A DNA stretch of 64,000 nucleotides from Actinomycetes bacterium. Its GTDB lineage: Bacteria; Actinomycetota; Acidimicrobiia; Acidimicrobiales; RAAP-2. Below are positions 1 to 64,000 of this stretch, piece by piece. Under the pieces are notes generated by a model. It ran no database searches and was not told the DNA's origin. It was given only the letters and a program-made list of their open reading frames with translations. The position numbers were made by a program, and so were the translations under genes. How positions within the stretch are numbered: the first letter of the stretch is position 1; each line of letters starts with the position of its first letter. The stretch is from positions 25,285 through 89,284 of the forward strand of contig JAJXZW010000009.1 of the NCBI GenBank assembly GCA_021779855.1, in the 5' to 3' direction.

Positions 1-1989
1 CTGTGGCGCAGCGCCGAGACGGGATCGCTCGAGACCCTGTTCCCCCCGATCGCCGACTACGCCTTCCTCTCGGACTGCGAGTCGACCTGCCTCGTAGCCC
101 CCACGGGGGCGGTGGAGTGGCTGTGCCTGCCCCGGCCCCACGACCCCAGCGTCTTTGGGACGGTGCTGGACCGGGCGGCCGGGTCGTTCCGGCTCGCGCC
201 GGTCGACAGCGCCGTGCCGGCGCACCGCCAGTACGTGCCGGGCACGATGGTCCTGGCCACGACCTGGCAGACTCGGGGGGGCTGGCTGATGGTCCACGAC
301 TTCCTCGGCGTGGCCCCCTGGTACCGCGAGGGGGACCGCACCAATCACCACAAGCGCACGCCCGGGGACTTCGACGCCCTGCACTGCCTGGTGCGGGTGG
401 CGACGTGCCTGCACGGCAGCGTGGACGTCTCGCTCAACTGCGAGCCCTCCTTCGACTACGGCCGCGACGACGCGCGCTGGGAGTACACCGGCCCGTCCTA
501 CGACGTGGTGCGCACGACCAACGCCGAGACGCCTCGGCTCACGCTCACCGGGGACGTGCGCTTCGGCATCGAGGGCCGCGCCGTGCGGGCCCGGCGCCGG
601 CTCAACGAGGGCGAGTCGATCTTCACGGTCCTCAGCTGGTCCGACAGCCCCTACCCCACGACCCGCGAGGCGGTGGAGGAGTGCCGGACCGAGACCAGCC
701 GCTTCTGGCGCGACTGGATCGACGGCGGCCGGTTCCCCGACCACCCCTGGCGCGAGCTGCTCCAGCGCAGCTCGCTGACCCTGAAGGGCCTCACCTACGC
801 GCCCACCGGGGCCCTGCTCGCCGCACCGACGACCTCCCTGCCCGAGGTGATCGGCGGGGGGCGCAACTGGGACTACCGCTACACCTGGGTGCGCGACGCC
901 TCGTTCACCCTTCGCGCGATGCACGCCCTGGGCTTCGACTCCGAGGCCGACGACTTCCTCGCGTTCTTGGGCGACGTCCTCGAGCCCCACAGCGAGATCG
1001 GGCTCGCCGTGGCCCGGAACCGCCGACGGCTCAACGTGCTCTATCCCGTCGACGACGGCTCCCACCCGGCCGAGGGCGAGCTCGACCACCTCACCGGCTA
1101 CGGCGGCAGCCGGCCCGTGCGCGTGGGCAACGGGGCGGTCGACCAGCTCCAGCTCGACATCCTCGGGGCGCTCGTGGACACCGTCTTCGAGCACACCCGG
1201 TCGCGCGACTCGTTGAGCGAGCGGTCCTGGCGCATCGTCGTCCAGGCCGTCGAGGCCGTCCTCGAGTCGTGGAAGGAGCCCGACCGGGGCATCTGGGAGG
1301 TGCGCGGGGAGCCGCGCCACTTCACCTTCTCCAAGGTGATGTGCTGGGTGGCCTGCGACCGGGGGGCCCGGCTGGCCGCGCTGCGCGGCGAGCGCGAGCG
1401 GGCCGAGGCCTGGTGGGCCGCGGCCCAGGAGATCCACGCCGACGTGTGCGAGAAGGGCATGAGCGAGCGCGGCCACTTCGCCCAGTCCTACGGCAGCGAC
1501 GAGGTCGACGGCTCGCTGCTCCTCATCCCCATGATGGGGTTCCTGCCGGGCAGCGACCCGCGCGTGCGTCGCACGGTCTTCGCGATCGCGGACGAGCTGG
1601 GCGACGGGGCTTTCGTCAGGCGCTACGCCACCGACCGGACCGACGACGGGCTCGGGGGCGAGGACGAGGGCACGTTCACGGTGTGCTCCTTCTGGATGGT
1701 CTCGGCGCTCGTGGAGATCGGCGAGCTCGACCTGGCGCGGGCCCACTGCGAGAAGCTGATCGGCGCGGCGAGCCAGCTCGGCCTCTACGGCGAGGAGCTC
1801 GACCCGCTGACCCTGCGCCACCTGGGGAACTTCCCCCAGGCGCTGACCCACCTCTCGTTGATCAACGCCGTCTTGCACGTGATCGAGGCCGACCAGCGCG
1901 GCAACGACCCCCAGAACCTCGTCGCCGGCTCGCCGAGTTGGTGGCACGCCGCCGGCGGCGACGACCGCCCGAGCGCCCTGGGGGGCTGA
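1..1989 (+). CDS. Glycoside hydrolase family 15 protein (glucoamylase/trehalase-like), truncated at the left window edge
   Basis: Frame 1 is open from base 1 (LWRSAETGSLETLFPPIADYAFLSDCESTCLVAPTGAVEWLCLPRPHDPSVFG...); GH15-type motifs such as RNWDYRYTWVRDASFTLRAM. Confidence 0.9.
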   Translation: MWRSAETGSLETLFPPIADYAFLSDCESTCLVAPTGAVEWLCLPRPHDPSVFGTVLDRAAGSFRLAPVDSAVPAHRQYVPGTMVLATTWQTRGGWLMVHDFLGVAPWYREGDRTNHHKRTPGDFDALHCLVRVATCLHGSVDVSLNCEPSFDYGRDDARWEYTGPSYDVVRTTNAETPRLTLTGDVRFGIEGRAVRARRRLNEGESIFTVLSWSDSPYPTTREAVEECRTETSRFWRDWIDGGRFPDHPWRELLQRSSLTLKGLTYAPTGALLAAPTTSLPEVIGGGRNWDYRYTWVRDASFTLRAMHALGFDSEADDFLAFLGDVLEPHSEIGLAVARNRRRLNVLYPVDDGSHPAEGELDHLTGYGGSRPVRVGNGAVDQLQLDILGALVDTVFEHTRSRDSLSERSWRIVVQAVEAVLESWKEPDRGIWEVRGEPRHFTFSKVMCWVACDRGARLAALRGERERAEAWWAAAQEIHADVCEKGMSERGHFAQSYGSDEVDGSLLLIPMMGFLPGSDPRVRRTVFAIADELGDGAFVRRYATDRTDDGLGGEDEGTFTVCSFWMVSALVEIGELDLARAHCEKLIGAASQLGLYGEELDPLTLRHLGNFPQALTHLSLINAVLHVIEADQRGNDPQNLVAGSPSWWHAAGGDDRPSALGG

Positions 1990-2014
1990 TGGGCGGCGCG
2001 CGCGGAGGACGCCG

Positions 2015-3436
2015 GTGACGCCCCGCCCCGACGCGGTGGTCCCGCCGGCGCCCGAGCCCCGGGCGGACCTCGTGGTGGTGGCCAACCGCCTGCCGGTCCA
2101 GCCCGACGCCGAGGCCGGCGCGAACGGCTGGCGCCCGAGCCCGGGCGGCCTGGTCTCGGCGCTCACCTCGGTCCTGCAGCGTGGCAACGGCCTGTGGATC
2201 GGCTGGCCGGGGACCTCCCAGCAGCGTCGTGTGCCCGACCACTACGAGGGCATCCGCCTGCGGCCCGTGGCGATCTCGGCCGACGAGTACGAGACGTTCT
2301 ACCTGGGCTTCTCCAACGCGACGCTCTGGCCGCTCTACCACGACGCCATCCGCCCACCGGCCTTCCACCGCACGTGGTGGCAGAGCTACGTCAGGGTCAA
2401 CCGGCGCTACGCCGACGCCGTGGCGGAGGCCGCCGCGCCGGGGGCGACCGTGTGGGTCCACGACTACCAGCTCCAGCTGGTCCCGCGGATGGTCCGCGAG
2501 CGCCGGCCCGACGTGCGGGTGGGTTTCTTCATGCACATCCCGTTCCCACCGCTCGAGCTGTTCAACCAGCTCCCGTGGCGCCGCGAGATCGTCGAGGGGC
2601 TGCTCGGGGCCGACCTCGTGGGCTTCCAGACCCGTCAGTCGTCGGTCAACTTCTCGCGGGTGGCCCGCCGGCTCACCGCGGCCGACGGCACCGATGCGCT
2701 CGTGCACCACGAGGGCCGGTACGTGCGCACCGGGGCCTTCCCGATCACCGCCGACGTGGCGCGCTTCGCCGCGGCCGCCCAGGACCCCGCGGTGCGGGCC
2801 CGGGCGAAGGAGATCCGCCAGGACCTCGGCGACCCCGAGGTCATCCTGCTGGGGGTGGACCGGCTCGACTACACCAAGGGCATCCAGCAGCGCGTGAAGG
2901 CGCTCGCCGAGCTCTACGCCGACCACTCGCTCGACCCCGAGCGCCACGTCCTGGTCCAGATCGCGGTGCCCTCCCGCGAGAACGACGTGCACTACGAGCG
3001 CGAGCGCCACGAGCTCGAGCAGGTCGTCGGCCAGGTCAACGGCGACTACGGCCTCGTGGGTCGACCGGTCATCCACTACCTGCACCAGAACATGCCCTTC
3101 GACGAGCTGGTCGCGCTCTACCTCGCGGCTGACGTCATGCTCGTGACGCCGTTCCGCGACGGGATGAACCTGGTGGCGAAGGAGTACGTCACGTGCCGGA
3201 CCGACTTGACGGGCCGGCTCGTCCTCTCGGAGTTCGCCGGGGCGGCGACCGAGCTGCGCGGGGCCTTCATCGTGAACCCCCACGACCTCGAGGGCGTCAA
3301 AGAGGCGATCCGCTCGGCCGTGGGCGTCGGGCCCCGCGAGGCCCGCGAGCGGATGGCCCGGATGCGCCGTCAGACGATGCGCCGCGACGTCTACGACTGG
3401 GCGACGAACTTCCTCAACGCGCTCGAGTCGGCCTAG
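2015..3436 (+). CDS. otsA: Trehalose-6-phosphate synthase (GT20)
   Basis: Motifs VVANRLPV, WVHDYQLQLVPRMVRE, LLGVDRLDYTKGIQQR, TPFRDGMNLVAKEYV. Confidence 0.95.
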   Translation: MTPRPDAVVPPAPEPRADLVVVANRLPVQPDAEAGANGWRPSPGGLVSALTSVLQRGNGLWIGWPGTSQQRRVPDHYEGIRLRPVAISADEYETFYLGFSNATLWPLYHDAIRPPAFHRTWWQSYVRVNRRYADAVAEAAAPGATVWVHDYQLQLVPRMVRERRPDVRVGFFMHIPFPPLELFNQLPWRREIVEGLLGADLVGFQTRQSSVNFSRVARRLTAADGTDALVHHEGRYVRTGAFPITADVARFAAAAQDPAVRARAKEIRQDLGDPEVILLGVDRLDYTKGIQQRVKALAELYADHSLDPERHVLVQIAVPSRENDVHYERERHELEQVVGQVNGDYGLVGRPVIHYLHQNMPFDELVALYLAADVMLVTPFRDGMNLVAKEYVTCRTDLTGRLVLSEFAGAATELRGAFIVNPHDLEGVKEAIRSAVGVGPREARERMARMRRQTMRRDVYDWATNFLNALESA

Positions 3437-4203
3437 AGCTCGTCGATCAGGTCCTTCACGGAGTCGGCCACCCGGGTCGGCTGGTAGGGCGCCCCGACCA
3501 GGTCCTCGCGGGTGGCCACCCCTGAGAGCACCAGGATCGTCGGGATGCCCGCCTCGGTCCCGGCGCGTACGTCGGTGTCCATGCGGTCACCGACCAAGAC
3601 AGTCTCGGCCGAGTGGGCCCCGAGCAGGGCCAGCGCGTCGCGGATCATGACCGCGTTGGGCTTGCCCACGACGTAGGGGGCGACCCCGGTGGCGCGCTGG
3701 ATGAGCGCGGTGAGCGCGCCGCAGCCCGGCAGCGCCCCGTCGGGGGTCGTGCCGGTGGCCTCGGGGTTCGTCGAGACGAAGGCGCTCCCGGCGTCGATCA
3801 GCCGGACCGCCCGGGTGATGGCCTCGAAGTCGTAGGTCCAGGTCTCGCCCACCACCACGTAGTCGGGGTCGACGGGGTTGGCGGGGTAGCCGAGCTCGGC
3901 GAGGGCCTCGTGCATGGCCGGCTCCCCGATCACGTAGGCGCTGCCTCGGGGGCGCTGGTCGGCGACGAACCGGGCCGTCGCCAGCGCCGAGGTCCACAGC
4001 TGCTCGCGCTCGATCGCGACGCCGTGGCTGGTGAGCGCCTCGCAGATCTGGCGGGGGGTGAAGAGGGAGTTGTTCGTGAGGACGAGGAAGTCCCGACCCG
4101 TCGCGCGCAGCCGGGCGAGGAACTCGGCGGCGCCGTCGACCTGGTGGCCGTCGTTGATGAGGACCCCGTCCATGTCGCAGAGCCAGTGCGGGGCGAGGGT
4201 CAC
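3433..4203 (-). CDS. HAD-superfamily class IIA phosphatase (NagD-like)
   Basis: WLCDMDGVLINDG, LVLTNNS, VGKPNAVMI, VLVGDRMDTDVRAGTEAGI. Confidence 0.88.
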   Translation of the reverse strand: MTLAPHWLCDMDGVLINDGHQVDGAAEFLARLRATGRDFLVLTNNSLFTPRQICEALTSHGVAIEREQLWTSALATARFVADQRPRGSAYVIGEPAMHEALAELGYPANPVDPDYVVVGETWTYDFEAITRAVRLIDAGSAFVSTNPEATGTTPDGALPGCGALTALIQRATGVAPYVVGKPNAVMIRDALALLGAHSAETVLVGDRMDTDVRAGTEAGIPTILVLSGVATREDLVGAPYQPTRVADSVKDLIDEL

Positions 4204-4226
4204 GCCCCCAGTCTTCCACGGACGAG

Positions 4227-4269
4227 CCGCCGCCCCGACCCGGGCAAGGGTGCCGGGTCGGGGCGGCGG
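4227..4269 (-). terminator. GC-rich stem-loop 3' of the DUF5666-like gene (17-bp perfect stem, 9-nt loop, no U-tract)
   Basis: CCGCCGCCCCGACCCGG - gcaagggtg - CCGGGTCGGGGCGGCGG just after the minus-strand stop at 4283. Confidence 0.65.
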
Positions 4270-4282
4270 GGGAGGCGAGGGT

Positions 4283-5443
4283 CTAGCGCTGGTGCCCGCG
4301 GTGGTGGTCGCCCTGGCCGTTGCCCTGGCCGTTGCCCGAACCGTTGCCGAGGTTGCCGAGGCCGGGCCCGAGGAGGCCCCAGCCCTCGCCGCCGCCGACG
4401 ACGATCACCTGAGCGTCGATGGTCGAGGGGCTCGTCGCGTCGGGCAGCCCGGCCGCGACCACGTGCTCACCGACCGTGAAGGTCACCGCCGCCGTGGCGA
4501 GCTGGCCCATCTCGTAGACCTGGGTCGTCGGCTCGACGACGACGGTCGTCGTGGCGCCGTCGCTGGTCACGCTGAACGACCCGGTGCCCACCGCACTGAT
4601 GCTCCCGCGCACCCGCAGCGGGCGGATGTCGATCGAGGCCGCCGTGGTGGCGGACCCCGCCGCGGTCGTGATCGAGACGTGCTCACCGACCAGGAGGTCG
4701 GTCGAGGGCACGGTGGAGGGGCCCTCGGTGTAGGTCGTCGAGCTGGTCAGGCTGAGGGTCGTGCTCGCGCCGTGGTCGCCGCTGATCGTGACCGAGGTGC
4801 CCGGCGTGAGGGCCGTGACGACTCCCTCGATGCGCTCGGGACGCTGCTGCTCGGGGGCGCGCACGTCGATCGAGACGGCGTCGAGGATGGTCCCCGTCGA
4901 GTCGATCGTGCCCTGGGCGACGATCGACGCGCCCGGGGTGAGGGCCGCGAGCGTCGAGGCCTGGCCGCCGGAGGTGACGACCGTCGAGGCGCCGGCCTGC
5001 ACCGTGCGGGTGAAGCCCTCGGGGCCGATCACCAAGACGGTGGAGCCCGAGACCGAGAGCACGAGCCCGTGGATCTCAGCGAGGTCGATGTTGACCGACG
5101 TGGCCGTGGTGGGCGAGCCCGGGGCGGTCTGGACCTCGACGCGCTCACCCACGACGAGCAGTGCCGCGGCGGCCGTCTGGCCGTCGAGGGTGTAGGTCGT
5201 GGCCGGGCCGATCGTGTAGGTCGTCGTCACGCCGCCGGGGCTCTCCACGCTGAGCGACGTGGCGGTCATCGCCATCACGTAGCCCGCGGCGTGGTCGCCC
5301 CCGCCACCGTTGTCGTGACTGCGGCCGTGTCCGTGGCCGGAGTCCGCGCCCGCCACGCTGGCGACGCCGAGCCCGAGGCCGGCCGTCACCGCGAGTGCGG
5401 CCAGCGACCGGCCGAGTACTGCGGGGGTGGGGTGGGTCATCAC
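4283..5443 (-). CDS. Secreted protein with about four tandem DUF5666-like beta repeats and His/Gly/Asn-rich tails
   Basis: N-terminal signal-like segment; recurring units ending ..GERVEVQTAPGS.., ..LVGEHVSITTAAGS.., ..VGEHVVAAGLPD..; tail GNGSGNGQGNGQGDHHRGHQR. Confidence 0.75.
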   Translation of the reverse strand: MMTHPTPAVLGRSLAALAVTAGLGLGVASVAGADSGHGHGRSHDNGGGGDHAAGYVMAMTATSLSVESPGGVTTTYTIGPATTYTLDGQTAAAALLVVGERVEVQTAPGSPTTATSVNIDLAEIHGLVLSVSGSTVLVIGPEGFTRTVQAGASTVVTSGGQASTLAALTPGASIVAQGTIDSTGTILDAVSIDVRAPEQQRPERIEGVVTALTPGTSVTISGDHGASTTLSLTSSTTYTEGPSTVPSTDLLVGEHVSITTAAGSATTAASIDIRPLRVRGSISAVGTGSFSVTSDGATTTVVVEPTTQVYEMGQLATAAVTFTVGEHVVAAGLPDATSPSTIDAQVIVVGGGEGWGLLGPGLGNLGNGSGNGQGNGQGDHHRGHQR

Positions 5444-5465
5444 TCTCTCCTTGGTTCGTCCTGTC

Positions 5466-5492
5466 GGACCCCCCCACTATGTCCGGGGGTCC
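5466..5492. promoter_or_regulatory. Inverted repeat in the divergent DUF5666/pirin intergenic region
   Basis: GGACCCCC-N11-GGGGGTCC perfect dyad. Confidence 0.35.
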
Positions 5493-5570
5493 TCAGAAAG
5501 GGGTGTGAGTCGGCTGTGCGTTGGCTGACAAACCGGCCCGTAGTCTGGGATTTGTCCTAGAGGAGGTCTT

Positions 5571-6563
5571 ATGCCGGCACTCACCCCCGGGGACTGGACG
5601 GTCCTGACCCGCCTGGAGCCGGTGGCCGACCCGGCCGGGGAGCGCCCGGTCGCGACCGTGACGACGGCCCCGCGCGGGGTCGAGGGCGAGGGCTTCCCCG
5701 TCCGGCGGGCCTTCGCCGGGCTGGCGCTATCGGCCCTCGACCCCTTCGTGCACATGGACCAGATGGGCGAGGTCGACTACGCGCCCGGCGAGCCCAAGGG
5801 CACGCCCTGGCACCCGCACCGCGGCTTCGAGACCGTCACCTACATGATCGACGGCACCTTCCAGCACCAGGACTCCCACGGCGGCGGCGGGCTCATCACC
5901 AACGGTTCGACCCAGTGGATGACGGCCGGTCAGGGGATCCTGCACATCGAGACCCCGCCCGAGGACCTCGTCGAGTCGGGCGGGCTCTTCCACGGGATCC
6001 AGCTCTGGGTGAACCTGCCCGCGAGGGACAAGATGATCCCGCCCGCGTACCAGAGCCTCGAGGCCGAGGACGTCGCGCTCGTCGCCTCGCCCGACGCGAC
6101 CTCGCTCGTGCGCGTCGTCGCCGGTGCCGTCGGCAGCCACCGGGGGCCGGGCTCGACCCACACGCCCATGACGATGACCCACGTGACCCTGACCCCGGGC
6201 GCCGAGCTCGACCTGCCCTGGGACCCGGACTACAACGCGCTCGTCTACGTCCTGGCCGGCCGGGGCACGGTGGGCTCGGATCGCCGGCCCGTCACGACCG
6301 GCCAGCTCGTGAGCTTCGGTCGCGGCCGGTGGCTGCGCCTCGGGGCTGACGCCGCGGGCGGCCGCGGCGACCGGCTCGAGGCGCTGGTGCTCGGGGGTCG
6401 GCCCATCGGCGAGCCGGTCGAGCACTACGGGCCCTTCGTGATGAACACGCGCGCCGAGATCGCCCAGGCCCTGGAGGACTACCAACGGGGCCGGCTGGGG
6501 GTGATCCCGCCGGGGGCCCTCATGCCCCACGTCCCGCGCCCGGCGCGCGCGGGCGATGACTAG
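5571..6563 (+). CDS. Pirin family protein
   Basis: DPFVHMDQMGE..HPHRGFETVTYMIDG..HQDSHGGGGLI..STQWMTAGQGILHIE; RBS gaggagg upstream. Confidence 0.92.
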   Translation: MPALTPGDWTVLTRLEPVADPAGERPVATVTTAPRGVEGEGFPVRRAFAGLALSALDPFVHMDQMGEVDYAPGEPKGTPWHPHRGFETVTYMIDGTFQHQDSHGGGGLITNGSTQWMTAGQGILHIETPPEDLVESGGLFHGIQLWVNLPARDKMIPPAYQSLEAEDVALVASPDATSLVRVVAGAVGSHRGPGSTHTPMTMTHVTLTPGAELDLPWDPDYNALVYVLAGRGTVGSDRRPVTTGQLVSFGRGRWLRLGADAAGGRGDRLEALVLGGRPIGEPVEHYGPFVMNTRAEIAQALEDYQRGRLGVIPPGALMPHVPRPARAGDD

Positions 6564-6605
6564 CGTCCTGGTGGCGCGCCCTAGGTTGGTCCGCGGGAGG
6601 CGGCG

Positions 6606-6848
6606 ATGAACGACGGAACCATCTTCGAACAGATCGAGCGGCTCTCCGAGGAGGAGTTGGCCCTCGAAGAGTCCCACCCGGGCAAGCGCATGAGCGAGCC
6701 CGAGCGGGTGCGCCTGCGCGAGATCGAGGTCCAGCTCGACCGGTGCTACGACCTGTTGCGCCAGCGCCGCGCGCGCCGGGCGGCGGGGCTTGACCCGGAC
6801 GAGGCGACGGCGCGCAGCGAGACGACGGTCGAGGGCTATCTCCAGTAG
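6606..6848 (+). CDS. DUF2630 family protein
   Basis: 80 aa; MNDGTIFEQIERLSEEELALEE..QLDRCYDLLRQRRARR. Confidence 0.85.
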   Translation: MNDGTIFEQIERLSEEELALEESHPGKRMSEPERVRLREIEVQLDRCYDLLRQRRARRAAGLDPDEATARSETTVEGYLQ

Positions 6849-6867
6849 CGCTCGGTAGGGTGGGCCG

Positions 6868-7635
6868 GTGGACCTCGGGCTCGGCGGGCGCGGCTACCTG
6901 ATCACCGGCGGCACCGACGGGCTCGGGCTGGCTCTGGCGCGCGCCCTCCTCGGCGAGGGCGCGCGGGTCGCGGTGTGCGGGCGCGACGAGGGCCGCCTCG
7001 CGCGCGCCGGCGCGCTGCTCGGGGCGCAGGCCCTGTGCGTGCGCGCCGACGTGACCTCGCCCGCGCAGATGGATGGCTTCGTCGGGGCCGCGCGCGAGCA
7101 CCTGGGCCGGATCGACGGGCTCGTGAACAACGCCGGTCGCACGGCCGGGGGACCGGTCGCCGACTCGAGCGACGACGCCTGGCGCGAGGACCTCGAGCTC
7201 AAGGTGATCGCCGCGGTGCGCCTCGCGCGGCTGTGCCTGGACGACCTGGCGGCGACCGGCGGGTCGGTGCTGAACGTCCTCACGATCATGGCCCGCACGC
7301 CGCCCGCCGACTCCACGCCGACCGCGGCGAGCCGGGCGGCCGGGCTGGCCCTCACTAAGGCCCTCAGCCACGAGGTCGGCCCGCGCGGGGTCCGGGCCAA
7401 CGCCCTGCTCGTCGGGCTGGTCGAGTCGGGCCAGTGGGAGCGGCGCGCCGCCCTGGCCGGGCGGGCGACCGACGACCTCTACCGGGAGATGGCGGCGCGT
7501 CAGCCCATCGCCCTCGGGCGGGTCGGCCGGGCCGAGGAGTTCGCCGACGTCGCCGCCTTCCTCCTCTCGCCGCGCGCGAGCTACGTCACCGGCGTCGGGC
7601 TGGCCGTCGACGGGGGCCTCTCGTCGGCGATCTAG
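6868..7635 (+). CDS. Short-chain dehydrogenase/reductase
   Basis: GGTDGLGLALARALLGEGARVAVCGRD, VNNAGRTAGG, C-terminal VTGVGLAVDGGLSS. Confidence 0.85.
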   Translation: MDLGLGGRGYLITGGTDGLGLALARALLGEGARVAVCGRDEGRLARAGALLGAQALCVRADVTSPAQMDGFVGAAREHLGRIDGLVNNAGRTAGGPVADSSDDAWREDLELKVIAAVRLARLCLDDLAATGGSVLNVLTIMARTPPADSTPTAASRAAGLALTKALSHEVGPRGVRANALLVGLVESGQWERRAALAGRATDDLYREMAARQPIALGRVGRAEEFADVAAFLLSPRASYVTGVGLAVDGGLSSAI

Positions 7636-10091
7636 CCGGTCTCGAGCAGCTCGGTGACCCGCCGGACGAGCTCGTCCATGAGGTAGGGCTTGGCGAGGAA
7701 GGCCGTCGGGGCGTCGACCGCCACGTCGCGCACGACGTACTCGCTCGGGTAGCCCGAGGTGAAGAGGTAGCGCGTGCCGGGCTGGTCGGCGCTCAGGCGC
7801 GCGGCGAGCTGGGGACCGTTGACCCGGGGCATGGAGACGTCGCTCACCACGACGTCCACCGGTCCGACCTCGCGCGCGACCTCGAGCGCCGCGGCACCGT
7901 CCTCGGCCTCGAAGACCTCGAAGCCCGCCTCGCGCAGCGCCCGGGCCACGAGGGCCCGGGCCTCGGCCAGGTCCTCGACGAGCAGGACCCGCGCCGAACG
8001 CGCCACCCCGCGCCGCTCGACCGCCTCCTCGGGGAGGTCGTCGGCCGCGGGTAGGTAGAGGTCGACCCGGGTGCCCACCCCGGGAGTGCTCTCGATCTCC
8101 ACGAAGCCCCCGCACTGGGTCACCACGCCGTAGACGGTGGCCAGCCCCAGCCCGGCCCGGTCGTCCCTGGTGGAGAAGAAGGGCTCGAGGGCGCGGGCGC
8201 GCGTGGCCTCGTCCATGCCCGGCCCGTTGTCCCCGACCGAGAGGCGCACGAAGCGCTGCCCCTCGCCCGGTGCGCGCCGCTCGAGCGCCGGCGCGTCGGG
8301 CGCCACGTCCTCGGTCGCCACCGCGACGACCCCACCCGTCTGTCCGAGGGCGTCGCGGGCGTTCTCGAGCAGGCTGGTGAGGGCCTGGGTCAGTTGGGCT
8401 CGGTCGACTCTCACGGGTGAGAGCCGCGCGGCGAGGGCGAGGCTGACCGTGATCGATTCGCCGAGCTCGCCCGCCCGGCCCGCGACGAGGTCCCCGACTA
8501 GGCGGGTGAGGTCGGTCGTCTGGTGCCGGCCCGTCGGGGTCGTCCCCAGGGCGAAGAGCCGCCGCGAGACCGTCGCCGCGTGCTCCACGGCGGCGTCGAT
8601 GCGCCGAGCCGCCTCGGCGGCGGAGGGGTCGCTGCTCGCTCCGAGCAGCGACGCGTAGCCGCGCACCACGAGCAGGGCGTTGTTGAAGTCGTGGGCGACG
8701 CCGGCGGCGAGCGTGGTGACGGCGTCCATCTTCTCGCTCTGGGCGACGCGGTGGGCGAGTTCGCGTCGCTCGGTGACGTCGGCGAGCACGGCCACGTAGT
8801 GGGTCACCTGCCCCGAGTCGTCGCGGAACGGGGTGAGCGAGACCCGGTCCCAGAACGTCGAGCCGTCGGGTCGGTAGTGGACGACCTCGCCGGTGAAGGG
8901 CCGCCCCGCCTCGACCGCCGCGCGCTGGGCGGCGACGGTCCCCGGGTCGGACTCGGGCCCGATCAGCGCACTCAGGTTGCGCCCGAGGAACGTCCCGTCG
9001 CGGTAACCGGTCAGCGCCTCGAAGCCCGGGCTCACGTAGAGCGCCGGGTAGCCGCCCCCGAGCGCGTCGAAGACCGCGACCCCCTCGCTGAGGGCCGCGA
9101 TCATCTCGTCGCGCTGCTCGAGCTCGCGCTGGGCCAGTCGGTTCCGCTCGTCGTCGAGGATGCCCTGGAAGGCGCCCGAGAGGATGAGGGTGACGTCGCC
9201 CAGCACGGCGACGGTCTCGTCGCTGAAGGCGTCGGACTCGGGCGCGTAGAGGGTGAGGACGGCGCGCACCTCACCGTCGGCGTGGATGGGGAAGGAGGCG
9301 ACCGAGCCGACCCGGTTGGCGCGGGCCCAGTCGTGCCAGGGGGCGACGTCGGGGTCGGTCGCGAAGGCGTTGTGCACCCGCGGCCGGCCCGTCGCCACCG
9401 CCCGGATGGCCGGATCGCGCGAGAGCGGGTTGTCCGGGTCGAGGCGACGGCCCGCCACGACCGGCGCCAGGTGCTCGCGGTCGATGCCGGCGACACCGGC
9501 GACCTCGATACCCGACGCGCCCACCGTGCCGGCCCAGGCCGCGCTGAACTGGCCGCCGAGGGTCGCGAGCTCGCAGACCTTCTCGAAGAAGGCCGTGGGG
9601 CCGGCTCGCGTGCCCGGGGCGAGCAGGTCGAGCAGGCGCGAGCGCAGGGCGACCCCGCGCTCGGAGACCTCGCTCGGGGTGACGTTCACGAGGGTCGCGG
9701 CGGCCGCGACGACGCGGCCCGCCTCGTAGAGGGGGGAGAAGCTGATGCGCCACCGGCGCGGCTCCCCGTAGGGCCCCTTGGGCTCCTGGGCGATGACGAC
9801 CTCACCCGAGGCGACGCCCTCGAGGGCCTGACGGAAGTGGGTCTCGAGGGTGTCCCACGCGGCCGGGTCCGAGATCTCGCGGGCGGACCGGCCCGCGACC
9901 TCGGACGCGGAGTGGCCGGTGACCCACGACTGGACCTCGTTGAGGTAGAGCACGCGCAACTGCTCGTCGACTACGGCGAGCCCCACGCTCGAGTGGCGCA
10001 CGAAGTCGTCGAGGGCGCTCGGGTTCGCCCCGAGTAGGGCGAAGGCGCGCGAGCGGGGACCGTCGGAGGCACCAATCTCGAGACTGGCCAC
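7632..10091 (-). CDS. PAS-GAF-PAS hybrid sensor histidine kinase with C-terminal receiver domain
   Basis: H-box GVAHDFNNALLVVRGY; ATPase DNGPGMD..FFSTRDDRAGLGLATVYG; receiver LLVEDLAEAR..VVVSDVSMPRVNG. Confidence 0.92.
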   Translation of the reverse strand: MASLEIGASDGPRSRAFALLGANPSALDDFVRHSSVGLAVVDEQLRVLYLNEVQSWVTGHSASEVAGRSAREISDPAAWDTLETHFRQALEGVASGEVVIAQEPKGPYGEPRRWRISFSPLYEAGRVVAAAATLVNVTPSEVSERGVALRSRLLDLLAPGTRAGPTAFFEKVCELATLGGQFSAAWAGTVGASGIEVAGVAGIDREHLAPVVAGRRLDPDNPLSRDPAIRAVATGRPRVHNAFATDPDVAPWHDWARANRVGSVASFPIHADGEVRAVLTLYAPESDAFSDETVAVLGDVTLILSGAFQGILDDERNRLAQRELEQRDEMIAALSEGVAVFDALGGGYPALYVSPGFEALTGYRDGTFLGRNLSALIGPESDPGTVAAQRAAVEAGRPFTGEVVHYRPDGSTFWDRVSLTPFRDDSGQVTHYVAVLADVTERRELAHRVAQSEKMDAVTTLAAGVAHDFNNALLVVRGYASLLGASSDPSAAEAARRIDAAVEHAATVSRRLFALGTTPTGRHQTTDLTRLVGDLVAGRAGELGESITVSLALAARLSPVRVDRAQLTQALTSLLENARDALGQTGGVVAVATEDVAPDAPALERRAPGEGQRFVRLSVGDNGPGMDEATRARALEPFFSTRDDRAGLGLATVYGVVTQCGGFVEIESTPGVGTRVDLYLPAADDLPEEAVERRGVARSARVLLVEDLAEARALVARALREAGFEVFEAEDGAAALEVAREVGPVDVVVSDVSMPRVNGPQLAARLSADQPGTRYLFTSGYPSEYVVRDVAVDAPTAFLAKPYLMDELVRRVTELLETG

Positions 10092-10174
10092 CCCACCTCC
10101 CCGTGACGCCCTCGGCGCATCACGCGCTCCGAGCGCCCGGGCGGCATCCTACCGACGGGGGTCCGCGGAGGAAA

Positions 10175-10190
10175 GCGAAGAATGCTTCGC
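10175..10190 (-). terminator. Small hairpin followed by TTTCC immediately after the nnrD/E stop
   Basis: minus strand: TAG gcgaag-catt-cttcgc TTTCC. Confidence 0.5.
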
Positions 10191-11498
10191 CTATGGGCCC
10201 GAGCGGGCGAGAACCTCGGCCACCCGTCGGGCCAGGTCGGAGGCGCCGGCGTAGGGCGCGAGGCGGGCTCCCGCGCGGCCGTGGAGGTGGGCCGAGAGGG
10301 CGGCCGCCTCCAGCGGTCCGTGGCCGCGAGCGAGGGCGCCGGCGATCAGCCCCGCGAGCACGTCGCCGGTGCCGGCCGTCGCCAGGGCCGGGGTGCCCGC
10401 GGTGACGACGCGGGTCGTGCCGTCGGGCGCGGCGACGACGGTGATGGGGCCCTTCAAGAGCACGACGCACCCGCTCGACGCCGCGAGTGCGCGCGTGGCG
10501 GCGAGTCGGTCGAAGGGCGGTGGCGATCCGGTGAGGCGCGCGAACTCCCCCTCGTGGGGGGTCAGGACCCAGGCCGGGCCGTCGGGGCGACGGGCGGCGA
10601 CGAGCGCGGGGTCCAGGGCGTCGGCGTCGAGGACGACGGGCGCGTCAGCGTGGGCGAGGAGGGGCGCCAGCCACGTCGCGGCGCCCTCGCCGAGTCCCGG
10701 CCCCGCGACGACGGCGCGCGCGCGGGGGTCGAGCGACCCGGCGGCCACGCGCACGACCTCGGCCGGCAGGTCGAGGTCCGTCACGTCGGCGCGGCTCGCG
10801 AGGCGCACCATCGACGCGCCCCCCGCGAGCGCGCCCGTCGCCACGAGGCGGGCCGCGCCGGGCATCAGGGGTGAGCCGACGAGCGCCACCACCGCGTGGC
10901 GCCACTTGTGGTCGTCGGGCGCGTGGCGGACGTAGCCGGCGAGGTCGGCGTCCTCGACGACGCCGTCGCGCGCCGTGGCGGCGATGCCGAGCCGGTGCAG
11001 GACGACGCGGCCGGCGACCGCGGCCGCGGGCCCGGTCACGTGAGCCGGCTTCAGCGCGCCCAGGGCCACGGTGAGGGTCGCGCGCGCCGGCGAGCCGAGG
11101 AGGTCGCCGGTGTCGGCGTCGACACCCGAGGGCAGGTCGACGGCGACGACGGGGGCGTCGACGACGGGCGCGTGGTAGGGGCGCGAGCAGCCCAGGCCGA
11201 AGGCGGCGTCCACCACGAGGTCGTAGCCCGAGAGGACGGGGGGCTGGTCGGCGACGGCGACCACGTCGACCCGCGCGCCGCGGCGCGCGAGCCACCCGGC
11301 GCAGACCCGCCCGTCGGCCCCGTTGAGACCCGGCCCCGCCACGACCGCGACGCGGCGCCCGTAGAGCGTGCCCAGGAGTCCGCGGCACTCCTGGGCGACG
11401 GCCACCCCAGCGCGGCGGACCAGGGCGTCGGAGCCAGCCCGGGCGACCGCGGCCGCGTCGGCCGCGCGCATGGCCGCGGTGTCGAGCAGCGGCCTCAC
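10191..11498 (-). CDS. nnr: Bifunctional NAD(P)H-hydrate epimerase / ADP-dependent dehydratase
   Basis: N-terminal YjeF-like AGPGLNGADGRVCAGWLARRGARVDV; C-terminal kinase-like VLTPHEGEFARLTG, VLLKGPITVVAAPDG, GTGDVLAGLIAG. Confidence 0.92.
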   Translation of the reverse strand: MRPLLDTAAMRAADAAAVARAGSDALVRRAGVAVAQECRGLLGTLYGRRVAVVAGPGLNGADGRVCAGWLARRGARVDVVAVADQPPVLSGYDLVVDAAFGLGCSRPYHAPVVDAPVVAVDLPSGVDADTGDLLGSPARATLTVALGALKPAHVTGPAAAVAGRVVLHRLGIAATARDGVVEDADLAGYVRHAPDDHKWRHAVVALVGSPLMPGAARLVATGALAGGASMVRLASRADVTDLDLPAEVVRVAAGSLDPRARAVVAGPGLGEGAATWLAPLLAHADAPVVLDADALDPALVAARRPDGPAWVLTPHEGEFARLTGSPPPFDRLAATRALAASSGCVVLLKGPITVVAAPDGTTRVVTAGTPALATAGTGDVLAGLIAGALARGHGPLEAAALSAHLHGRAGARLAPYAGASDLARRVAEVLARSGP

Positions 11499-14005
11499 GA
11501 CGCCGGCCCGTCGAGCAGGTCGCGCACGGCCCGGGCCACCTCGACCAGGCCGTAGGGCTTCTCGAGGAAGCGCGAGCGGCTGGTCGGGGTGGTGACGGCG
11601 TCGTTCTCCGGGCTCGGGAAGCCCGAGGTGAAGAGCACGGCCGTCTCCGGGTGCGTCTCGAGCAGGCGCGCGGCGAGCTCGCGCCCGTTCATGCGGGGCA
11701 TCACGACGTCGGTGACCAGGGCGGCCAGGGGGCCGGGCTCCGCGGCGGCGCGCTCGAGGGCCTCGAGGCCGTCGGCGGCGACGAGCACGCGGTAGCCGAG
11801 GCCGCCCAGGTAGCCGCTCACGAGGTCGCGGGCCTCGTCGATGTCCTCGACGACGAGGAGCGTCTCGAGCCCGCGCAGCGAGTCGCGCGCGGGACCCGGC
11901 GCGCGCGCGGGCTCGAGCGCGCCACCGACCGCGGGCAGGTAGACGCGGACGGTGGTGCCCGCACCGGGTGCGCTGTCGAAGCGCACCTGACCGCCGCAGC
12001 GGCGCACGATGCCGTAGACCGTGGAGAGTCCCAACCCGGTGCCGGTCGCCTTGGTGGTGAAGAACGGCTCGAACGCTCGGGCGAGGGTCGTCTCGTCCAT
12101 CCCCTCGCCCGAGTCGGTGATCTCGAGCAGCGCGTGGGGCCCCGGGGCGACCTCGGGGTGGAGGTCGGCGTAGTCCTGGTCGAGGCGGACGAGGGCGGTG
12201 CGCACCTCGAGGCTCCCCCCGTCCGGCATCGCCTCGCGGGCGTTGGTCACGAGGTTCAAGATGGCCTGCTCGAGCTGGGCCCGGTCGACCTCCACGGCGG
12301 CGAGGCCGTCGGCGAGGTCGAGGTGTACGACGACGTCCTCGCCGATCATGTGCTCGAGCAGGCCCAGCGCGTCGCGCACCACCTCGCTCAGGTCGAGACG
12401 CTGGGGGCGGATCATCTGGCTGCGGCTGAAGGTGAGGAGTCGTCGGGTGAAGTCGGCCGCCTTCTCCACCGCGGCGTCGATGCGCTCGGCCATCTCGCGC
12501 AGGGGGGGATCCTCGAGGCGCTGGGCGAGCAGGCCGGAGTAGCCGCGGATCACCAGGAGCATGTTGTTGAAGTCGTGGGCCACGCCGCCGGCGAGGGTGC
12601 CGAGGGCCTCGAGCTTCTGGGACTGGAGGAGTTGGAGCTCCATCTCGCGCGCCTCGGTGACGTCGGTGTTGACCCCGACGAAGTGCGTGGCCCGCCCCCG
12701 CTCGTCGAGCACCGGCGTGATGGAGAGCCGGTTCCAGAAGGGGGTGCCGTCCTTGCGGTAGTTGACGAGTTCGACGAGTGCCTCGCGCTCCTCGGCGACG
12801 GCCCGGTCGATCGCCGCGATGGCCTCGGGGGCGGTGTCGGGCCCGTCGAGGAAGGTGGCGCCGCGCCCGAGGACCTCGTCCTCGCTGTAGCCGGTGAGGG
12901 TGAGGAAGCTCGGACTGGCGTAGACGACCCGGCGCTCGTCGACGCCCGCGGTGATGAGCACGCCCTGGCTGATCGCGCTCAGCGCCCGGTCGTGGGTGCG
13001 CAGGGTCTCCTCGTCGGCCACGCGGATCCGCTCGTTGACGAAGCGGTCGAGGGCGAACGAGAGGATCGGGGTGATCTCCGAGAGCGCCTGGACGAGGTCG
13101 GCGCTGAAGTAGCCGGCCTGCTCGGAGTAGAGCCCGAGGGTGGCGACCACCCGCCCGCCCTCGCGGATGGGGAACGACGCCGAGGCGCGGAAGCCGAAGT
13201 CGACCGCCCGGCGGTGCCAGGGCAGGGTCATCTCGGAGGCGAGGAAGTCGTTGACCACCTGGGGCATCCCCTCGCGCAGGGCTCGGCCGGTCGGCCCGCG
13301 CGAGGTGATGTGGTCGGGGTCGAGGCTGACGAAGAGCTCGTCGAGGTACGCCGACTGGCCGTACTTGGTCGCGACGTCGACCACGCCCTCGCGGGGGACG
13401 CCGACCCAGGCCAGGGCGAAGCCGCCGACCTCGACGGCGATCCGACAGACCGTCGAGAACAGTTGGGCCGCGCTCGTCGACTCGCTGACGGCCCGGTTCG
13501 TCTCGGAGAGCATGGCGTAGAGCCGGGAGCGCTCCTCGAGGTCGTGCTGGACGTCGGTGAGCTCGGTCACGTCGTGAGCGACGATGCCCACGCCGACCAC
13601 CTCGTGGCCGACCCGCATCGGGTAGTAGCTCGCGAGCCAGCGGCGGTGCTGGGGGACCTCCGAGACCTGGTGCCCGGTCAGGCTGAGGTTGGCGACGGTC
13701 TCGCCGGCGAGGACGCGCTCGTAGACCCCCTGCATGTTGGACCAGGCGCGCGGGGTCACCTCGGCGACGCGCCGTCCCACGTGGTCGCTCACCGGGAGGC
13801 CGTGGCCGTCGGCGAGGACGGCGTTGATGACCAGGTAGCGGAACGTCCGGTCGAGCAACGCGAAGCCGGTGGGGGCGTTCTCGAGGAAGAGGTCGAAGAG
13901 GGCCGCACGGTAGGCCGGATCGGCCGACACCGACGGGTGGGCGGCCCAGGACGCGACCTGGGGGGCCGTCACCTCACCCCGACCACGCCTCGATTCACGT
14001 CGCAT
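11495..14005 (-). CDS. PAS-GAF-PAS hybrid sensor histidine kinase with C-terminal receiver, paralog of 7632..10091
   Basis: GGVAHDFNNMLLVIRGYSGLL; DSGEGMDETTLARAFEPFFTTKATGTGLGLSTVYG; TDVVMPRMNGRELAARL. Confidence 0.92.
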   Translation of the reverse strand: MRRESRRGRGEVTAPQVASWAAHPSVSADPAYRAALFDLFLENAPTGFALLDRTFRYLVINAVLADGHGLPVSDHVGRRVAEVTPRAWSNMQGVYERVLAGETVANLSLTGHQVSEVPQHRRWLASYYPMRVGHEVVGVGIVAHDVTELTDVQHDLEERSRLYAMLSETNRAVSESTSAAQLFSTVCRIAVEVGGFALAWVGVPREGVVDVATKYGQSAYLDELFVSLDPDHITSRGPTGRALREGMPQVVNDFLASEMTLPWHRRAVDFGFRASASFPIREGGRVVATLGLYSEQAGYFSADLVQALSEITPILSFALDRFVNERIRVADEETLRTHDRALSAISQGVLITAGVDERRVVYASPSFLTLTGYSEDEVLGRGATFLDGPDTAPEAIAAIDRAVAEEREALVELVNYRKDGTPFWNRLSITPVLDERGRATHFVGVNTDVTEAREMELQLLQSQKLEALGTLAGGVAHDFNNMLLVIRGYSGLLAQRLEDPPLREMAERIDAAVEKAADFTRRLLTFSRSQMIRPQRLDLSEVVRDALGLLEHMIGEDVVVHLDLADGLAAVEVDRAQLEQAILNLVTNAREAMPDGGSLEVRTALVRLDQDYADLHPEVAPGPHALLEITDSGEGMDETTLARAFEPFFTTKATGTGLGLSTVYGIVRRCGGQVRFDSAPGAGTTVRVYLPAVGGALEPARAPGPARDSLRGLETLLVVEDIDEARDLVSGYLGGLGYRVLVAADGLEALERAAAEPGPLAALVTDVVMPRMNGRELAARLLETHPETAVLFTSGFPSPENDAVTTPTSRSRFLEKPYGLVEVARAVRDLLDGPAS

Positions 14006-14068
14006 CGGCCACCGGCCTCCCCACGCACTCTAGTGAGGGTGCCGACGGCGGGGCGCACGGTTCGCGTC

Positions 14069-14110
14069 GCCGCGAGGCGGGGCGCCGTGGTGGGCGCCCC
14101 GCCTCGCGGC
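14069..14110 (-). terminator. GC-rich stem-loop 3' of the liv operon (18-bp perfect stem, 6-nt loop, no U-tract)
   Basis: GCCGCGAGGCGGGGCGCC-gtggtg-GGCGCCCCGCCTCGCGGC just downstream of livK (minus strand). Confidence 0.7.
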
Positions 14111-14117
14111 CGCGGGG

Positions 14118-15473
14118 TCACCGGAGCCAGGTCGGGATGCCCGTGCTCAGCCGCTTCACCACCGTCACCGGCCCGTTCTTGGGGTTGGTCGTGTAGACGG
14201 TGTTCGAGACGGTCTTCACCGACGTCGCACTCACGACCTGGTCGACCTGGCCCGCGTTGAGGCCCTGGTGATCGAGGGGCGTGTACTGGAGCGGGGCCAG
14301 CGAGGGCGTCTGGGCGAAGGTCGAGTGCGTGAGCAGGTTCAAGAAGCTCGCGCGCGTGAAGTTGCGCCCGGCCGCCTTGAGGGCCTCGACGAAGGCGACC
14401 CCGAAGCCGACGCCGTACTCGATGTTGCCGTTGAGCGGCGAGGTAGAGGTGAAGCCGGGGAAGTCCGTCGGGTCGGCCTGGATGACCTTGTACATCCACT
14501 TGATCCACGGGCTACCGCTCGTGGGCGTCGGCAGGTAGGTGAAGCTGACCGCGCCCACCTCGGGGTCGACGCCCAGGCTCTTGAAGGGCGCGGCGACCGT
14601 CTGGGGGTCCGAGCCGACGCTGGAGATCACCCAGTGCGGGGCGTAGCTCAGCTGGAGCGCGGCGCCCAGGGCCGCGTCGGTCGCCCCGGGGATGGTGTCG
14701 AGGTAGACCACTGTGCACTTGGCGTTCTGGAAGGCCTGGATGTACGGGGCGATGGACGCGCCGTTGGTCGCCACGAGCGAGGTCGTCGAGTAGAAGTCGG
14801 TCACGACGGGGCTCACGCCGCCGGCCACCAGGCCGGCCAGGCCGTTGGTGCCGAAGTCGTCACCCTGGCCGAGGAAGCAGACGTTCTGGTTCGCGTAGGT
14901 CGAGAGGATGTACTTGGCCAGGATCTTGCTCTCCACGGGGTAGCTGGGCTGCCAGCCGAACAGTCCGGGGTACAGGGACGGGTCGTTCCAGTCCGAGGAG
15001 CCCGAGTTCACGAAGAGCTGGGGCACGCCGTTCTTCTTGAGCAGGGTCCGCACCAGGTCCTGGGTCGGGGTCCCGAGCGAGCCGACCGTGGCGAAGACCG
15101 GCAGCGCCAGGAGCTTCTGGGTCTGGGTCACCGTGTTCGGGACGCCGGTGCAGCCGAAGCCCGGCGTGCCGTAGCAGTCGTCCTCGATTACGTAGCGGAT
15201 CTTGCGGCCGTTGACGCCGCCCTTGGAGTTGACGTACTTGAAGACCGCGTTCGCGGCCTTGGCGACCTGGTTATAGCCCGACGAGGCGATGCCCGTCAGC
15301 GGGACGGTGGCGCCGATCGTCACCTGGGAGGCCGTCACCCCGGGTACCTTGGGCGCCCGGGCCTTGGACGCGGCGCCCGCGTCCCCTATCGACGTGGCCG
15401 CCGTGGCGAGGGTCGCGCACAGGAGAAGTGCCGAACCGGCCGAGGCGAAGCGTCGCCACTGAGTCATTGCCAT
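14118..15473 (-). CDS. Branched-chain amino-acid-type ABC transporter substrate-binding protein
   Basis: Signal peptide, VTIGATVPLTGIASSGYNQVAKAANAVFKYVNSKGGVNGRKIRYVIEDDCY (periplasmic-binding type I fold). Confidence 0.9.
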   Translation of the reverse strand: MAMTQWRRFASAGSALLLCATLATAATSIGDAGAASKARAPKVPGVTASQVTIGATVPLTGIASSGYNQVAKAANAVFKYVNSKGGVNGRKIRYVIEDDCYGTPGFGCTGVPNTVTQTQKLLALPVFATVGSLGTPTQDLVRTLLKKNGVPQLFVNSGSSDWNDPSLYPGLFGWQPSYPVESKILAKYILSTYANQNVCFLGQGDDFGTNGLAGLVAGGVSPVVTDFYSTTSLVATNGASIAPYIQAFQNAKCTVVYLDTIPGATDAALGAALQLSYAPHWVISSVGSDPQTVAAPFKSLGVDPEVGAVSFTYLPTPTSGSPWIKWMYKVIQADPTDFPGFTSTSPLNGNIEYGVGFGVAFVEALKAAGRNFTRASFLNLLTHSTFAQTPSLAPLQYTPLDHQGLNAGQVDQVVSATSVKTVSNTVYTTNPKNGPVTVVKRLSTGIPTWLR

Positions 15474-15514
15474 CGTGTGATGTCCCCCCTGATGAGTGTG
15501 TCTGGAATGGATGG

Positions 15515-16771
15515 TTACCGCCTGGTACCGCTCTCTGGGGCGAGCGTAGGCCCTTCCCGGGTGCCGCGCAAGTCACCCCGCTCGCGCGCGAGGGCGCGAC
15601 GCTGTCGCAGGTGTCGGATGGTCCCGGCGATCCCCAGGGGCGAGAACATCATGGTCGCGATGAGCAGGGCGCCGAAGATGATGCCGTTGAGCTGGCTCGC
15701 CAGGTTGCCCTGGGGGTTGAGACCCGTGCGGGCGACGAACCAGGCGATCACGTTGGTCGAGTAGGCGTAGACCACGCCGCCGATGATCGCCCCGGAGATC
15801 GTGCCGATCCCGCCGATCACGATGACCGCGAGGATGGTGATCGACAGGGCGAAGCCGTAGGTCGCGGGCGAGACCGAGTTGTTGAGCAGTGTCCACAGCG
15901 CCCCGCCGAGTGCCGCGTAGGCGGCACTGATGACGAAGGCGATGACGCGGGTGCGCGGCAACCCGACGCCGACGAGCTCGGCCGCGACGTCGTTGTCGCG
16001 CACCAGGCGCATCGCCCGGCCGGTCCGGCTGGCGAACAGGTTGGCCATGAAGAAGAAGGCGACGCCGGTCGCCACCATGACGATGTCGGTGAGCCAGAGC
16101 GTGTCGGTCGTGAGCGTGGGCGTGCCGGCGTGGAACAGCCCGACGAGCCAGTGGGGCGCCGTCGCCGAGTTGGGCAGCTGCAGCCCGGAGTCGCCGCCGG
16201 TCCAGGAGCTGAACGAGCTGAGGATCGCCGGGAAGGCCACCGCGAAGGCCAGGGTCATGCCGGCCAGGTAGGGCCCCCGCAGGCGGGTGGCCGGCAGGCC
16301 GAGGAGCAGGCCGAACAGCGCGCCGACCACGACCGAGATCAGCAGGGTCACCACGATCGGGGTCGTGGCGTGGTGGTTGGCCCAGATGGCCGTGGCGAAG
16401 GCCCCGACGCCCATGAAGGCCCCGTGGCCGATCGAGATCTGGCCCGAGGCGCCGGTGAGGAACGACAGCCCGAGCAGCACGACGGCCATCCCCGCCCCCG
16501 TCGCGAGGTTGAAGTCCGTCGGTACCGAGAGGAAGGCCGTGGCGAAGAGCACCAGGTCGACGAGCACGACGGTGAGCATCGCGCGCGCGAGCGCCGGGCG
16601 CTCCGCGCGCACGGTGGGCAGCGAGCCGACGAAGCCCCCCCCGGCCGCGACGGCGGCCAGGACCACGACGGCGACCACGTCGCTCGTGCGCGGGGCGAGG
16701 GTGAGCCCCAGTACCAGGGCCACCACCAGGCCACCCAGGGCCAGGGCGCCGCGGCGCGCCACGGGACTCAC
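15515..16771 (-). CDS. Branched-chain amino-acid ABC transporter permease (LivM-like)
   Basis: Multi-TM; GQISIGHGAFMGVGAFATAIW; RDNDVAAELVGVGLPRTRVIAFVISAAYAALGGAL. Confidence 0.9.
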   Translation of the reverse strand: MSPVARRGALALGGLVVALVLGLTLAPRTSDVVAVVVLAAVAAGGGFVGSLPTVRAERPALARAMLTVVLVDLVLFATAFLSVPTDFNLATGAGMAVVLLGLSFLTGASGQISIGHGAFMGVGAFATAIWANHHATTPIVVTLLISVVVGALFGLLLGLPATRLRGPYLAGMTLAFAVAFPAILSSFSSWTGGDSGLQLPNSATAPHWLVGLFHAGTPTLTTDTLWLTDIVMVATGVAFFFMANLFASRTGRAMRLVRDNDVAAELVGVGLPRTRVIAFVISAAYAALGGALWTLLNNSVSPATYGFALSITILAVIVIGGIGTISGAIIGGVVYAYSTNVIAWFVARTGLNPQGNLASQLNGIIFGALLIATMMFSPLGIAGTIRHLRQRRALARERGDLRGTREGPTLAPESGTRR

Positions 16772-17667
16772 ACGCGCCTCGCCGTGCTGCGGGTGAGCAG
16801 GCCGTTGGGCCGGACCATGAGCGACACGATGAGGATGCCCAGGGCCACCAGGATGATCGCGTTCGAGTTGAGGTAGTCGCCGACGAACTGCAGCACGACG
16901 CCCAGCGCGATCCCCGAGGCGACCGCACCGACCGGGCTGTCGAGGCCCCCGACGGCCGCGGCGATGAAGCCGAAGGCGAAGATGCCGTCCATCAGCTGCG
17001 GGGTGAGGCCCGTGAAGAAGTTCGAGGCGACCAGGATGGCCGTGACGGCGCCGACGGCGGTGGAGAGCATCCAGCCGAGGGTGAGCATCCGGCCGACCCG
17101 CACGCCCAGGAGCCGTGAGACCTCGGGTGCGAGGGCCGAGGCGCGCAGCTGCAGGCCGAGCCGGGTGAAGCGGAAGAGCGTCACGATGGCCCCCATCACG
17201 ACGAGGGCGGTCACGATCTCGAACAGGCTGAAGGGCGACAGGCCGACGGGCCGGCCGGCCAGCTTCCAGTCGATGGGTGAGAAGGGGGCGGGCAGGCTGC
17301 GCGGGGTGGTCGACCAGATCGCCGCGGCGAAGGCCTCGAGGATGATCAGGTACCCCACCATCACGACGATGGGGTTGATCTCGGGCTTGCCGTAGAGGGG
17401 ACGCACGAGCACTCGCTCGGTCACCGCGCCGATGGCGAGGGCGGCCACCAGGCTCACCCCCACGCAGACCCAGTAGGGCCAGTGGTAGGAGAGCAGGCCC
17501 ATGCCGAGGTAGGTCGCGAACATCGGCATGGCGCCCTGGGCGAAGTTGAGCACCCGGGTCGCGCGCCAGACCAGCACGAGGCTCAGGGCGACCAGGCCGT
17601 AGATCGCGCCGTTGGTGAGCCCGCCCAGGATGTCGGTGACGACCCGCGACGTGAGGAAGCCGTCCAC
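16768..17667 (-). CDS. Branched-chain amino-acid ABC transporter permease (LivH-like), GTG start overlapping the upstream TAG
   Basis: VDGFLTSRVVTDILGGLTNGAIYGLVALSLVLVWRATRVLNFAQGAMPMFATY; ORF track start at 17841 is over-extended. Confidence 0.88.
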   Translation of the reverse strand: MDGFLTSRVVTDILGGLTNGAIYGLVALSLVLVWRATRVLNFAQGAMPMFATYLGMGLLSYHWPYWVCVGVSLVAALAIGAVTERVLVRPLYGKPEINPIVVMVGYLIILEAFAAAIWSTTPRSLPAPFSPIDWKLAGRPVGLSPFSLFEIVTALVVMGAIVTLFRFTRLGLQLRASALAPEVSRLLGVRVGRMLTLGWMLSTAVGAVTAILVASNFFTGLTPQLMDGIFAFGFIAAAVGGLDSPVGAVASGIALGVVLQFVGDYLNSNAIILVALGILIVSLMVRPNGLLTRSTARRV

Positions 17668-18374
17668 TACTCCACCATCCCGAGGTAGTACTGACGGAGC
17701 CGCTCGTCGGCCGCGACGACCTCCGCGGGCGCGTCGGCCACGACGCTGCCGACGTTCAGTACGACGGCGTGGTGCGCGATGCGCAGGGCCGACGACGCGT
17801 TCTGCTCGACGAGGATGACGGTGAGGTCCTTGGTCGAGCACAGCTCGGCGACCGTCGCCATCAGCTGGGCCGTCACGAGCGGCGCGAGGCCGAGTGAGGG
17901 CTCGTCGAGCAGGAGGACCGACGGCCGGGCGATCAGCGCACGGGCCATGGCGAGCATCTGGCGCTCTCCGCCCGAGAGCTTGGCGGCGTGCTGCTTGCGC
18001 CGCTGGCCGAGCACCGGGAACGTCTCGTACTGCTGGGCGAGGCCCTCCTCGAGGGGCACCCGGGCCACGATCGCGCCGAGGCGGAGGTTCTCCTCGACGG
18101 TGAACTCGGCGATGACCCCGCGGCCCTCGGGCACGTGACCGACCCCCAGGCGCGCGATGTCCTCGGTTCTGCGGTGCGTGAGGACGCGCCCGTCGAGCGA
18201 CACGGTGCCGCTCTGGGGCGCGACGAGCCCGCTGATCGTGCGCAGCAGGGTCGTCTTGCCGGCCCCGTTGGCGCCGAGCACCGCGGTGATCCTGCCGGTC
18301 TCGGCGCGTAGCGACACCTCGCGCAGCGCGTAGATCGCCCCGAACGCCACGGTGAGCCGCTCGACGGCGATCAC
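17667..18374 (-). CDS. Branched-chain amino-acid ABC transporter ATP-binding protein (LivF-like)
   Basis: LGANGAGKTTLLRTISGL, LSGGERQMLAMARALIARPSVLLLDEPSLGLAP. Confidence 0.93.
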   Translation of the reverse strand: MIAVERLTVAFGAIYALREVSLRAETGRITAVLGANGAGKTTLLRTISGLVAPQSGTVSLDGRVLTHRRTEDIARLGVGHVPEGRGVIAEFTVEENLRLGAIVARVPLEEGLAQQYETFPVLGQRRKQHAAKLSGGERQMLAMARALIARPSVLLLDEPSLGLAPLVTAQLMATVAELCSTKDLTVILVEQNASSALRIAHHAVVLNVGSVVADAPAEVVAADERLRQYYLGMVE

Positions 18375-19147
18375 TCGCTCACCCCGAGGTAGGCCTCGAT
18401 GACCGCCTGGTTGTTGCGTACCTCGTTCGGGGTGCCGGTGGCGATGACCTGGCCGAAGTTGAGCACGACCAGCCGGTCGACCAGGGGCATCACGAACTCC
18501 ATGTTGTGCTCGACGAGGAGCACGCCCATCGTCTGGCGCAGCTCGACGATGTGCGCGGCGAATTCGTCGAGCTCGGCCTCGTCGAGGCCGGAGGCGGGCT
18601 CGTCGAGCATGAGGAGGCGGGGCGCGCCCATGAGCGCCCGGGCCAGGGCCACCTTCTTCGCCGTGCCGTAGGGGATGGTCGAGGGCAGGCGGTGGGCGAC
18701 CCCGGCGATGCCGAGGCGCTCGAGCATCGCCATCGCGTCGCGACGCAGCGCCTTCTCCGCGCGCGCGGCGCCCGGCAGGGACAGGAGGCTCGCGACCACG
18801 CCGCCGGACGGACGGCTCTGGCCCCCGGCCATGACGTTCTCGAGGACGCTGCAGCGAGAGAAGAGCCCGACGCCCTGCAGCGTCCTCGCCACGCCGACGC
18901 GCGCGAGCTCGTTGGGCCGGAGATTCGACGCGCCCCGGGCGGGGAAGCGCACGTGGCCCTCGGAGGGGCGCACGAAGCCGCAGGCGACGTTGAAGGCCGT
19001 CGTCTTGCCGGCGCCGTTGGGGCCGATGAGCCCGACGATCTCGCCCGAGGCGACGGCGAAGGAGACGTCGTCGAGCGCTCGCAGGCCTTCGAAGTGCACC
19101 GAGACGTGGTCGAACTCCAGTAGCGCCTCGACCCCCGCGTCAGTCAT
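18371..19147 (-). CDS. Branched-chain amino-acid ABC transporter ATP-binding protein (LivG-like)
   Basis: IGPNGAGKTTAFNVACGF, RTLQGVGLFSRCSVLENVMAG, LLMLDEPASGLDEAE. Confidence 0.93.
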   Translation of the reverse strand: MTDAGVEALLEFDHVSVHFEGLRALDDVSFAVASGEIVGLIGPNGAGKTTAFNVACGFVRPSEGHVRFPARGASNLRPNELARVGVARTLQGVGLFSRCSVLENVMAGGQSRPSGGVVASLLSLPGAARAEKALRRDAMAMLERLGIAGVAHRLPSTIPYGTAKKVALARALMGAPRLLMLDEPASGLDEAELDEFAAHIVELRQTMGVLLVEHNMEFVMPLVDRLVVLNFGQVIATGTPNEVRNNQAVIEAYLGVSE

Positions 19148-19198
19148 TGGGCGCCAAACTAGTCCGCGCGGCGGGACGTCTCGGTACGCGGGGCGGCG

Positions 19199-19630
19199 CT
19201 ACCCGATGACGCTCGCGCAGTGCCAGCACTTGGTGGCGGCCGCCGGCACGTCGCTCGAGAGGCACTCGGGGCAGGTCTTGGTGGGCGGGGGCGGCTCGGG
19301 CGCGCCGAAGACCGTGGTGCCGCGCCGGGCCATGAGGGCCCGGTAGGGCACGACGAGCACGAAGTACACGACCGCCATGAAGATGACGAAGTAGACGATC
19401 GCCGAGATGAAGGCGCCCAGGTTCACGACCTGGCCGTTGACCGTCCAGGCGAGCCCGGGCTTGGCCGGGTTGCCCGCGATGGAGTTGATGAGCGGGGTCA
19501 CGATGTTGCCGGTGAAGGCCGAGATGAGGTTGGAGAAGGCGAGCGCGACGACCAGCCCGAGCGCGACGACGATCAGGTCGCCGCGCATGAGGAAGTTCTT
19601 GAAGCCCTTGAGCACGGTGCCTCCGTCCAC
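19199..19630 (-). CDS. mscL: Large-conductance mechanosensitive channel with C-terminal CxxC..CxxC zinc-ribbon-like tail
   Basis: GFKNFLMRGDLIVVALGLVVALAFSNLISAFTGNIVTPLI; tail KTCPECLSSDVPAAATKCWHCASVIG. Confidence 0.93.
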   Translation of the reverse strand: MDGGTVLKGFKNFLMRGDLIVVALGLVVALAFSNLISAFTGNIVTPLINSIAGNPAKPGLAWTVNGQVVNLGAFISAIVYFVIFMAVVYFVLVVPYRALMARRGTTVFGAPEPPPPTKTCPECLSSDVPAAATKCWHCASVIG

Positions 19631-19675
19631 GATGGTGAGCCCGACTCTATTGGGCCCGCGCGCGCCGCGCCGGCG

Positions 19676-20062
19676 CTAGGGGCTCGCCACGAGCGCCGAC
19701 ACCGTGGCGACGATCTCCTCGGCGCTGGCGCCCGGCCCCAGCACGGCGGCGACGCCCGCCTCGCGCAGGAGGGGCACGTCGTCGGGCGGCACGATGCCCC
19801 CCACGACGACCGGGATCGACGAGCCGCGCTCGCGCAGCGCCGCCACGACGAGGGGGGCGAGGGTGAGGTGGGCGCCCGAGAGCATCGAGACGCCGACCAC
19901 GTCGACGTCTTCGTCGATCGCCGAGGCGGCCACCGACGCGGGCGTCTGGAAGAGCCCGGTGTAGACCACCTCCATGCCGGCGTCGCGCAGGATCCGCGCG
20001 ACGACCTTCACCCCACGGTCGTGGCCGTCGAGGCCGACCTTGGCCACGAGCACCCGGCTCAC
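19676..20062 (-). CDS. Methylmalonyl-CoA mutase-type cobalamin-binding subunit
   Basis: [41 protein letters not shown] (DGHDRG B12 motif); GTG start overlaps the stop of the large-subunit gene. Confidence 0.92.
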
Positions 20063-21699
20063 AGCGTGGGCACCTCGACGTAGCGTCCGAACACCCCGGC
20101 CAGGGTCGCCATCATCTCGCCGACCGTGGCGTAGGCGCGGGCCGCATCGATGAGGGCCGGCATCAGGTTGACCGAGGTGTCGGCGGCGTCCTCGCGCAGC
20201 CGGGCGAGGGCCTTGGCGACCTGCTCGGCGTCGCGGCTCGCGCGCACCGCCTCGAGGCGCTCGCGCTGGCGCCGCTCGTCGGCGTCGGTGATCCGGAGGA
20301 TCTCGAGGTCCTCCGCCTCGTTGCCCTCGGTGAAGGCGTTCACCCCCACGACCAGGCGCTCCTCGGTGTTGAGGGTCCGCTCGAGCTCGTAGGCCGAATC
20401 GGCGATGCGCCCCTGGAACCAGTTCTCCTCGATGCCCCGGATGCAGCCCTCGAGCATCGAGCCGTCCCCGAGGCTCGCCACGTGGGCGAAGATCTCCTCG
20501 GCCTGGCGCTCGAGCTCGTCGGTCAGGCTCTCGACGAACCACGAGCCCCCCAGGGGGTCGGCGACGTGGGCGACGTTGGTCTCGTGGGCGATCACCTGCT
20601 GCGTGCGCAGGGCGATGCGCGCCGCCTTCTCCGAGGGTAGGGCCAGGGCCTCGTCCAAGGAGTTCGTGTGCAGGCTCTGGGTCCCGCCGAGCACCCCGGC
20701 GAGTGCCTCTATCGCGGTGCGCGCGACGTTGACCTCGGGCTGCTGGGCGGTGAGCGAGACCCCGGCCGTCTGGGTGTGGAAGCGCAGCTGCCAGCTGCGC
20801 TCGTCGGCGGCCCCGTAGTGCTCGCGCATCCAACGGGCCCAGAGGCGCCGGGCGGCCCGGTACTTGGCGACCTCTTCGAAGAAGTCGATGTGGGCGTTGA
20901 AGAAGAACGACAGCCGCGGGGCGACGGCGTCGACGGCGAGGCCGGCCTCGCGGGCCAGCTCGACGTAGGCGAAGCCGTTGGCCAGCGTGAAGGCCAGCTC
21001 CTCGGCGGCCGTGGAGCCCGCCTCGCGGATGTGGTAGCCGGAGATCGAGATCGAGTTCCACTTGGGCATCTCGGCCGCGGTGAAGGCCATGGTGTCGCGC
21101 ACCAGGCGCATCGAGGGCCGGGGTGGGAAGACGAACTCCTTCTGGGCCTGGTACTCCTTCAAGATGTCGTTCTGGAGCGTGCCGCCGAGGCGCTCGCGCG
21201 GCACCCCGGCCGACTCGGCGTGGGCGACGAACAGGGCGAGCAGCACCGCGGCCGGGGCGTTGATGGTCATCGAGGTGGTGATGGCCGAGAGGTCGATCCC
21301 CGCGAAGAGGTCGTGGACGTCGGCGAGGGAGTCGATGGCCACCCCGCAGCGCCCGACCTCGCCCAGGGCCATCGGGTCGTCCGAGTCGAGCCCGAGCAGG
21401 GTGGGCATGTCGAAGGCCGTCGAGAGCCCGGTGCCCCCGGCGGCGATGATCTCGCGGAAGCGCCGGTTGGTGTCGAGCGCGGTGCCGAAGCCCGCGAACA
21501 TGCGCATCGTCCACAGCCGGGTGCGGTACATCGAGGCGTGGATGCCCCGGGTGTAGGGGAACAGGCCCGGGTACTCGCCCGCGGGCGGGCCGTAGACGGG
21601 TTCGAGCGGGACCCCCGAGAGGGTGGTGAAGCGGGCCCGGCGGATGGGGGCACGCTCGTAGAGGTGGGCCCAGGCCTCGGCGTTGCTCGTCGTCGCCAC
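20059..21699 (-). CDS. Methylmalonyl-CoA mutase-type large (catalytic) subunit
   Basis: [84 protein letters not shown]. Confidence 0.92.
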
Positions 21700-21751
21700 T
21701 CTGCGACCTCCTTGTCGGCCGCATCCAGCATAGGGTCGGGCCCCGGGCGGC

Positions 21752-23251
21752 TCAGGCCGAGGGGTCGGCGATCTCCAGGGCCAGCAGCGGGGCGGAGGCC
21801 TTGTTGAGGCACTCGAGGTACTCGGCCGGCCCGCGGCTGTCGGCCACGACGCCGCCGCCGGCCTGGACCGTGGCCCAGCCGTCGGCGAGCGCCACCGTGC
21901 GGATGGTGATCGCGAAGTCGGCGTTGCCCGAGAGGGCGAAGTAGCCCACCGCCCCGCCGTAGGGACCCCGGTAGGTGGGCTCGAACTCGTCGATGATCTC
22001 CATCGCGCGCACCTTGGGCGCGCCCGAGAGCGTGCCGGCCGGGAAGACCGCGTCGAAGGCGTCGAAGGCGTCGAGACCCGCGCGGAGCCGGCCGTCGACG
22101 TGGCTCACCAGGTGCATGAGGTGGCTGAAGCGTTCGACGTGGGCCAGCTGCTCGACTCGCACGGAGCCGGTCTCGGCGACCTTGCCGATGTCGTTGCGCC
22201 CGAGGTCGACGAGCATGACGTGCTCGGCGACCTCCTTCTCGTCGGTGAGGACCTCGGCCTCGAGTGCCCGGTCCTCCTCCTCGGTCGCCCCGCGGGGGCG
22301 GGTGCCGGCGATGGGCCGGGTCGAGACGACCCCGTCGTGGACGCGCACGAGCATCTCGGGGCTCGCCCCGACGAGCTGGCGCTCGCCGGTGTCGATCAGG
22401 TACATGTACGGCGAGGGGTTGAGGGCGCGCAGCACCCGGTAGAGGGTGAGCGGGTCGACCCGGGTCGGGCGGCGGAACTGCTGGCTCGGCACCACCTGGA
22501 AGACGTCGCCGTCCTCGATGTAGGCGCGGGCCCGCTCGACGACGGCCTCGTAGTGCTCGGGCGTGAAGTTCGAGAGGCGGGCCGCGATCTCGCGCACGGG
22601 GATCGATGAGCTGCGGTCGGGCGCCGTCGCCACCAGGCGCTCGGTGAGGGCGTCGGGCGTCGGCGCGGGGGCGAGGAGGGCGTCGACGAGCTCGGTCAGG
22701 CGCGCGCGCGCGTCGCGGTAGCTCTGCCCGGGTCGGTCCCCGACGACGGCGAGCGCGACGACGGTCGTGGAGTGGCGCAGGTGGTCGCAGACCAGCATCG
22801 CCCCGGGGAAGCCGAAGTCGACCTCGGGCCACGGGGGCTGGCCGGGGTGGCCCGGGAGGCGCTCGAGGCGGCGCACGTGGTCGTAGCTGACGTACCCGAC
22901 GGCCCCGCCGAGGAGGTCGGGCAGTCCCGGGGTGGGGGCGACGCGGTAGCGCCCGAGCCGGGCGCGCAGCTCGGCCAGCGGCGAGGGGGCGCTCGGGGCG
23001 TCCTCGCCCGCGACGGCCGTCGCGCCGCCGCCGACGGTGAGTCGCCAGAGCCGGTCGAGGCCCACGAAGGAGTACCGGCCGGTCGTCTCGGCGAGGGCCG
23101 CGCTCTCGAGCAGGAAGAAGGCCCGCCCGCGGAGCCGGTCGTAGAGGGTGACGGGCGTCTCGCGGTCGAGCTGGAGGGTGGCGGTGAGCGGGATGACGTT
23201 GTAGCCCGCGGCGACCAGCTCGTCGAAGCCGGCCCTCGTGAGCGTCTCCAC
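21752..23251 (-). CDS. trpE: Anthranilate synthase component I
   Basis: [89 protein letters not shown]. Confidence 0.95.
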
Positions 23252-23286
23252 GTCGAGAGGTTAACCACCGGCCGTAGGATCGTCCG
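23252..23286. promoter_or_regulatory. 35-bp divergent intergenic with back-to-back -10-like hexamers for trpE and trpG
   Basis: minus TAACCT (23263..23258) 6 nt before the trpE GTG; plus TAGGAT (23275..23280) 6 nt before the trpG ATG. Confidence 0.6.
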
Positions 23287-23952
23287 ATGGACGCTCCCGC
23301 GCGCGTGCTCGTGGTCGACAACTACGACTCGTTCGTCTACAACGTCGTCCAGTACCTCGGCGAGCTCGGCGCCACGACGGTCGTCGCGCGCAACGACGCG
23401 GTCGCCCCCGAGGACCTCGAGGGGCTCGGGGTCGCCGGCGTCGTCCTCTCGCCGGGTCCCGGCCACCCGCGGGCCGCGGGCTGCGACGTGGCGATGGTCC
23501 GCCACTGCCTCGGCCAGCGGATCCCGCTGCTCGGGATCTGCCTGGGCCACCAGGCGATCGCCGAGGCCCTGGGCGGTCGGGTCGTCCACGCGCCCCAGCT
23601 CGTCCACGGCCGCGCGAGCGTGGTCGCGCACGACGGCGAGGGGCTCTTCCGGGGTGTCGCCGACCCGCTGGTCGTGGGTCGCTACCACTCGCTGGTCGTC
23701 GACGCCGACTCGCTGCCCGAAGGGCTCGAGGTCAGCGCGCGTGCGGACGGGCTCGTCATGGGAATCCGCCACCGGCGCGCCCCGATCGAGGGCGTCCAGT
23801 TCCACCCCGAGTCCGTGCTGACCCAGGACGGCCACCTGATGCTCGCCAACTGGCTCGAGGCGATCGGCGTGGCCGGCGCGCGCGAGAGGGCGGCGACGCG
23901 CGCCCGCCGGGCCGAGTCGGTGCGCGCGGTACTGCCCGGGCCCGGGCGCTAG
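23287..23952 (+). CDS. trpG: Anthranilate/aminodeoxychorismate synthase component II (glutamine amidotransferase)
   Basis: VVDNYDSFVYNVVQYLGELG, LSPGPGHP, LLGICLGHQAIAEALGG, VQFHPESVLT. Confidence 0.93.
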   Translation: MDAPARVLVVDNYDSFVYNVVQYLGELGATTVVARNDAVAPEDLEGLGVAGVVLSPGPGHPRAAGCDVAMVRHCLGQRIPLLGICLGHQAIAEALGGRVVHAPQLVHGRASVVAHDGEGLFRGVADPLVVGRYHSLVVDADSLPEGLEVSARADGLVMGIRHRRAPIEGVQFHPESVLTQDGHLMLANWLEAIGVAGARERAATRARRAESVRAVLPGPGR

Positions 23953-24683
23953 TCGAACGCGCCGCCGACGCCCACCCGAGTCTCGAGCGCCCCGTCGGCG
24001 CCGCGCTCGACGCGGTAGGCGGCCGGGCCGCTCTCCCGGGCGAACTCGAAGTCGGCGACGACGCGCGTGGCGACGTCGCCCTCGTACCACAGACCCACGT
24101 GGTCGTCGGTGGCGTAGCTCGTCGGCAGCGAACCGTCGGCGACGAGGCGCTGGAGGAGCGGACGGCGCTGGGCCTCGGAGTCGTAGTGCACGCCGTTGCC
24201 GTAGGGCACGAGGGCGAGGCCGTCGTAGACCGGGGCGAGGGTGGGGCCGAAGGAGTCGGTCGGTCCGCCCACGTGCCAGCAGACCGACCCGGCCGAGACC
24301 CCGCCCAGGATGACGCCGCGCTCCCACGCCTCGCGCAGGGCCGCGTCGACCTGGTGCAGGCGCCACAGGGCCAGCAGGTTCGCGACCGAGCCCCCGCCGA
24401 CCCAGACGAGGTCGCACCCGCCCAGGCGCTCGACGGGGTCGGCCGAGGGCTGGGGGAAGACCCGGAACCAGGTGACGTCGCAGCCGACGGCGGCGAACGC
24501 CTCGAAACTCAGCGCGTAACTCGAGGGCGGGTCGCCCGCGGCCGTCTCGAGCAGGCACACCCGGGGGCGCGTCTTGCCGGTGGCGGCGAGCGCGTCGAGG
24601 ACCATCGCGCCCAGGCGCACCGTCCCCTGGGTCGGGCCCGGGATCCAGCCGCCGGAGGTCGCGAGGATGCGTCGGGTCGTCAC
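23949..24683 (-). CDS. Peptidase E-like (S51 family) protein
   Basis: CDLVWVGGGSVANLLALWRLH..GVILGGVSAGSVCWH. Confidence 0.85.
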   Translation of the reverse strand: MTTRRILATSGGWIPGPTQGTVRLGAMVLDALAATGKTRPRVCLLETAAGDPPSSYALSFEAFAAVGCDVTWFRVFPQPSADPVERLGGCDLVWVGGGSVANLLALWRLHQVDAALREAWERGVILGGVSAGSVCWHVGGPTDSFGPTLAPVYDGLALVPYGNGVHYDSEAQRRPLLQRLVADGSLPTSYATDDHVGLWYEGDVATRVVADFEFARESGPAAYRVERGADGALETRVGVGGAFD

Positions 24684-24737
24684 GGGAACGTTCTAGCGGA
24701 CGGGTGCCTGCGTAGGATGCGTCGAGGAAGGAGGGCC

Positions 24738-25937
24738 ATGGCCGATACGATCACCGACCTCGACGCGCGCATCGACGCGCTGCTCGCCGAGGTCCCCCCG
24801 CACGCGAGCGACCCGGTCGCCTTCCTCGGCGCACAGTTCGACCGGGGCCTCGCCTGGGTCCACTTCCCGGTGGGCTGCGGCGGCCTCGGGGGCAGCCCGG
24901 CCGACCAGCAGCACGCCATGGTCCGGCTCTTGAACGCCGGTGCGCCGACGGCCATGCTGCGCAACGTCATCGGCTACGGCATGGTCGCCCCGACCATCGT
25001 CGTGCACGGCACCGAGGAGCAGAAGGGCCGCTTCTTGCGCCCGCTGTTCACCGGTGAGGAGGTGTGGTGCCAGCTCTTCAGCGAGCCGGGTGCCGGGTCG
25101 GACGTCGCCAGCCTCGCCACCCGGGCCGAGCGCGACGGCGACGAGTGGCTCCTCAACGGCCAGAAGGTCTGGACGACTCTCGCCCACGTGGCGAGCTACG
25201 GGCTGATCATCGCGCGCACCGATCCCGACCAGCCCAAGCACCGGGGGATCACCGCCTTCCTCGTGGACATGCGCGCGCCCGGGGTCGAGGTCCGCCCCCT
25301 CTACCAGGCGACGGGCGAGGCGGAGTTCAACGAGTGCTTCTTCACCGACGCCCGGGTGCCCGACACCCGGCGCCTCGGCGGGGTGGGGGAGGGCTGGACC
25401 GTCGCCATCACGACGCTGATGAACGAGCGCGTCTCGATCGGCGGCGGCGTCCCGCCGCGTGACTCGGGGTTGATCGGCCAGGCCGTCGGCCTGTGGCGCG
25501 AGCGCTGGGCCGGGCGCGCCGACCCCCACGCGCGTTCCGTGCGCGCCCGGGTCCTCGAGGCCTGGGTCCGCGCCGAGGTGTCGCGGCTCACGAACTGGCG
25601 CGCGAGCGACCTGCGCGACGCCGGGACCCCGGGACCCGAGGGCTCGGTCGCGAAGCTCGCCTCGGCCGAGGGGAACCAGCGCCTGAGCGAACTGTGCGTC
25701 GACCTGCTCGGGGCCGAGGGCATGCTCTACGGCTCGGCCTACCCCCTGGTGCGCCCCACCGAGACGAGCTACGCCAGCGGCGACGTGCGCAAGGTCTTCA
25801 TCCGCTCGCGGGCGAACTCCATCGAGGGCGGCACGAGCGAGGTGATGCGCAACATCATCGGCGAGCGCGTGCTCGGCCTGGCGGCCGAGCCGCGCGCCGA
25901 CAAGGGCGTCGCCTGGAAGGACGTGCCCCGGGGCTAG
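24738..25937 (+). CDS. Acyl-CoA dehydrogenase
   Basis: QLFSEPGAGSDVASLATRAERDGDEWLLNGQKVWTTLAHVASYGLIIARTD; ..RANSIEGGTSEVMRNIIGERVLGL; RBS gaaggagg before ATG 24738. Confidence 0.93.
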   Translation: MADTITDLDARIDALLAEVPPHASDPVAFLGAQFDRGLAWVHFPVGCGGLGGSPADQQHAMVRLLNAGAPTAMLRNVIGYGMVAPTIVVHGTEEQKGRFLRPLFTGEEVWCQLFSEPGAGSDVASLATRAERDGDEWLLNGQKVWTTLAHVASYGLIIARTDPDQPKHRGITAFLVDMRAPGVEVRPLYQATGEAEFNECFFTDARVPDTRRLGGVGEGWTVAITTLMNERVSIGGGVPPRDSGLIGQAVGLWRERWAGRADPHARSVRARVLEAWVRAEVSRLTNWRASDLRDAGTPGPEGSVAKLASAEGNQRLSELCVDLLGAEGMLYGSAYPLVRPTETSYASGDVRKVFIRSRANSIEGGTSEVMRNIIGERVLGLAAEPRADKGVAWKDVPRG

Positions 25938-25950
25938 GCCCGGGCGAACC

Positions 25951-26421
25951 GTGGACCCCGCCGCCGTCGCCGACTACCGGGCCGCCACCGAGGAGTTCCT
26001 CGCGGCGGCCTCGACGGCCGACGCGGCCCGCCTCGACCGCCGCGAGCGGGGCGGCTGGAGCGCGCGCCAGGTGATCCACCACGTCGCGGACGCCGAGGCG
26101 CAGTCCTACGCTCGCCTGCGCCGGCTGCTCGCCGAGCCCGGGACCCTCATCCAGGGTTACGACGAGAGCGCCTGGGCCGCGTGCCCGGCGCTCGGCTACG
26201 GGGAGCTGCCCGTCGGCCCCGCCCTCGAGGTCATCCGCGCGCTGCGTGCCTCGACGGCCGACCTGCTCGAGCGCCTCTCGCCCGCCGACCTCGCCCTCGA
26301 GGGCCGCCACTCCGAGTCGGGCGCCTACGGCGTGGCGACGTGGCTCGAGACCTACACCCGTCACCCCCGTGAGCACGCCCGCCAGCTCGCCGAGGCGCTG
26401 GCCGCCCCCGAGCGGCGCTAG
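25951..26421 (+). CDS. DinB-like/maleylpyruvate isomerase-type metal-binding domain protein
   Basis: GGWSARQVIHHVADAEAQSYARLRRLL..ETYTRHPREHARQLAEAL. Confidence 0.78.
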   Translation: MDPAAVADYRAATEEFLAAASTADAARLDRRERGGWSARQVIHHVADAEAQSYARLRRLLAEPGTLIQGYDESAWAACPALGYGELPVGPALEVIRALRASTADLLERLSPADLALEGRHSESGAYGVATWLETYTRHPREHARQLAEALAAPERR

Positions 26422-27020
26422 TCGAAGACCGGATCGAGGGTCCGGCTGCGCTTGAGCTCGTAGAAGCCCGGGGTCGCCATCACCGCGAGGACCCCGTCGA
26501 GCAGCCGGCCCGCGGCCTCGCCCTTGGGCGCCGGGGTGACGACGGGCCCGAAGACGGCCTGGCCGGCCACGTGGATGACCGGCGTGCCGACCTCGTAGCC
26601 GACGGGCTCCATGCCCGCGGCGTGGCTCGCGCGCAGGGCCTCGTCGTAGGCGGCGGTGGTGGCCGCCTCGGCGAGGTCCGCCTCGAGGCCGGCGTCGGCG
26701 AGCGCCCCGGCGATGACCGCGGCGCGGTCCTTCTGCCCGCCGGGGTGGATGCGCGCGCCCATGGCCGAGTAGAGGGGCTCGACGACCCCGGCGCCGTGAC
26801 GCTGCTCGGCCGCGACCAGCACGCGCACCGGGCCCCAGCCGTCGTCGAGGAAGGCCCGGTAGTCGGCGGGCAGGTCGCGGCCCTCGTTGAGCACCGAGAG
26901 GCTCATCACGTGGAAGGCGACCTCGACGTCGCGCACGGTGGTCGCCTCGAGCAGCCACCGGGAGGTGAGCCACGCCCAGGGGCAGAGGGGGTCGACCCAG
27001 AGGTCAACGCGGTCGGTCAT
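26418..27020 (-). CDS. DsbA-family protein resembling mycothiol-dependent nitroreductase (Rv2466c type)
   Basis: DLWVDPLCPWAWLTSRWLLEA..VAFHVMSLSVLNEGRDL..GTPVIHVAGQAVFGPVVTPAP. Confidence 0.82.
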   Translation of the reverse strand: MTDRVDLWVDPLCPWAWLTSRWLLEATTVRDVEVAFHVMSLSVLNEGRDLPADYRAFLDDGWGPVRVLVAAEQRHGAGVVEPLYSAMGARIHPGGQKDRAAVIAGALADAGLEADLAEAATTAAYDEALRASHAAGMEPVGYEVGTPVIHVAGQAVFGPVVTPAPKGEAAGRLLDGVLAVMATPGFYELKRSRTLDPVFD

Positions 27021-27044
27021 GGGGGGAACCTCGCTCGTCGGGTG

Positions 27045-28442
27045 TCAGCGCTCGGCGTGTGCCGCGACCACGGTAGTCACCGCGTTGGCGACCCCGACCG
27101 CCGTGGGCAGGTCGAGCATCTCGTCGATGGCGTGGGCGTTGGCGCCCGGGCCCCCCACCCCCGTGGCGACGAACTGCGCCCCGGGGTAGCGCCGGGCGAG
27201 CGAGCCCAGGAAGGGGATCGAGCCACCCTCGCCGGTGAAGCCGAGGGGCTGTCCGAAGGCGTCGAGCGAGGCGGCCCTAAGGGCCTCGCCCAGCCAGGGG
27301 GCGAAGGTCGGGGCGACCCACCCGTCGCCGGGGTGCTGGGGCGTGACCGTGACGTGCGCGCCCGAGGGCACGTCGGTGGCGAGGGCCCGCTCGATGGCCG
27401 CCAGGGCCGGCGCCGCGGCGACGGTGGGGGGCAGGCGGAACGAGAGGACGGCCGTGGTGAAGGGGCGCAGCACGTTGCCGGCGTCGGCCGGCGCCGGGAT
27501 GCCGGCCATCCCGATCGTCGAGAGGGTGGGGCGCCACGTCTTGTTGAGGATCCGGTCCTCGGCGTCGGTGCCCATCAGGCGGACACCCTCGAGCAGGGGC
27601 AGGTCCTGGGCGGCGACGTCGCCGAACTCCGCGGCCAGCGCGCGCGCCGCGTCGCGGTGCTCGGCCGGGATCTCCGCGTGCAGCTCGGGCAGGAGGATCC
27701 GGCCGGTCGCGGCGTCCTCGAGGCGGTCCAGGAGCTGGCGTAGGACGCGGAACGACGAGGGCACGACGCCGCTCGTCGAGCCGGAGTGCTGGCCCTGCGA
27801 GAGCACCGCGACGGTCACTTCGACGTTGACGTTGCCCCGCAGCGACGTCGTCACCCACAGCCGGTCGTAGGAAACGGCGCCCGAGTCCAGGCAGATCAGC
27901 AGCTCGACCTCGCCGAGGTGCCCGGCCAGGTGGTCGAGGTAGGCCTCGAGGTCGGGGCTGCCGCTCTCCTCGCTCGCCTCGATGAGCACCACGCAGCGGC
28001 CGTGGGGCGTGCCGGCCGCCTCGAGGGCCTCGAGCGCGCTGAGGGCGGCGAAGACGGCGTAGCCGTCGTCGGAGACCCCGCGGGCGTAGACCCGGTCGCC
28101 GCGGCGCACCGGGCTCCAGGGGGCGAGCCCCTCGGACCAGTCCCCGAGGGGCGGCTGCTTGTCGAGGTGGCCGTAGAGCACGACGGTCCCGCCCGCGGGC
28201 CCCGTGGCCTCGACGGTCACCACGAGGGTTGGCGTGCGCCCGGGCAGGCGCACGACCTCGACGCGGTGGCGCGCGAGGGCCCGGCGACGGGCCCAGTCGG
28301 CGAGGAGCTGGGCGGCGCGCTCGAGGTGCCCCGACGTGGCCCAGTCCGGGTCGAACTGCGGGGAGAGCGAGGGGATCGCCCCGAACTCCATGAGGGTGTC
28401 GAGGGCGGTTCGTTCGAAGTCGGCGAGCGAGAGCAGCGGCAT
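27045..28442 (-). CDS. M20-family metallopeptidase/dipeptidase
   Basis: VVLYGHLDKQPPLGDWSEGL, SDDGYAVFAAL, LIEASEESGSPDLEAYLDHL, GEGGSIPFLGSLARRYPGAQFVATGVGGPGANAH. Confidence 0.9.
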   Translation of the reverse strand: MPLLSLADFERTALDTLMEFGAIPSLSPQFDPDWATSGHLERAAQLLADWARRRALARHRVEVVRLPGRTPTLVVTVEATGPAGGTVVLYGHLDKQPPLGDWSEGLAPWSPVRRGDRVYARGVSDDGYAVFAALSALEALEAAGTPHGRCVVLIEASEESGSPDLEAYLDHLAGHLGEVELLICLDSGAVSYDRLWVTTSLRGNVNVEVTVAVLSQGQHSGSTSGVVPSSFRVLRQLLDRLEDAATGRILLPELHAEIPAEHRDAARALAAEFGDVAAQDLPLLEGVRLMGTDAEDRILNKTWRPTLSTIGMAGIPAPADAGNVLRPFTTAVLSFRLPPTVAAAPALAAIERALATDVPSGAHVTVTPQHPGDGWVAPTFAPWLGEALRAASLDAFGQPLGFTGEGGSIPFLGSLARRYPGAQFVATGVGGPGANAHAIDEMLDLPTAVGVANAVTTVVAAHAER

Positions 28443-28452
28443 GGCTGCGAGG

Positions 28453-29079
28453 CTACCGGGCGTGCTCGAGCTCGACGGCCCGCCAGCAGTACCACGCGAC
28501 CTCCGAGCGCACCCCGGCGAAGGGCTCGCCCAGCGCACCGAGGGCGCGTTCGGTGATCATCTCGTCGAGCCCGTGCAGGAGGCTCCAGCCGTGGCGCACC
28601 CCGAAGTCGCCGGTCGGCCACACGTCGGGTCGGCCCAGGGTCTGCATCAGGTACATGTGGGCGCTCCAGACGCCCAGGCCGCGCACCGCCACCACCTCCG
28701 CCGTCACGTCGGAGTCGCTCATGGCACCGTGGCGCGCGAGCGCGAGGCGGCCGTCGAGGGCCCGTTCGGCGAGGTCGAGCATGGCCGTCGCCTTGGCGTT
28801 GGAGAGTCCGACCGCGCGCAGGCGCCGGTGGCCCGCGGCGAGGATCGCCGGAGGGGTGACCTCGCCCTCGCACAGCTCCACCACCCGGGCGTGGATCGTG
28901 GCGGCGGCCTTGGTCGCGAGCAGCTGGTGGGTCACCGAGCGGGTCAGGCGGGCGAAGCGGCTGGCCACCGGCGCGGCCCGCCGGCCCGGGGGAGGCCCGA
29001 CGCGGCGCACGAGGGCGCGGAAGGCCGGGTCGGCCCGCACGATCGCCCGGGCGCGGGCGGCGGGGTCGGGTCGGGGCAC
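28453..29079 (-). CDS. DNA-3-methyladenine glycosylase (AlkA-like HhH-GPD)
   Basis: VRGLGVWSAHMYLMQTLGRPDVWPTGDFGVRHG. Confidence 0.87.
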   Translation of the reverse strand: MPRPDPAARARAIVRADPAFRALVRRVGPPPGRRAAPVASRFARLTRSVTHQLLATKAAATIHARVVELCEGEVTPPAILAAGHRRLRAVGLSNAKATAMLDLAERALDGRLALARHGAMSDSDVTAEVVAVRGLGVWSAHMYLMQTLGRPDVWPTGDFGVRHGWSLLHGLDEMITERALGALGEPFAGVRSEVAWYCWRAVELEHAR

Positions 29080-29086
29080 CGTCGAA

Positions 29087-30013
29087 CTATGCCAGAGGGG
29101 CGCGACGGATGTAGACGCCCTCGGGCGGGCTCTCGGCCGTCTCGACCACCTGGTGCAAGAGCGCGGCGATCGCCCGCACGGGCGCCGACGGGAAGCCGTA
29201 GCGCCGGGTGGCCAGCACGACGCGCCGCTTGGCGATGTTGGCGATGGGCAGGGCCACGAAGTTGGCCCGCAGGTGGGGTGAGAGCATGGTCGCGGGCAGG
29301 ATCGACGGGCCGTGGCCGTCGAAGGTCATCGAGGCGATCGTGCGCAGGCCGTCGAGCTCGACGCGAGCGCTGAGCGTGACGCCGGCCGCGCGGGTGGCGT
29401 CGTCGATCTCGCGGCGGATCGGCGTCCCGCCCAGGGGCAGGAGCAGCTCGTGCGCGGCGACGGTCGACCAGGCGAGGGGGAGGGGCTCGCGGGTGAGCGC
29501 GTGGTCGCGCGCGGCGATCACGACCAGGTCCTCGATGAACAGGTCGCTCTCGGTGAGCTCGGCCGACTGCACGGGCCAGGCGAGCACGGCCAGGTCCAGC
29601 TGCCCGTTGGCGAGCCGGGGCTCGAGGGCGGAGTTCGTGCCCTCCGAGATGTGCAGGACGATCTTCGCGTAGCGCCGGCGCAGGCTCTCGAGCAGCAGGG
29701 GGACCACCCACCGCCCGGCCGTGCCGATCATGCCCAGGGTGACGACGCCCGCGACGTCGGCGTTGAGCTCCGAGACGTCCGAGGCGATGGCGCGCACCTC
29801 GCTCAGGATGCGTCGGGCGCGCTCGACGACGACCTCGCCGGACTCGGTGAGGGCCCCCGTCGCGCGCTCGACGAGGGCCGTGCCGAGATCGGCCTCCAGG
29901 CGGGCCACGCGGTGCGAGATGTTCGACTGCACGGTGCCCAGCGCGTCCGCGGCGCGCGAGAACGTCCCGTTGTCGGCGATGCCCACCAGGGCCTCGAGCT
30001 GGCGGAGCTCCAT
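29087..30013 (-). CDS. LysR-family transcriptional regulator; ATG at 30013 (or 30016)
   Basis: MELRQLEALVGIADNGTFSRAADALGTVQSNISHRVARLEADLGTALVER; -10-like TATACT ends 7 nt before ATG 30013. Confidence 0.92.
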   Translation of the reverse strand: MELRQLEALVGIADNGTFSRAADALGTVQSNISHRVARLEADLGTALVERATGALTESGEVVVERARRILSEVRAIASDVSELNADVAGVVTLGMIGTAGRWVVPLLLESLRRRYAKIVLHISEGTNSALEPRLANGQLDLAVLAWPVQSAELTESDLFIEDLVVIAARDHALTREPLPLAWSTVAAHELLLPLGGTPIRREIDDATRAAGVTLSARVELDGLRTIASMTFDGHGPSILPATMLSPHLRANFVALPIANIAKRRVVLATRRYGFPSAPVRAIAALLHQVVETAESPPEGVYIRRAPLA

Positions 30014-30027
30014 CATCGAAAGTATAG

Positions 30028-30047
30028 ATGGGACATATCTGTCCCAT
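30028..30047. promoter_or_regulatory. Candidate LysR-type operator (8-bp dyad, 4-nt spacer)
   Basis: ATGGGACA-tatc-TGTCCCAT between lysR and a divergent promoter. Confidence 0.65.
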
Positions 30048-30051
30048 GCGC

Positions 30052-30080
30052 TTGCCAGATAGTCCGCCATCCGCCATACT
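30052..30080 (+). promoter_or_regulatory. Candidate sigma70-type promoter divergent from lysR
   Basis: TTGCCA (30052..30057) - 17 bp - CATACT (30075..30080). Confidence 0.5.
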
Positions 30081-30086
30081 GGTACT

Positions 30087-30175
30087 CGCCTAGTTCATCC
30101 GGATCCCCCCCTTCGGGTGAACACCAGGTTTTGCAAGAGGACCAGCCTCCCCCCGGCTGGTCCTCTTGCGCTTTT
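30087..30175 (+). ncRNA. Candidate ~90-nt RNA with two stem-loops, the second being an intrinsic terminator
   Basis: Hairpin 1 GTTCATCCG(30093..30101)/CGGGTGAAC(30114..30122) with one G-U pair; hairpin 2 is a 15-bp perfect stem followed by GCTTTT; no convincing CDS. Confidence 0.45.
30133..30174 (+). terminator. Rho-independent terminator
   Basis: GCAAGAGGACCAGCC-tcccccc-GGCTGGTCCTCTTGC then GCTTTT. Confidence 0.85.
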
Positions 30176-30198
30176 CCGGGCTTGTTAGCGTGACCCCC

Positions 30199-31407
30199 AT
30201 GGCGCGTCGGCCCCGGTCCTCCACCTGGCTCGCCGAGCGCGCCGTGCTCGTGGTGAACCGCCTCTCGCGGCTCCTGGGGCGCGGCGAGGGCACGGTGATC
30301 GGGGGGCGGGCCGGGCTGGCCCTCGACCCGACGCTCCTCAGCGGACTCGCCCGGGGTCGTACGGTGGTGCTCGTCTCGGGCACCAACGGCAAGACCACCA
30401 CCACCGCCCTCGTGGCCGCGGGCTGGGGCGGGCCGGTCGCGGTGAACGACACGGGCTCGAACATGGTCCAGGGCCACGTGGCCGCCCTGGCCGGCCGGCC
30501 CGGGGTCCCGGCGGCGCTCGAGGTGGACGAGTCCTGGCTGCCGGGGATCGCGGCGGCGACCCGCCCGGCCGTGGTGGTGCTGTTGAACCTCTCGCGCGAC
30601 CAGCTCGACCGCGCCAACGAGGTCCGCCGGGTCGCCCTGCGCTGGCGCGACCTATGCGCGACGCTGGCCGACACCGTGGTCGTGGCCAACGCCTCGGACC
30701 CGCTGGTCGCCTTCGCGGCCGAGACGGCCCCCGTCGTCGCGTGGTGCGACGTGGCGACCCCGTGGCGCCTCGACGCCGTGTCGTGCCCGCACTGCACCGC
30801 GCCGCTCACCTTCGTGCCGACCGGGTGGTCGAGCGACTGCGGCTTCGCCCAGCCCCGGTCGACGACGGTGCTCGCCGAGGGTTCGCTGAGCGTCGACGGG
30901 CTCGAGGTCGAGTTGGACCTCGCACTGCCCGGGGCCGTCAACCGGGCGAACGCCGCCTTCGCGCTCACCGCGCTGGCGCGCGTGGGCGTCGACCCGCGCG
31001 CGGCCGCGGACCGGATGGCGGGCGTGCGCGAGGTCGCCGGGCGCTACGCCCGGCGGGCCTGGCGCGGGGGTGAGGTCCGCCTGGTGCTGGCGAAGAACCC
31101 GGCCGGATTCAGCGCGGCCCTCGAGGAGGTCGCCGACGCCCCGGGGGAGCTGTGGATAGCGGTCAACGCGCGCGTGGCCGACGGCCGCGACCCCTCGTGG
31201 CTCTACGACGTGCCCTTCGAGCGCCTGGCCGGTCGCACGGTGACCTGCCTTGGGGAGCGGCGCCTCGACCTCGCGACGCGCCTCGACTACGGCGGGGTCG
31301 CCGTGCGCGTCGCCGACGCCGTTCCCGACCCGCCCCCCGGCCGTCCGGTCACGCTCGTGGCCAACTACACCGCGTTCCAGGAGTGGAACGCGCGCACGGC
31401 GCCGTGA
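30199..31407 (+). CDS. murT: Lipid II isoglutaminyl synthase subunit MurT (Mur-ligase-like)
   Basis: VSGTNGKTTTTALVAAGW, NDTGSNMVQGHVAAL, EVDESWLPGIAA, LNLSRDQLDRANEV, ANYTAFQEW. Confidence 0.93.
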   Translation: MARRPRSSTWLAERAVLVVNRLSRLLGRGEGTVIGGRAGLALDPTLLSGLARGRTVVLVSGTNGKTTTTALVAAGWGGPVAVNDTGSNMVQGHVAALAGRPGVPAALEVDESWLPGIAAATRPAVVVLLNLSRDQLDRANEVRRVALRWRDLCATLADTVVVANASDPLVAFAAETAPVVAWCDVATPWRLDAVSCPHCTAPLTFVPTGWSSDCGFAQPRSTTVLAEGSLSVDGLEVELDLALPGAVNRANAAFALTALARVGVDPRAAADRMAGVREVAGRYARRAWRGGEVRLVLAKNPAGFSAALEEVADAPGELWIAVNARVADGRDPSWLYDVPFERLAGRTVTCLGERRLDLATRLDYGGVAVRVADAVPDPPPGRPVTLVANYTAFQEWNARTAP

Positions 31408-32078
31408 GGGTCGCCCTCCTCTACCCCGAGCTGCTCGGGACCTACGGCGACGGCGGCAACGCGCTGGTGCTCGCCGAGCGCGCCCGGCGCCGGGGCCGTC
31501 GCGTCGAGCTCGTCACGGTGACCCTCGACCAGCGGCTCCCCGCGGCCGACCTCTACCTGCTGGGCGGCGGGGAGGACGGCCCCCAGCGGCTCGCGGCCGA
31601 CCTCCTGCGCCGGGGCGACCTGGCGGCCCGAGTGGCCGACGGGGCGCGCGTGTTCGCGGTGTGCGCCGGCCTCCAGGTGCTCGGCACGAGCTTCGCGGTC
31701 GAGGGCGACGACCGCTACGACGGGGTGGGCCTCGTCGCGGCCTCGACCGTGCGCGGCGGGCGGCGCAGCGTCGGCGACCTGGCGGTGCGCGTGGGTGGGC
31801 GGCTGCTCGTGGGCTTCGAGAACCACGGTGGGGTGACGAGGCTGGCCGACGGCGTGGCGCCCCTGGGTGAGGTGGTGCGGGGCCGGGGCAGCGATGGTCG
31901 CCGCGACGGCTTTGTCACCGAGCGCGTCGTCGCGACCTACGCCCACGGTCCCGTGCTCGCGCTGAACCCCTGGTTCGCCGACGAGGTCCTGGCCGCCGTC
32001 GTGGGCGAGGAGCTCGAGCCTCTCTCGACGGTGGCCGACCGGCTCTACGCGGAGCGCTGCGCCCGGCTGGGCCCCTAG
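31404..32078 (+). CDS. gatD: Lipid II isoglutaminyl synthase glutaminase subunit GatD (CobB/CobQ-like)
   Basis: VRVALLYPELLGTYGDGGNALVL, FAVCAGLQVLGTSF, GFENHGG; GTGA coupling with murT. Confidence 0.9.
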   Translation: MRVALLYPELLGTYGDGGNALVLAERARRRGRRVELVTVTLDQRLPAADLYLLGGGEDGPQRLAADLLRRGDLAARVADGARVFAVCAGLQVLGTSFAVEGDDRYDGVGLVAASTVRGGRRSVGDLAVRVGGRLLVGFENHGGVTRLADGVAPLGEVVRGRGSDGRRDGFVTERVVATYAHGPVLALNPWFADEVLAAVVGEELEPLSTVADRLYAERCARLGP

Positions 32079-32836
32079 GCCTCGGGGTCGGGGCCGGCGG
32101 GCGCGTCCGGCCCCGACCGGGCGACGCCGTAGTCGGGGTCGCCGCTCACCGACCGTCCGAGGCGCCCGACGGCCTCGTGGACCCGCGCGCCGAAGCGGCG
32201 CATGTTCTCGCCCTCGGCGCAGCGCAGCGGCTCGCCGAAGGCCACCACCACGTGGTGGCGACCCTGGCTCGGGGCCTCGGTGTAGAGGGGGGCCTTGGCG
32301 TAGCGGGGACCCTTCAGCCAGCCCGACTCGTGGATGTAGGTGGGCACGACGCTCGTGTGCGAGCGCTCGGCGAGGTACGCGGCGCCGCCCTTGAACTCCT
32401 GCAGCCGTCCGTCGGGGGAGCGGCCGCCCTCGGGGTAGATGAGGAGGTTCCAGCCGTCCTCGACCAGCTCGAGGGCGAGCTGGGCGCTCCGCCGGTTGAC
32501 CTTGAGCCGGTCGACCGGGATCGCGTTGAAGGCCAGCACGGTGCGAAAGGCGGTCGAGCGCGACATGAAGAAGCTGTCCATGGCCGCGGCCACCACGGTG
32601 CGCCGGCGCAGCCGGTCGGGCAGGGCCGTGAGCACCAGGATCGTGTCGACGTGGCTGACGTGGTTCGCGGCGAAGATGAAGGGCCCCTCACCCTCGAGGT
32701 TCTCCGACCCGTGCACCTCGAGCGTCGAGAGGTAGCGAGCGTAGGGGGCGAGCACGTAGCGGTGCAGCAGGTCCCGGGCGGCCCGCGCGAGGTAGCCGCG
32801 ACCCCACGCGGTCGGGTAGTCCAGGCCCAGTCCCAT
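32075..32836 (-). CDS. 1-acyl-sn-glycerol-3-phosphate acyltransferase (PlsC-like)
   Basis: FIFAANHVSHVDTILVLTALP..NLLIYPEGGRSPDGRLQEFKGGAAYLA. Confidence 0.9.
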   Translation of the reverse strand: MGLGLDYPTAWGRGYLARAARDLLHRYVLAPYARYLSTLEVHGSENLEGEGPFIFAANHVSHVDTILVLTALPDRLRRRTVVAAAMDSFFMSRSTAFRTVLAFNAIPVDRLKVNRRSAQLALELVEDGWNLLIYPEGGRSPDGRLQEFKGGAAYLAERSHTSVVPTYIHESGWLKGPRYAKAPLYTEAPSQGRHHVVVAFGEPLRCAEGENMRRFGARVHEAVGRLGRSVSGDPDYGVARSGPDAPAGPDPEA

Positions 32837-32839
32837 GGC

Positions 32840-33505
32840 CTAGCGGCGGCGCGACTGCTTCTTGGGCGTGTAGCGCTTGGAGGGCGTGGGCGGCGCCACC
32901 GTGCGGGGCGGGGCGGGGGCGGCCTCGGTGCTCGACGCGTCCACGGTCGCGGGGCGGAACGCGCGACCGGAGCGCTTGGCCTCGGCCATCTCGCGGGCGA
33001 CCCGGTTCGAGCCCTTCCAGGTCGCGTCGCCGTACTTCTGGAGCCGGTAGGCGCGCAGCATCAGCCACGCGCCGAAGAAGAAGAACACGATGCCGAGTCC
33101 GGCGACCCCGAGGAAGAGGCCGAGCAGCAGCGCGAAGGTGGCCACGCCGGCGCGCTTCTTGCGCCACGCGGTGTAGAGGATCGCCAGGCCCAGGACGACC
33201 ACCGCGATGAACTGCAAGAGCCACGCGCCGCGGTCGTGGGAGGTCTGCTGGCACAGCCCGGACGAGGCCAGGTAGTGGTAGCCGCTGGCGCACGCGTTGT
33301 GCGCGAGGGGCTTGGCGGACTTGACGATCTTGGCGTTGGTCGCCCACTGGACGAAGAAGAAGATCCCGAAGCCCAGGGCGATCAGTGAGAGGGTGACGCT
33401 CAGCTTGCGCTCGAGCGAGTCGAGGCCGAGGACCGCCTCGCGCGAGGCCATCGAGGGGCGTTTCGCGCGCCGGGGCCGAGCGGTGTTCGCGGTGTTTCTC
33501 AGCAC
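32840..33505 (-). CDS. Membrane protein of unknown function
   Basis: Several hydrophobic spans (LSLIALGFGIFFFVQW; AWLLQFIAVVVLGLAILY; ALLLGLFLGVAGLGIVFFFFGAWLML) and a basic C-terminus; start could be 33451. Confidence 0.7.
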   Translation of the reverse strand: MLRNTANTARPRRAKRPSMASREAVLGLDSLERKLSVTLSLIALGFGIFFFVQWATNAKIVKSAKPLAHNACASGYHYLASSGLCQQTSHDRGAWLLQFIAVVVLGLAILYTAWRKKRAGVATFALLLGLFLGVAGLGIVFFFFGAWLMLRAYRLQKYGDATWKGSNRVAREMAEAKRSGRAFRPATVDASSTEAAPAPPRTVAPPTPSKRYTPKKQSRRR

Positions 33506-33568
33506 GCGTGAAGGCTACAGCGCACGACCCCGGGTCCCCGAGGGGCGAGGGGATAGCATGGTGGACCC

Positions 33569-33642
33569 GGGCGCTTAGCTCAGTTGGTTAGAGCGCAGCC
33601 TTCACACGGCTGAGGCCACAGGTTCGAGTCCTGTAGCGCCCA
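33569..33642 (+). tRNA. tRNA-Val (CAC)
   Basis: GGGCGCT acceptor pairing AGCGCCC, D-arm GCTCAGTTGGTTAGAGC, anticodon stem-loop CAGCC-TTCACAC-GGCTG, T-arm ACAGGTTCGAGTCCTGT; CCA not encoded. Confidence 0.93.
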
Positions 33643-33661
33643 CTCCGGGAGCCGGTCCCGC

Positions 33662-33907
33662 GTGGGCGGTGAGCGACCGATCCCCGGCCGGGGGATTGCG
33701 GTGGGCACGGGCGTCGACCCCGGCCTGAGGACACGCGCCCCGCCCGCGCCGTCGGCGAGCCCCGGGGACGCTGGGACTGGATCGCGCGCCGGACGCCCTC
33801 GCGCCGACGATTCTCCCGCGCCCGGCGAGGCGATCGTCGAGGCGATCCCGGGGCCCCTGGTACGCGTTCTCGTGCCCGCGGCGCGCCGCGCACTCCTCGA
33901 GGGCTAG
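33662..33907 (+). CDS. Small ORF (81 aa) or remnant 3' end of a gene
   Basis: GTG start; GC-rich third positions in the second half (EAIVEAIPGPLVRVLVPAARRALLEG); ends in the CTAG shared with the convergent methyltransferase. Confidence 0.35.
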   Translation: MGGERPIPGRGIAVGTGVDPGLRTRAPPAPSASPGDAGTGSRAGRPRADDSPAPGEAIVEAIPGPLVRVLVPAARRALLEG

Positions 33908-34752
33908 GGGCGCGCTCGCCGCTCGGCCGAGACCAGGACCACGTCGTAGGACATCTCGAAGGACCCCCCGACCGAGTCGATCGCGCGCCCCACCTCGTCG
34001 AGCAGGCGGGCGAGACGTTCGGGCTCCAGCCGGGCGTGGTCGCTGTGGGTCCCGAGCTGGTCCAGCCACTCGTCGCGGGTGTAGGCGCGCGACCAGGCGA
34101 ATCGGACGACCTCGGGGGACGCGAACGCCGGCGCGTGGTCGAGCGCCTCGAGCGCCCCGTGCGCACCGAAGGGCGTCGGGTTGGCCGTCGAGCCGAGGAG
34201 CACGCTGAACGCCTGGGCCTCGGGGGCGAGGCGCCGGTAGATCGGGTCGACCACGGCGCCGAGGAGGTCGTGGGGGCGCGCCACGTTCCACCACAGGCAG
34301 GCCCGACCGCCGTCCTCGAGCGCGTCGGCGGCCCGCGCGGCCCCGCGGACTGGATCGACCCAGTGCCACGCCTGGGCCGCGGTCAGCCGGTCGAAGAGCC
34401 GGCCCCCGGGCTCCCACTCCTCGAAGGCCGCGACCTCGACCTCGATCCCCGAGGCCCGCGCCACGTCGGCCATGCGCGCGTCGACCTCGACCCCGAGGAC
34501 GCGCGCCCCTCGCGCCGCCATCTGGCGCGCGGCGATGCCCGTGCCGCAGCCGACGTCGAGCACGCGCAGTCCCGTGGCGTGCGCGCCGAGCACCACGTCG
34601 TAGAGCTCGGGGGGGTAGTCCGGGCGCGAGCGGTCGTAGCGCCGCGCCGCCGCGCCGAAGGACTCGGCCCGCCCGCGGTCCTCGTGGAGGGATTCGGGTA
34701 CCTCGCGCGACTCGGGGCGGGTGGGGTCCGCGTCCCCGCGACCGACGCTCAC
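33904..34752 (-). CDS. Class I SAM-dependent methyltransferase (start uncertain)
   Basis: LRVLDVGCGTGIAARQMAARGARVLGVEVDARMADVARASG..LTAAQAWHWVDP. Confidence 0.82.
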   Translation of the reverse strand: MSVGRGDADPTRPESREVPESLHEDRGRAESFGAAARRYDRSRPDYPPELYDVVLGAHATGLRVLDVGCGTGIAARQMAARGARVLGVEVDARMADVARASGIEVEVAAFEEWEPGGRLFDRLTAAQAWHWVDPVRGAARAADALEDGGRACLWWNVARPHDLLGAVVDPIYRRLAPEAQAFSVLLGSTANPTPFGAHGALEALDHAPAFASPEVVRFAWSRAYTRDEWLDQLGTHSDHARLEPERLARLLDEVGRAIDSVGGSFEMSYDVVLVSAERRARP

Positions 34753-35144
34753 CGAGGTCCGCGGGTGCTCGGGGCGCGGGGCGCCCGTCTCGACAAGCGC
34801 CCCGACGAGACCGGCGGGTGCGCGCCCGGCGTCTCCGCCGCCGCTGAGGAGGACCGGGTACCCGTTGCCCGCCGCGTGGCCGAGGGCGCCGGTGACGGCC
34901 GAGAGGGCGACGAGGTCGAGAGGGGCCGGTTCGACCCGGCCCCGCCGCGAGTGGCGGCTCCGAGCGCACCCCCGGTGAGGGTGTCGAAGCCCCGGCGGCG
35001 GGACGGCCCGAGGAGCCCGCCGACCGTGGCGGGGTGAGCGGCCGCCGCCACCGCGTCCACGATGGTCGCGGCGTCGCACGGGTCGGGGGAGCGCGACGCG
35101 GCCCGTCGGCGGGCTTCGTCGGGGTGGGGCGGTGGTGCGGGCAT
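34753..35144 (-). pseudogene. Candidate frameshifted coding region upstream of, and in phase with, the methyltransferase
   Basis: Frame A MPAPPPHPDEARRRAAS..AATIVDAVAAAAHPATVGGLLGPSRRRGFDTLTGGALGAATRGG then frame B RVEPAPLDLVALSAVTGALGHAAGNGYPVLLSGGGDAGRAPAGLVGALVETGAP; GC-rich third position switches frame near 34930. Confidence 0.35.
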
Positions 35145-35265
35145 CCTGTCGGGGCGCGTCTCCTCGCGCGGTGGCGGTGGGTCCCGTCCAGTGTGCCAAG
35201 CCGGGAGGCGTCCCTCTCGGCGTGGGGCGGGCGACGGATGAAGCCTACAACGTGTATGGGACGAG

Positions 35266-35281
35266 TAGTGCGGTTGCACTA
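35266..35281. promoter_or_regulatory. Dyad operator candidate upstream of the wHTH-PAS-GGDEF-EAL gene
   Basis: TAGTGC-ggtt-GCACTA perfect 6+6 dyad; GGTGCACC palindrome at 35291..35298. Confidence 0.45.
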
Positions 35282-35407
35282 GGGAGAAATGGTGCACCCC
35301 GGGGTCCCGAATGGGCCAATTGCCCCTAGATGCACGAAGGGCAGTTCCGTAGTTTGGACCGGTGCCCGAGAGTCGGGCGAGCACGAGGCACCGAGACGGC
35401 CCCCACC

Positions 35408-37372
35408 ATGACCAAGACCCACGACCTGCGCCTCCTCTCGAACTACGGGGCGGCCCTCCTGCTCATCGCTCACGACGACCGGATCAAGATCCGCGAGATC
35501 GCCGACGCCCTCGAGCTGAGCGAGCGCGCCACCCAGGGGATCGTCGCCGACCTCGTTCGCGGGGGCTACGTGACCCGACGTCCCGAGGGGCGCGGCTACG
35601 TCTACGCGGTGGTCGCCGGCCACGCCCTCCCCCTGCCCCTGGAGAGCGACGCCGAGGTGCGCCACTTCCTGGCCGCGCTGACGGGGCGACCGGAGTGCCG
35701 GGTGCCCGACTTCGACAACCTCTACGGGCGCTCGGGCGTGCCCACCGCCATCGTCGACCTCGACGGGTTCTTCCGCCACGCGAACGGCGCCCTCGCCCGC
35801 ATGTGGGGGCAGGAGCCCGGGGAGATCGTCGGCCACCCCTGGATCACCTTCACCCACCCCGAGGACGTCTCGTTCTGGGAGGAGGCGGCTACCCGCCTGG
35901 TCGAGGGGGAGGACCTCAGCCTCGACCAGCAGCGGTTCCTGCGCCCCGACGGCACCCTGGCGTGGGCCTCGATGTACGTGGCCACCACGCGCGACGAGGA
36001 CGGCGAGCCGCTCTACTACCTCGTCCAGATGCCCGACATCACCGACCGCAAGCGCATCGAGGAGCAGCTCGACTACTACGACTACTACGACGCGCTCACG
36101 GGGCTGCCCAACAGGTCCCTGTTGCTCAACCGGCTCACCCTGGCCCTGGGCGAGTCACGCCGCCGCGGCAAGCCCTTCGGCGTGGCGCTGGTGCACCTCG
36201 ACCACTTCAAGTTGATCTACGCGACCCTGGGCCACGAGAAGGGCGACGAGCTCATCCGCCAGGTCGCCGTGCGCATCGTCACGACCATCCTGCCCGAGAG
36301 CTTCGCGGCGCGGGTGACCGACGACGACTTCGTCATCGTCGGCGCGTCAGTGCAGAGCGCGGAGTTCCTCGTCGAGCGGGTGCGCAACACGCTCAAGGTC
36401 ATCCACCAGCCCTACGAGAGCCCGCTGAAGCCCCAGTTCATGAGCGTGAGCGCCGGTGCGGTCATGAGCGACGTCGACTCCTCGCCCGAGTCGCTGCTGC
36501 GCGACCTCGACGCCGCCGCCGAGCGCGCGCGCGCGACGGGCTCGAACCGGGTGGAGCTGTTCGACGCGGCGATGTGCGAGTCGGAGCACCGGCGCACGTC
36601 GCTGCTCGACGCCCTCCTGAGCGCGCTCGACCGTGACGAGTTCTACCTCCGCTACCAGCCGATCGTCGACCTGCGCCATCGGACCCTGACCGGCGTCGAG
36701 GCCCTGCTGCGCTGGCGCCACGAGGAGCTCGGGGAGGTCTCCCCGGGCGAGTTCATCCCCCTCGTGGAGGAGCTCGGCCTCATCGGGGAGGTCGGCGGCT
36801 GGGTCGTCGGCCGGGCGATCGACCAGATGGCCCGGTGGGACGAACTGGGGTTGGGTCTCTCGATGTCGATCAACGTCTCGGTGCGCCAGTTGCTCACGAC
36901 CGATCTCGCCGACGTCGTGAAGGCGGCCCTCTTCGACAGCGGGGTCGATCCCGGCCGGGTCGTCCTGGAGCTGACCGAGAGCGTCCTCATGGAGGACGAC
37001 CGGAGCTTCACCCTGCTCGTCGGCCAGCTCAAGGACCTGGGCGTGCGCGTCTCGATCGACGACTTCGGCACCGGGTACTCCTCCTTCGGCCGGCTCAAGG
37101 GTCTGCCGGTCGACGAACTCAAGATCGACCGGAGCTTCATCCAGGGCTTCGGCCTGGATGACCAGGACACGACCCTGGTGGAGGCGATCATCGCCATGGC
37201 CCGCGCGCTGCGCCTGGAGGTGACCGCCGAGGGCATCGAGAACGCCCAGCAGCTCTCGGGCCTGCGCCTGCTCGGCTGCGAGCACGGCCAGGGCTTCTAC
37301 CTGGCCCAGCCGCTCGACCCCGAGGCGCTGGCTGAGCTGGCCCGCCGCGACCCGGTCTGGCCCCTGGCCTGA
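35408..37372 (+). CDS. wHTH-PAS-GGDEF(degenerate)-EAL protein, predicted c-di-GMP phosphodiesterase (alternative start 35330)
   Basis: N-term KIREIADALELSERATQGIVADLVRGGYVTRRPEGRGYVY; PAS FFRHANGALARMWGQEPGEIVG; VTDDDF replaces GGDEF; EALLRW, SINVS, LELTES, IDDFGTGYSS, LKIDRSF, TAEGIE. Confidence 0.9.
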   Translation: MTKTHDLRLLSNYGAALLLIAHDDRIKIREIADALELSERATQGIVADLVRGGYVTRRPEGRGYVYAVVAGHALPLPLESDAEVRHFLAALTGRPECRVPDFDNLYGRSGVPTAIVDLDGFFRHANGALARMWGQEPGEIVGHPWITFTHPEDVSFWEEAATRLVEGEDLSLDQQRFLRPDGTLAWASMYVATTRDEDGEPLYYLVQMPDITDRKRIEEQLDYYDYYDALTGLPNRSLLLNRLTLALGESRRRGKPFGVALVHLDHFKLIYATLGHEKGDELIRQVAVRIVTTILPESFAARVTDDDFVIVGASVQSAEFLVERVRNTLKVIHQPYESPLKPQFMSVSAGAVMSDVDSSPESLLRDLDAAAERARATGSNRVELFDAAMCESEHRRTSLLDALLSALDRDEFYLRYQPIVDLRHRTLTGVEALLRWRHEELGEVSPGEFIPLVEELGLIGEVGGWVVGRAIDQMARWDELGLGLSMSINVSVRQLLTTDLADVVKAALFDSGVDPGRVVLELTESVLMEDDRSFTLLVGQLKDLGVRVSIDDFGTGYSSFGRLKGLPVDELKIDRSFIQGFGLDDQDTTLVEAIIAMARALRLEVTAEGIENAQQLSGLRLLGCEHGQGFYLAQPLDPEALAELARRDPVWPLA

Positions 37373-37439
37373 CCGATCCGCGCGCCCGGTACCGTGGTCG
37401 GACCATGACCGGGCGGCGGGTGACGAGTGGGGTGGCCGC

Positions 37440-38081
37440 GTGATCGCCCCGGCCCATCTCGCGACCTTCGTGGTCGCCTCGATGGCGATCATCGTGGTGC
37501 CCGGGCCGAGCGTGCTGTTCACCCTGGCGCGCGGCGTCGCCTGGGGCCGGACGGTGGCCGTGCTCACGGTGCTCGGCAACTCGCTGGGCACCCTCGTGCT
37601 CTCGGCGGTCGTCGCGGTGGGCCTCGGGCCGCTCCTCAGCCGTTCCCACCCCCTCGCGGTCACCCTGCAGGTCGCCGGGGGCCTCTACCTCGTGTGGCTC
37701 GGGATCGGCGCCTACCGCCACCGTCACGCGCACGCGGCGGCGATGGCCCGGCGCGAGGGCGCCAAGCCGGCCGCGCCCTCGATCGTTCGCCAGGGCTTCA
37801 CCGTGGGCATCTTGAACCCCAAGTCGCTCGTCTTCTTCGCGGCCGTCTTCCCCCACTTCGTCGAGCCCGCACGCGGGAGTACCACCGTCCAGCTGCTCGT
37901 GCTCGGCGGGCTGTTCTCGGTGATGGCCTTCTGCAGTGACTCGACGTGGGGGCTGATCGCGGGCACGGCGCGCGAGTGGCTCTCGGGCTCGGCCGGTCGC
38001 CTGGTGGCTTTGCGCGTGGTCGGGGCGACGGTGATGGTGGGCCTCGGCGGGATCATCGTGACGAGCGCCCTCGCGGGCTGA
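37440..38081 (+). CDS. LysE/RhtB-family translocator
   Basis: VVPGPSVLFTLARGVAWGRTVAVLTVLGNSLG..GFTVGILNPKSLVFFAAVFPHFV. Confidence 0.88.
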   Translation: MIAPAHLATFVVASMAIIVVPGPSVLFTLARGVAWGRTVAVLTVLGNSLGTLVLSAVVAVGLGPLLSRSHPLAVTLQVAGGLYLVWLGIGAYRHRHAHAAAMARREGAKPAAPSIVRQGFTVGILNPKSLVFFAAVFPHFVEPARGSTTVQLLVLGGLFSVMAFCSDSTWGLIAGTAREWLSGSAGRLVALRVVGATVMVGLGGIIVTSALAG

Positions 38082-38133
38082 GCGCACCGGTCACGCCGCG
38101 GGGTTCCTACACTGAGCCCCCGAAGGGGGCGCG

Positions 38134-40005
38134 ATGAGCATGCACGGGGCCGGCTGGGCCGGGATGCGCTCGGCCCGGCGCGACCGCAGCCTCCTCGAGC
38201 ACCACATCAAGCCGGGGACCTTCGGGCGGATACTGCGCTTCGGGCGCCACTACCGGCGCCTGATGACCGTCTTCCTCGCCGTGGTGATCGTCGACGCGAT
38301 CGTCTCGTCGGTCTCGCCGTTGTTGCTGCGCGCGATCATCGACGACGGGATCTACCACCACCGCAGCGGGCTCATCGTGGGGCTGGCCGGCGCCACGGCC
38401 GGGCTCGCGATATTCGACGCCGGGCTCCAGATGGTCGAGCGCCGCGTCTCGGCGGTGATCGGCGAGGGGCTGATCTACGACCTGCGCGCCGCCGTCTTCG
38501 ACCACGTCCAGAAGATGCCGATCGCCTTCTTCTCGCGCACCCAGACCGGGGCTCTCATCAGCCGGCTGAACAACGACGTCATCGGGGCCCAGCAGGCCTT
38601 CACCGACCTCTTCTCCAACGTCGTGGGCAACGTCATCCTCGTGGTCATCGTGCTCTCGGTGATGTTCGTCCTCAGCTGGCAGATCACGCTGGTCTCGTTG
38701 GTCCTGGTGCCCCTCTACCTGCTGCCCTGGCGCCGGGTGGGCCGACGGCTCGGGACGCTCTTCCAGCGGGGCATGGAGCTCAATGCCGAGATGAACACGG
38801 TGATGAGTGAGCGGTTCAACGTGGCCGGCGCGATGCTCGTCAAGCTCTTCGGCCGCCCGGGCGAGGAGCGGCTCCTCTTCGAGCGCCGCGCGGGCGAGGT
38901 CCGCGACATCGGGGTCCGCCAGGCCACCTACCAGCGCTTCTTCTTCGTGGCCCTCTCGCTCACCGCCTCGCTGGCCACCGCCTTCGCCTACGGCTTCGGT
39001 GGGGTGGCGGCCGTGCACGGGGTCCTCGCGGTGGGCACCGTGGTCGCCATGACCGTCTACCTCGGGCGCCTCTACGGCCCGCTCACCCAGCTCTCGAGCC
39101 TCAACATCGACTTCATGTCGGCCATGGTCAGCTTCGAACGGGTCTTCGAGGTCCTCGACCTCGAGCCGATGATCGCCGAGCGCGACGGCGCCCGCGCGAT
39201 CCCGTCGGGACCGGCCCGGCTCGTCGTCGACCACGTCGACTTCGCCTACCCGGGCGCCGGTGAGGTGTCGCTCGCCTCGCTCGAGGCGGTGGCCCGTCTG
39301 GACGACACGGCGCGCACGCCGGTGCTGTTCGACGTGAGCTTCGTGGTCGAGCCCGGCACGATGACGGCCCTGGTGGGCCCGAGCGGTGCGGGCAAGACGA
39401 CGATCTCGATGCTGGTGAGCCGGCTCTACGACGTGGACGCCGGTTCGATCACGATCAACGGGGTCGACCTGCGCGACGCGACCTTCGCCTCGCTCAACGC
39501 CACGGTCGGGGTCGTGACCCAGGACGCCCACCTCTTCCACGACACCCTGCGCGTGAACCTGCTCTTCGCCAAGCCCGACGCCACCGAGGCCGAGATGCGC
39601 GCGGCGCTCGCCGCGGCCCAGATCGGCGAGCTCGTCGACGGCCTGCCCCTCGGCCTCGACACGGTGGTGGGGGAGCGAGGCTACCGCCTCTCGGGCGGGG
39701 AGAAGCAGCGCGTGGCCATCGCGCGCCTGCTGTTGAAGTCGCCGCGCCTGGTCGTGCTGGACGAGGCGACGGCCCACCTCGACGCCGAGAGCGAGGCCGC
39801 GGTCCAGCGGGCCCTCGACGCGACGATGGCCGAGCGGACCTCGCTCGTGATCGCCCACCGGCTCTCGACCATCCGTGGGGCGGACCAGATCCTGGTGGTC
39901 GACGGCGGCCGGGTCGTCGAGCGCGGCACCCACCAGGAGCTCCACGCGCGCGGCGGGCTGTACTTCGACCTCTACGAGACCCAGTTCGCGACCCAGGGCG
40001 CCTAG
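38134..40005 (+). CDS. ABC exporter, fused permease-ATPase
   Basis: Six-TM N-terminus; VGPSGAGKTTISMLVSRLYDVDAG, LSGGEKQRVAIARLLLKSPRLVVLDEATAHLD. Confidence 0.93.
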   Translation: MSMHGAGWAGMRSARRDRSLLEHHIKPGTFGRILRFGRHYRRLMTVFLAVVIVDAIVSSVSPLLLRAIIDDGIYHHRSGLIVGLAGATAGLAIFDAGLQMVERRVSAVIGEGLIYDLRAAVFDHVQKMPIAFFSRTQTGALISRLNNDVIGAQQAFTDLFSNVVGNVILVVIVLSVMFVLSWQITLVSLVLVPLYLLPWRRVGRRLGTLFQRGMELNAEMNTVMSERFNVAGAMLVKLFGRPGEERLLFERRAGEVRDIGVRQATYQRFFFVALSLTASLATAFAYGFGGVAAVHGVLAVGTVVAMTVYLGRLYGPLTQLSSLNIDFMSAMVSFERVFEVLDLEPMIAERDGARAIPSGPARLVVDHVDFAYPGAGEVSLASLEAVARLDDTARTPVLFDVSFVVEPGTMTALVGPSGAGKTTISMLVSRLYDVDAGSITINGVDLRDATFASLNATVGVVTQDAHLFHDTLRVNLLFAKPDATEAEMRAALAAAQIGELVDGLPLGLDTVVGERGYRLSGGEKQRVAIARLLLKSPRLVVLDEATAHLDAESEAAVQRALDATMAERTSLVIAHRLSTIRGADQILVVDGGRVVERGTHQELHARGGLYFDLYETQFATQGA

Positions 40006-40790
40006 CCCACGGCGTGGGCGCCGCCGTCGACGTGCAGGATCGCGCCCGTCGTCGCGCGCAGCAGCGGCGAGAGCAGCGCGAGCGCCGCGTCGCCGACGAC
40101 CGAGGTGTCGTTCACGTCCCAGCCCAGCGGGGCCCGGTCGGCCCAAGTGTCCTCGAAGAGCGAGAAGCCCGGGATCGACTTCGCCGCGATCGAGCGCAGG
40201 GGGCCGGCGGCCAGCATGTTGACCCGTACCCGGTCGGGGCCGACCTCGCGGGCCAGGTAGCGCCCGAGGGACTCGAGGGCCGCCTTGGCGACCCCCATCC
40301 AGTCGTACTGGGGGTAGGCGCGCGACCCGTCGAAGTCGAGGGCGACGACCGAGGCGCCGCCGGGGGCGCTCGAGCGCGCGAGCAGGGGGCGCAGCGCGCC
40401 CACGAGGGCGGCCAGGGAGTAGGTGGAGGCGTGCAGGGCCGTCGCCACGTCCTCGAAGGGCGCGGCGAACATCCCGGAGCCCAGGCAGCTCGGCGGCGCG
40501 TAGCCGATGGCGTGGACGAGGCCGTCCAGGCGCCCGAAGCGTCCCTCGAGCTCGGCCGCGGCGCCGCGAACCTGGTCGGGGTCGGTGACGTCGAGCTCGA
40601 TCACCTCGCCGACGTCGCCCACCTCGGCGAGCTTGCGCGCGGTGCGCCGGGTGAGCGACATCCCCCGGCCGAAGCTCGACAGGGCGACCGTGGCGCCCTC
40701 CTCGAGGGCCCGCCGGGCGATGGCGAAGGCCAGTGAGTCGTCGGTGAGGACCCCCGTGACCAGGAGCCGGTGATCGTCGAGGAGCGCCAT
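40002..40790 (-). CDS. fabI: Enoyl-ACP reductase (NADH), FabI/InhA-like
   Basis: LLVTGVLTDDSLAFAIARRALEEGATVALSSFGR; YDWMGVAKAALESLGRYLAREVGPDRVRVNMLAAGPLRSIAAKSIPGF. Confidence 0.92.
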   Translation of the reverse strand: MALLDDHRLLVTGVLTDDSLAFAIARRALEEGATVALSSFGRGMSLTRRTARKLAEVGDVGEVIELDVTDPDQVRGAAAELEGRFGRLDGLVHAIGYAPPSCLGSGMFAAPFEDVATALHASTYSLAALVGALRPLLARSSAPGGASVVALDFDGSRAYPQYDWMGVAKAALESLGRYLAREVGPDRVRVNMLAAGPLRSIAAKSIPGFSLFEDTWADRAPLGWDVNDTSVVGDAALALLSPLLRATTGAILHVDGGAHAVG

Positions 40791-40831
40791 CTTGTTAGCG
40801 TACTGCCGGGCCTAGCGAAGCGAGGGCGGAC
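40791..40831. promoter_or_regulatory. Divergent fabI/npdG region with overlapping, near-symmetric -10 hexamers
   Basis: ttagcgta: TAGCGT on plus (40796..40801), TACGCT on minus (40802..40797), the latter 6 nt before the fabI ATG. Confidence 0.45.
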
Positions 40832-41485
40832 GTGACAGCACAGAGTGTGGGCATCCTCGGGGGGACGGGTCCGGCCGGGCGCGGCGTGGCGGTTCGCCTC
40901 GCGGCGGCCGGCCACCGGGTCGTGATCGGCTCGCGCGACGCCGGGCGCGCGCGCGAGGTGGCCGGGGGCCTGCCCGCGGGCCCGGGCACGATCGAGGGCG
41001 ACGACAACGCCGGCGCCGCGGCCCGCGAGGTCGTGGTGGTGGCGACCCCGTGGGACTCGGCGGTGGCGACCGTGCGTGCGCTGGCCGAGCCGCTCGCGGG
41101 CAAGGTCGTCGTCTCGATGGTCAACGCGCTCGTGCGCGAGGGCCGAGAGGTGGTCCCGCTGTATCCGCCTCGGGGCGCGATGGCGGCCCAGATCGCGGCC
41201 GTCCTGCCCCAGAGCCGGGTCGTGGGCGCCTTCCACCACCTGCCGGCGGCGCAGATGGAGGACCTCGCCAGCGGCCTGGAGGCCGACGTCGCGGTCGTGG
41301 GCGACGACGCCGCGGCGCGCGCGACGGTCGTCGAGCTGATCGACGCGATGCCCGGGCTGCGCGCGGTCGAGGTGGGCTCGATGTCGCTCGCCAGCGCCGT
41401 CGAGGCCTTCACCGCGGTGTGCGTCTCGATCAACATCCGCCACCGGGCCCACAGCTACGTCGCCTTCCGGGGCCTCCCGGCGTGA
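40832..41485 (+). CDS. npdG: NADPH-dependent F420 reductase
   Basis: SVGILGGTGPAGRGVAVRLAAAGHRVVIGSRDAGRA..VSMVNALVREG..VVGAFHHLPAAQMEDL. Confidence 0.87.
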   Translation: MTAQSVGILGGTGPAGRGVAVRLAAAGHRVVIGSRDAGRAREVAGGLPAGPGTIEGDDNAGAAAREVVVVATPWDSAVATVRALAEPLAGKVVVSMVNALVREGREVVPLYPPRGAMAAQIAAVLPQSRVVGAFHHLPAAQMEDLASGLEADVAVVGDDAAARATVVELIDAMPGLRAVEVGSMSLASAVEAFTAVCVSINIRHRAHSYVAFRGLPA

Positions 41486-42603
41486 TGCGCCTCTACGACT
41501 CGGCGCGCCGCGCCGTGGCCCCGATGGCGCCCACGGGGCCGGTCGCGATGTACAGCTGCGGGATCACCCCCTACGACGCGGCCCACCTGGGCCACGCCTT
41601 CGTCTACCTCGCGTTCGACGTGCTCACCCGTCGGCTGCGCGACGACGGCCACGAGGTGCGCGTGGTGCGCAACGTGACCGACGTCGACGACGACATCCTG
41701 CGCAAGGCCCGCGAGCTCGGCGTCCACTACCTCGACCTCGCGGCGCGCGAGCTCGCGACCTTCGAGCGCGACATGCGCCTGATCAACCTGCTGCCGGTCT
41801 ACGCGGAACCGCGCGCGACCGGGGCCATCGCCGAGATCCTCACGCTCATCGGGCGGACCTTCGACGAGGGGATCGCCTACGAGGTCGACGGCTACGTCTA
41901 CTTCGAGGTCGCGAAGTTCCCCCGCTTCGGCCAGGTGAGCCACGAGACCCGCGCGCGCATGGTCGAGCTCGCGGCCGAGCACGGGGGCCGCCCCGACGAC
42001 CCGCGCAAGCGGGACCCGCTCGACTTCGTGCTCTGGCAGCCCTCGCTCGAGGACGAGCCGGCCTGGGAGTCGCGCTGGGGCGCCGGGCGTCCGGGCTGGC
42101 ACATCGAGTGCTCGGCCCTGGCGCTGCGCGAGCTCGGCGAGACCCTCGACGTCCACGGCGGTGGCCGCGACCTCGCCTTCCCCCACCACGAGTGCGAGGC
42201 GGCCCAGAGCGAGTCGGTCACCGGGGCACCGTTCGTGCGCCACTGGATGCACGTGGGCCTCGTGGGCTTCGACGGCACGAAGATGTCGAAGTCGCTGGGT
42301 AACCTCGTGTTCGTGAGCGAGCTCGCTGGCCGCAGCGAGCCGGCGGCGGTGCGTCTGGCGCTCCTCGCCCAGCACTACCGCGCCGACTGGGAGTGGCGCG
42401 ACGAGTTGCTGGCCGCGGCGCGCAGTCGGCTGGCCACGTGGCGCTCGACCCTCGGCGGGCGCGAGTCGGGGGTCCTGGACGACGTGCGCGCGGCCCTCGA
42501 CGACGACCTCGACACGCCCGGCGCGCTCGGCGCGATCGACGCCGCGGCCCACGCCGGTGCCAGCGTCCACGCGGCCGCGGCCCTGCTCGGCGTTACGCTG
42601 TAG
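41485..42603 (+). CDS. mshC: Cysteine:glucosaminyl-inositol ligase, MshC-like (CysRS paralog)
   Basis: MYSCGITPYDAAHLGHAFVYLAFDVLTRRL, NVTDVDDDIL, GWHIECSALALRELGETLDVHGGGRDLAFPHHECEAAQSE, DGTKMSKSLGNLV; 372 aa. Confidence 0.82.
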   Translation: MRLYDSARRAVAPMAPTGPVAMYSCGITPYDAAHLGHAFVYLAFDVLTRRLRDDGHEVRVVRNVTDVDDDILRKARELGVHYLDLAARELATFERDMRLINLLPVYAEPRATGAIAEILTLIGRTFDEGIAYEVDGYVYFEVAKFPRFGQVSHETRARMVELAAEHGGRPDDPRKRDPLDFVLWQPSLEDEPAWESRWGAGRPGWHIECSALALRELGETLDVHGGGRDLAFPHHECEAAQSESVTGAPFVRHWMHVGLVGFDGTKMSKSLGNLVFVSELAGRSEPAAVRLALLAQHYRADWEWRDELLAAARSRLATWRSTLGGRESGVLDDVRAALDDDLDTPGALGAIDAAAHAGASVHAAAALLGVTL

Positions 42604-42619
42604 CGTCGAAAGGACCCCC

Positions 42620-44602
42620 ATGTCGCAGATCGTGGTGACCCTGCCCGACGGCGCCACGCGCGCGCTCGCCCCGGGTTCGACGGCGCGGGACCTGGCCCGG
42701 GCGGTCGGTCCGCGCCTCGAGCGCGACGCCCTGGCGGCTCGGGTCAACGGCGAGTTGCGCGACCTCTCGACGGTGCTCGCCGACCGGGACGCGGTGTCGA
42801 TCGTGGTGGCCGGCTCGCCCGAGGGTCGCGACGTGCTGCGCCACTCGACGGCCCACGTGCTGGCCCAGGCCGTGACCCGCCTGTGGCCGGGGGCGAAGTA
42901 CGCCATCGGCCCGGCGATCGAGAACGGGTTCTACTACGACTTCGACCTGCCCGGTGGGGCGCGCTTCAGCGACGACGACCTCGCGCGCATCGAGGCCGAG
43001 ATGCGCGGCATCATCGCCGAGGACCAGCCCTTCACCCGGGCCGAGATGTCGACCGAGGAGGGGCTGGCCGCCTTCGCCGACCAGCCCTACAAGGTGGAGA
43101 TCATCACCCAGGTGCGCGAGGGCGCGCGCGACGCCGAGGACCTCGGCGAGGTCGCGGCCGGGCCGAGCGTCTCGGTCTACCGCAACACCGACGCGTTCGT
43201 CGACCTCTGCCGGGGGCCGCACGTGCCCTCGACGGGACGCCTCGGCCACTTCCGCCTGATGCGGGTGGCCGGCGCGTACTGGCGCGGGGACGAGAGGCGC
43301 CCCCAGCTCCAGCGCGTCTACGGCACCGCCTGGGAGTCGACCTCGGCGCTCGAGGCCCACCTCCACCAGCTCGAGGAGGCCGAGCGGCGCGACCACCGCC
43401 GCCTCGCGGCCGAGCTCGACCTGCTCAGCTTTCCCTCCGAGCTGGGCGGGGGGCTCGCGGTCTGGCACCCCCGCGGGGGCATCGCGCGCAAGGAGATGGA
43501 GGACTTCAGCCGGGCTCGTCACCTCGAGGGCGGCTACGAGTTCGTCGTCACGCCCCACATCGCCAACGCCCGGCTCTACGAGACCTCGGGCCACCTCGGG
43601 TTCTACAAGGACGGGATGTATCCGCCCATGGAGATGGACAACGGGACCTACTACCCCAAGCCCATGAACTGCCCGATGCACTGCCTGATCTACAAGAGCC
43701 GCCCGCGCAGCTACCGCGAGCTGCCCCTGCGGCTCTTCGAGCTGGGCACCGTCTATCGCTACGAGCGCGCCGGGACCCTCCACGGGCTCTTGCGCATCCG
43801 GGGCTTCACCCAGGACGACGCTCACATCTACTGCACCGAGGACCAGCTCCAGGAGGAGATCGTCTCGCTGCTCTCGTTCGTCATGGACATGCTGCGCGCC
43901 TTCGGCTTCAGCGAGTTCACGGCCAACCTCTCGACCAAGGATCCCGACAAGTACGTCGGCAGCGACGAGATCTGGGAGCGGTCGACCGAGGCGCTGCGCG
44001 CGGCCCTCGAGCGCTTCGGGCTGGCCTACGCGGTCAAGGACGGGGACGCCGCCTTCTACGGCCCCAAGATCGACATCGACGTGCGCGACGCGATCGGGCG
44101 GACCTGGCAGCTCTCGACGATCCAGTGCGACTTCAACCACCCGGCCCGCTTCGACCTGGAGTACGTGGGCGCCGACAACCAGCACCACCGGCCGATCATG
44201 CTGCACCGGGCGCTCTTCGGCTCGATCGAGCGCTTCTTCGGGGTCCTGCTCGAGCACTACGCCGGCAACCTGCCCACCTGGCTCGCCCCCGAGCAGGCCC
44301 GGGTCCTCGGGGTGCGCGACGACCACGACGGCTACGCCGGCGAGGTCGCGGCCGCCCTGCGCGCGCGCGGCGCGCGCGTCGGGCTCGAGGCGGCCGACGA
44401 GCCGCTCGGGGCGCGCATCCGCCGCGCCAAGCTCGAGAAGGTCCCCTACGTGCTCGTGGTGGGCGACGACGACGTCGCCGCGCGCACCCTCGGGGTGAAC
44501 GCGCGCGGCTCGGAGAGTCCCGAACGCGGGGTCGCCCTCGAGGAGTTCGCGTCGCGCCTCGCGGACGAGATCGCCGCCCACGGCGCGCCCGAGGGCCTCT
44601 AG
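42620..44602 (+). CDS. thrS: Threonyl-tRNA synthetase
   Basis: TGS domain; HSTAHVLAQAV; PKPMNCPMHCLIYKSRPRSYRELPLRLFELGTVYRYE; RGFTQDDAHIYC. Confidence 0.96.
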   Translation: MSQIVVTLPDGATRALAPGSTARDLARAVGPRLERDALAARVNGELRDLSTVLADRDAVSIVVAGSPEGRDVLRHSTAHVLAQAVTRLWPGAKYAIGPAIENGFYYDFDLPGGARFSDDDLARIEAEMRGIIAEDQPFTRAEMSTEEGLAAFADQPYKVEIITQVREGARDAEDLGEVAAGPSVSVYRNTDAFVDLCRGPHVPSTGRLGHFRLMRVAGAYWRGDERRPQLQRVYGTAWESTSALEAHLHQLEEAERRDHRRLAAELDLLSFPSELGGGLAVWHPRGGIARKEMEDFSRARHLEGGYEFVVTPHIANARLYETSGHLGFYKDGMYPPMEMDNGTYYPKPMNCPMHCLIYKSRPRSYRELPLRLFELGTVYRYERAGTLHGLLRIRGFTQDDAHIYCTEDQLQEEIVSLLSFVMDMLRAFGFSEFTANLSTKDPDKYVGSDEIWERSTEALRAALERFGLAYAVKDGDAAFYGPKIDIDVRDAIGRTWQLSTIQCDFNHPARFDLEYVGADNQHHRPIMLHRALFGSIERFFGVLLEHYAGNLPTWLAPEQARVLGVRDDHDGYAGEVAAALRARGARVGLEAADEPLGARIRRAKLEKVPYVLVVGDDDVAARTLGVNARGSESPERGVALEEFASRLADEIAAHGAPEGL

Positions 44603-45138
44603 TGCCGCTCGAGCGGTTCTCCGCCGCCTGGCGCGAGGCCTACGTCGAGGGGGCCTCGGGCGGCGAGGGCCGGGGCGGGGAGTGCGTCTTCTGCCGCCTG
44701 GCCGGTGAGACCGTGGGCGAGTCGACCGGGGTGCTCGAACGCCGGGCGCACGGCTACGTCGTGCTGAACGCCTTCCCCTACGGGTCGGGCCACGTGCTCG
44801 TCGTGCCCTACCGCCACGCCGAGACCCTCGAGGAGCTATCCGACGAGGAGTCGAGCGAACTGTGGCAGAGCGTCACCGCGGTGAGCCGCGCGCTGCGCGT
44901 CGCCTACCGGCCCGACGGCCTGAACGTCGGGTTCAACCTGGGCCACGCGGCCGGCGCCGGGATCCCGCGTCACCTTCACGCCCACCTGCTGCCGCGCTGG
45001 GACGGCGACACCAACTTCATGACGACCATCGCCGAGACCCGGGTCCTGCCCGAGTCCCTCGCCTCCACCTGGCGCAAGGTGAGCGCGGCGCTCGACCCCG
45101 GCCCCCCCGGGGCGGCCTCGGTAGACTTCGCCCGATGA
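44602..45138 (+). CDS. HIT-family hydrolase/phosphorylase
   Basis: CVFCRLAGE..GYVVLNAFPYGSGHVLVVPYRHAETLEEL..RHLHAHLLPRWDGDTNFM; GTG start overlaps thrS TAG. Confidence 0.9.
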   Translation: MPLERFSAAWREAYVEGASGGEGRGGECVFCRLAGETVGESTGVLERRAHGYVVLNAFPYGSGHVLVVPYRHAETLEELSDEESSELWQSVTAVSRALRVAYRPDGLNVGFNLGHAAGAGIPRHLHAHLLPRWDGDTNFMTTIAETRVLPESLASTWRKVSAALDPGPPGAASVDFAR

Positions 45139-45150
45139 GGCCGGAGGCCC

Positions 45151-45813
45151 ATGTTCGACGGTAGGTTCCGCCGCTCCGTGGAGGTGGTCACCACCCCCAT
45201 CGGGCGAGGCCTGGTGCGCGCGGGCTTCTCGGCGGACGTGCTCACCGCCTCGGGCCTGGTCTTCGCCTGCGCGACGGCCTGGGCGATCGCGGTGGGTATG
45301 CATTGGGGGGCGATCGTGCTGCTCACCCTGACGGGCTTCCACGACCTGTTCGACGGCCCCGTCGCCAAGGCCAGCCAGCGGGCCAGCCAGCGCGGGAGCT
45401 TCTTCGACTCGGTCGTCGACCGGGTCTCGGACGCCGTGGTGATGGGCGGGGTGGCCTACTACCTCATCGCGCACCACCACGGCCAGCTGGTCCTCCTGCC
45501 CTACGGGATCGCGACGGCGAGCTTCCTCATCTCCTACCAGCGCTCCAAGGCCGAGAGCCTCGGCCTCTCGGCGAAGGGCGGCCTGATGGAGCGCGCCGAG
45601 CGGATGATCCTGCTCGGGGTGGGGCTGCTCACCTCGGCGATCTTCGTGCCGGTGCTCTGGGTGATGCTCGCGCTCACCATCATGACGGCCCTCGGGCGCT
45701 TCGCGCGGGTCTGGCGCTCCGCCGACCGACCGGCCCCGGTCGAGGCCCGGTTCCACCCGCGCCGCGAGCACGTCCGTCGCCGCCGGACGCTCAGCCGGGT
45801 CTCGCGCCACTAG
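45151..45813 (+). CDS. CDP-alcohol phosphatidyltransferase, PgsA/PIP-synthase-like
   Basis: DGPVAKASQRASQRGSFFDSVVDRVSDA (CDP-alcohol phosphotransferase motif, D1 position variant). Confidence 0.87.
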   Translation: MFDGRFRRSVEVVTTPIGRGLVRAGFSADVLTASGLVFACATAWAIAVGMHWGAIVLLTLTGFHDLFDGPVAKASQRASQRGSFFDSVVDRVSDAVVMGGVAYYLIAHHHGQLVLLPYGIATASFLISYQRSKAESLGLSAKGGLMERAERMILLGVGLLTSAIFVPVLWVMLALTIMTALGRFARVWRSADRPAPVEARFHPRREHVRRRRTLSRVSRH

Positions 45814-46691
45814 TGGTGGCCCCGGGGCGCGTCGCGCTCTTCCGCTCGGCCAGCCGGATCCTCGAGGCGCTGCCCGAGCGCGTCGAGGTGGGGGCGGCCG
45901 AGGCGGTGGCCCGCGCGCTCGGGCCGCGTGGCGCCAAGGCCGCGGGCCTGGCCGACAACCTGCGTCCGGTCCTCGACCCCGACGGCCCGGTCGACGCAGA
46001 CCTGGTGGAGCTGTTCGTGCGCCGGGGCTTCGAGAGCTACGGCCGGTACTGGGCCGAGGGGGCGAAGCTGCCGGCCGTCGCGCCCCAAGAGGTGGTGCAC
46101 CGGTTCGCCATCGCCGAGGGGCGCGAGCACCTCGAGGCGGCCCGCGACGCCGGACGCGGGATGATCGTGGCCCTGCCCCACGTCGGCTCGTGGGAGTGGG
46201 GTGGGGCGATGCTCGCGCGCATCGGGCTGCCGATGTGGGCCGTCGCCGAGCGGCTCGAGCCGCCCGAGCTCTTCGAGTGGTTCTCGGAGAAGCGCGAGGC
46301 GATGGGCATCCACGTGGTGCCGCTCGACGAGCACGCCACGGGCACCCTGGTCGGGGTGCTGCGCGCGGGGGGCGTGGTCGGCCTGCTGTGCGACCGGGAC
46401 CTCGAGGGCAACGGGATCGAGGTGGACTTCTTCAACCGGCGCGTGACCCTGCCGGGCGGGCCGGCGACGCTCGCGCTGCGCACGGGGGCGCCGATCCTCG
46501 TCGCGGCGTGCTACTCGGGGCCGGGCCGCGACCACTACGGCGTGGTGCTGGCCCCCATCGTCGCCGAGCGCACGGGCGCCCGCCTGCGCGAGGACGTCAC
46601 CCGGGTCACCCAGCGCGTCGCCGACGGCCTGGCCTCGCTCATCCGGCGCGCGCCCGAGCAGTGGCACGTCCTGCCGGCGCGCTTCGACTAG
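45813..46691 (+). CDS. patA: Phosphatidylinositol mannoside acyltransferase (LpxL/PatA-like)
   Basis: GMIVALPHVGSWEWGGAMLA..GVVGLLCDRDLEGNGIEVDFFNRRVTLPGGPATLALRTGAPIL. Confidence 0.85.
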   Translation: MVAPGRVALFRSASRILEALPERVEVGAAEAVARALGPRGAKAAGLADNLRPVLDPDGPVDADLVELFVRRGFESYGRYWAEGAKLPAVAPQEVVHRFAIAEGREHLEAARDAGRGMIVALPHVGSWEWGGAMLARIGLPMWAVAERLEPPELFEWFSEKREAMGIHVVPLDEHATGTLVGVLRAGGVVGLLCDRDLEGNGIEVDFFNRRVTLPGGPATLALRTGAPILVAACYSGPGRDHYGVVLAPIVAERTGARLREDVTRVTQRVADGLASLIRRAPEQWHVLPARFD

Positions 46692-46694
46692 CCC

Positions 46695-47798
46695 GTGCGC
46701 GTCGCCCTCCTCTCGCCCTACGCCCTGAGCGTCCCGGGCGGCGTGCAAGAGCAGGTCCTCGGCATGAGCCGCGAGCTCGGTGCACGCGGCCACGCGGTCC
46801 TCGTCGTCGCGCCCGACGCCCGCGACACGTCCGCGCACGACACCCCGGCGGCCCTGGTGCGCGTCGGCCGGCGCTGGTCGCTCCCGGCCAACGGCTCGCG
46901 TGCACCCCTCACGCTCTCGCCGCGGGCCGCCCGGGCGGCCGAGCGCGCGGTCGCGGCCTTCGCCCCCGACGTCGTGCACCTGCACGAGCCCGGGGCGCCG
47001 CTGCTCGCCTGGGCCACCCTCCTCGCGCACCCGGCGCCGTCGGTGGCGACGTTCCACCGCGCCGGCGACGGGCCGGCCGTGACCCTGACCCGGCCCCTGC
47101 TGCGCCGCCTGGCCCGGGGCGTCGACCTCGCCGTGGCGGTGAGCGAGGCCGCCCGCCGCTGCGCCGAGGCGGCCTACGGGCTGGGCTGCGAGGTGCTCTT
47201 CAACGGCATCGAGATGGAGCGCTACGTGGCGGTCCCCCGCGAGCGCTCCGACACCGTCACCCTGCTCTTCCTCGGGCGCCTCGAGCCGCGCAAGGGCGCC
47301 GACACCGCGATCCGCGCGGTGCGCGGGCACAACGCCTCCGGTGGTCCCCCGTGGCGCCTGGTCGTGGCCGGCGACGGGCCCGAGCGCGCCCGTCTCGAGG
47401 CCCTGGCGGCCCACGACGCGCGGGTGACCTTCGTCGGCCGGGTGAGCGACGACGCCAAGCGCTCGTGGCTGCGGCGCTCGCACGCCTTGCTCGCCCCGTC
47501 GACGGGGGGCGAGAGCTTCGGCCTCGTACTGCTCGAGGCCCTCGCGAGCGAGACCACGGTCGTGGCGAGCGACATCGACGGCTACCGCGAGGCGGTGGGC
47601 CCCCACGCCACCCTGGCGCCCCCCGGGGACCCGCGGGCCTGGGCGCGGGCGATCGAGGCGGCCCTCGCGAGCGAGACCGCGGCGCGGGTCGGATCGGCGC
47701 GCGATCACGCGCGGCGCTGGTCGATGGGCGCGCTCGTCGAGGCGTACCTCGAGCGCTACGACCGCCTCGCGGCGGCCGGTGGCCGCGCGCGCCGGTAG
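46695..47798 (+). CDS. pimA: GDP-mannose:phosphatidylinositol mannosyltransferase (PimA-like GT4)
   Basis: RVALLSPYALSVPGGVQEQVLGMSRELGARGHAVLVVAPD..LFLGRLEPRKGADT..FGLVLLEALAS. Confidence 0.9.
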   Translation: MRVALLSPYALSVPGGVQEQVLGMSRELGARGHAVLVVAPDARDTSAHDTPAALVRVGRRWSLPANGSRAPLTLSPRAARAAERAVAAFAPDVVHLHEPGAPLLAWATLLAHPAPSVATFHRAGDGPAVTLTRPLLRRLARGVDLAVAVSEAARRCAEAAYGLGCEVLFNGIEMERYVAVPRERSDTVTLLFLGRLEPRKGADTAIRAVRGHNASGGPPWRLVVAGDGPERARLEALAAHDARVTFVGRVSDDAKRSWLRRSHALLAPSTGGESFGLVLLEALASETTVVASDIDGYREAVGPHATLAPPGDPRAWARAIEAALASETAARVGSARDHARRWSMGALVEAYLERYDRLAAAGGRARR

Positions 47799-47807
47799 CC
47801 TTGGTCG

Positions 47808-48710
47808 GTGGCCAGTTCGCAGCGCACCCGCTCCCGGCGCCCCCACGCCCGCCGCGACCGCGAGCCCCGCTACGTCGCCCCGGTGCTCGACCCCAGCTGG
47901 GTCAGCCCCTACGCGCCGAACCCGGCGGAGCGCCACCGCCACGCCGCGGTGATGCGGGCGTACGCGCTGCGCCGCCGGCTCGTCGCCACCGTCGCGGCCG
48001 GGGCGGTGGTGGTGGCCCTCGTGGTTCTGGCGGTGGCCCTCACGCCGTGGCTGTGGCTCGCGGCCGTCGCGGTCGGCGTGCTCTACGCGATCGACCTGCG
48101 CCGGGTCGTGGCGCACTACGCCACCCGGGCGCACGGCGCCGCCGGGGCCCTGCTTGCGCACTTCTCGCCCGAGGGGGACCCGGTCGCCCGCGAGCGGCTG
48201 GCGACCCTGGTCGACCGGCTGAGCGCGACCTTCGGGGTCGACGGCGTGCGCGCCGAAGTGGTCCGCGACGCCGGCTACAACGCGGCCCTCCTGCCCGGGC
48301 CCGGGGGCTTCGTCATGGTCGCCACCAGCGCCCTCGTACAGGACTTCGAGTTGATCGAGATCGAGGGTGTCGTCGCCCACTGCCTGGCCCGCGAGCGCAT
48401 CGGGGTGCTCGAGCGCGAGTGCGTCGCCGCGCTGGATCTGTCGGGCGGGCCGGCCCGCGCTCTGGCTGGCCCGGGGGAGACCTTCCGGGCCGACGAGGTG
48501 GCCGCGGCGACCATCCGTTACCCCCTGGGGATCGCCGCCGCGCTGCGCCGGTGCCGGGCCCAGTCGGCGCCGGCCGGGTCGTTCCTCGCCGACGGGGCGT
48601 TCGACGGCTGGCGCTGGGTCTTCTTCAACCCCTGGTCGGACCGGCGCGAGGGCGTCCCGACCGACCTCGACGACCCGGAGGTCCGCGCCCGCGCCCTCGA
48701 GGAGTGGTGA
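47808..48710 (+). CDS. Membrane-anchored M48-like protein lacking the HExxH zinc site (pseudopeptidase)
   Basis: TM VATVAAGAVVVALVVLAVALTPWLW; GYNAALLPGPGGFVMVATSALVQDFELIEIEGVVAHCLARERIG. Confidence 0.6.
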   Translation: MASSQRTRSRRPHARRDREPRYVAPVLDPSWVSPYAPNPAERHRHAAVMRAYALRRRLVATVAAGAVVVALVVLAVALTPWLWLAAVAVGVLYAIDLRRVVAHYATRAHGAAGALLAHFSPEGDPVARERLATLVDRLSATFGVDGVRAEVVRDAGYNAALLPGPGGFVMVATSALVQDFELIEIEGVVAHCLARERIGVLERECVAALDLSGGPARALAGPGETFRADEVAAATIRYPLGIAAALRRCRAQSAPAGSFLADGAFDGWRWVFFNPWSDRREGVPTDLDDPEVRARALEEW

Positions 48711-48733
48711 GGGGCGACCGGTAGGCTGGGGCC

Positions 48734-49627
48734 ATGAGCGACACCCAGACGACACGGACGGGCTCGACGCTGGTCAAGCGGGGCCTCGCCGACATGCTGC
48801 GCGGTGGGGTGATCATGGACGTGGTCAACCCCGAGCAGGCCAAGGTGGCCGAGGACGCCGGAGCCGTCGCGGTGATGGCGCTCGAGCGCGTCCCGGCCGA
48901 CATCCGCCGCGACGGGGGCGTGGCGCGCATGAGCGACCCCCAGATGATCCAGGAGATCCAGGCGGCCGTGACCGTCCCGGTGATGGCCAAGGCGCGCATC
49001 GGCCACTTCGCCGAGGCTCAGGTGCTCGAGGCCCTCGGGGTCGACTACGTCGACGAGTCCGAGGTGCTGACCCCGGCCGACGAGGAGAACCATATCGACA
49101 AGTGGGCCTTCACGGTTCCCTTCGTCTGCGGCGCGACCAACCTGGGCGAGGCGCTGCGGCGCATCGGCGAGGGCGCGTGCCTGATCCGCTCCAAGGGCGA
49201 GGCCGGCACGGGCGACGTCGTCGAGGCCGTGCGTCACCTGCGCTCGATCACCGCGATGATCCGGCGCTGCCAGAGTGCCGACGCCAACGAGCTCTACGCC
49301 GTGGCCAAGGACCTCCGGGCACCCCTGCCCCTGGTGCTCGAGGTCGCCGAGACCGGCCACCTGCCGGTGCCGCTGTTCTGCGCCGGGGGGATCTCCACCC
49401 CGGCCGACGCCTCCCTGGTGCGCCAACTCGGGGCCGAGGCGGTGTTCGTGGGCTCGGGCATCTTCAAGAGCGAGGACCCGGTGCGCATGGCCCACGCGAT
49501 CGTCGAGGCCTCGACGCACTTCGACGACCCCGCGGCCGTCGCCAAGGTCTCGACCGGCCTGGGCAGCGCCATGCGCGGCTGGGAGACGAGCTCGCTCGAT
49601 CAGCGCCTGGCCGAGCGCGGCTGGTAG
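48734..49627 (+). CDS. pdxS: Pyridoxal 5'-phosphate synthase subunit PdxS
   Basis: [53 protein letters not shown]. Confidence 0.97.
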
Positions 49628-49632
49628 GTCCC

Positions 49633-50211
49633 GTGGGCAGCGTCGGGGTCCTCGCGCTGCAGGGCGACGTCCGCGAGCACCTGGCCACCCTGAGCGCGCT
49701 GGGCGTCGAGGCCGGGTGCGTGCGCACGCCGGCCGAGCTCGACGCGGTCGACGCGCTGATCCTGCCGGGCGGGGAGTCCACGGCCATCGCGCACCTGCTG
49801 GTCACGTCGGGGCTGCGCGACCCGCTGGGCGCGCGCCTCGGTGAGGGGATGGCGGTCCTGGGCACGTGCGCGGGGCTGATCCTGCTCGCCCGCGAGGTGC
49901 TCGACGGGCGCGCCGACCAGTGGGGCTACGGGGCGCTCGACGTGACGGTGCGCCGCAACGGGTACGGCCGCCAGATCGCGAGCTTCGAGGCACCCCTCGC
50001 GCTCGTCGACGGGTCGAGCGTGCCCGGGGTCTTCATCCGCGCCCCGCGCATCCTCGAGTGCGGCCCGCGGGTCGAGGTGCTCGCCACCTACGCCCACGCC
50101 GAGGGCGTCGACCCGGTCCTCGTTCGCCAGGGGCCGGTCTGGGGCGCCTCGTTCCACCCCGAGCTGACCGCCGACACCACGGTCCACCGCCTGTTCGTCG
50201 AGTCGCTCTAG
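49633..50211 (+). CDS. pdxT: Pyridoxal 5'-phosphate synthase glutaminase subunit PdxT
   Basis: VGVLALQGDVREHLATLSALG, LPGGESTAIAHLL, LGTCAGLILLA, FHPELT. Confidence 0.95.
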   Translation: MGSVGVLALQGDVREHLATLSALGVEAGCVRTPAELDAVDALILPGGESTAIAHLLVTSGLRDPLGARLGEGMAVLGTCAGLILLAREVLDGRADQWGYGALDVTVRRNGYGRQIASFEAPLALVDGSSVPGVFIRAPRILECGPRVEVLATYAHAEGVDPVLVRQGPVWGASFHPELTADTTVHRLFVESL

Positions 50212-50255
50212 GGCGTTCGCTACCATTTCGGGGCCCCGAGGGGGCAGGAGGGAAC

Positions 50256-51005
50256 ATGTCCGGCCATTCCAAGTGGGCCACCACCAAGCACCGCAAGGGC
50301 GCCAAGGACGCGGCGCGCGCCAAGGTCTTCGCCAAGCTGATCCGCCAGGTCGAGGTCGCCGCCCGCGAGGGCGGGGGTGACCCCGAGGCCAACGCGAGCC
50401 TGCGCACGATGTACCAGAAGGCCCGGGAGGCCTCGGTGCCGCTCGACACGATCGAGCGCGCCATCAAGCGCGGCACCGGCGAGCTCGAGGGCGTGCGCTA
50501 CGAGCCGATCACCTACGAGGGCTACGGTCCCGGCGGGGTGGCGGTGATCGTCGAGACGCTCACCGACAACCGCAACCGTACGAGCGCCGAGATCAGGCAC
50601 CTCTTCGCCAAGAACGGTGGGACCATCGCCGAGCCCGGCGCCGTCTCCTGGCAGTTCGAGCGCAAGGGCGAGATCGAGGTCGCCGGGCCACTCGATGAGG
50701 ACCAGCTGCTGGAGTGGGTCATGGAGGCGGGGGCGGAGAACTACGAGGCCAACGGCGCCGACTACACCGTGACCACCGAGCCCCAGGAGCTGGCCCGGGT
50801 GCGCGCGGCCCTGGAGGCCGACGGGCTCGCCGTGCGCAGCGCCGAGCTCGCCCTGGTCGCCCAGAACCCGGTGCCGGTGACCGAGGAGTCCGAGGCCAAG
50901 CGGGTCCTGCGCCTGGTCGACGCGCTCGACGACCACGACGACGTGCAGAACGTCTTTTCCAACTTCGACATCGCCGACGACCTCCTCGCCGCCTACGAGG
51001 GGTAG
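50256..51005 (+). CDS. YebC/TACO1-family protein
   Basis: MSGHSKWATTKHRKGAKDAARAKVFAKLIRQVEVAAREGGGDPEANASLR. Confidence 0.96.
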   Translation: MSGHSKWATTKHRKGAKDAARAKVFAKLIRQVEVAAREGGGDPEANASLRTMYQKAREASVPLDTIERAIKRGTGELEGVRYEPITYEGYGPGGVAVIVETLTDNRNRTSAEIRHLFAKNGGTIAEPGAVSWQFERKGEIEVAGPLDEDQLLEWVMEAGAENYEANGADYTVTTEPQELARVRAALEADGLAVRSAELALVAQNPVPVTEESEAKRVLRLVDALDDHDDVQNVFSNFDIADDLLAAYEG

Positions 51006-51044
51006 TCCCCGACGGGGCCCGGCCCGCGGGGTACAGTCGAACAC

Positions 51045-51548
51045 GTGTTCGTCCTCGGCATCGACCCCGGGCTGACCCGCTGCGGCTTCGGCCTGGTGGA
51101 GGGGTCCCTCGAGGAGGACCGTCCCGCGGTGGCGGTGCGCGCCGGGCTGATCGAGACCGACCCCGCCGACCCGGTCGAGGGGCGGCTGGCCCAGTTGGGC
51201 CGGGACCTCGCCCGGCTCTACCGTGAGGCGACCCCCCAGGTCGTGGTGGTCGAGCGCGTCTTCTACCAGCGCAACGCCCGCACCGCCATCCCGGTGGCCC
51301 AGGCGAGCGGGGTCGCCATCGCCCTCGCCGGGGGGGCCCGGGTGCGCCAGTTCACCGCCCAGGAGGTGAAGCTCGCGGTCACCGGCTACGGCGCGGCCGA
51401 CAAGGCCCAGGTCCAGGCGATGGTCGCCCGGCTGCTCGGGCTGACCGAGGTGCCCCGCCCGCCCGACGTCGCGGACGCCCTCGCGCTCGCCCTGACCTAC
51501 CTCACCGTCGCCCGCACCGAAGCGCGGCTCGGGTCGCCCACACCGTGA
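51045..51548 (+). CDS. ruvC: Holliday junction endonuclease RuvC
   Basis: VLGIDPGLTRCGFGLVE..VVVVERVFYQRNARTAIPVAQASGVA..PRPPDVADALALALTY. Confidence 0.95.
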   Translation: MFVLGIDPGLTRCGFGLVEGSLEEDRPAVAVRAGLIETDPADPVEGRLAQLGRDLARLYREATPQVVVVERVFYQRNARTAIPVAQASGVAIALAGGARVRQFTAQEVKLAVTGYGAADKAQVQAMVARLLGLTEVPRPPDVADALALALTYLTVARTEARLGSPTP

Positions 51549-52099
51549 TCGGCTGGCTGCGCGGACGGGTGGTCGGCCACGGCGGCGACGGGGCGACCAT
51601 CGTCGACGTGCACGACGTCGGCTACCGCGTCCAGGTGGCCGCGGCCACGTCCCCGGGGGTGGGCGAGGAGGTCGAGCTCTTCGTGCACACCGCGGTGCGC
51701 GAGGACGCCATCGTGCTCTACGGGTTCGCGACGACGGCCGAGCGCGACCTCTTCGAGTTGCTGCTCGCCGCGCCCGGCGTCGGCCCGGCGACGGCGCTGG
51801 GGGCGCTGCGCACGATGAGCGTCGAGACCCTCGCCCGCGCCATCGAGGCCGAGGACGTCAAGACGGTGGCCCTCATCCCCGGGGTCGGCGCGAAGACCGC
51901 GGGGCGGATCGTGCTCGAGCTGCGGGGACGGCTGCCCCAGGAGGAGGCCGTCGGGCGCTCCCTGTCCGCGGTGGACGACGCCCTGCGCGCGCTGGGCTAC
52001 ACCGCGGGCGAGATCCGCGACGCGCTCGAGGGCGCGGAGCTGCCCGCCGACGAGGGCGAGGCGCTGCGCGCCGCGCTGCGACTGGTGCGCCGGTCGTGA
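51545..52099 (+). CDS. ruvA: Holliday junction branch migration protein RuvA
   Basis: MIGWLRGRVV..LYGFATTAERDLFELLLAAPGVGPATALGAL..IPGVGAKTAGRIVLEL. Confidence 0.95.
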   Translation: MIGWLRGRVVGHGGDGATIVDVHDVGYRVQVAAATSPGVGEEVELFVHTAVREDAIVLYGFATTAERDLFELLLAAPGVGPATALGALRTMSVETLARAIEAEDVKTVALIPGVGAKTAGRIVLELRGRLPQEEAVGRSLSAVDDALRALGYTAGEIRDALEGAELPADEGEALRAALRLVRRS

Positions 52100-53130
52100 C
52101 CCGCGACCTCGACCTCGACGAGCTGCGCCGGCCCGCGGCGCCCCAGGCGGGCGAGAGCGAGCGGCGCGTGGAGGCCTCGCTGCGCCCGCCGACCCTGGCC
52201 GAGTTCGTCGGCCAGGGGGACCTGGTGGGCCACCTCGAGGTCGTCTTGGGCTCGGCGCGCGCGCGGGGCCAGTGCGCCGACCACATCCTCTTCGTGGGCC
52301 CCCCGGGGCTCGGCAAGACCTCGCTGGCCCAGATCGTGGCGCGCGAGATGGGCACGAGCCTGCGGGTCACCTCGGGGCCGATTCTCTCGCGCCCGGGCGA
52401 CCTGGCGGCGATCCTCACCGAACTCGGTGACGGGGACGTGCTCTTCATCGACGAGATCCACCGGCTGAGCCGCACCGTCGAGGAGGTCCTCTACCCCGCG
52501 ATGGAGGACCAGCGCCTCGACGTGCTAATCGGGCGGGGCCCCTCGGCCCGCTCGATCCGGCTCGACCTCCCGCGCTTCACCCTGGTCGGCGCGACGACCC
52601 GCACCGGCCTCGTCGCGGGGCCGCTGCGGGACCGCTTCGGCTTCATCGGCCAGCTCGACCTCTACGAGGTGGAGGACCTGCGCCGGATCGTGGAGCGCTC
52701 GGCGCGGCTCCTCGGAGTCGACGTGACGGGTGAGGCGGCCTCGACCATCGCGGGACGGAGCCGGGGCACCCCGCGGGTGGCCAACCGCCTCTTGCGCCGG
52801 GTGCGCGACTTCGCCTCGGTGAGGGGCCACGAGGTCGTCGACGGCGGCGTCGCCGTCGAGGCCCTCGACCTGTTCGGGGTGGACGCGCTCGGCCTCGACA
52901 AGCTCGACCGGCGGATCCTGTCGCTGCTGTGCGACCAGTTCGCCGCCCAGCCGGTCGGGCTCACGACCCTGGCCCACGCCACCGGCGAGGAGCCGGTGAC
53001 CCTCGAGGAGGCCTACGAGCCGTACCTGCTGCGCTGCGGCCTGCTGGCGCGCACCCCCCGGGGCCGGGTCGCCACCGAGCGCGCCTACCGCCACCTGGGG
53101 CTGGCCCCGCCTCGGGGCGGACTGTTCTAG
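52096..53130 (+). CDS. ruvB: Holliday junction helicase RuvB
   Basis: ASLRPPTLAEFVGQ, FVGPPGLGKTSLAQIVAREMG, FIDEIHRLSRTVEEVLYPAMED. Confidence 0.97.
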   Translation: MTRDLDLDELRRPAAPQAGESERRVEASLRPPTLAEFVGQGDLVGHLEVVLGSARARGQCADHILFVGPPGLGKTSLAQIVAREMGTSLRVTSGPILSRPGDLAAILTELGDGDVLFIDEIHRLSRTVEEVLYPAMEDQRLDVLIGRGPSARSIRLDLPRFTLVGATTRTGLVAGPLRDRFGFIGQLDLYEVEDLRRIVERSARLLGVDVTGEAASTIAGRSRGTPRVANRLLRRVRDFASVRGHEVVDGGVAVEALDLFGVDALGLDKLDRRILSLLCDQFAAQPVGLTTLAHATGEEPVTLEEAYEPYLLRCGLLARTPRGRVATERAYRHLGLAPPRGGLF

Positions 53131-53184
53131 GTTGCGGGCCCCCACCCGCTAGAGTTTCAGGGTCTGTCTAAAGAGGGGTTACCC

Positions 53185-53559
53185 ATGTTGTTCGCCGCCA
53201 CCACGTCGAGTTCGTCCTCGCACGGATCGCCTGCGATCATCCTCGTCTACATCGCCCTGTTCGGGGCGCTGTACTTCTTCTTCATCCGGCCGCGCTCGCA
53301 GAAGGCCAAGGCCCAGCGCCTCGAGGCCCGCAAGGTCGAGGTCGGCGACCGGGCCCAGACCGTCGGGGGCATCGTCGGGATGGTCGTGACGCGCACCGAC
53401 GAGTTCGTGACGCTGCGCACGGCGAGCGGCGTCGAGCTCGATTTCATCCCCTCGGCCATCGCCCGGCGCTACAACCCCGCGCCGGCGACCGACGCTGAGG
53501 CCCTCGAGGTCCACGCGGACCACGAGCAGGAGAGACCGGCCGAAGGCGACGCTGAGTAA
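53185..53559 (+). CDS. yajC: Preprotein translocase subunit YajC
   Basis: IYIALFGALYFFFIRPRSQKAK..GDRAQTVGGIVGMVV, between ruvB and secD. Confidence 0.88.
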   Translation: MLFAATTSSSSSHGSPAIILVYIALFGALYFFFIRPRSQKAKAQRLEARKVEVGDRAQTVGGIVGMVVTRTDEFVTLRTASGVELDFIPSAIARRYNPAPATDAEALEVHADHEQERPAEGDAE

Positions 53560-55058
53560 TGGCGCCGGCGGTCGGCTCACGGCGAAACCTCGTCGTCAGC
53601 CTGGTCCTCACCATCGCGATCGCCTTCGGCGCCCTGGCCACCACCCTGGCCCTGGGCTGGGGCCCCAAGCTCGGCCTCGACCTCGCCGGCGGGTTGTCGG
53701 TCGTCTACAAGCCGACCAGCAACGCGACCACGAGCGACATGAACGAGGTGGTGACGATCATCACCAACCGCGTGAACGGCCTGGGGGTGTCCGGCGCCAC
53801 CGTGAACCTCCAGAACAAGGACGTCGTCGTCTCGGTGCCGGGGGTGACCGACGCGCGCGCCGTCCTGGCCTCGGTCGGCCAGACCGCCCAACTGCTCTTT
53901 CGCCCGGTGCTCTGCGAGGCGACGACCGCGACGAAGGTCGTCGCGGTGAAGACCCTGCCCACCTGCGGCTCCTCGTACCTCATGACCGCGGCCAACCTCA
54001 ACGTGAACACCTCGACGGGCTTCACCAACCAGATCCCGCCGGACCCGGCCTTCGCCGGCATCAAGTCCACGCCCCCGAAGCTGGACAACCCCAAGGACGA
54101 GGTCCTGCTGCCCGCCCTCGGCCAGCCGGGCGTGCGCTACGTGCTGGGCCCGGCCCAGCTCACGGGCACGGCCGTGCACAGCGCGGTCGCCCAGCAGAAC
54201 CAGACGGGCCAGTGGGTCGTGAACTACTCGCTCACCCGGGCCGGTAGCCCGGCCTGGGACCAGGTGGCCCAGCGCAACTTCCACCAGCTGGTGGCGATCG
54301 AGCTCGACGGCGTCGTCCAGTCGGCGCCGATCATCCAGCCGAACCAGGCGAGCTTTACGAGCTTCCAGGGTCAGGGGCAGATCTCGGGGTCGTTCACCCA
54401 GACCTCGGCGAAGAACCTGGCGATCGCCATGAACTACGGCGCCCTGCCGGTGCGCCTCACGCCGCTCACCACCCAGACCGTCTCGCCGACCCTCGGCCAC
54501 TCGGCCCTCGTCGCGGGTCTCGGGGCCGGCATCGCCGGTCTGATCCTCGTCCTGCTCTACACGATCCTCTACTACCGGGCCCTGGGGCTCGTGATCGTGC
54601 TGGGCCTCGCGGTGACGGCCGCGTTGTTGTGGGCCATCATCTCGGCGCTCGGCCACACCTCCTTCGCCCCCAGCTTCGACCTGGCCGGGGTGACCGGACT
54701 GATCGTGTCGATCGGCATCACCGTGGACAGCTATATCGTCTACTTCGAGCGCCTGAAGGACGAGACCCGGGCCGGCCGCTCGGTGCGGACCTCGGTGGAC
54801 CGGGGCTTCAAGTCGGCCTGGCGCACGGTCCTCGCGGCCGACACCGTGAGCCTGCTGGCCGCGGTGCTGCTCTACATCATCGCCGTGGGCACGGTGAAGG
54901 GCTTCGCCTTCTTCCTGGGCCTGTCGACGCTGATGGACGTGATCATCACGTGGTACTTCACGCGCCCGCTCGTGATCCTGCTCGGCCGTCGTAGCGAGAA
55001 CACGGGTTCGGCCATCTCGCTGGCCGCCGGCCTGCAGGCGGAGGTCGCCGGTGAGTGA
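53559..55058 (+). CDS. secD: Protein translocase subunit SecD
   Basis: LGLDLAGGLSVVYKP, VNGLGVSGATVNLQNKDVVVSVPGVTD, TGLIVSIGITVDSYIVYFERLKDE. Confidence 0.95.
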   Translation: MAPAVGSRRNLVVSLVLTIAIAFGALATTLALGWGPKLGLDLAGGLSVVYKPTSNATTSDMNEVVTIITNRVNGLGVSGATVNLQNKDVVVSVPGVTDARAVLASVGQTAQLLFRPVLCEATTATKVVAVKTLPTCGSSYLMTAANLNVNTSTGFTNQIPPDPAFAGIKSTPPKLDNPKDEVLLPALGQPGVRYVLGPAQLTGTAVHSAVAQQNQTGQWVVNYSLTRAGSPAWDQVAQRNFHQLVAIELDGVVQSAPIIQPNQASFTSFQGQGQISGSFTQTSAKNLAIAMNYGALPVRLTPLTTQTVSPTLGHSALVAGLGAGIAGLILVLLYTILYYRALGLVIVLGLAVTAALLWAIISALGHTSFAPSFDLAGVTGLIVSIGITVDSYIVYFERLKDETRAGRSVRTSVDRGFKSAWRTVLAADTVSLLAAVLLYIIAVGTVKGFAFFLGLSTLMDVIITWYFTRPLVILLGRRSENTGSAISLAAGLQAEVAGE

Positions 55059-56190
55059 GGTCACCGTCGCGACGCCGGCCTACGGGCGTTTCGGGCGCCT
55101 CTACCACGGTCTCACGACGGTCGACTTCGTCGGGCGGCGGCGGATCTGGTTCACCGTTTCGCTGGTGATCATCGTGGCGGGCCTCGTCTCGCTCGGGGTG
55201 CGCGGGTTCAACCTGGGCATCGACTTCAAGGGCGGGAGCTCGTGGGAGGTGCTGGCCCCCCACGCGACGGTCGCCAAGATGCAGAGCACCGTCGGGGCGG
55301 CCGGGCTCACCAACCCGACGGTGCAGAAGCTGGGCTCGGACACCTACCAGGTCACCGCCGACATCAACAGCCTGTCGGCGAGCGCCCAGACGGCCCTCAC
55401 CGACAAGGTGGCCCGGGCGATGGCCGGCCTCGCCGGCACCACCTACAACCAGGTCTCCACGGCCACCGTCGGGCCGACCTGGGGCGGTCAGATCACCAAC
55501 CGGGCCGTCGAGGCCCTCATCATCTTCTTCATCGCGGTCGTGGTCTACATCAGCCTGCGCTTCGAGCCCAAGATGGCCGTGGCCGCCTTCTTGGCGATGC
55601 TCCACGACCTGCTGGTGACCGTCGGGGTCTACTCGATCTTCGGCTTCCAGATCACCCCGGACACGGTGATCGCCATCTTGACGATCCTCGGGTACTCCCT
55701 CTACGACACGGTCGTGGTCTTCGACCGGGTGCGCGACAACACCAACGGCATCTTGAAGTCCGGCGACCTGACCTACTCGGACATGATCAACCTGTCGATG
55801 AACCAGACGTTGGCGCGTTCGATGAACACGTCGCTGGTCGCCATCTTGCCGGTGCTCTCGGTGCTCGTCGTCGGCGCCTACATCCTGGGCGCGACGACGC
55901 TGCAGGACTACGGCTTGGCGCTCTTCGTGGGACTGGTCAGCGGGGCCTACTCGTCGATCTTCATCGCGAGCCCGCTGCTCGCGATGATGAAGGAGCGCGA
56001 GCAGCGCTACCGCGAGTTGGCCCAGCGGGTCAACGCGCGCGGCGGCCACCTGCTGCTCTCGGCGACGAGCGCGGCGCGTCTCGTCGCCTCGACGACCGCG
56101 GCCTCGGTCGCCGGGGTGGCGACGACGCCGGTGCGCACCGGGACCGGTACGACGATCCAGCCGCGCGCGCGAAAGCCCAAGCGCCGCTAG
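55051..56190 (+). CDS. secF: Protein translocase subunit SecF
   Basis: GFNLGIDFKGGSSWEV..GYSLYDTVVVFDRVRDN..MNQTLARSMNTSL. Confidence 0.95.
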   Translation: MSEVTVATPAYGRFGRLYHGLTTVDFVGRRRIWFTVSLVIIVAGLVSLGVRGFNLGIDFKGGSSWEVLAPHATVAKMQSTVGAAGLTNPTVQKLGSDTYQVTADINSLSASAQTALTDKVARAMAGLAGTTYNQVSTATVGPTWGGQITNRAVEALIIFFIAVVVYISLRFEPKMAVAAFLAMLHDLLVTVGVYSIFGFQITPDTVIAILTILGYSLYDTVVVFDRVRDNTNGILKSGDLTYSDMINLSMNQTLARSMNTSLVAILPVLSVLVVGAYILGATTLQDYGLALFVGLVSGAYSSIFIASPLLAMMKEREQRYRELAQRVNARGGHLLLSATSAARLVASTTAASVAGVATTPVRTGTGTTIQPRARKPKRR

Positions 56191-56210
56191 GGCGCCGGTA
56201 GGCTGACGCC

Positions 56211-58415
56211 ATGGTGAGCCTGACGTCACGCCACAGCGTCGACCCCGTCCTCGCGGGCTCCCTCGATCGGCTGATCGCACGCTTCCTCGAGCACCACGAG
56301 GACGGCGACGTCGAACTGATCCGCCGGGCCGGGGTGGCCGCCATCAACGCCCACGAGGGCCAGCTGCGGCGCACCGGCGAGCCCTACGTGACCCATCCGA
56401 TCGCGGTAGCCGGCATCACGGCCGACCTGGGGCTCGACGAGGTGACCCTCGCCGCGGCCCTGCTGCACGACGCCGTGGAGGACACCGGGGTGACGACCGA
56501 GTGGCTGGCCCAGGAGTTCGGCCCGCAGGTCGCCGCCGTGGTCGACGGGGTCACCAAGCTCGACCGGCTCGAGTTCGACTCCAAGGAGGCCCAGCAGGCC
56601 GCCACCATCCGCAAGATGTTCATCGCCATGGCCCAGGACTGGCGGGTCCTGCTGATCAAGCTGGCCGACCGGCTCCACAACATGCGGACCATCTCGGTGA
56701 TGCCGATGCACCGCCAGCGCGCGATCGCCCAGGAGACCCTGGACGTCTACGCGCCGCTCGCGCACCGCCTGGGCGTCGATCAGGTGAAGTGGCAGCTCGA
56801 GGACCTCAGCTTCGCGACGCTGCACCCCAAGCGCTACGCCGAGATCGAGCAGATGGTGGCCGCCCGCCAGCCCGAGCGCGAGGCGTACCTGGCCGAGGTG
56901 ATGGCGACCCTGAGCGCCAAGCTGACCGAGTTCCACCTCGACGCCGACGTGCGGGGGCGGCCGAAGCACCTCTGGAGCATCTACGAGAAGATGGTCGTGG
57001 GGGGCAAGGAGTTCGACGAGATCTTCGACCTGGTGGGCCTCAGGATCGTGGTCGACGAGGAGCGCGACTGCTGGGCGGCGCTCGGGGCGGTGCACGCGCT
57101 GTGGTCCCCGGTCCAGGGCCGCTTCAAGGACTACATCAACTCGCCCAAGTTCAACCTCTACCAGTCCCTGCACACGACCGTGATCGGACCGAGGGGCAAG
57201 TCGGTCGAGGTGCAGATCCGCACCCACGAGATGCACCGTCGCGCCGAGTTCGGCGTCGCCGCCCACTGGATGTACAAAGAGGGCGCCTCCGCGAAGGAGG
57301 TCGCGTGGATGCAGCGCCTGGCCGACGTCGAGGAGGAGGAGAAGGACCCGATCGCCTTCCTCGAGGCGCTCAAGCTCGACCTCGGTCACGACGAGGTCTA
57401 CGTCTTCACCCCCAAGGGACGGGTGATCCCCCTGGTCGAGGGGTCGACCCCGATCGACTTCGCCTACGCCGTGCACACCGAGGTCGGCCACCACTGCGTG
57501 GGGGCCAAGGTCAACGGGCGGCTCGTGCCGCTCACCACGGTGCTGCGCTCGGCCGACGTCGTCGAGATCGTCACGGCGAAGAACGACGACGCCGGGCCCA
57601 GCCGGGACTGGCTGAGCATCGTCAAGTCCTCCCGGGCCCGCTCCAAGATCCGCCAGTGGTTCCAGCGCGAGCGGCGCGAGGACGCCCTCGAGGCGGGCCG
57701 CGAGGAGCTCGTGCGCGCCCTGCGTCGCGAGGGCCTGCCGATCGCCACCACGCTGGCCTCGGGTGCGCTGTCGACCGTCGTCGCGTCGTTCAGCCTGGAG
57801 AGCGTCGACGCCCTCTTCCTCGCGATCGCCGCCGGCCACCCCTCGGCCCACGCCGTCGTGCAGCGACTCGAGCGCGAGCTGCGCGGGGGCGAGGTCGAGC
57901 AACTGCCGACGACGGTCACCAAGGCCCCCCGGTCCAACCGGTCGAACCGGGGCGTCGGGGTCTACGTCGAAGGCCTCGACGACGTGATGATCCACCTGGC
58001 GCGCTGCTGCTCGCCGGTGCCGGGGGACTCGATCATGGGCTTCATCACCCAGGGCCGGGGCGTCTCGGTGCACCGCGACGACTGCTCCAACGCCGTCGCG
58101 CTGGCCCAGCGCCTGGGTGAGCGGGTGATCGACGTCGAGTGGGACGGCACGAGCGGCCAGTACCGGGTGGTGCTCGAGATCCTGGCCTTCGACCGCTCGC
58201 GGCTGCTGCTCGACGTCTCCAAGGTGGTCGCCGAGTACCACCTCAACATCATCGCCTCGAGCACCACGACCTCGGGGGCGCGGATCGTGCGCATGGTCTT
58301 TGACGTCGAGCTCGCCGACCCGACCCACCTCTCGAGCCTGCTCGCCGCCTTGAAGGCGGTCGACGGGGTGTTCGACGCCTTCCGCCAGCTGCCCGGCCAG
58401 AACAAGTCCTCATGA
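56211..58415 (+). CDS. relA: Bifunctional (p)ppGpp synthetase/hydrolase
   Basis: HD motif LLHDAVEDTGVTTEWL; GRFKDYINSPKFNLYQSLHTTVIGP; TGS and ACT domains. Confidence 0.96.
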   Translation: MVSLTSRHSVDPVLAGSLDRLIARFLEHHEDGDVELIRRAGVAAINAHEGQLRRTGEPYVTHPIAVAGITADLGLDEVTLAAALLHDAVEDTGVTTEWLAQEFGPQVAAVVDGVTKLDRLEFDSKEAQQAATIRKMFIAMAQDWRVLLIKLADRLHNMRTISVMPMHRQRAIAQETLDVYAPLAHRLGVDQVKWQLEDLSFATLHPKRYAEIEQMVAARQPEREAYLAEVMATLSAKLTEFHLDADVRGRPKHLWSIYEKMVVGGKEFDEIFDLVGLRIVVDEERDCWAALGAVHALWSPVQGRFKDYINSPKFNLYQSLHTTVIGPRGKSVEVQIRTHEMHRRAEFGVAAHWMYKEGASAKEVAWMQRLADVEEEEKDPIAFLEALKLDLGHDEVYVFTPKGRVIPLVEGSTPIDFAYAVHTEVGHHCVGAKVNGRLVPLTTVLRSADVVEIVTAKNDDAGPSRDWLSIVKSSRARSKIRQWFQRERREDALEAGREELVRALRREGLPIATTLASGALSTVVASFSLESVDALFLAIAAGHPSAHAVVQRLERELRGGEVEQLPTTVTKAPRSNRSNRGVGVYVEGLDDVMIHLARCCSPVPGDSIMGFITQGRGVSVHRDDCSNAVALAQRLGERVIDVEWDGTSGQYRVVLEILAFDRSRLLLDVSKVVAEYHLNIIASSTTTSGARIVRMVFDVELADPTHLSSLLAALKAVDGVFDAFRQLPGQNKSS

Positions 58416-59698
58416 CCCCCACGCCGCCGTTCCAGGCGCCCACCGGGACCCGCGACGTCCTCGCGCCGGAGTCCTACGAGTGGGAGGGACTGGTCGCGAC
58501 GTACGCCGAGCTGGCCTACCGATACGGGTTCTCCCTGGTCATGACGCCCATCTTCGAGGACGTCGGGGTCTTCGTGCGCGGGCTGGGCGAGGTGAGCGAC
58601 GTCTTTCGCAACGAGATGTACGTCTTCACCGACCGCGGGGACCGCACGCTCGCGCTGCGCCCCGAGGGGACGGCCTCGGTCGTGCGGGCCTTCGTCCAGC
58701 ACCGCCCGACGGTCCCGTGGAAGGCGTGGTACGTCACCCCGGCGTTCCGCTACGAGAGGCCCCAGGCCGGCCGCTACCGCCAGCACACCCAGCTCGGGGT
58801 CGAGGTGATCGGGACCGACGACCCCCTGGTCGACGTCGAGGTCATCGCCCTGGCGCACGCGACCTACCGGGCGGTGGGGCTGCGCCGCTACCGGCTGCTC
58901 GTCAACTCCATGGGGGACCGGGCCTGCCGGCCCGCCTACGTCGAGCTCCTCGGTGCGCACCTGGCGGCCCACGAGGCCGAACTCTGCGACGAGCACCGTG
59001 AGCGCTGGCGCCAGAACCCGTTGCGGGTCCTCGACTGCAAGCGCGAGTCGTGCGTGCTCGTCACGGCCGAGGGCCCGATGCTGCTCGACCACCTGTGCCC
59101 CGAGTGCCGGACGCACTTCGCGGCGGTGCGCGAGGGGCTCGACGCGGTGGGCGTCGTCGCCGAGCTCAACCCCCGGCTGGTGCGCGGCTTCGACTACTAC
59201 ACCCGCACGACCTTCGAGTTCGTCTCCGACGTCCTCGAGAACGCCCAGAACGCGATCGGCGGGGGCGGTCGCTACGACGGGCTCGTCGAGGAGCTCGGCG
59301 GCCCGCCGGTCAGCGGGATCGGCTTCGGCTCGGGTGTGGAGCGGATACTGATGGTGCGCGAGCGCGAGGGCGCGACCGAGCCGCTGGTGCACCGGGTGCT
59401 CGACGCCTTCGTGGTCGACACCGTGGGCGACGCCGGCATCCAGCGCCTCGTCGAGTCGCTGCGCGCCGCGGGCCTGGCGGTCGACCGCGCCTACGGGACG
59501 CGATCGATGCGCGCCCAGATGAAGGTCGCCGACCGCTCGGGCGCCCGCGCCGCCCTGCTCTACGGCCCCGAGGAGGCCGCCGCCGGCGCGGTTACCATGA
59601 GGGACCTGCGCGCGCCGAGCGACGAGGGGGCCCAGCGGCGCGTCCCCCTGGATGAGGTGGCGGGCGCCGTGCGCGCCCTGGTGAACGGAGGACGGTGA
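58412..59698 (+). CDS. hisS: Histidyl-tRNA synthetase
   Basis: GTRDVLAPE, ALRPEGTASVVRAFV, GGGGRYDGLVEELGGPPVSGIGFGSGVERIL. Confidence 0.96.
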   Translation: MTPTPPFQAPTGTRDVLAPESYEWEGLVATYAELAYRYGFSLVMTPIFEDVGVFVRGLGEVSDVFRNEMYVFTDRGDRTLALRPEGTASVVRAFVQHRPTVPWKAWYVTPAFRYERPQAGRYRQHTQLGVEVIGTDDPLVDVEVIALAHATYRAVGLRRYRLLVNSMGDRACRPAYVELLGAHLAAHEAELCDEHRERWRQNPLRVLDCKRESCVLVTAEGPMLLDHLCPECRTHFAAVREGLDAVGVVAELNPRLVRGFDYYTRTTFEFVSDVLENAQNAIGGGGRYDGLVEELGGPPVSGIGFGSGVERILMVREREGATEPLVHRVLDAFVVDTVGDAGIQRLVESLRAAGLAVDRAYGTRSMRAQMKVADRSGARAALLYGPEEAAAGAVTMRDLRAPSDEGAQRRVPLDEVAGAVRALVNGGR

Positions 59699-61431
59699 GC
59701 GAGTTCGACGCGACGAGCCTGCGCGACGCGCTGTGCGGGTCGCTCGGGGCGCCCGACGTGGGTCGGCGGGTCAGCGTCTGCGGGTGGGTGGCGCGCCGGC
59801 GCGAGCACGGCGAGCACCTCGCCTTCTTGGACCTGCGCGACCGCTCGGGGATCGTCCAGGCCGTGGTCGCGGGCACGCTCGAGGTGCGCAACGAGTACGT
59901 GGTGCGCGTGACGGGCACGGTCACGCCCCGGCCGGAGGGCACGCGCAACGAGCGTTTGGCGACCGGGGACGTCGAGCTCACCGACTGCGAGGTCGAGGTC
60001 CTGGCCGAGGCCGAGCCCTCGCCGCTGCCCCTGGACGAGCGCGCCGAGGCCGACGAGGCCGTGCGGCTGCGGTACCGCTACCTCGACCTGCGCCGCGAGC
60101 CGATGCAGGCCCACCTGCGCCTGCGTGCGCGGGTGAACACGGCGCTGCGCGCCGCGATGGACGTCCAGGGATTCGTCGAGGTCGAGACGCCCCTGCTGTG
60201 GGCGCCGACCCCCGAGGGCGCGCGCGAGTTCGTCGTGCCCTCGCGGCTCCACGACGGGGAGTTCTACTCGCTGCCCCAGAGCCCCCAGATCGCCAAGCAG
60301 CTGCTGATGGTGGGCGGCTTCGACCGCTACTACCAGATCGCCCGCTGCCTGCGCGACGAGGACCTGCGCGCCGACCGCCAGTTCGAGTTCACCCAGCTCG
60401 ACCTCGAGGCCAGCTTCGTCTCCCAGGAGGACGTGCGCCGGTTCGTCTCGCGCGCCGTGCTCGACGCGGCCGAGGCGGCGACGGGGGAGCGCCCCGGCGA
60501 GATCGCCGAGATGACCTGGGCCGAGGCACTGGACCGCTACGGCACCGACAAGCCCGACCTGCGCTTCGACATGGCGCTCTGCGACCTCACGGCCGCCTTC
60601 GCCACGACCGGCGTGCGGGCCCTCCAGGCCCCCTGCGTGAAGGCCCTGCGCGTGCCGGGCGGGGCGAGCCTCAGCCGGAGCCGGCTGGACGAGTTGGTCG
60701 AGCGGGCGAAGGCCCTCGGGGCCCGGGGCCTGGCCTGGTTCCGGGTGGGCCCCGACGGCCTCGACGCGCCCCTGGCCAAGGTGCTCGCGCCCGCGGAGGC
60801 GGCCGCCCTCGGGTCGGTCGACGGCGCCGCGCCGGGCGACCTCGTCCTCGTGGTCGCCGACGCCCACGCCCTGGCCTGCCGGGTGCTGGGGGCGCTGCGC
60901 GTCGAGCTCGGGGCGCCGCCCGTGTCGGCCGGGCCGCACCGCTACGTCTGGGTGGTCGACTTCCCGATGTTCGAGGGCCTCGACGAGGAGGGCAACCCCG
61001 TGGCGGCCCACCACCCCTTCACCATGCCCCACCCCGAGGACCTCGAGCGGCTGGGGAGCGACCCCTTGAGCGTGCGGGCCCAGTCCTACGACCTCGTCCT
61101 GAACGGCTGGGAGCTCGGCAGCGGCTCGGTGCGCGTGCACCGCCCCGACGTCCAGCGCGCGGTGTTCCGCTCGCTCGGCATCTCCGATGAGGAGGCCGAG
61201 TACCGCTTCGGGTTCCTGCTCGGGGCCTTCCGCTACGGCGCCCCGCCCCACGCGGGCTTCGCCTTCGGGATCGACCGGCTGGTGGCGATCTTCGCCGGCG
61301 TGGAGAACATCCGCGAGGTGATCGCCTTCCCCAAGACCCAGTCGGGGGCCGACCTCATGACCGGGGCGCCCAAGGTCATCAGCGAGCGCCAGCGGCGCGA
61401 ACTGCACCTCGGCCCGGTCCGGCCCGCGTAA
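59695..61431 (+). CDS. aspS: Aspartyl-tRNA synthetase, likely the non-discriminating type
   Basis: GWVARRREHGEHLAFLDLRDRSG, RPEGTRNERLATGDVEL, PLLWAPTPEGAREFVVPSR, FGIDRLVAIFAG. Confidence 0.96.
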   Translation: MSEFDATSLRDALCGSLGAPDVGRRVSVCGWVARRREHGEHLAFLDLRDRSGIVQAVVAGTLEVRNEYVVRVTGTVTPRPEGTRNERLATGDVELTDCEVEVLAEAEPSPLPLDERAEADEAVRLRYRYLDLRREPMQAHLRLRARVNTALRAAMDVQGFVEVETPLLWAPTPEGAREFVVPSRLHDGEFYSLPQSPQIAKQLLMVGGFDRYYQIARCLRDEDLRADRQFEFTQLDLEASFVSQEDVRRFVSRAVLDAAEAATGERPGEIAEMTWAEALDRYGTDKPDLRFDMALCDLTAAFATTGVRALQAPCVKALRVPGGASLSRSRLDELVERAKALGARGLAWFRVGPDGLDAPLAKVLAPAEAAALGSVDGAAPGDLVLVVADAHALACRVLGALRVELGAPPVSAGPHRYVWVVDFPMFEGLDEEGNPVAAHHPFTMPHPEDLERLGSDPLSVRAQSYDLVLNGWELGSGSVRVHRPDVQRAVFRSLGISDEEAEYRFGFLLGAFRYGAPPHAGFAFGIDRLVAIFAGVENIREVIAFPKTQSGADLMTGAPKVISERQRRELHLGPVRPA

Positions 61432-61473
61432 CTCCCCATCAGGAATAATCGGGCCCGCCGGTAGAGTGATCCC

Positions 61474-64000
<2,527 letters not shown>

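Follow-up and report, generated by a model that had tools for sequence, protein, structure and literature searches.

A conserved two-hairpin RNA with poly-C loops, predicted beside a LysR-type gene in Acidimicrobiales, and its putative part in the control of amino-acid uptake

Introduction

The LysR-type regulator GcvA drives the small RNA GcvB from a divergent promoter (PMC1557403), and GcvB represses genes for amino-acid uptake, mainly at translation initiation (PMC11878033). Published operator centres lie at −65 and −43 for gcvA-gcvB, and at −66, −44 and −35 for oxyR-oxyS (PMC5002191). The 6C RNA consists of two hairpins with C6 loops (PMC4046766), and B11, the mycobacterial 6C RNA, uses either of its C-loops in M. 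abscessus to repress a leader that contains a G6 tract (PMC10470900). RNAs of the 6C type are widespread in actinobacteria; their control and the genes that they serve are poorly known.

Here we describe a locus in a 64,000-nucleotide stretch of Acidimicrobiales DNA, the whole of which we call the window. A predicted RNA of about 90 bases, with two conserved hairpins, is encoded there between a gene for a LysR-type regulator and a cell-wall gene, murT. The initial annotation had placed a LysR-controlled small RNA at this position, with a palindrome as the operator and murT/gatD as a possible target. The RNA and the operator spacing stood up to comparison with related genomes, and the palindrome and the target did not.

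Results

Layout of the locus

The elements of the region are listed below, in window coordinates.

29087 to 30013, minus strand: LysR-type regulator gene, 308 amino acids, without cysteine (Pfam PF00126, PF03466), next to the RNA in all 80 relatives
30015 to 30029: predicted LysR site 1, ATC-N9-GAT (T-N11-A type), centred at −65 from the predicted RNA start
30021 to 30026, minus strand: −10 hexamer TATACT of lysR, read from the sequence; TATA is kept in the genus consensus
30028 to 30047: perfect palindrome, coincidental and not conserved
30037 to 30060: predicted LysR activation half-sites, ATC at 30037 to 30039 (site centre −43) and GAT at 30058 to 30060 (site centre −34)
30052 to 30080, plus strand: predicted RNA promoter, TTGCCA-N17-CATACT
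30087 to 30175, plus strand: small RNA of about 89 nt whose loops are poly-C, start and end predicted
30093 to 30122, plus strand: hairpin 1, with CCCCCCC in the loop (C7 at 30105 to 30111)
30133 to 30169, plus strand: hairpin 2, the 15-bp stem of an intrinsic terminator, loop UCCCCCC (C6 at 30149 to 30154)
30170 to 30175, plus strand: intrinsic terminator tail GCTTTT, read from the sequence
30199 to 31407, plus strand: murT, a conserved downstream neighbour and not a predicted target

The palindrome, the promoter, both hairpins and the GCTTTT tail lie where the initial annotation had put them, and Pfam agrees with its gene names, LysR by the domains listed and MurT/GatD by PF08353 and PF07685. 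The poly-C nature of both hairpin loops had gone unremarked. The predicted 89-nt transcript folds at −50.9 kcal/mol, compared with −24.8 (s.d. 3.0) for shuffled sequences (z = −8.8). Transcription would begin near 30087 and terminate near 30175, and a T-rich terminator tail is common across the genus. When 1.2 kb (29500 to 30700) were scanned, TTGCCA-N17-CATACT was the sole sigma-70-like match (0.0 in shuffles).

Conservation and covariation of the RNA

A DNA search of same-genus genomes yielded 28 loci (L001 to L028), with the RNA between lysR and murT in all but one, whose contig begins within the RNA. The first alignment, of 23 sequences, contained 29 base pairs, 92.9% paired; 67 cells were doubly changed, where shuffles gave 17. 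A covariance model, R1, matches the window at 30084 to 30178 with 96.6 bits. Of 172 genomes in the family, 133 contained the RNA according to R1, as did 84 of the 101 good ones and 14 of 21 genera; with the stricter filters applied, the RNA was absent from the R1 matches in 17 of the 101 good genomes. Searching public genomes with LysR proteins alone then yielded 80 loci; most of these come from MAGs of Acidimicrobiaceae or Acidimicrobiales, many of peat and palsa origin. R1 placed the RNA just upstream of lysR, and divergent from it, in every one of these 80 loci.

Among 68 distinct homologues, 28 of the 29 pairs showed double-sided change and 90.7% of cells were paired; doubly changed cells numbered 472, against 154 in shuffles and 64–133 in slid controls. 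This alignment was fitted to the covariance model, whereas that of 23 sequences was not. Hairpin 2 alone had double-sided change in 14 of its 15 pairs, and 98% of its cells were paired. C-runs of at least five were present in both loop 1 and loop 2 in all 69 aligned loci. The divergent terminated RNA of the initial annotation was thus borne out, by its fixed position beside lysR and by covariation in both hairpins.

Several variant arrangements were observed. In two genomes (G029 and G150) the RNA occurs once more at an unlinked position, again accompanied by this LysR box (L109:2509-2601 and L110:2439-2531); these copies have lost the C-run from loop 1 and keep CCCCCC in loop 2, and no LysR gene was found near them within the fetched 5 kb. 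At another locus (L193:3-96 and 432-526) the RNA occurs in two tandem copies before a single LysR gene. In a different family of the same order, an RNA with three hairpins has CCCCCC in every loop (L111:3-125); the contig stops at the RNA, and no LysR was found in the fetched 5 kb.

Promoter and operator

In 66 of 68 loci the spacing of the TTG in the RNA promoter is unchanged, and CATACTGG of this promoter is kept across the genus. Of 69 loci, 68 contain the exact ATC-N9-GAT box, which overlaps the −10 and start region of lysR, and its position is the same in nearly all of them; shuffling predicts 1.7 loci. The half-sites are likewise retained, ATC at 30037 to 30039 in 58 of 68 loci and GAT at 30058 to 30060 in 63 of 68; at the −43 site it is the left half that is kept (58/68), and the right half never is (0/68). 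Comparative evidence is strong that ATC-N9-GAT at −65, together with the half-sites, forms the conserved operator, to which LysR would bind. Across the whole genome the full operator pattern is matched exactly only once, and for this reason the LysR looks dedicated.

A LysR gene divergent from a terminated RNA (80/80 loci) and a T-N11-A site at −65 (68/69) are the marks of a LysR-activated small RNA. The OxyR/OxyS-like layout that had been proposed is matched in the operator spacing (−65, −43 and −34), which resembles that of GcvA/GcvB as well. The palindrome at 30028 to 30047, previously taken as the LysR footprint, has 9 of 10 pairs in the window as counted here, and mostly 2–6 of 10 at the same position in relatives. 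It is private to this genome and was ruled out as the operator, the conserved box being ATC-N9-GAT with its half-sites. As the initial annotation had stated, the window LysR contains no cysteine; its relatives have none to two, and a redox cysteine pair of the OxyR kind is absent.

Comparison with Rfam families

At gathering threshold, Rfam matched only a tRNA in the window; this tRNA gene is at 33569 to 33642. RF01066, the 6C family, aligned end to end with the RNA at 25.9 bits, below its gathering cut-off of 47, and the loops of the RNA hold C7 and C6, as expected of 6C loops. No match to RF01066 over the cut-off was obtained in the family sample or elsewhere in this genome, and a search of the family with this model gave a single syntenic match (L035) amid noise, other genera being unmatched. 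R1 recognised 11 of 13 loci from a 6C-model search, drawn from elsewhere in the phylum, at the 6C position and with 15–24 bits, although these scores may reflect the C-loops alone. Neither LysR nor MurT was found near the 6C-model loci. Because the score of 25.9 bits is sub-cut-off, and because 6C-model loci are without LysR and MurT, we call the RNA 6C-like and do not class it as a member of 6C RNA. ASdes, ar14 and MIR8788 were rejected as identities of the RNA, their matches lying below cut-off, and GcvB was not among the Rfam hits.

The murT neighbour

murT is downstream of the RNA in 77 of 80 loci, the three exceptions being contigs that break off, so that the order lysR-RNA-murT is conserved. 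The gap between RNA and murT is 170–290 nt in about 50 loci; in about 18, murT is 1.5–1.9 kb away, and several genera have another gene in between. In the one locus looked at, this intervening ORF (L094:2677-4074) resembles, by eye, a HAD phosphatase/acyltransferase fusion. murT itself appears leaderless, and the −10-like TAGCGT close to its ATG, already pointed out in the initial annotation, is conserved. No G-tract that could accept the C-loops was found at murT, and the loop duplex reached only −4.3 kcal/mol. Early duplex energies for murT and lysR were discarded, as intramolecular structure had been ignored. The suggestion that the RNA acts on murT/gatD was accordingly abandoned: the gene offers no G-tract, seems to be leaderless with its own promoter, and in several genera does not directly follow the RNA, another gene lying between them.

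G-run ribosome sites and candidate targets

G6-N2-9-ATG sites were listed in this genome and in a second one (G012), and the ORFs considered were those in which a Pfam domain lies close to the start. In this genome such sites precede three Peripla_BP_6 (LivK-type) genes, two AA_permease_2 genes, one SBP_bac_5 gene and ArgR. Two Peripla_BP_6 genes and one AA_permease_2 gene were found in the second genome, and two of these three have orthologues among the genes named for this genome. The genes with G6 sites in these two genomes suggested an amino-acid uptake regulon. The count of G6-N2-9-ATG against the reversed pattern in the own genome (99 versus 46) was not used as a test, since ordinary Shine-Dalgarno sequences confound it.

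A test set was assembled from 15 genomes, comprising 30 Peripla_BP_6 and 30 AA_permease_2 loci picked by domain score; 477 ORFs in LysR neighbourhoods, with start sites picked by rule, were the controls. A G-run of at least five at the Shine-Dalgarno position was present in 20 of 30 Peripla_BP_6 and 17 of 30 AA_permease_2 loci (37 of 60 in total), compared with 15 of 477 controls. With the two genomes that had raised the idea removed, the 13 held-out genomes had such G-runs in 32 of 52 transporters (P = 2.5e-26), and counting by protein family gave 9 of 17 transporter families against 2 of 143 control families (P = 8e-9); these P values overstate the case, because orthologues share history and are not independent observations. 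The G-run was present in 11 of 11 members of one LivK orthologue group and in none of five members of one permease group, and some transporter families are without it. Ten plasmid-borne permease homologues from outside the family all lacked the G-run; plasmid LivK homologues were dropped as a control, being too few and too distant.

Duplexes of the loops with livK leaders were predicted at −12.6 to −16.2 kcal/mol. Amino-acid transporter mRNAs, on which the RNA would act in trans, are the best-supported candidate targets. Ribosome sites with G5–G7 are found in many genomes at two further positions, at livH and at an alpha/beta-hydrolase-like ORF that is oriented divergently from the livK-livH operon (L388:2902-3972 and equivalents).

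Discussion

Judged from the comparative data, it is quite probable that a LysR-driven anti-Shine-Dalgarno RNA represses amino-acid uptake in these bacteria. The LysR-type regulator, which probably responds to a ligand, would repress its own gene and activate the divergent RNA of about 90 nt from sites centred at −65, −43 and −34. The ligand may be an amino acid or a signal of nitrogen or amino-acid status. Two exposed poly-C loops would then pair with G-run Shine-Dalgarno sequences in mRNAs for amino-acid transport (LivK/LivH-type ABC systems, APC permeases and probably a Dpp/Opp-type binding protein) and so block their translation. Comparative evidence is strong for the chain that leads from the operator through the RNA to its structure; binding, pairing, repression and ligand are putative steps added to it.

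The close association with murT raises the alternative that the hairpins serve murT/gatD as leader, attenuator or insulating terminator and are not a trans-acting RNA. We regard this as very improbable: murT does follow in nearly all loci, mostly at a short distance, but hairpin 2 is an intrinsic terminator placed before a gene with its own conserved TAGCGT, another gene intervenes in about 18 loci, the poly-C loops are kept though murT has no G-tract, and two genomes have an unlinked RNA copy with the same LysR box. It is also unlikely that the RNA is simply this lineage's 6C RNA, a housekeeping-type poly-C regulator with broad targets, beside LysR merely through local gene order. The two-hairpin poly-C layout, the end-to-end RF01066 alignment and the recognition of 6C-model loci by R1 agree with such an identity; the sub-threshold score, the failure of RF01066 in other genera, the lack of LysR and MurT at 6C loci, the LysR box held in position in 68 of 69 loci and the concentration of G-runs on amino-acid transport argue against it.

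A further possibility accepts control by LysR and concerns the targets. GGGGG can pair with the anti-Shine-Dalgarno sequence with one G-U, and transporter genes may need strong initiation; the G-runs could thus be a plain Shine-Dalgarno variant favoured by transporter genes, with the RNA acting on other mRNAs or on a protein. We consider this improbable, as G-runs are rare elsewhere in these genomes (15/477) and missing from the ten permease homologues outside the family, and a strong Shine-Dalgarno sequence would be expected to read GGAGG. Repression of amino-acid uptake through the C-loops remains our preferred reading. A soil lineage represented here by MAGs would then have one regulator dedicated to the RNA, a single operator for it and a predicted regulon that is coherent. 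If this is true, something as simple as a poly-C loop is able to specify a regulon by way of G-run ribosome sites, readable from genome sequence alone, and the module is convergent with GcvA/GcvB in operator spacing and in target class.

With GcvA/GcvB of E. coli and Yersinia the locus shares a LysR-type regulator, a divergent small RNA, operator centres at −65 and −43 (with activation presumed here) and, by prediction, repression of amino-acid and peptide transporters at translation initiation. GcvB differs in being Hfq-bound, with seed regions R1–R3 where the present RNA has poly-C loops, and in belonging to a different phylum. OxyR/OxyS of E. coli also pairs a LysR-type regulator with a divergent small RNA, and has three inverted repeats, at −66, −44 and −35; the LysR described here is without cysteine, and the RNA structure and predicted regulon are unlike those of OxyS. 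The alphaproteobacterial ar14 or cuckoo-type RNAs (RF02344) have C/U-rich loops complementary to Shine-Dalgarno sequences and gave a weak match of 21.3 bits, below the cut-off of 58.8; they come from another phylum, and their loops are of the CCUCC type whereas those here are pure C. Closest in build is the actinobacterial 6C RNA (RF01066; B11 of mycobacteria, cgb_03605 of Corynebacterium glutamicum), likewise of about 75–100 nt, with two hairpins, loops of about six C and a second hairpin that is a terminator, and B11 loops are known to repress G-tract leaders. The present RNA differs in that its neighbour is always a divergent LysR gene, an arrangement absent from the 6C loci retrieved here, and in a predicted regulon of amino-acid uptake. 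We lean towards the view that Acidimicrobiales independently evolved a circuit of the GcvA/GcvB type, with a dedicated LysR, a single site, a poly-C anti-Shine-Dalgarno RNA and an amino-acid and peptide uptake regulon written as G-run sites. A proven member of neither class, the module is most simply accounted for as one that would work like GcvA/GcvB and is built like 6C RNA.
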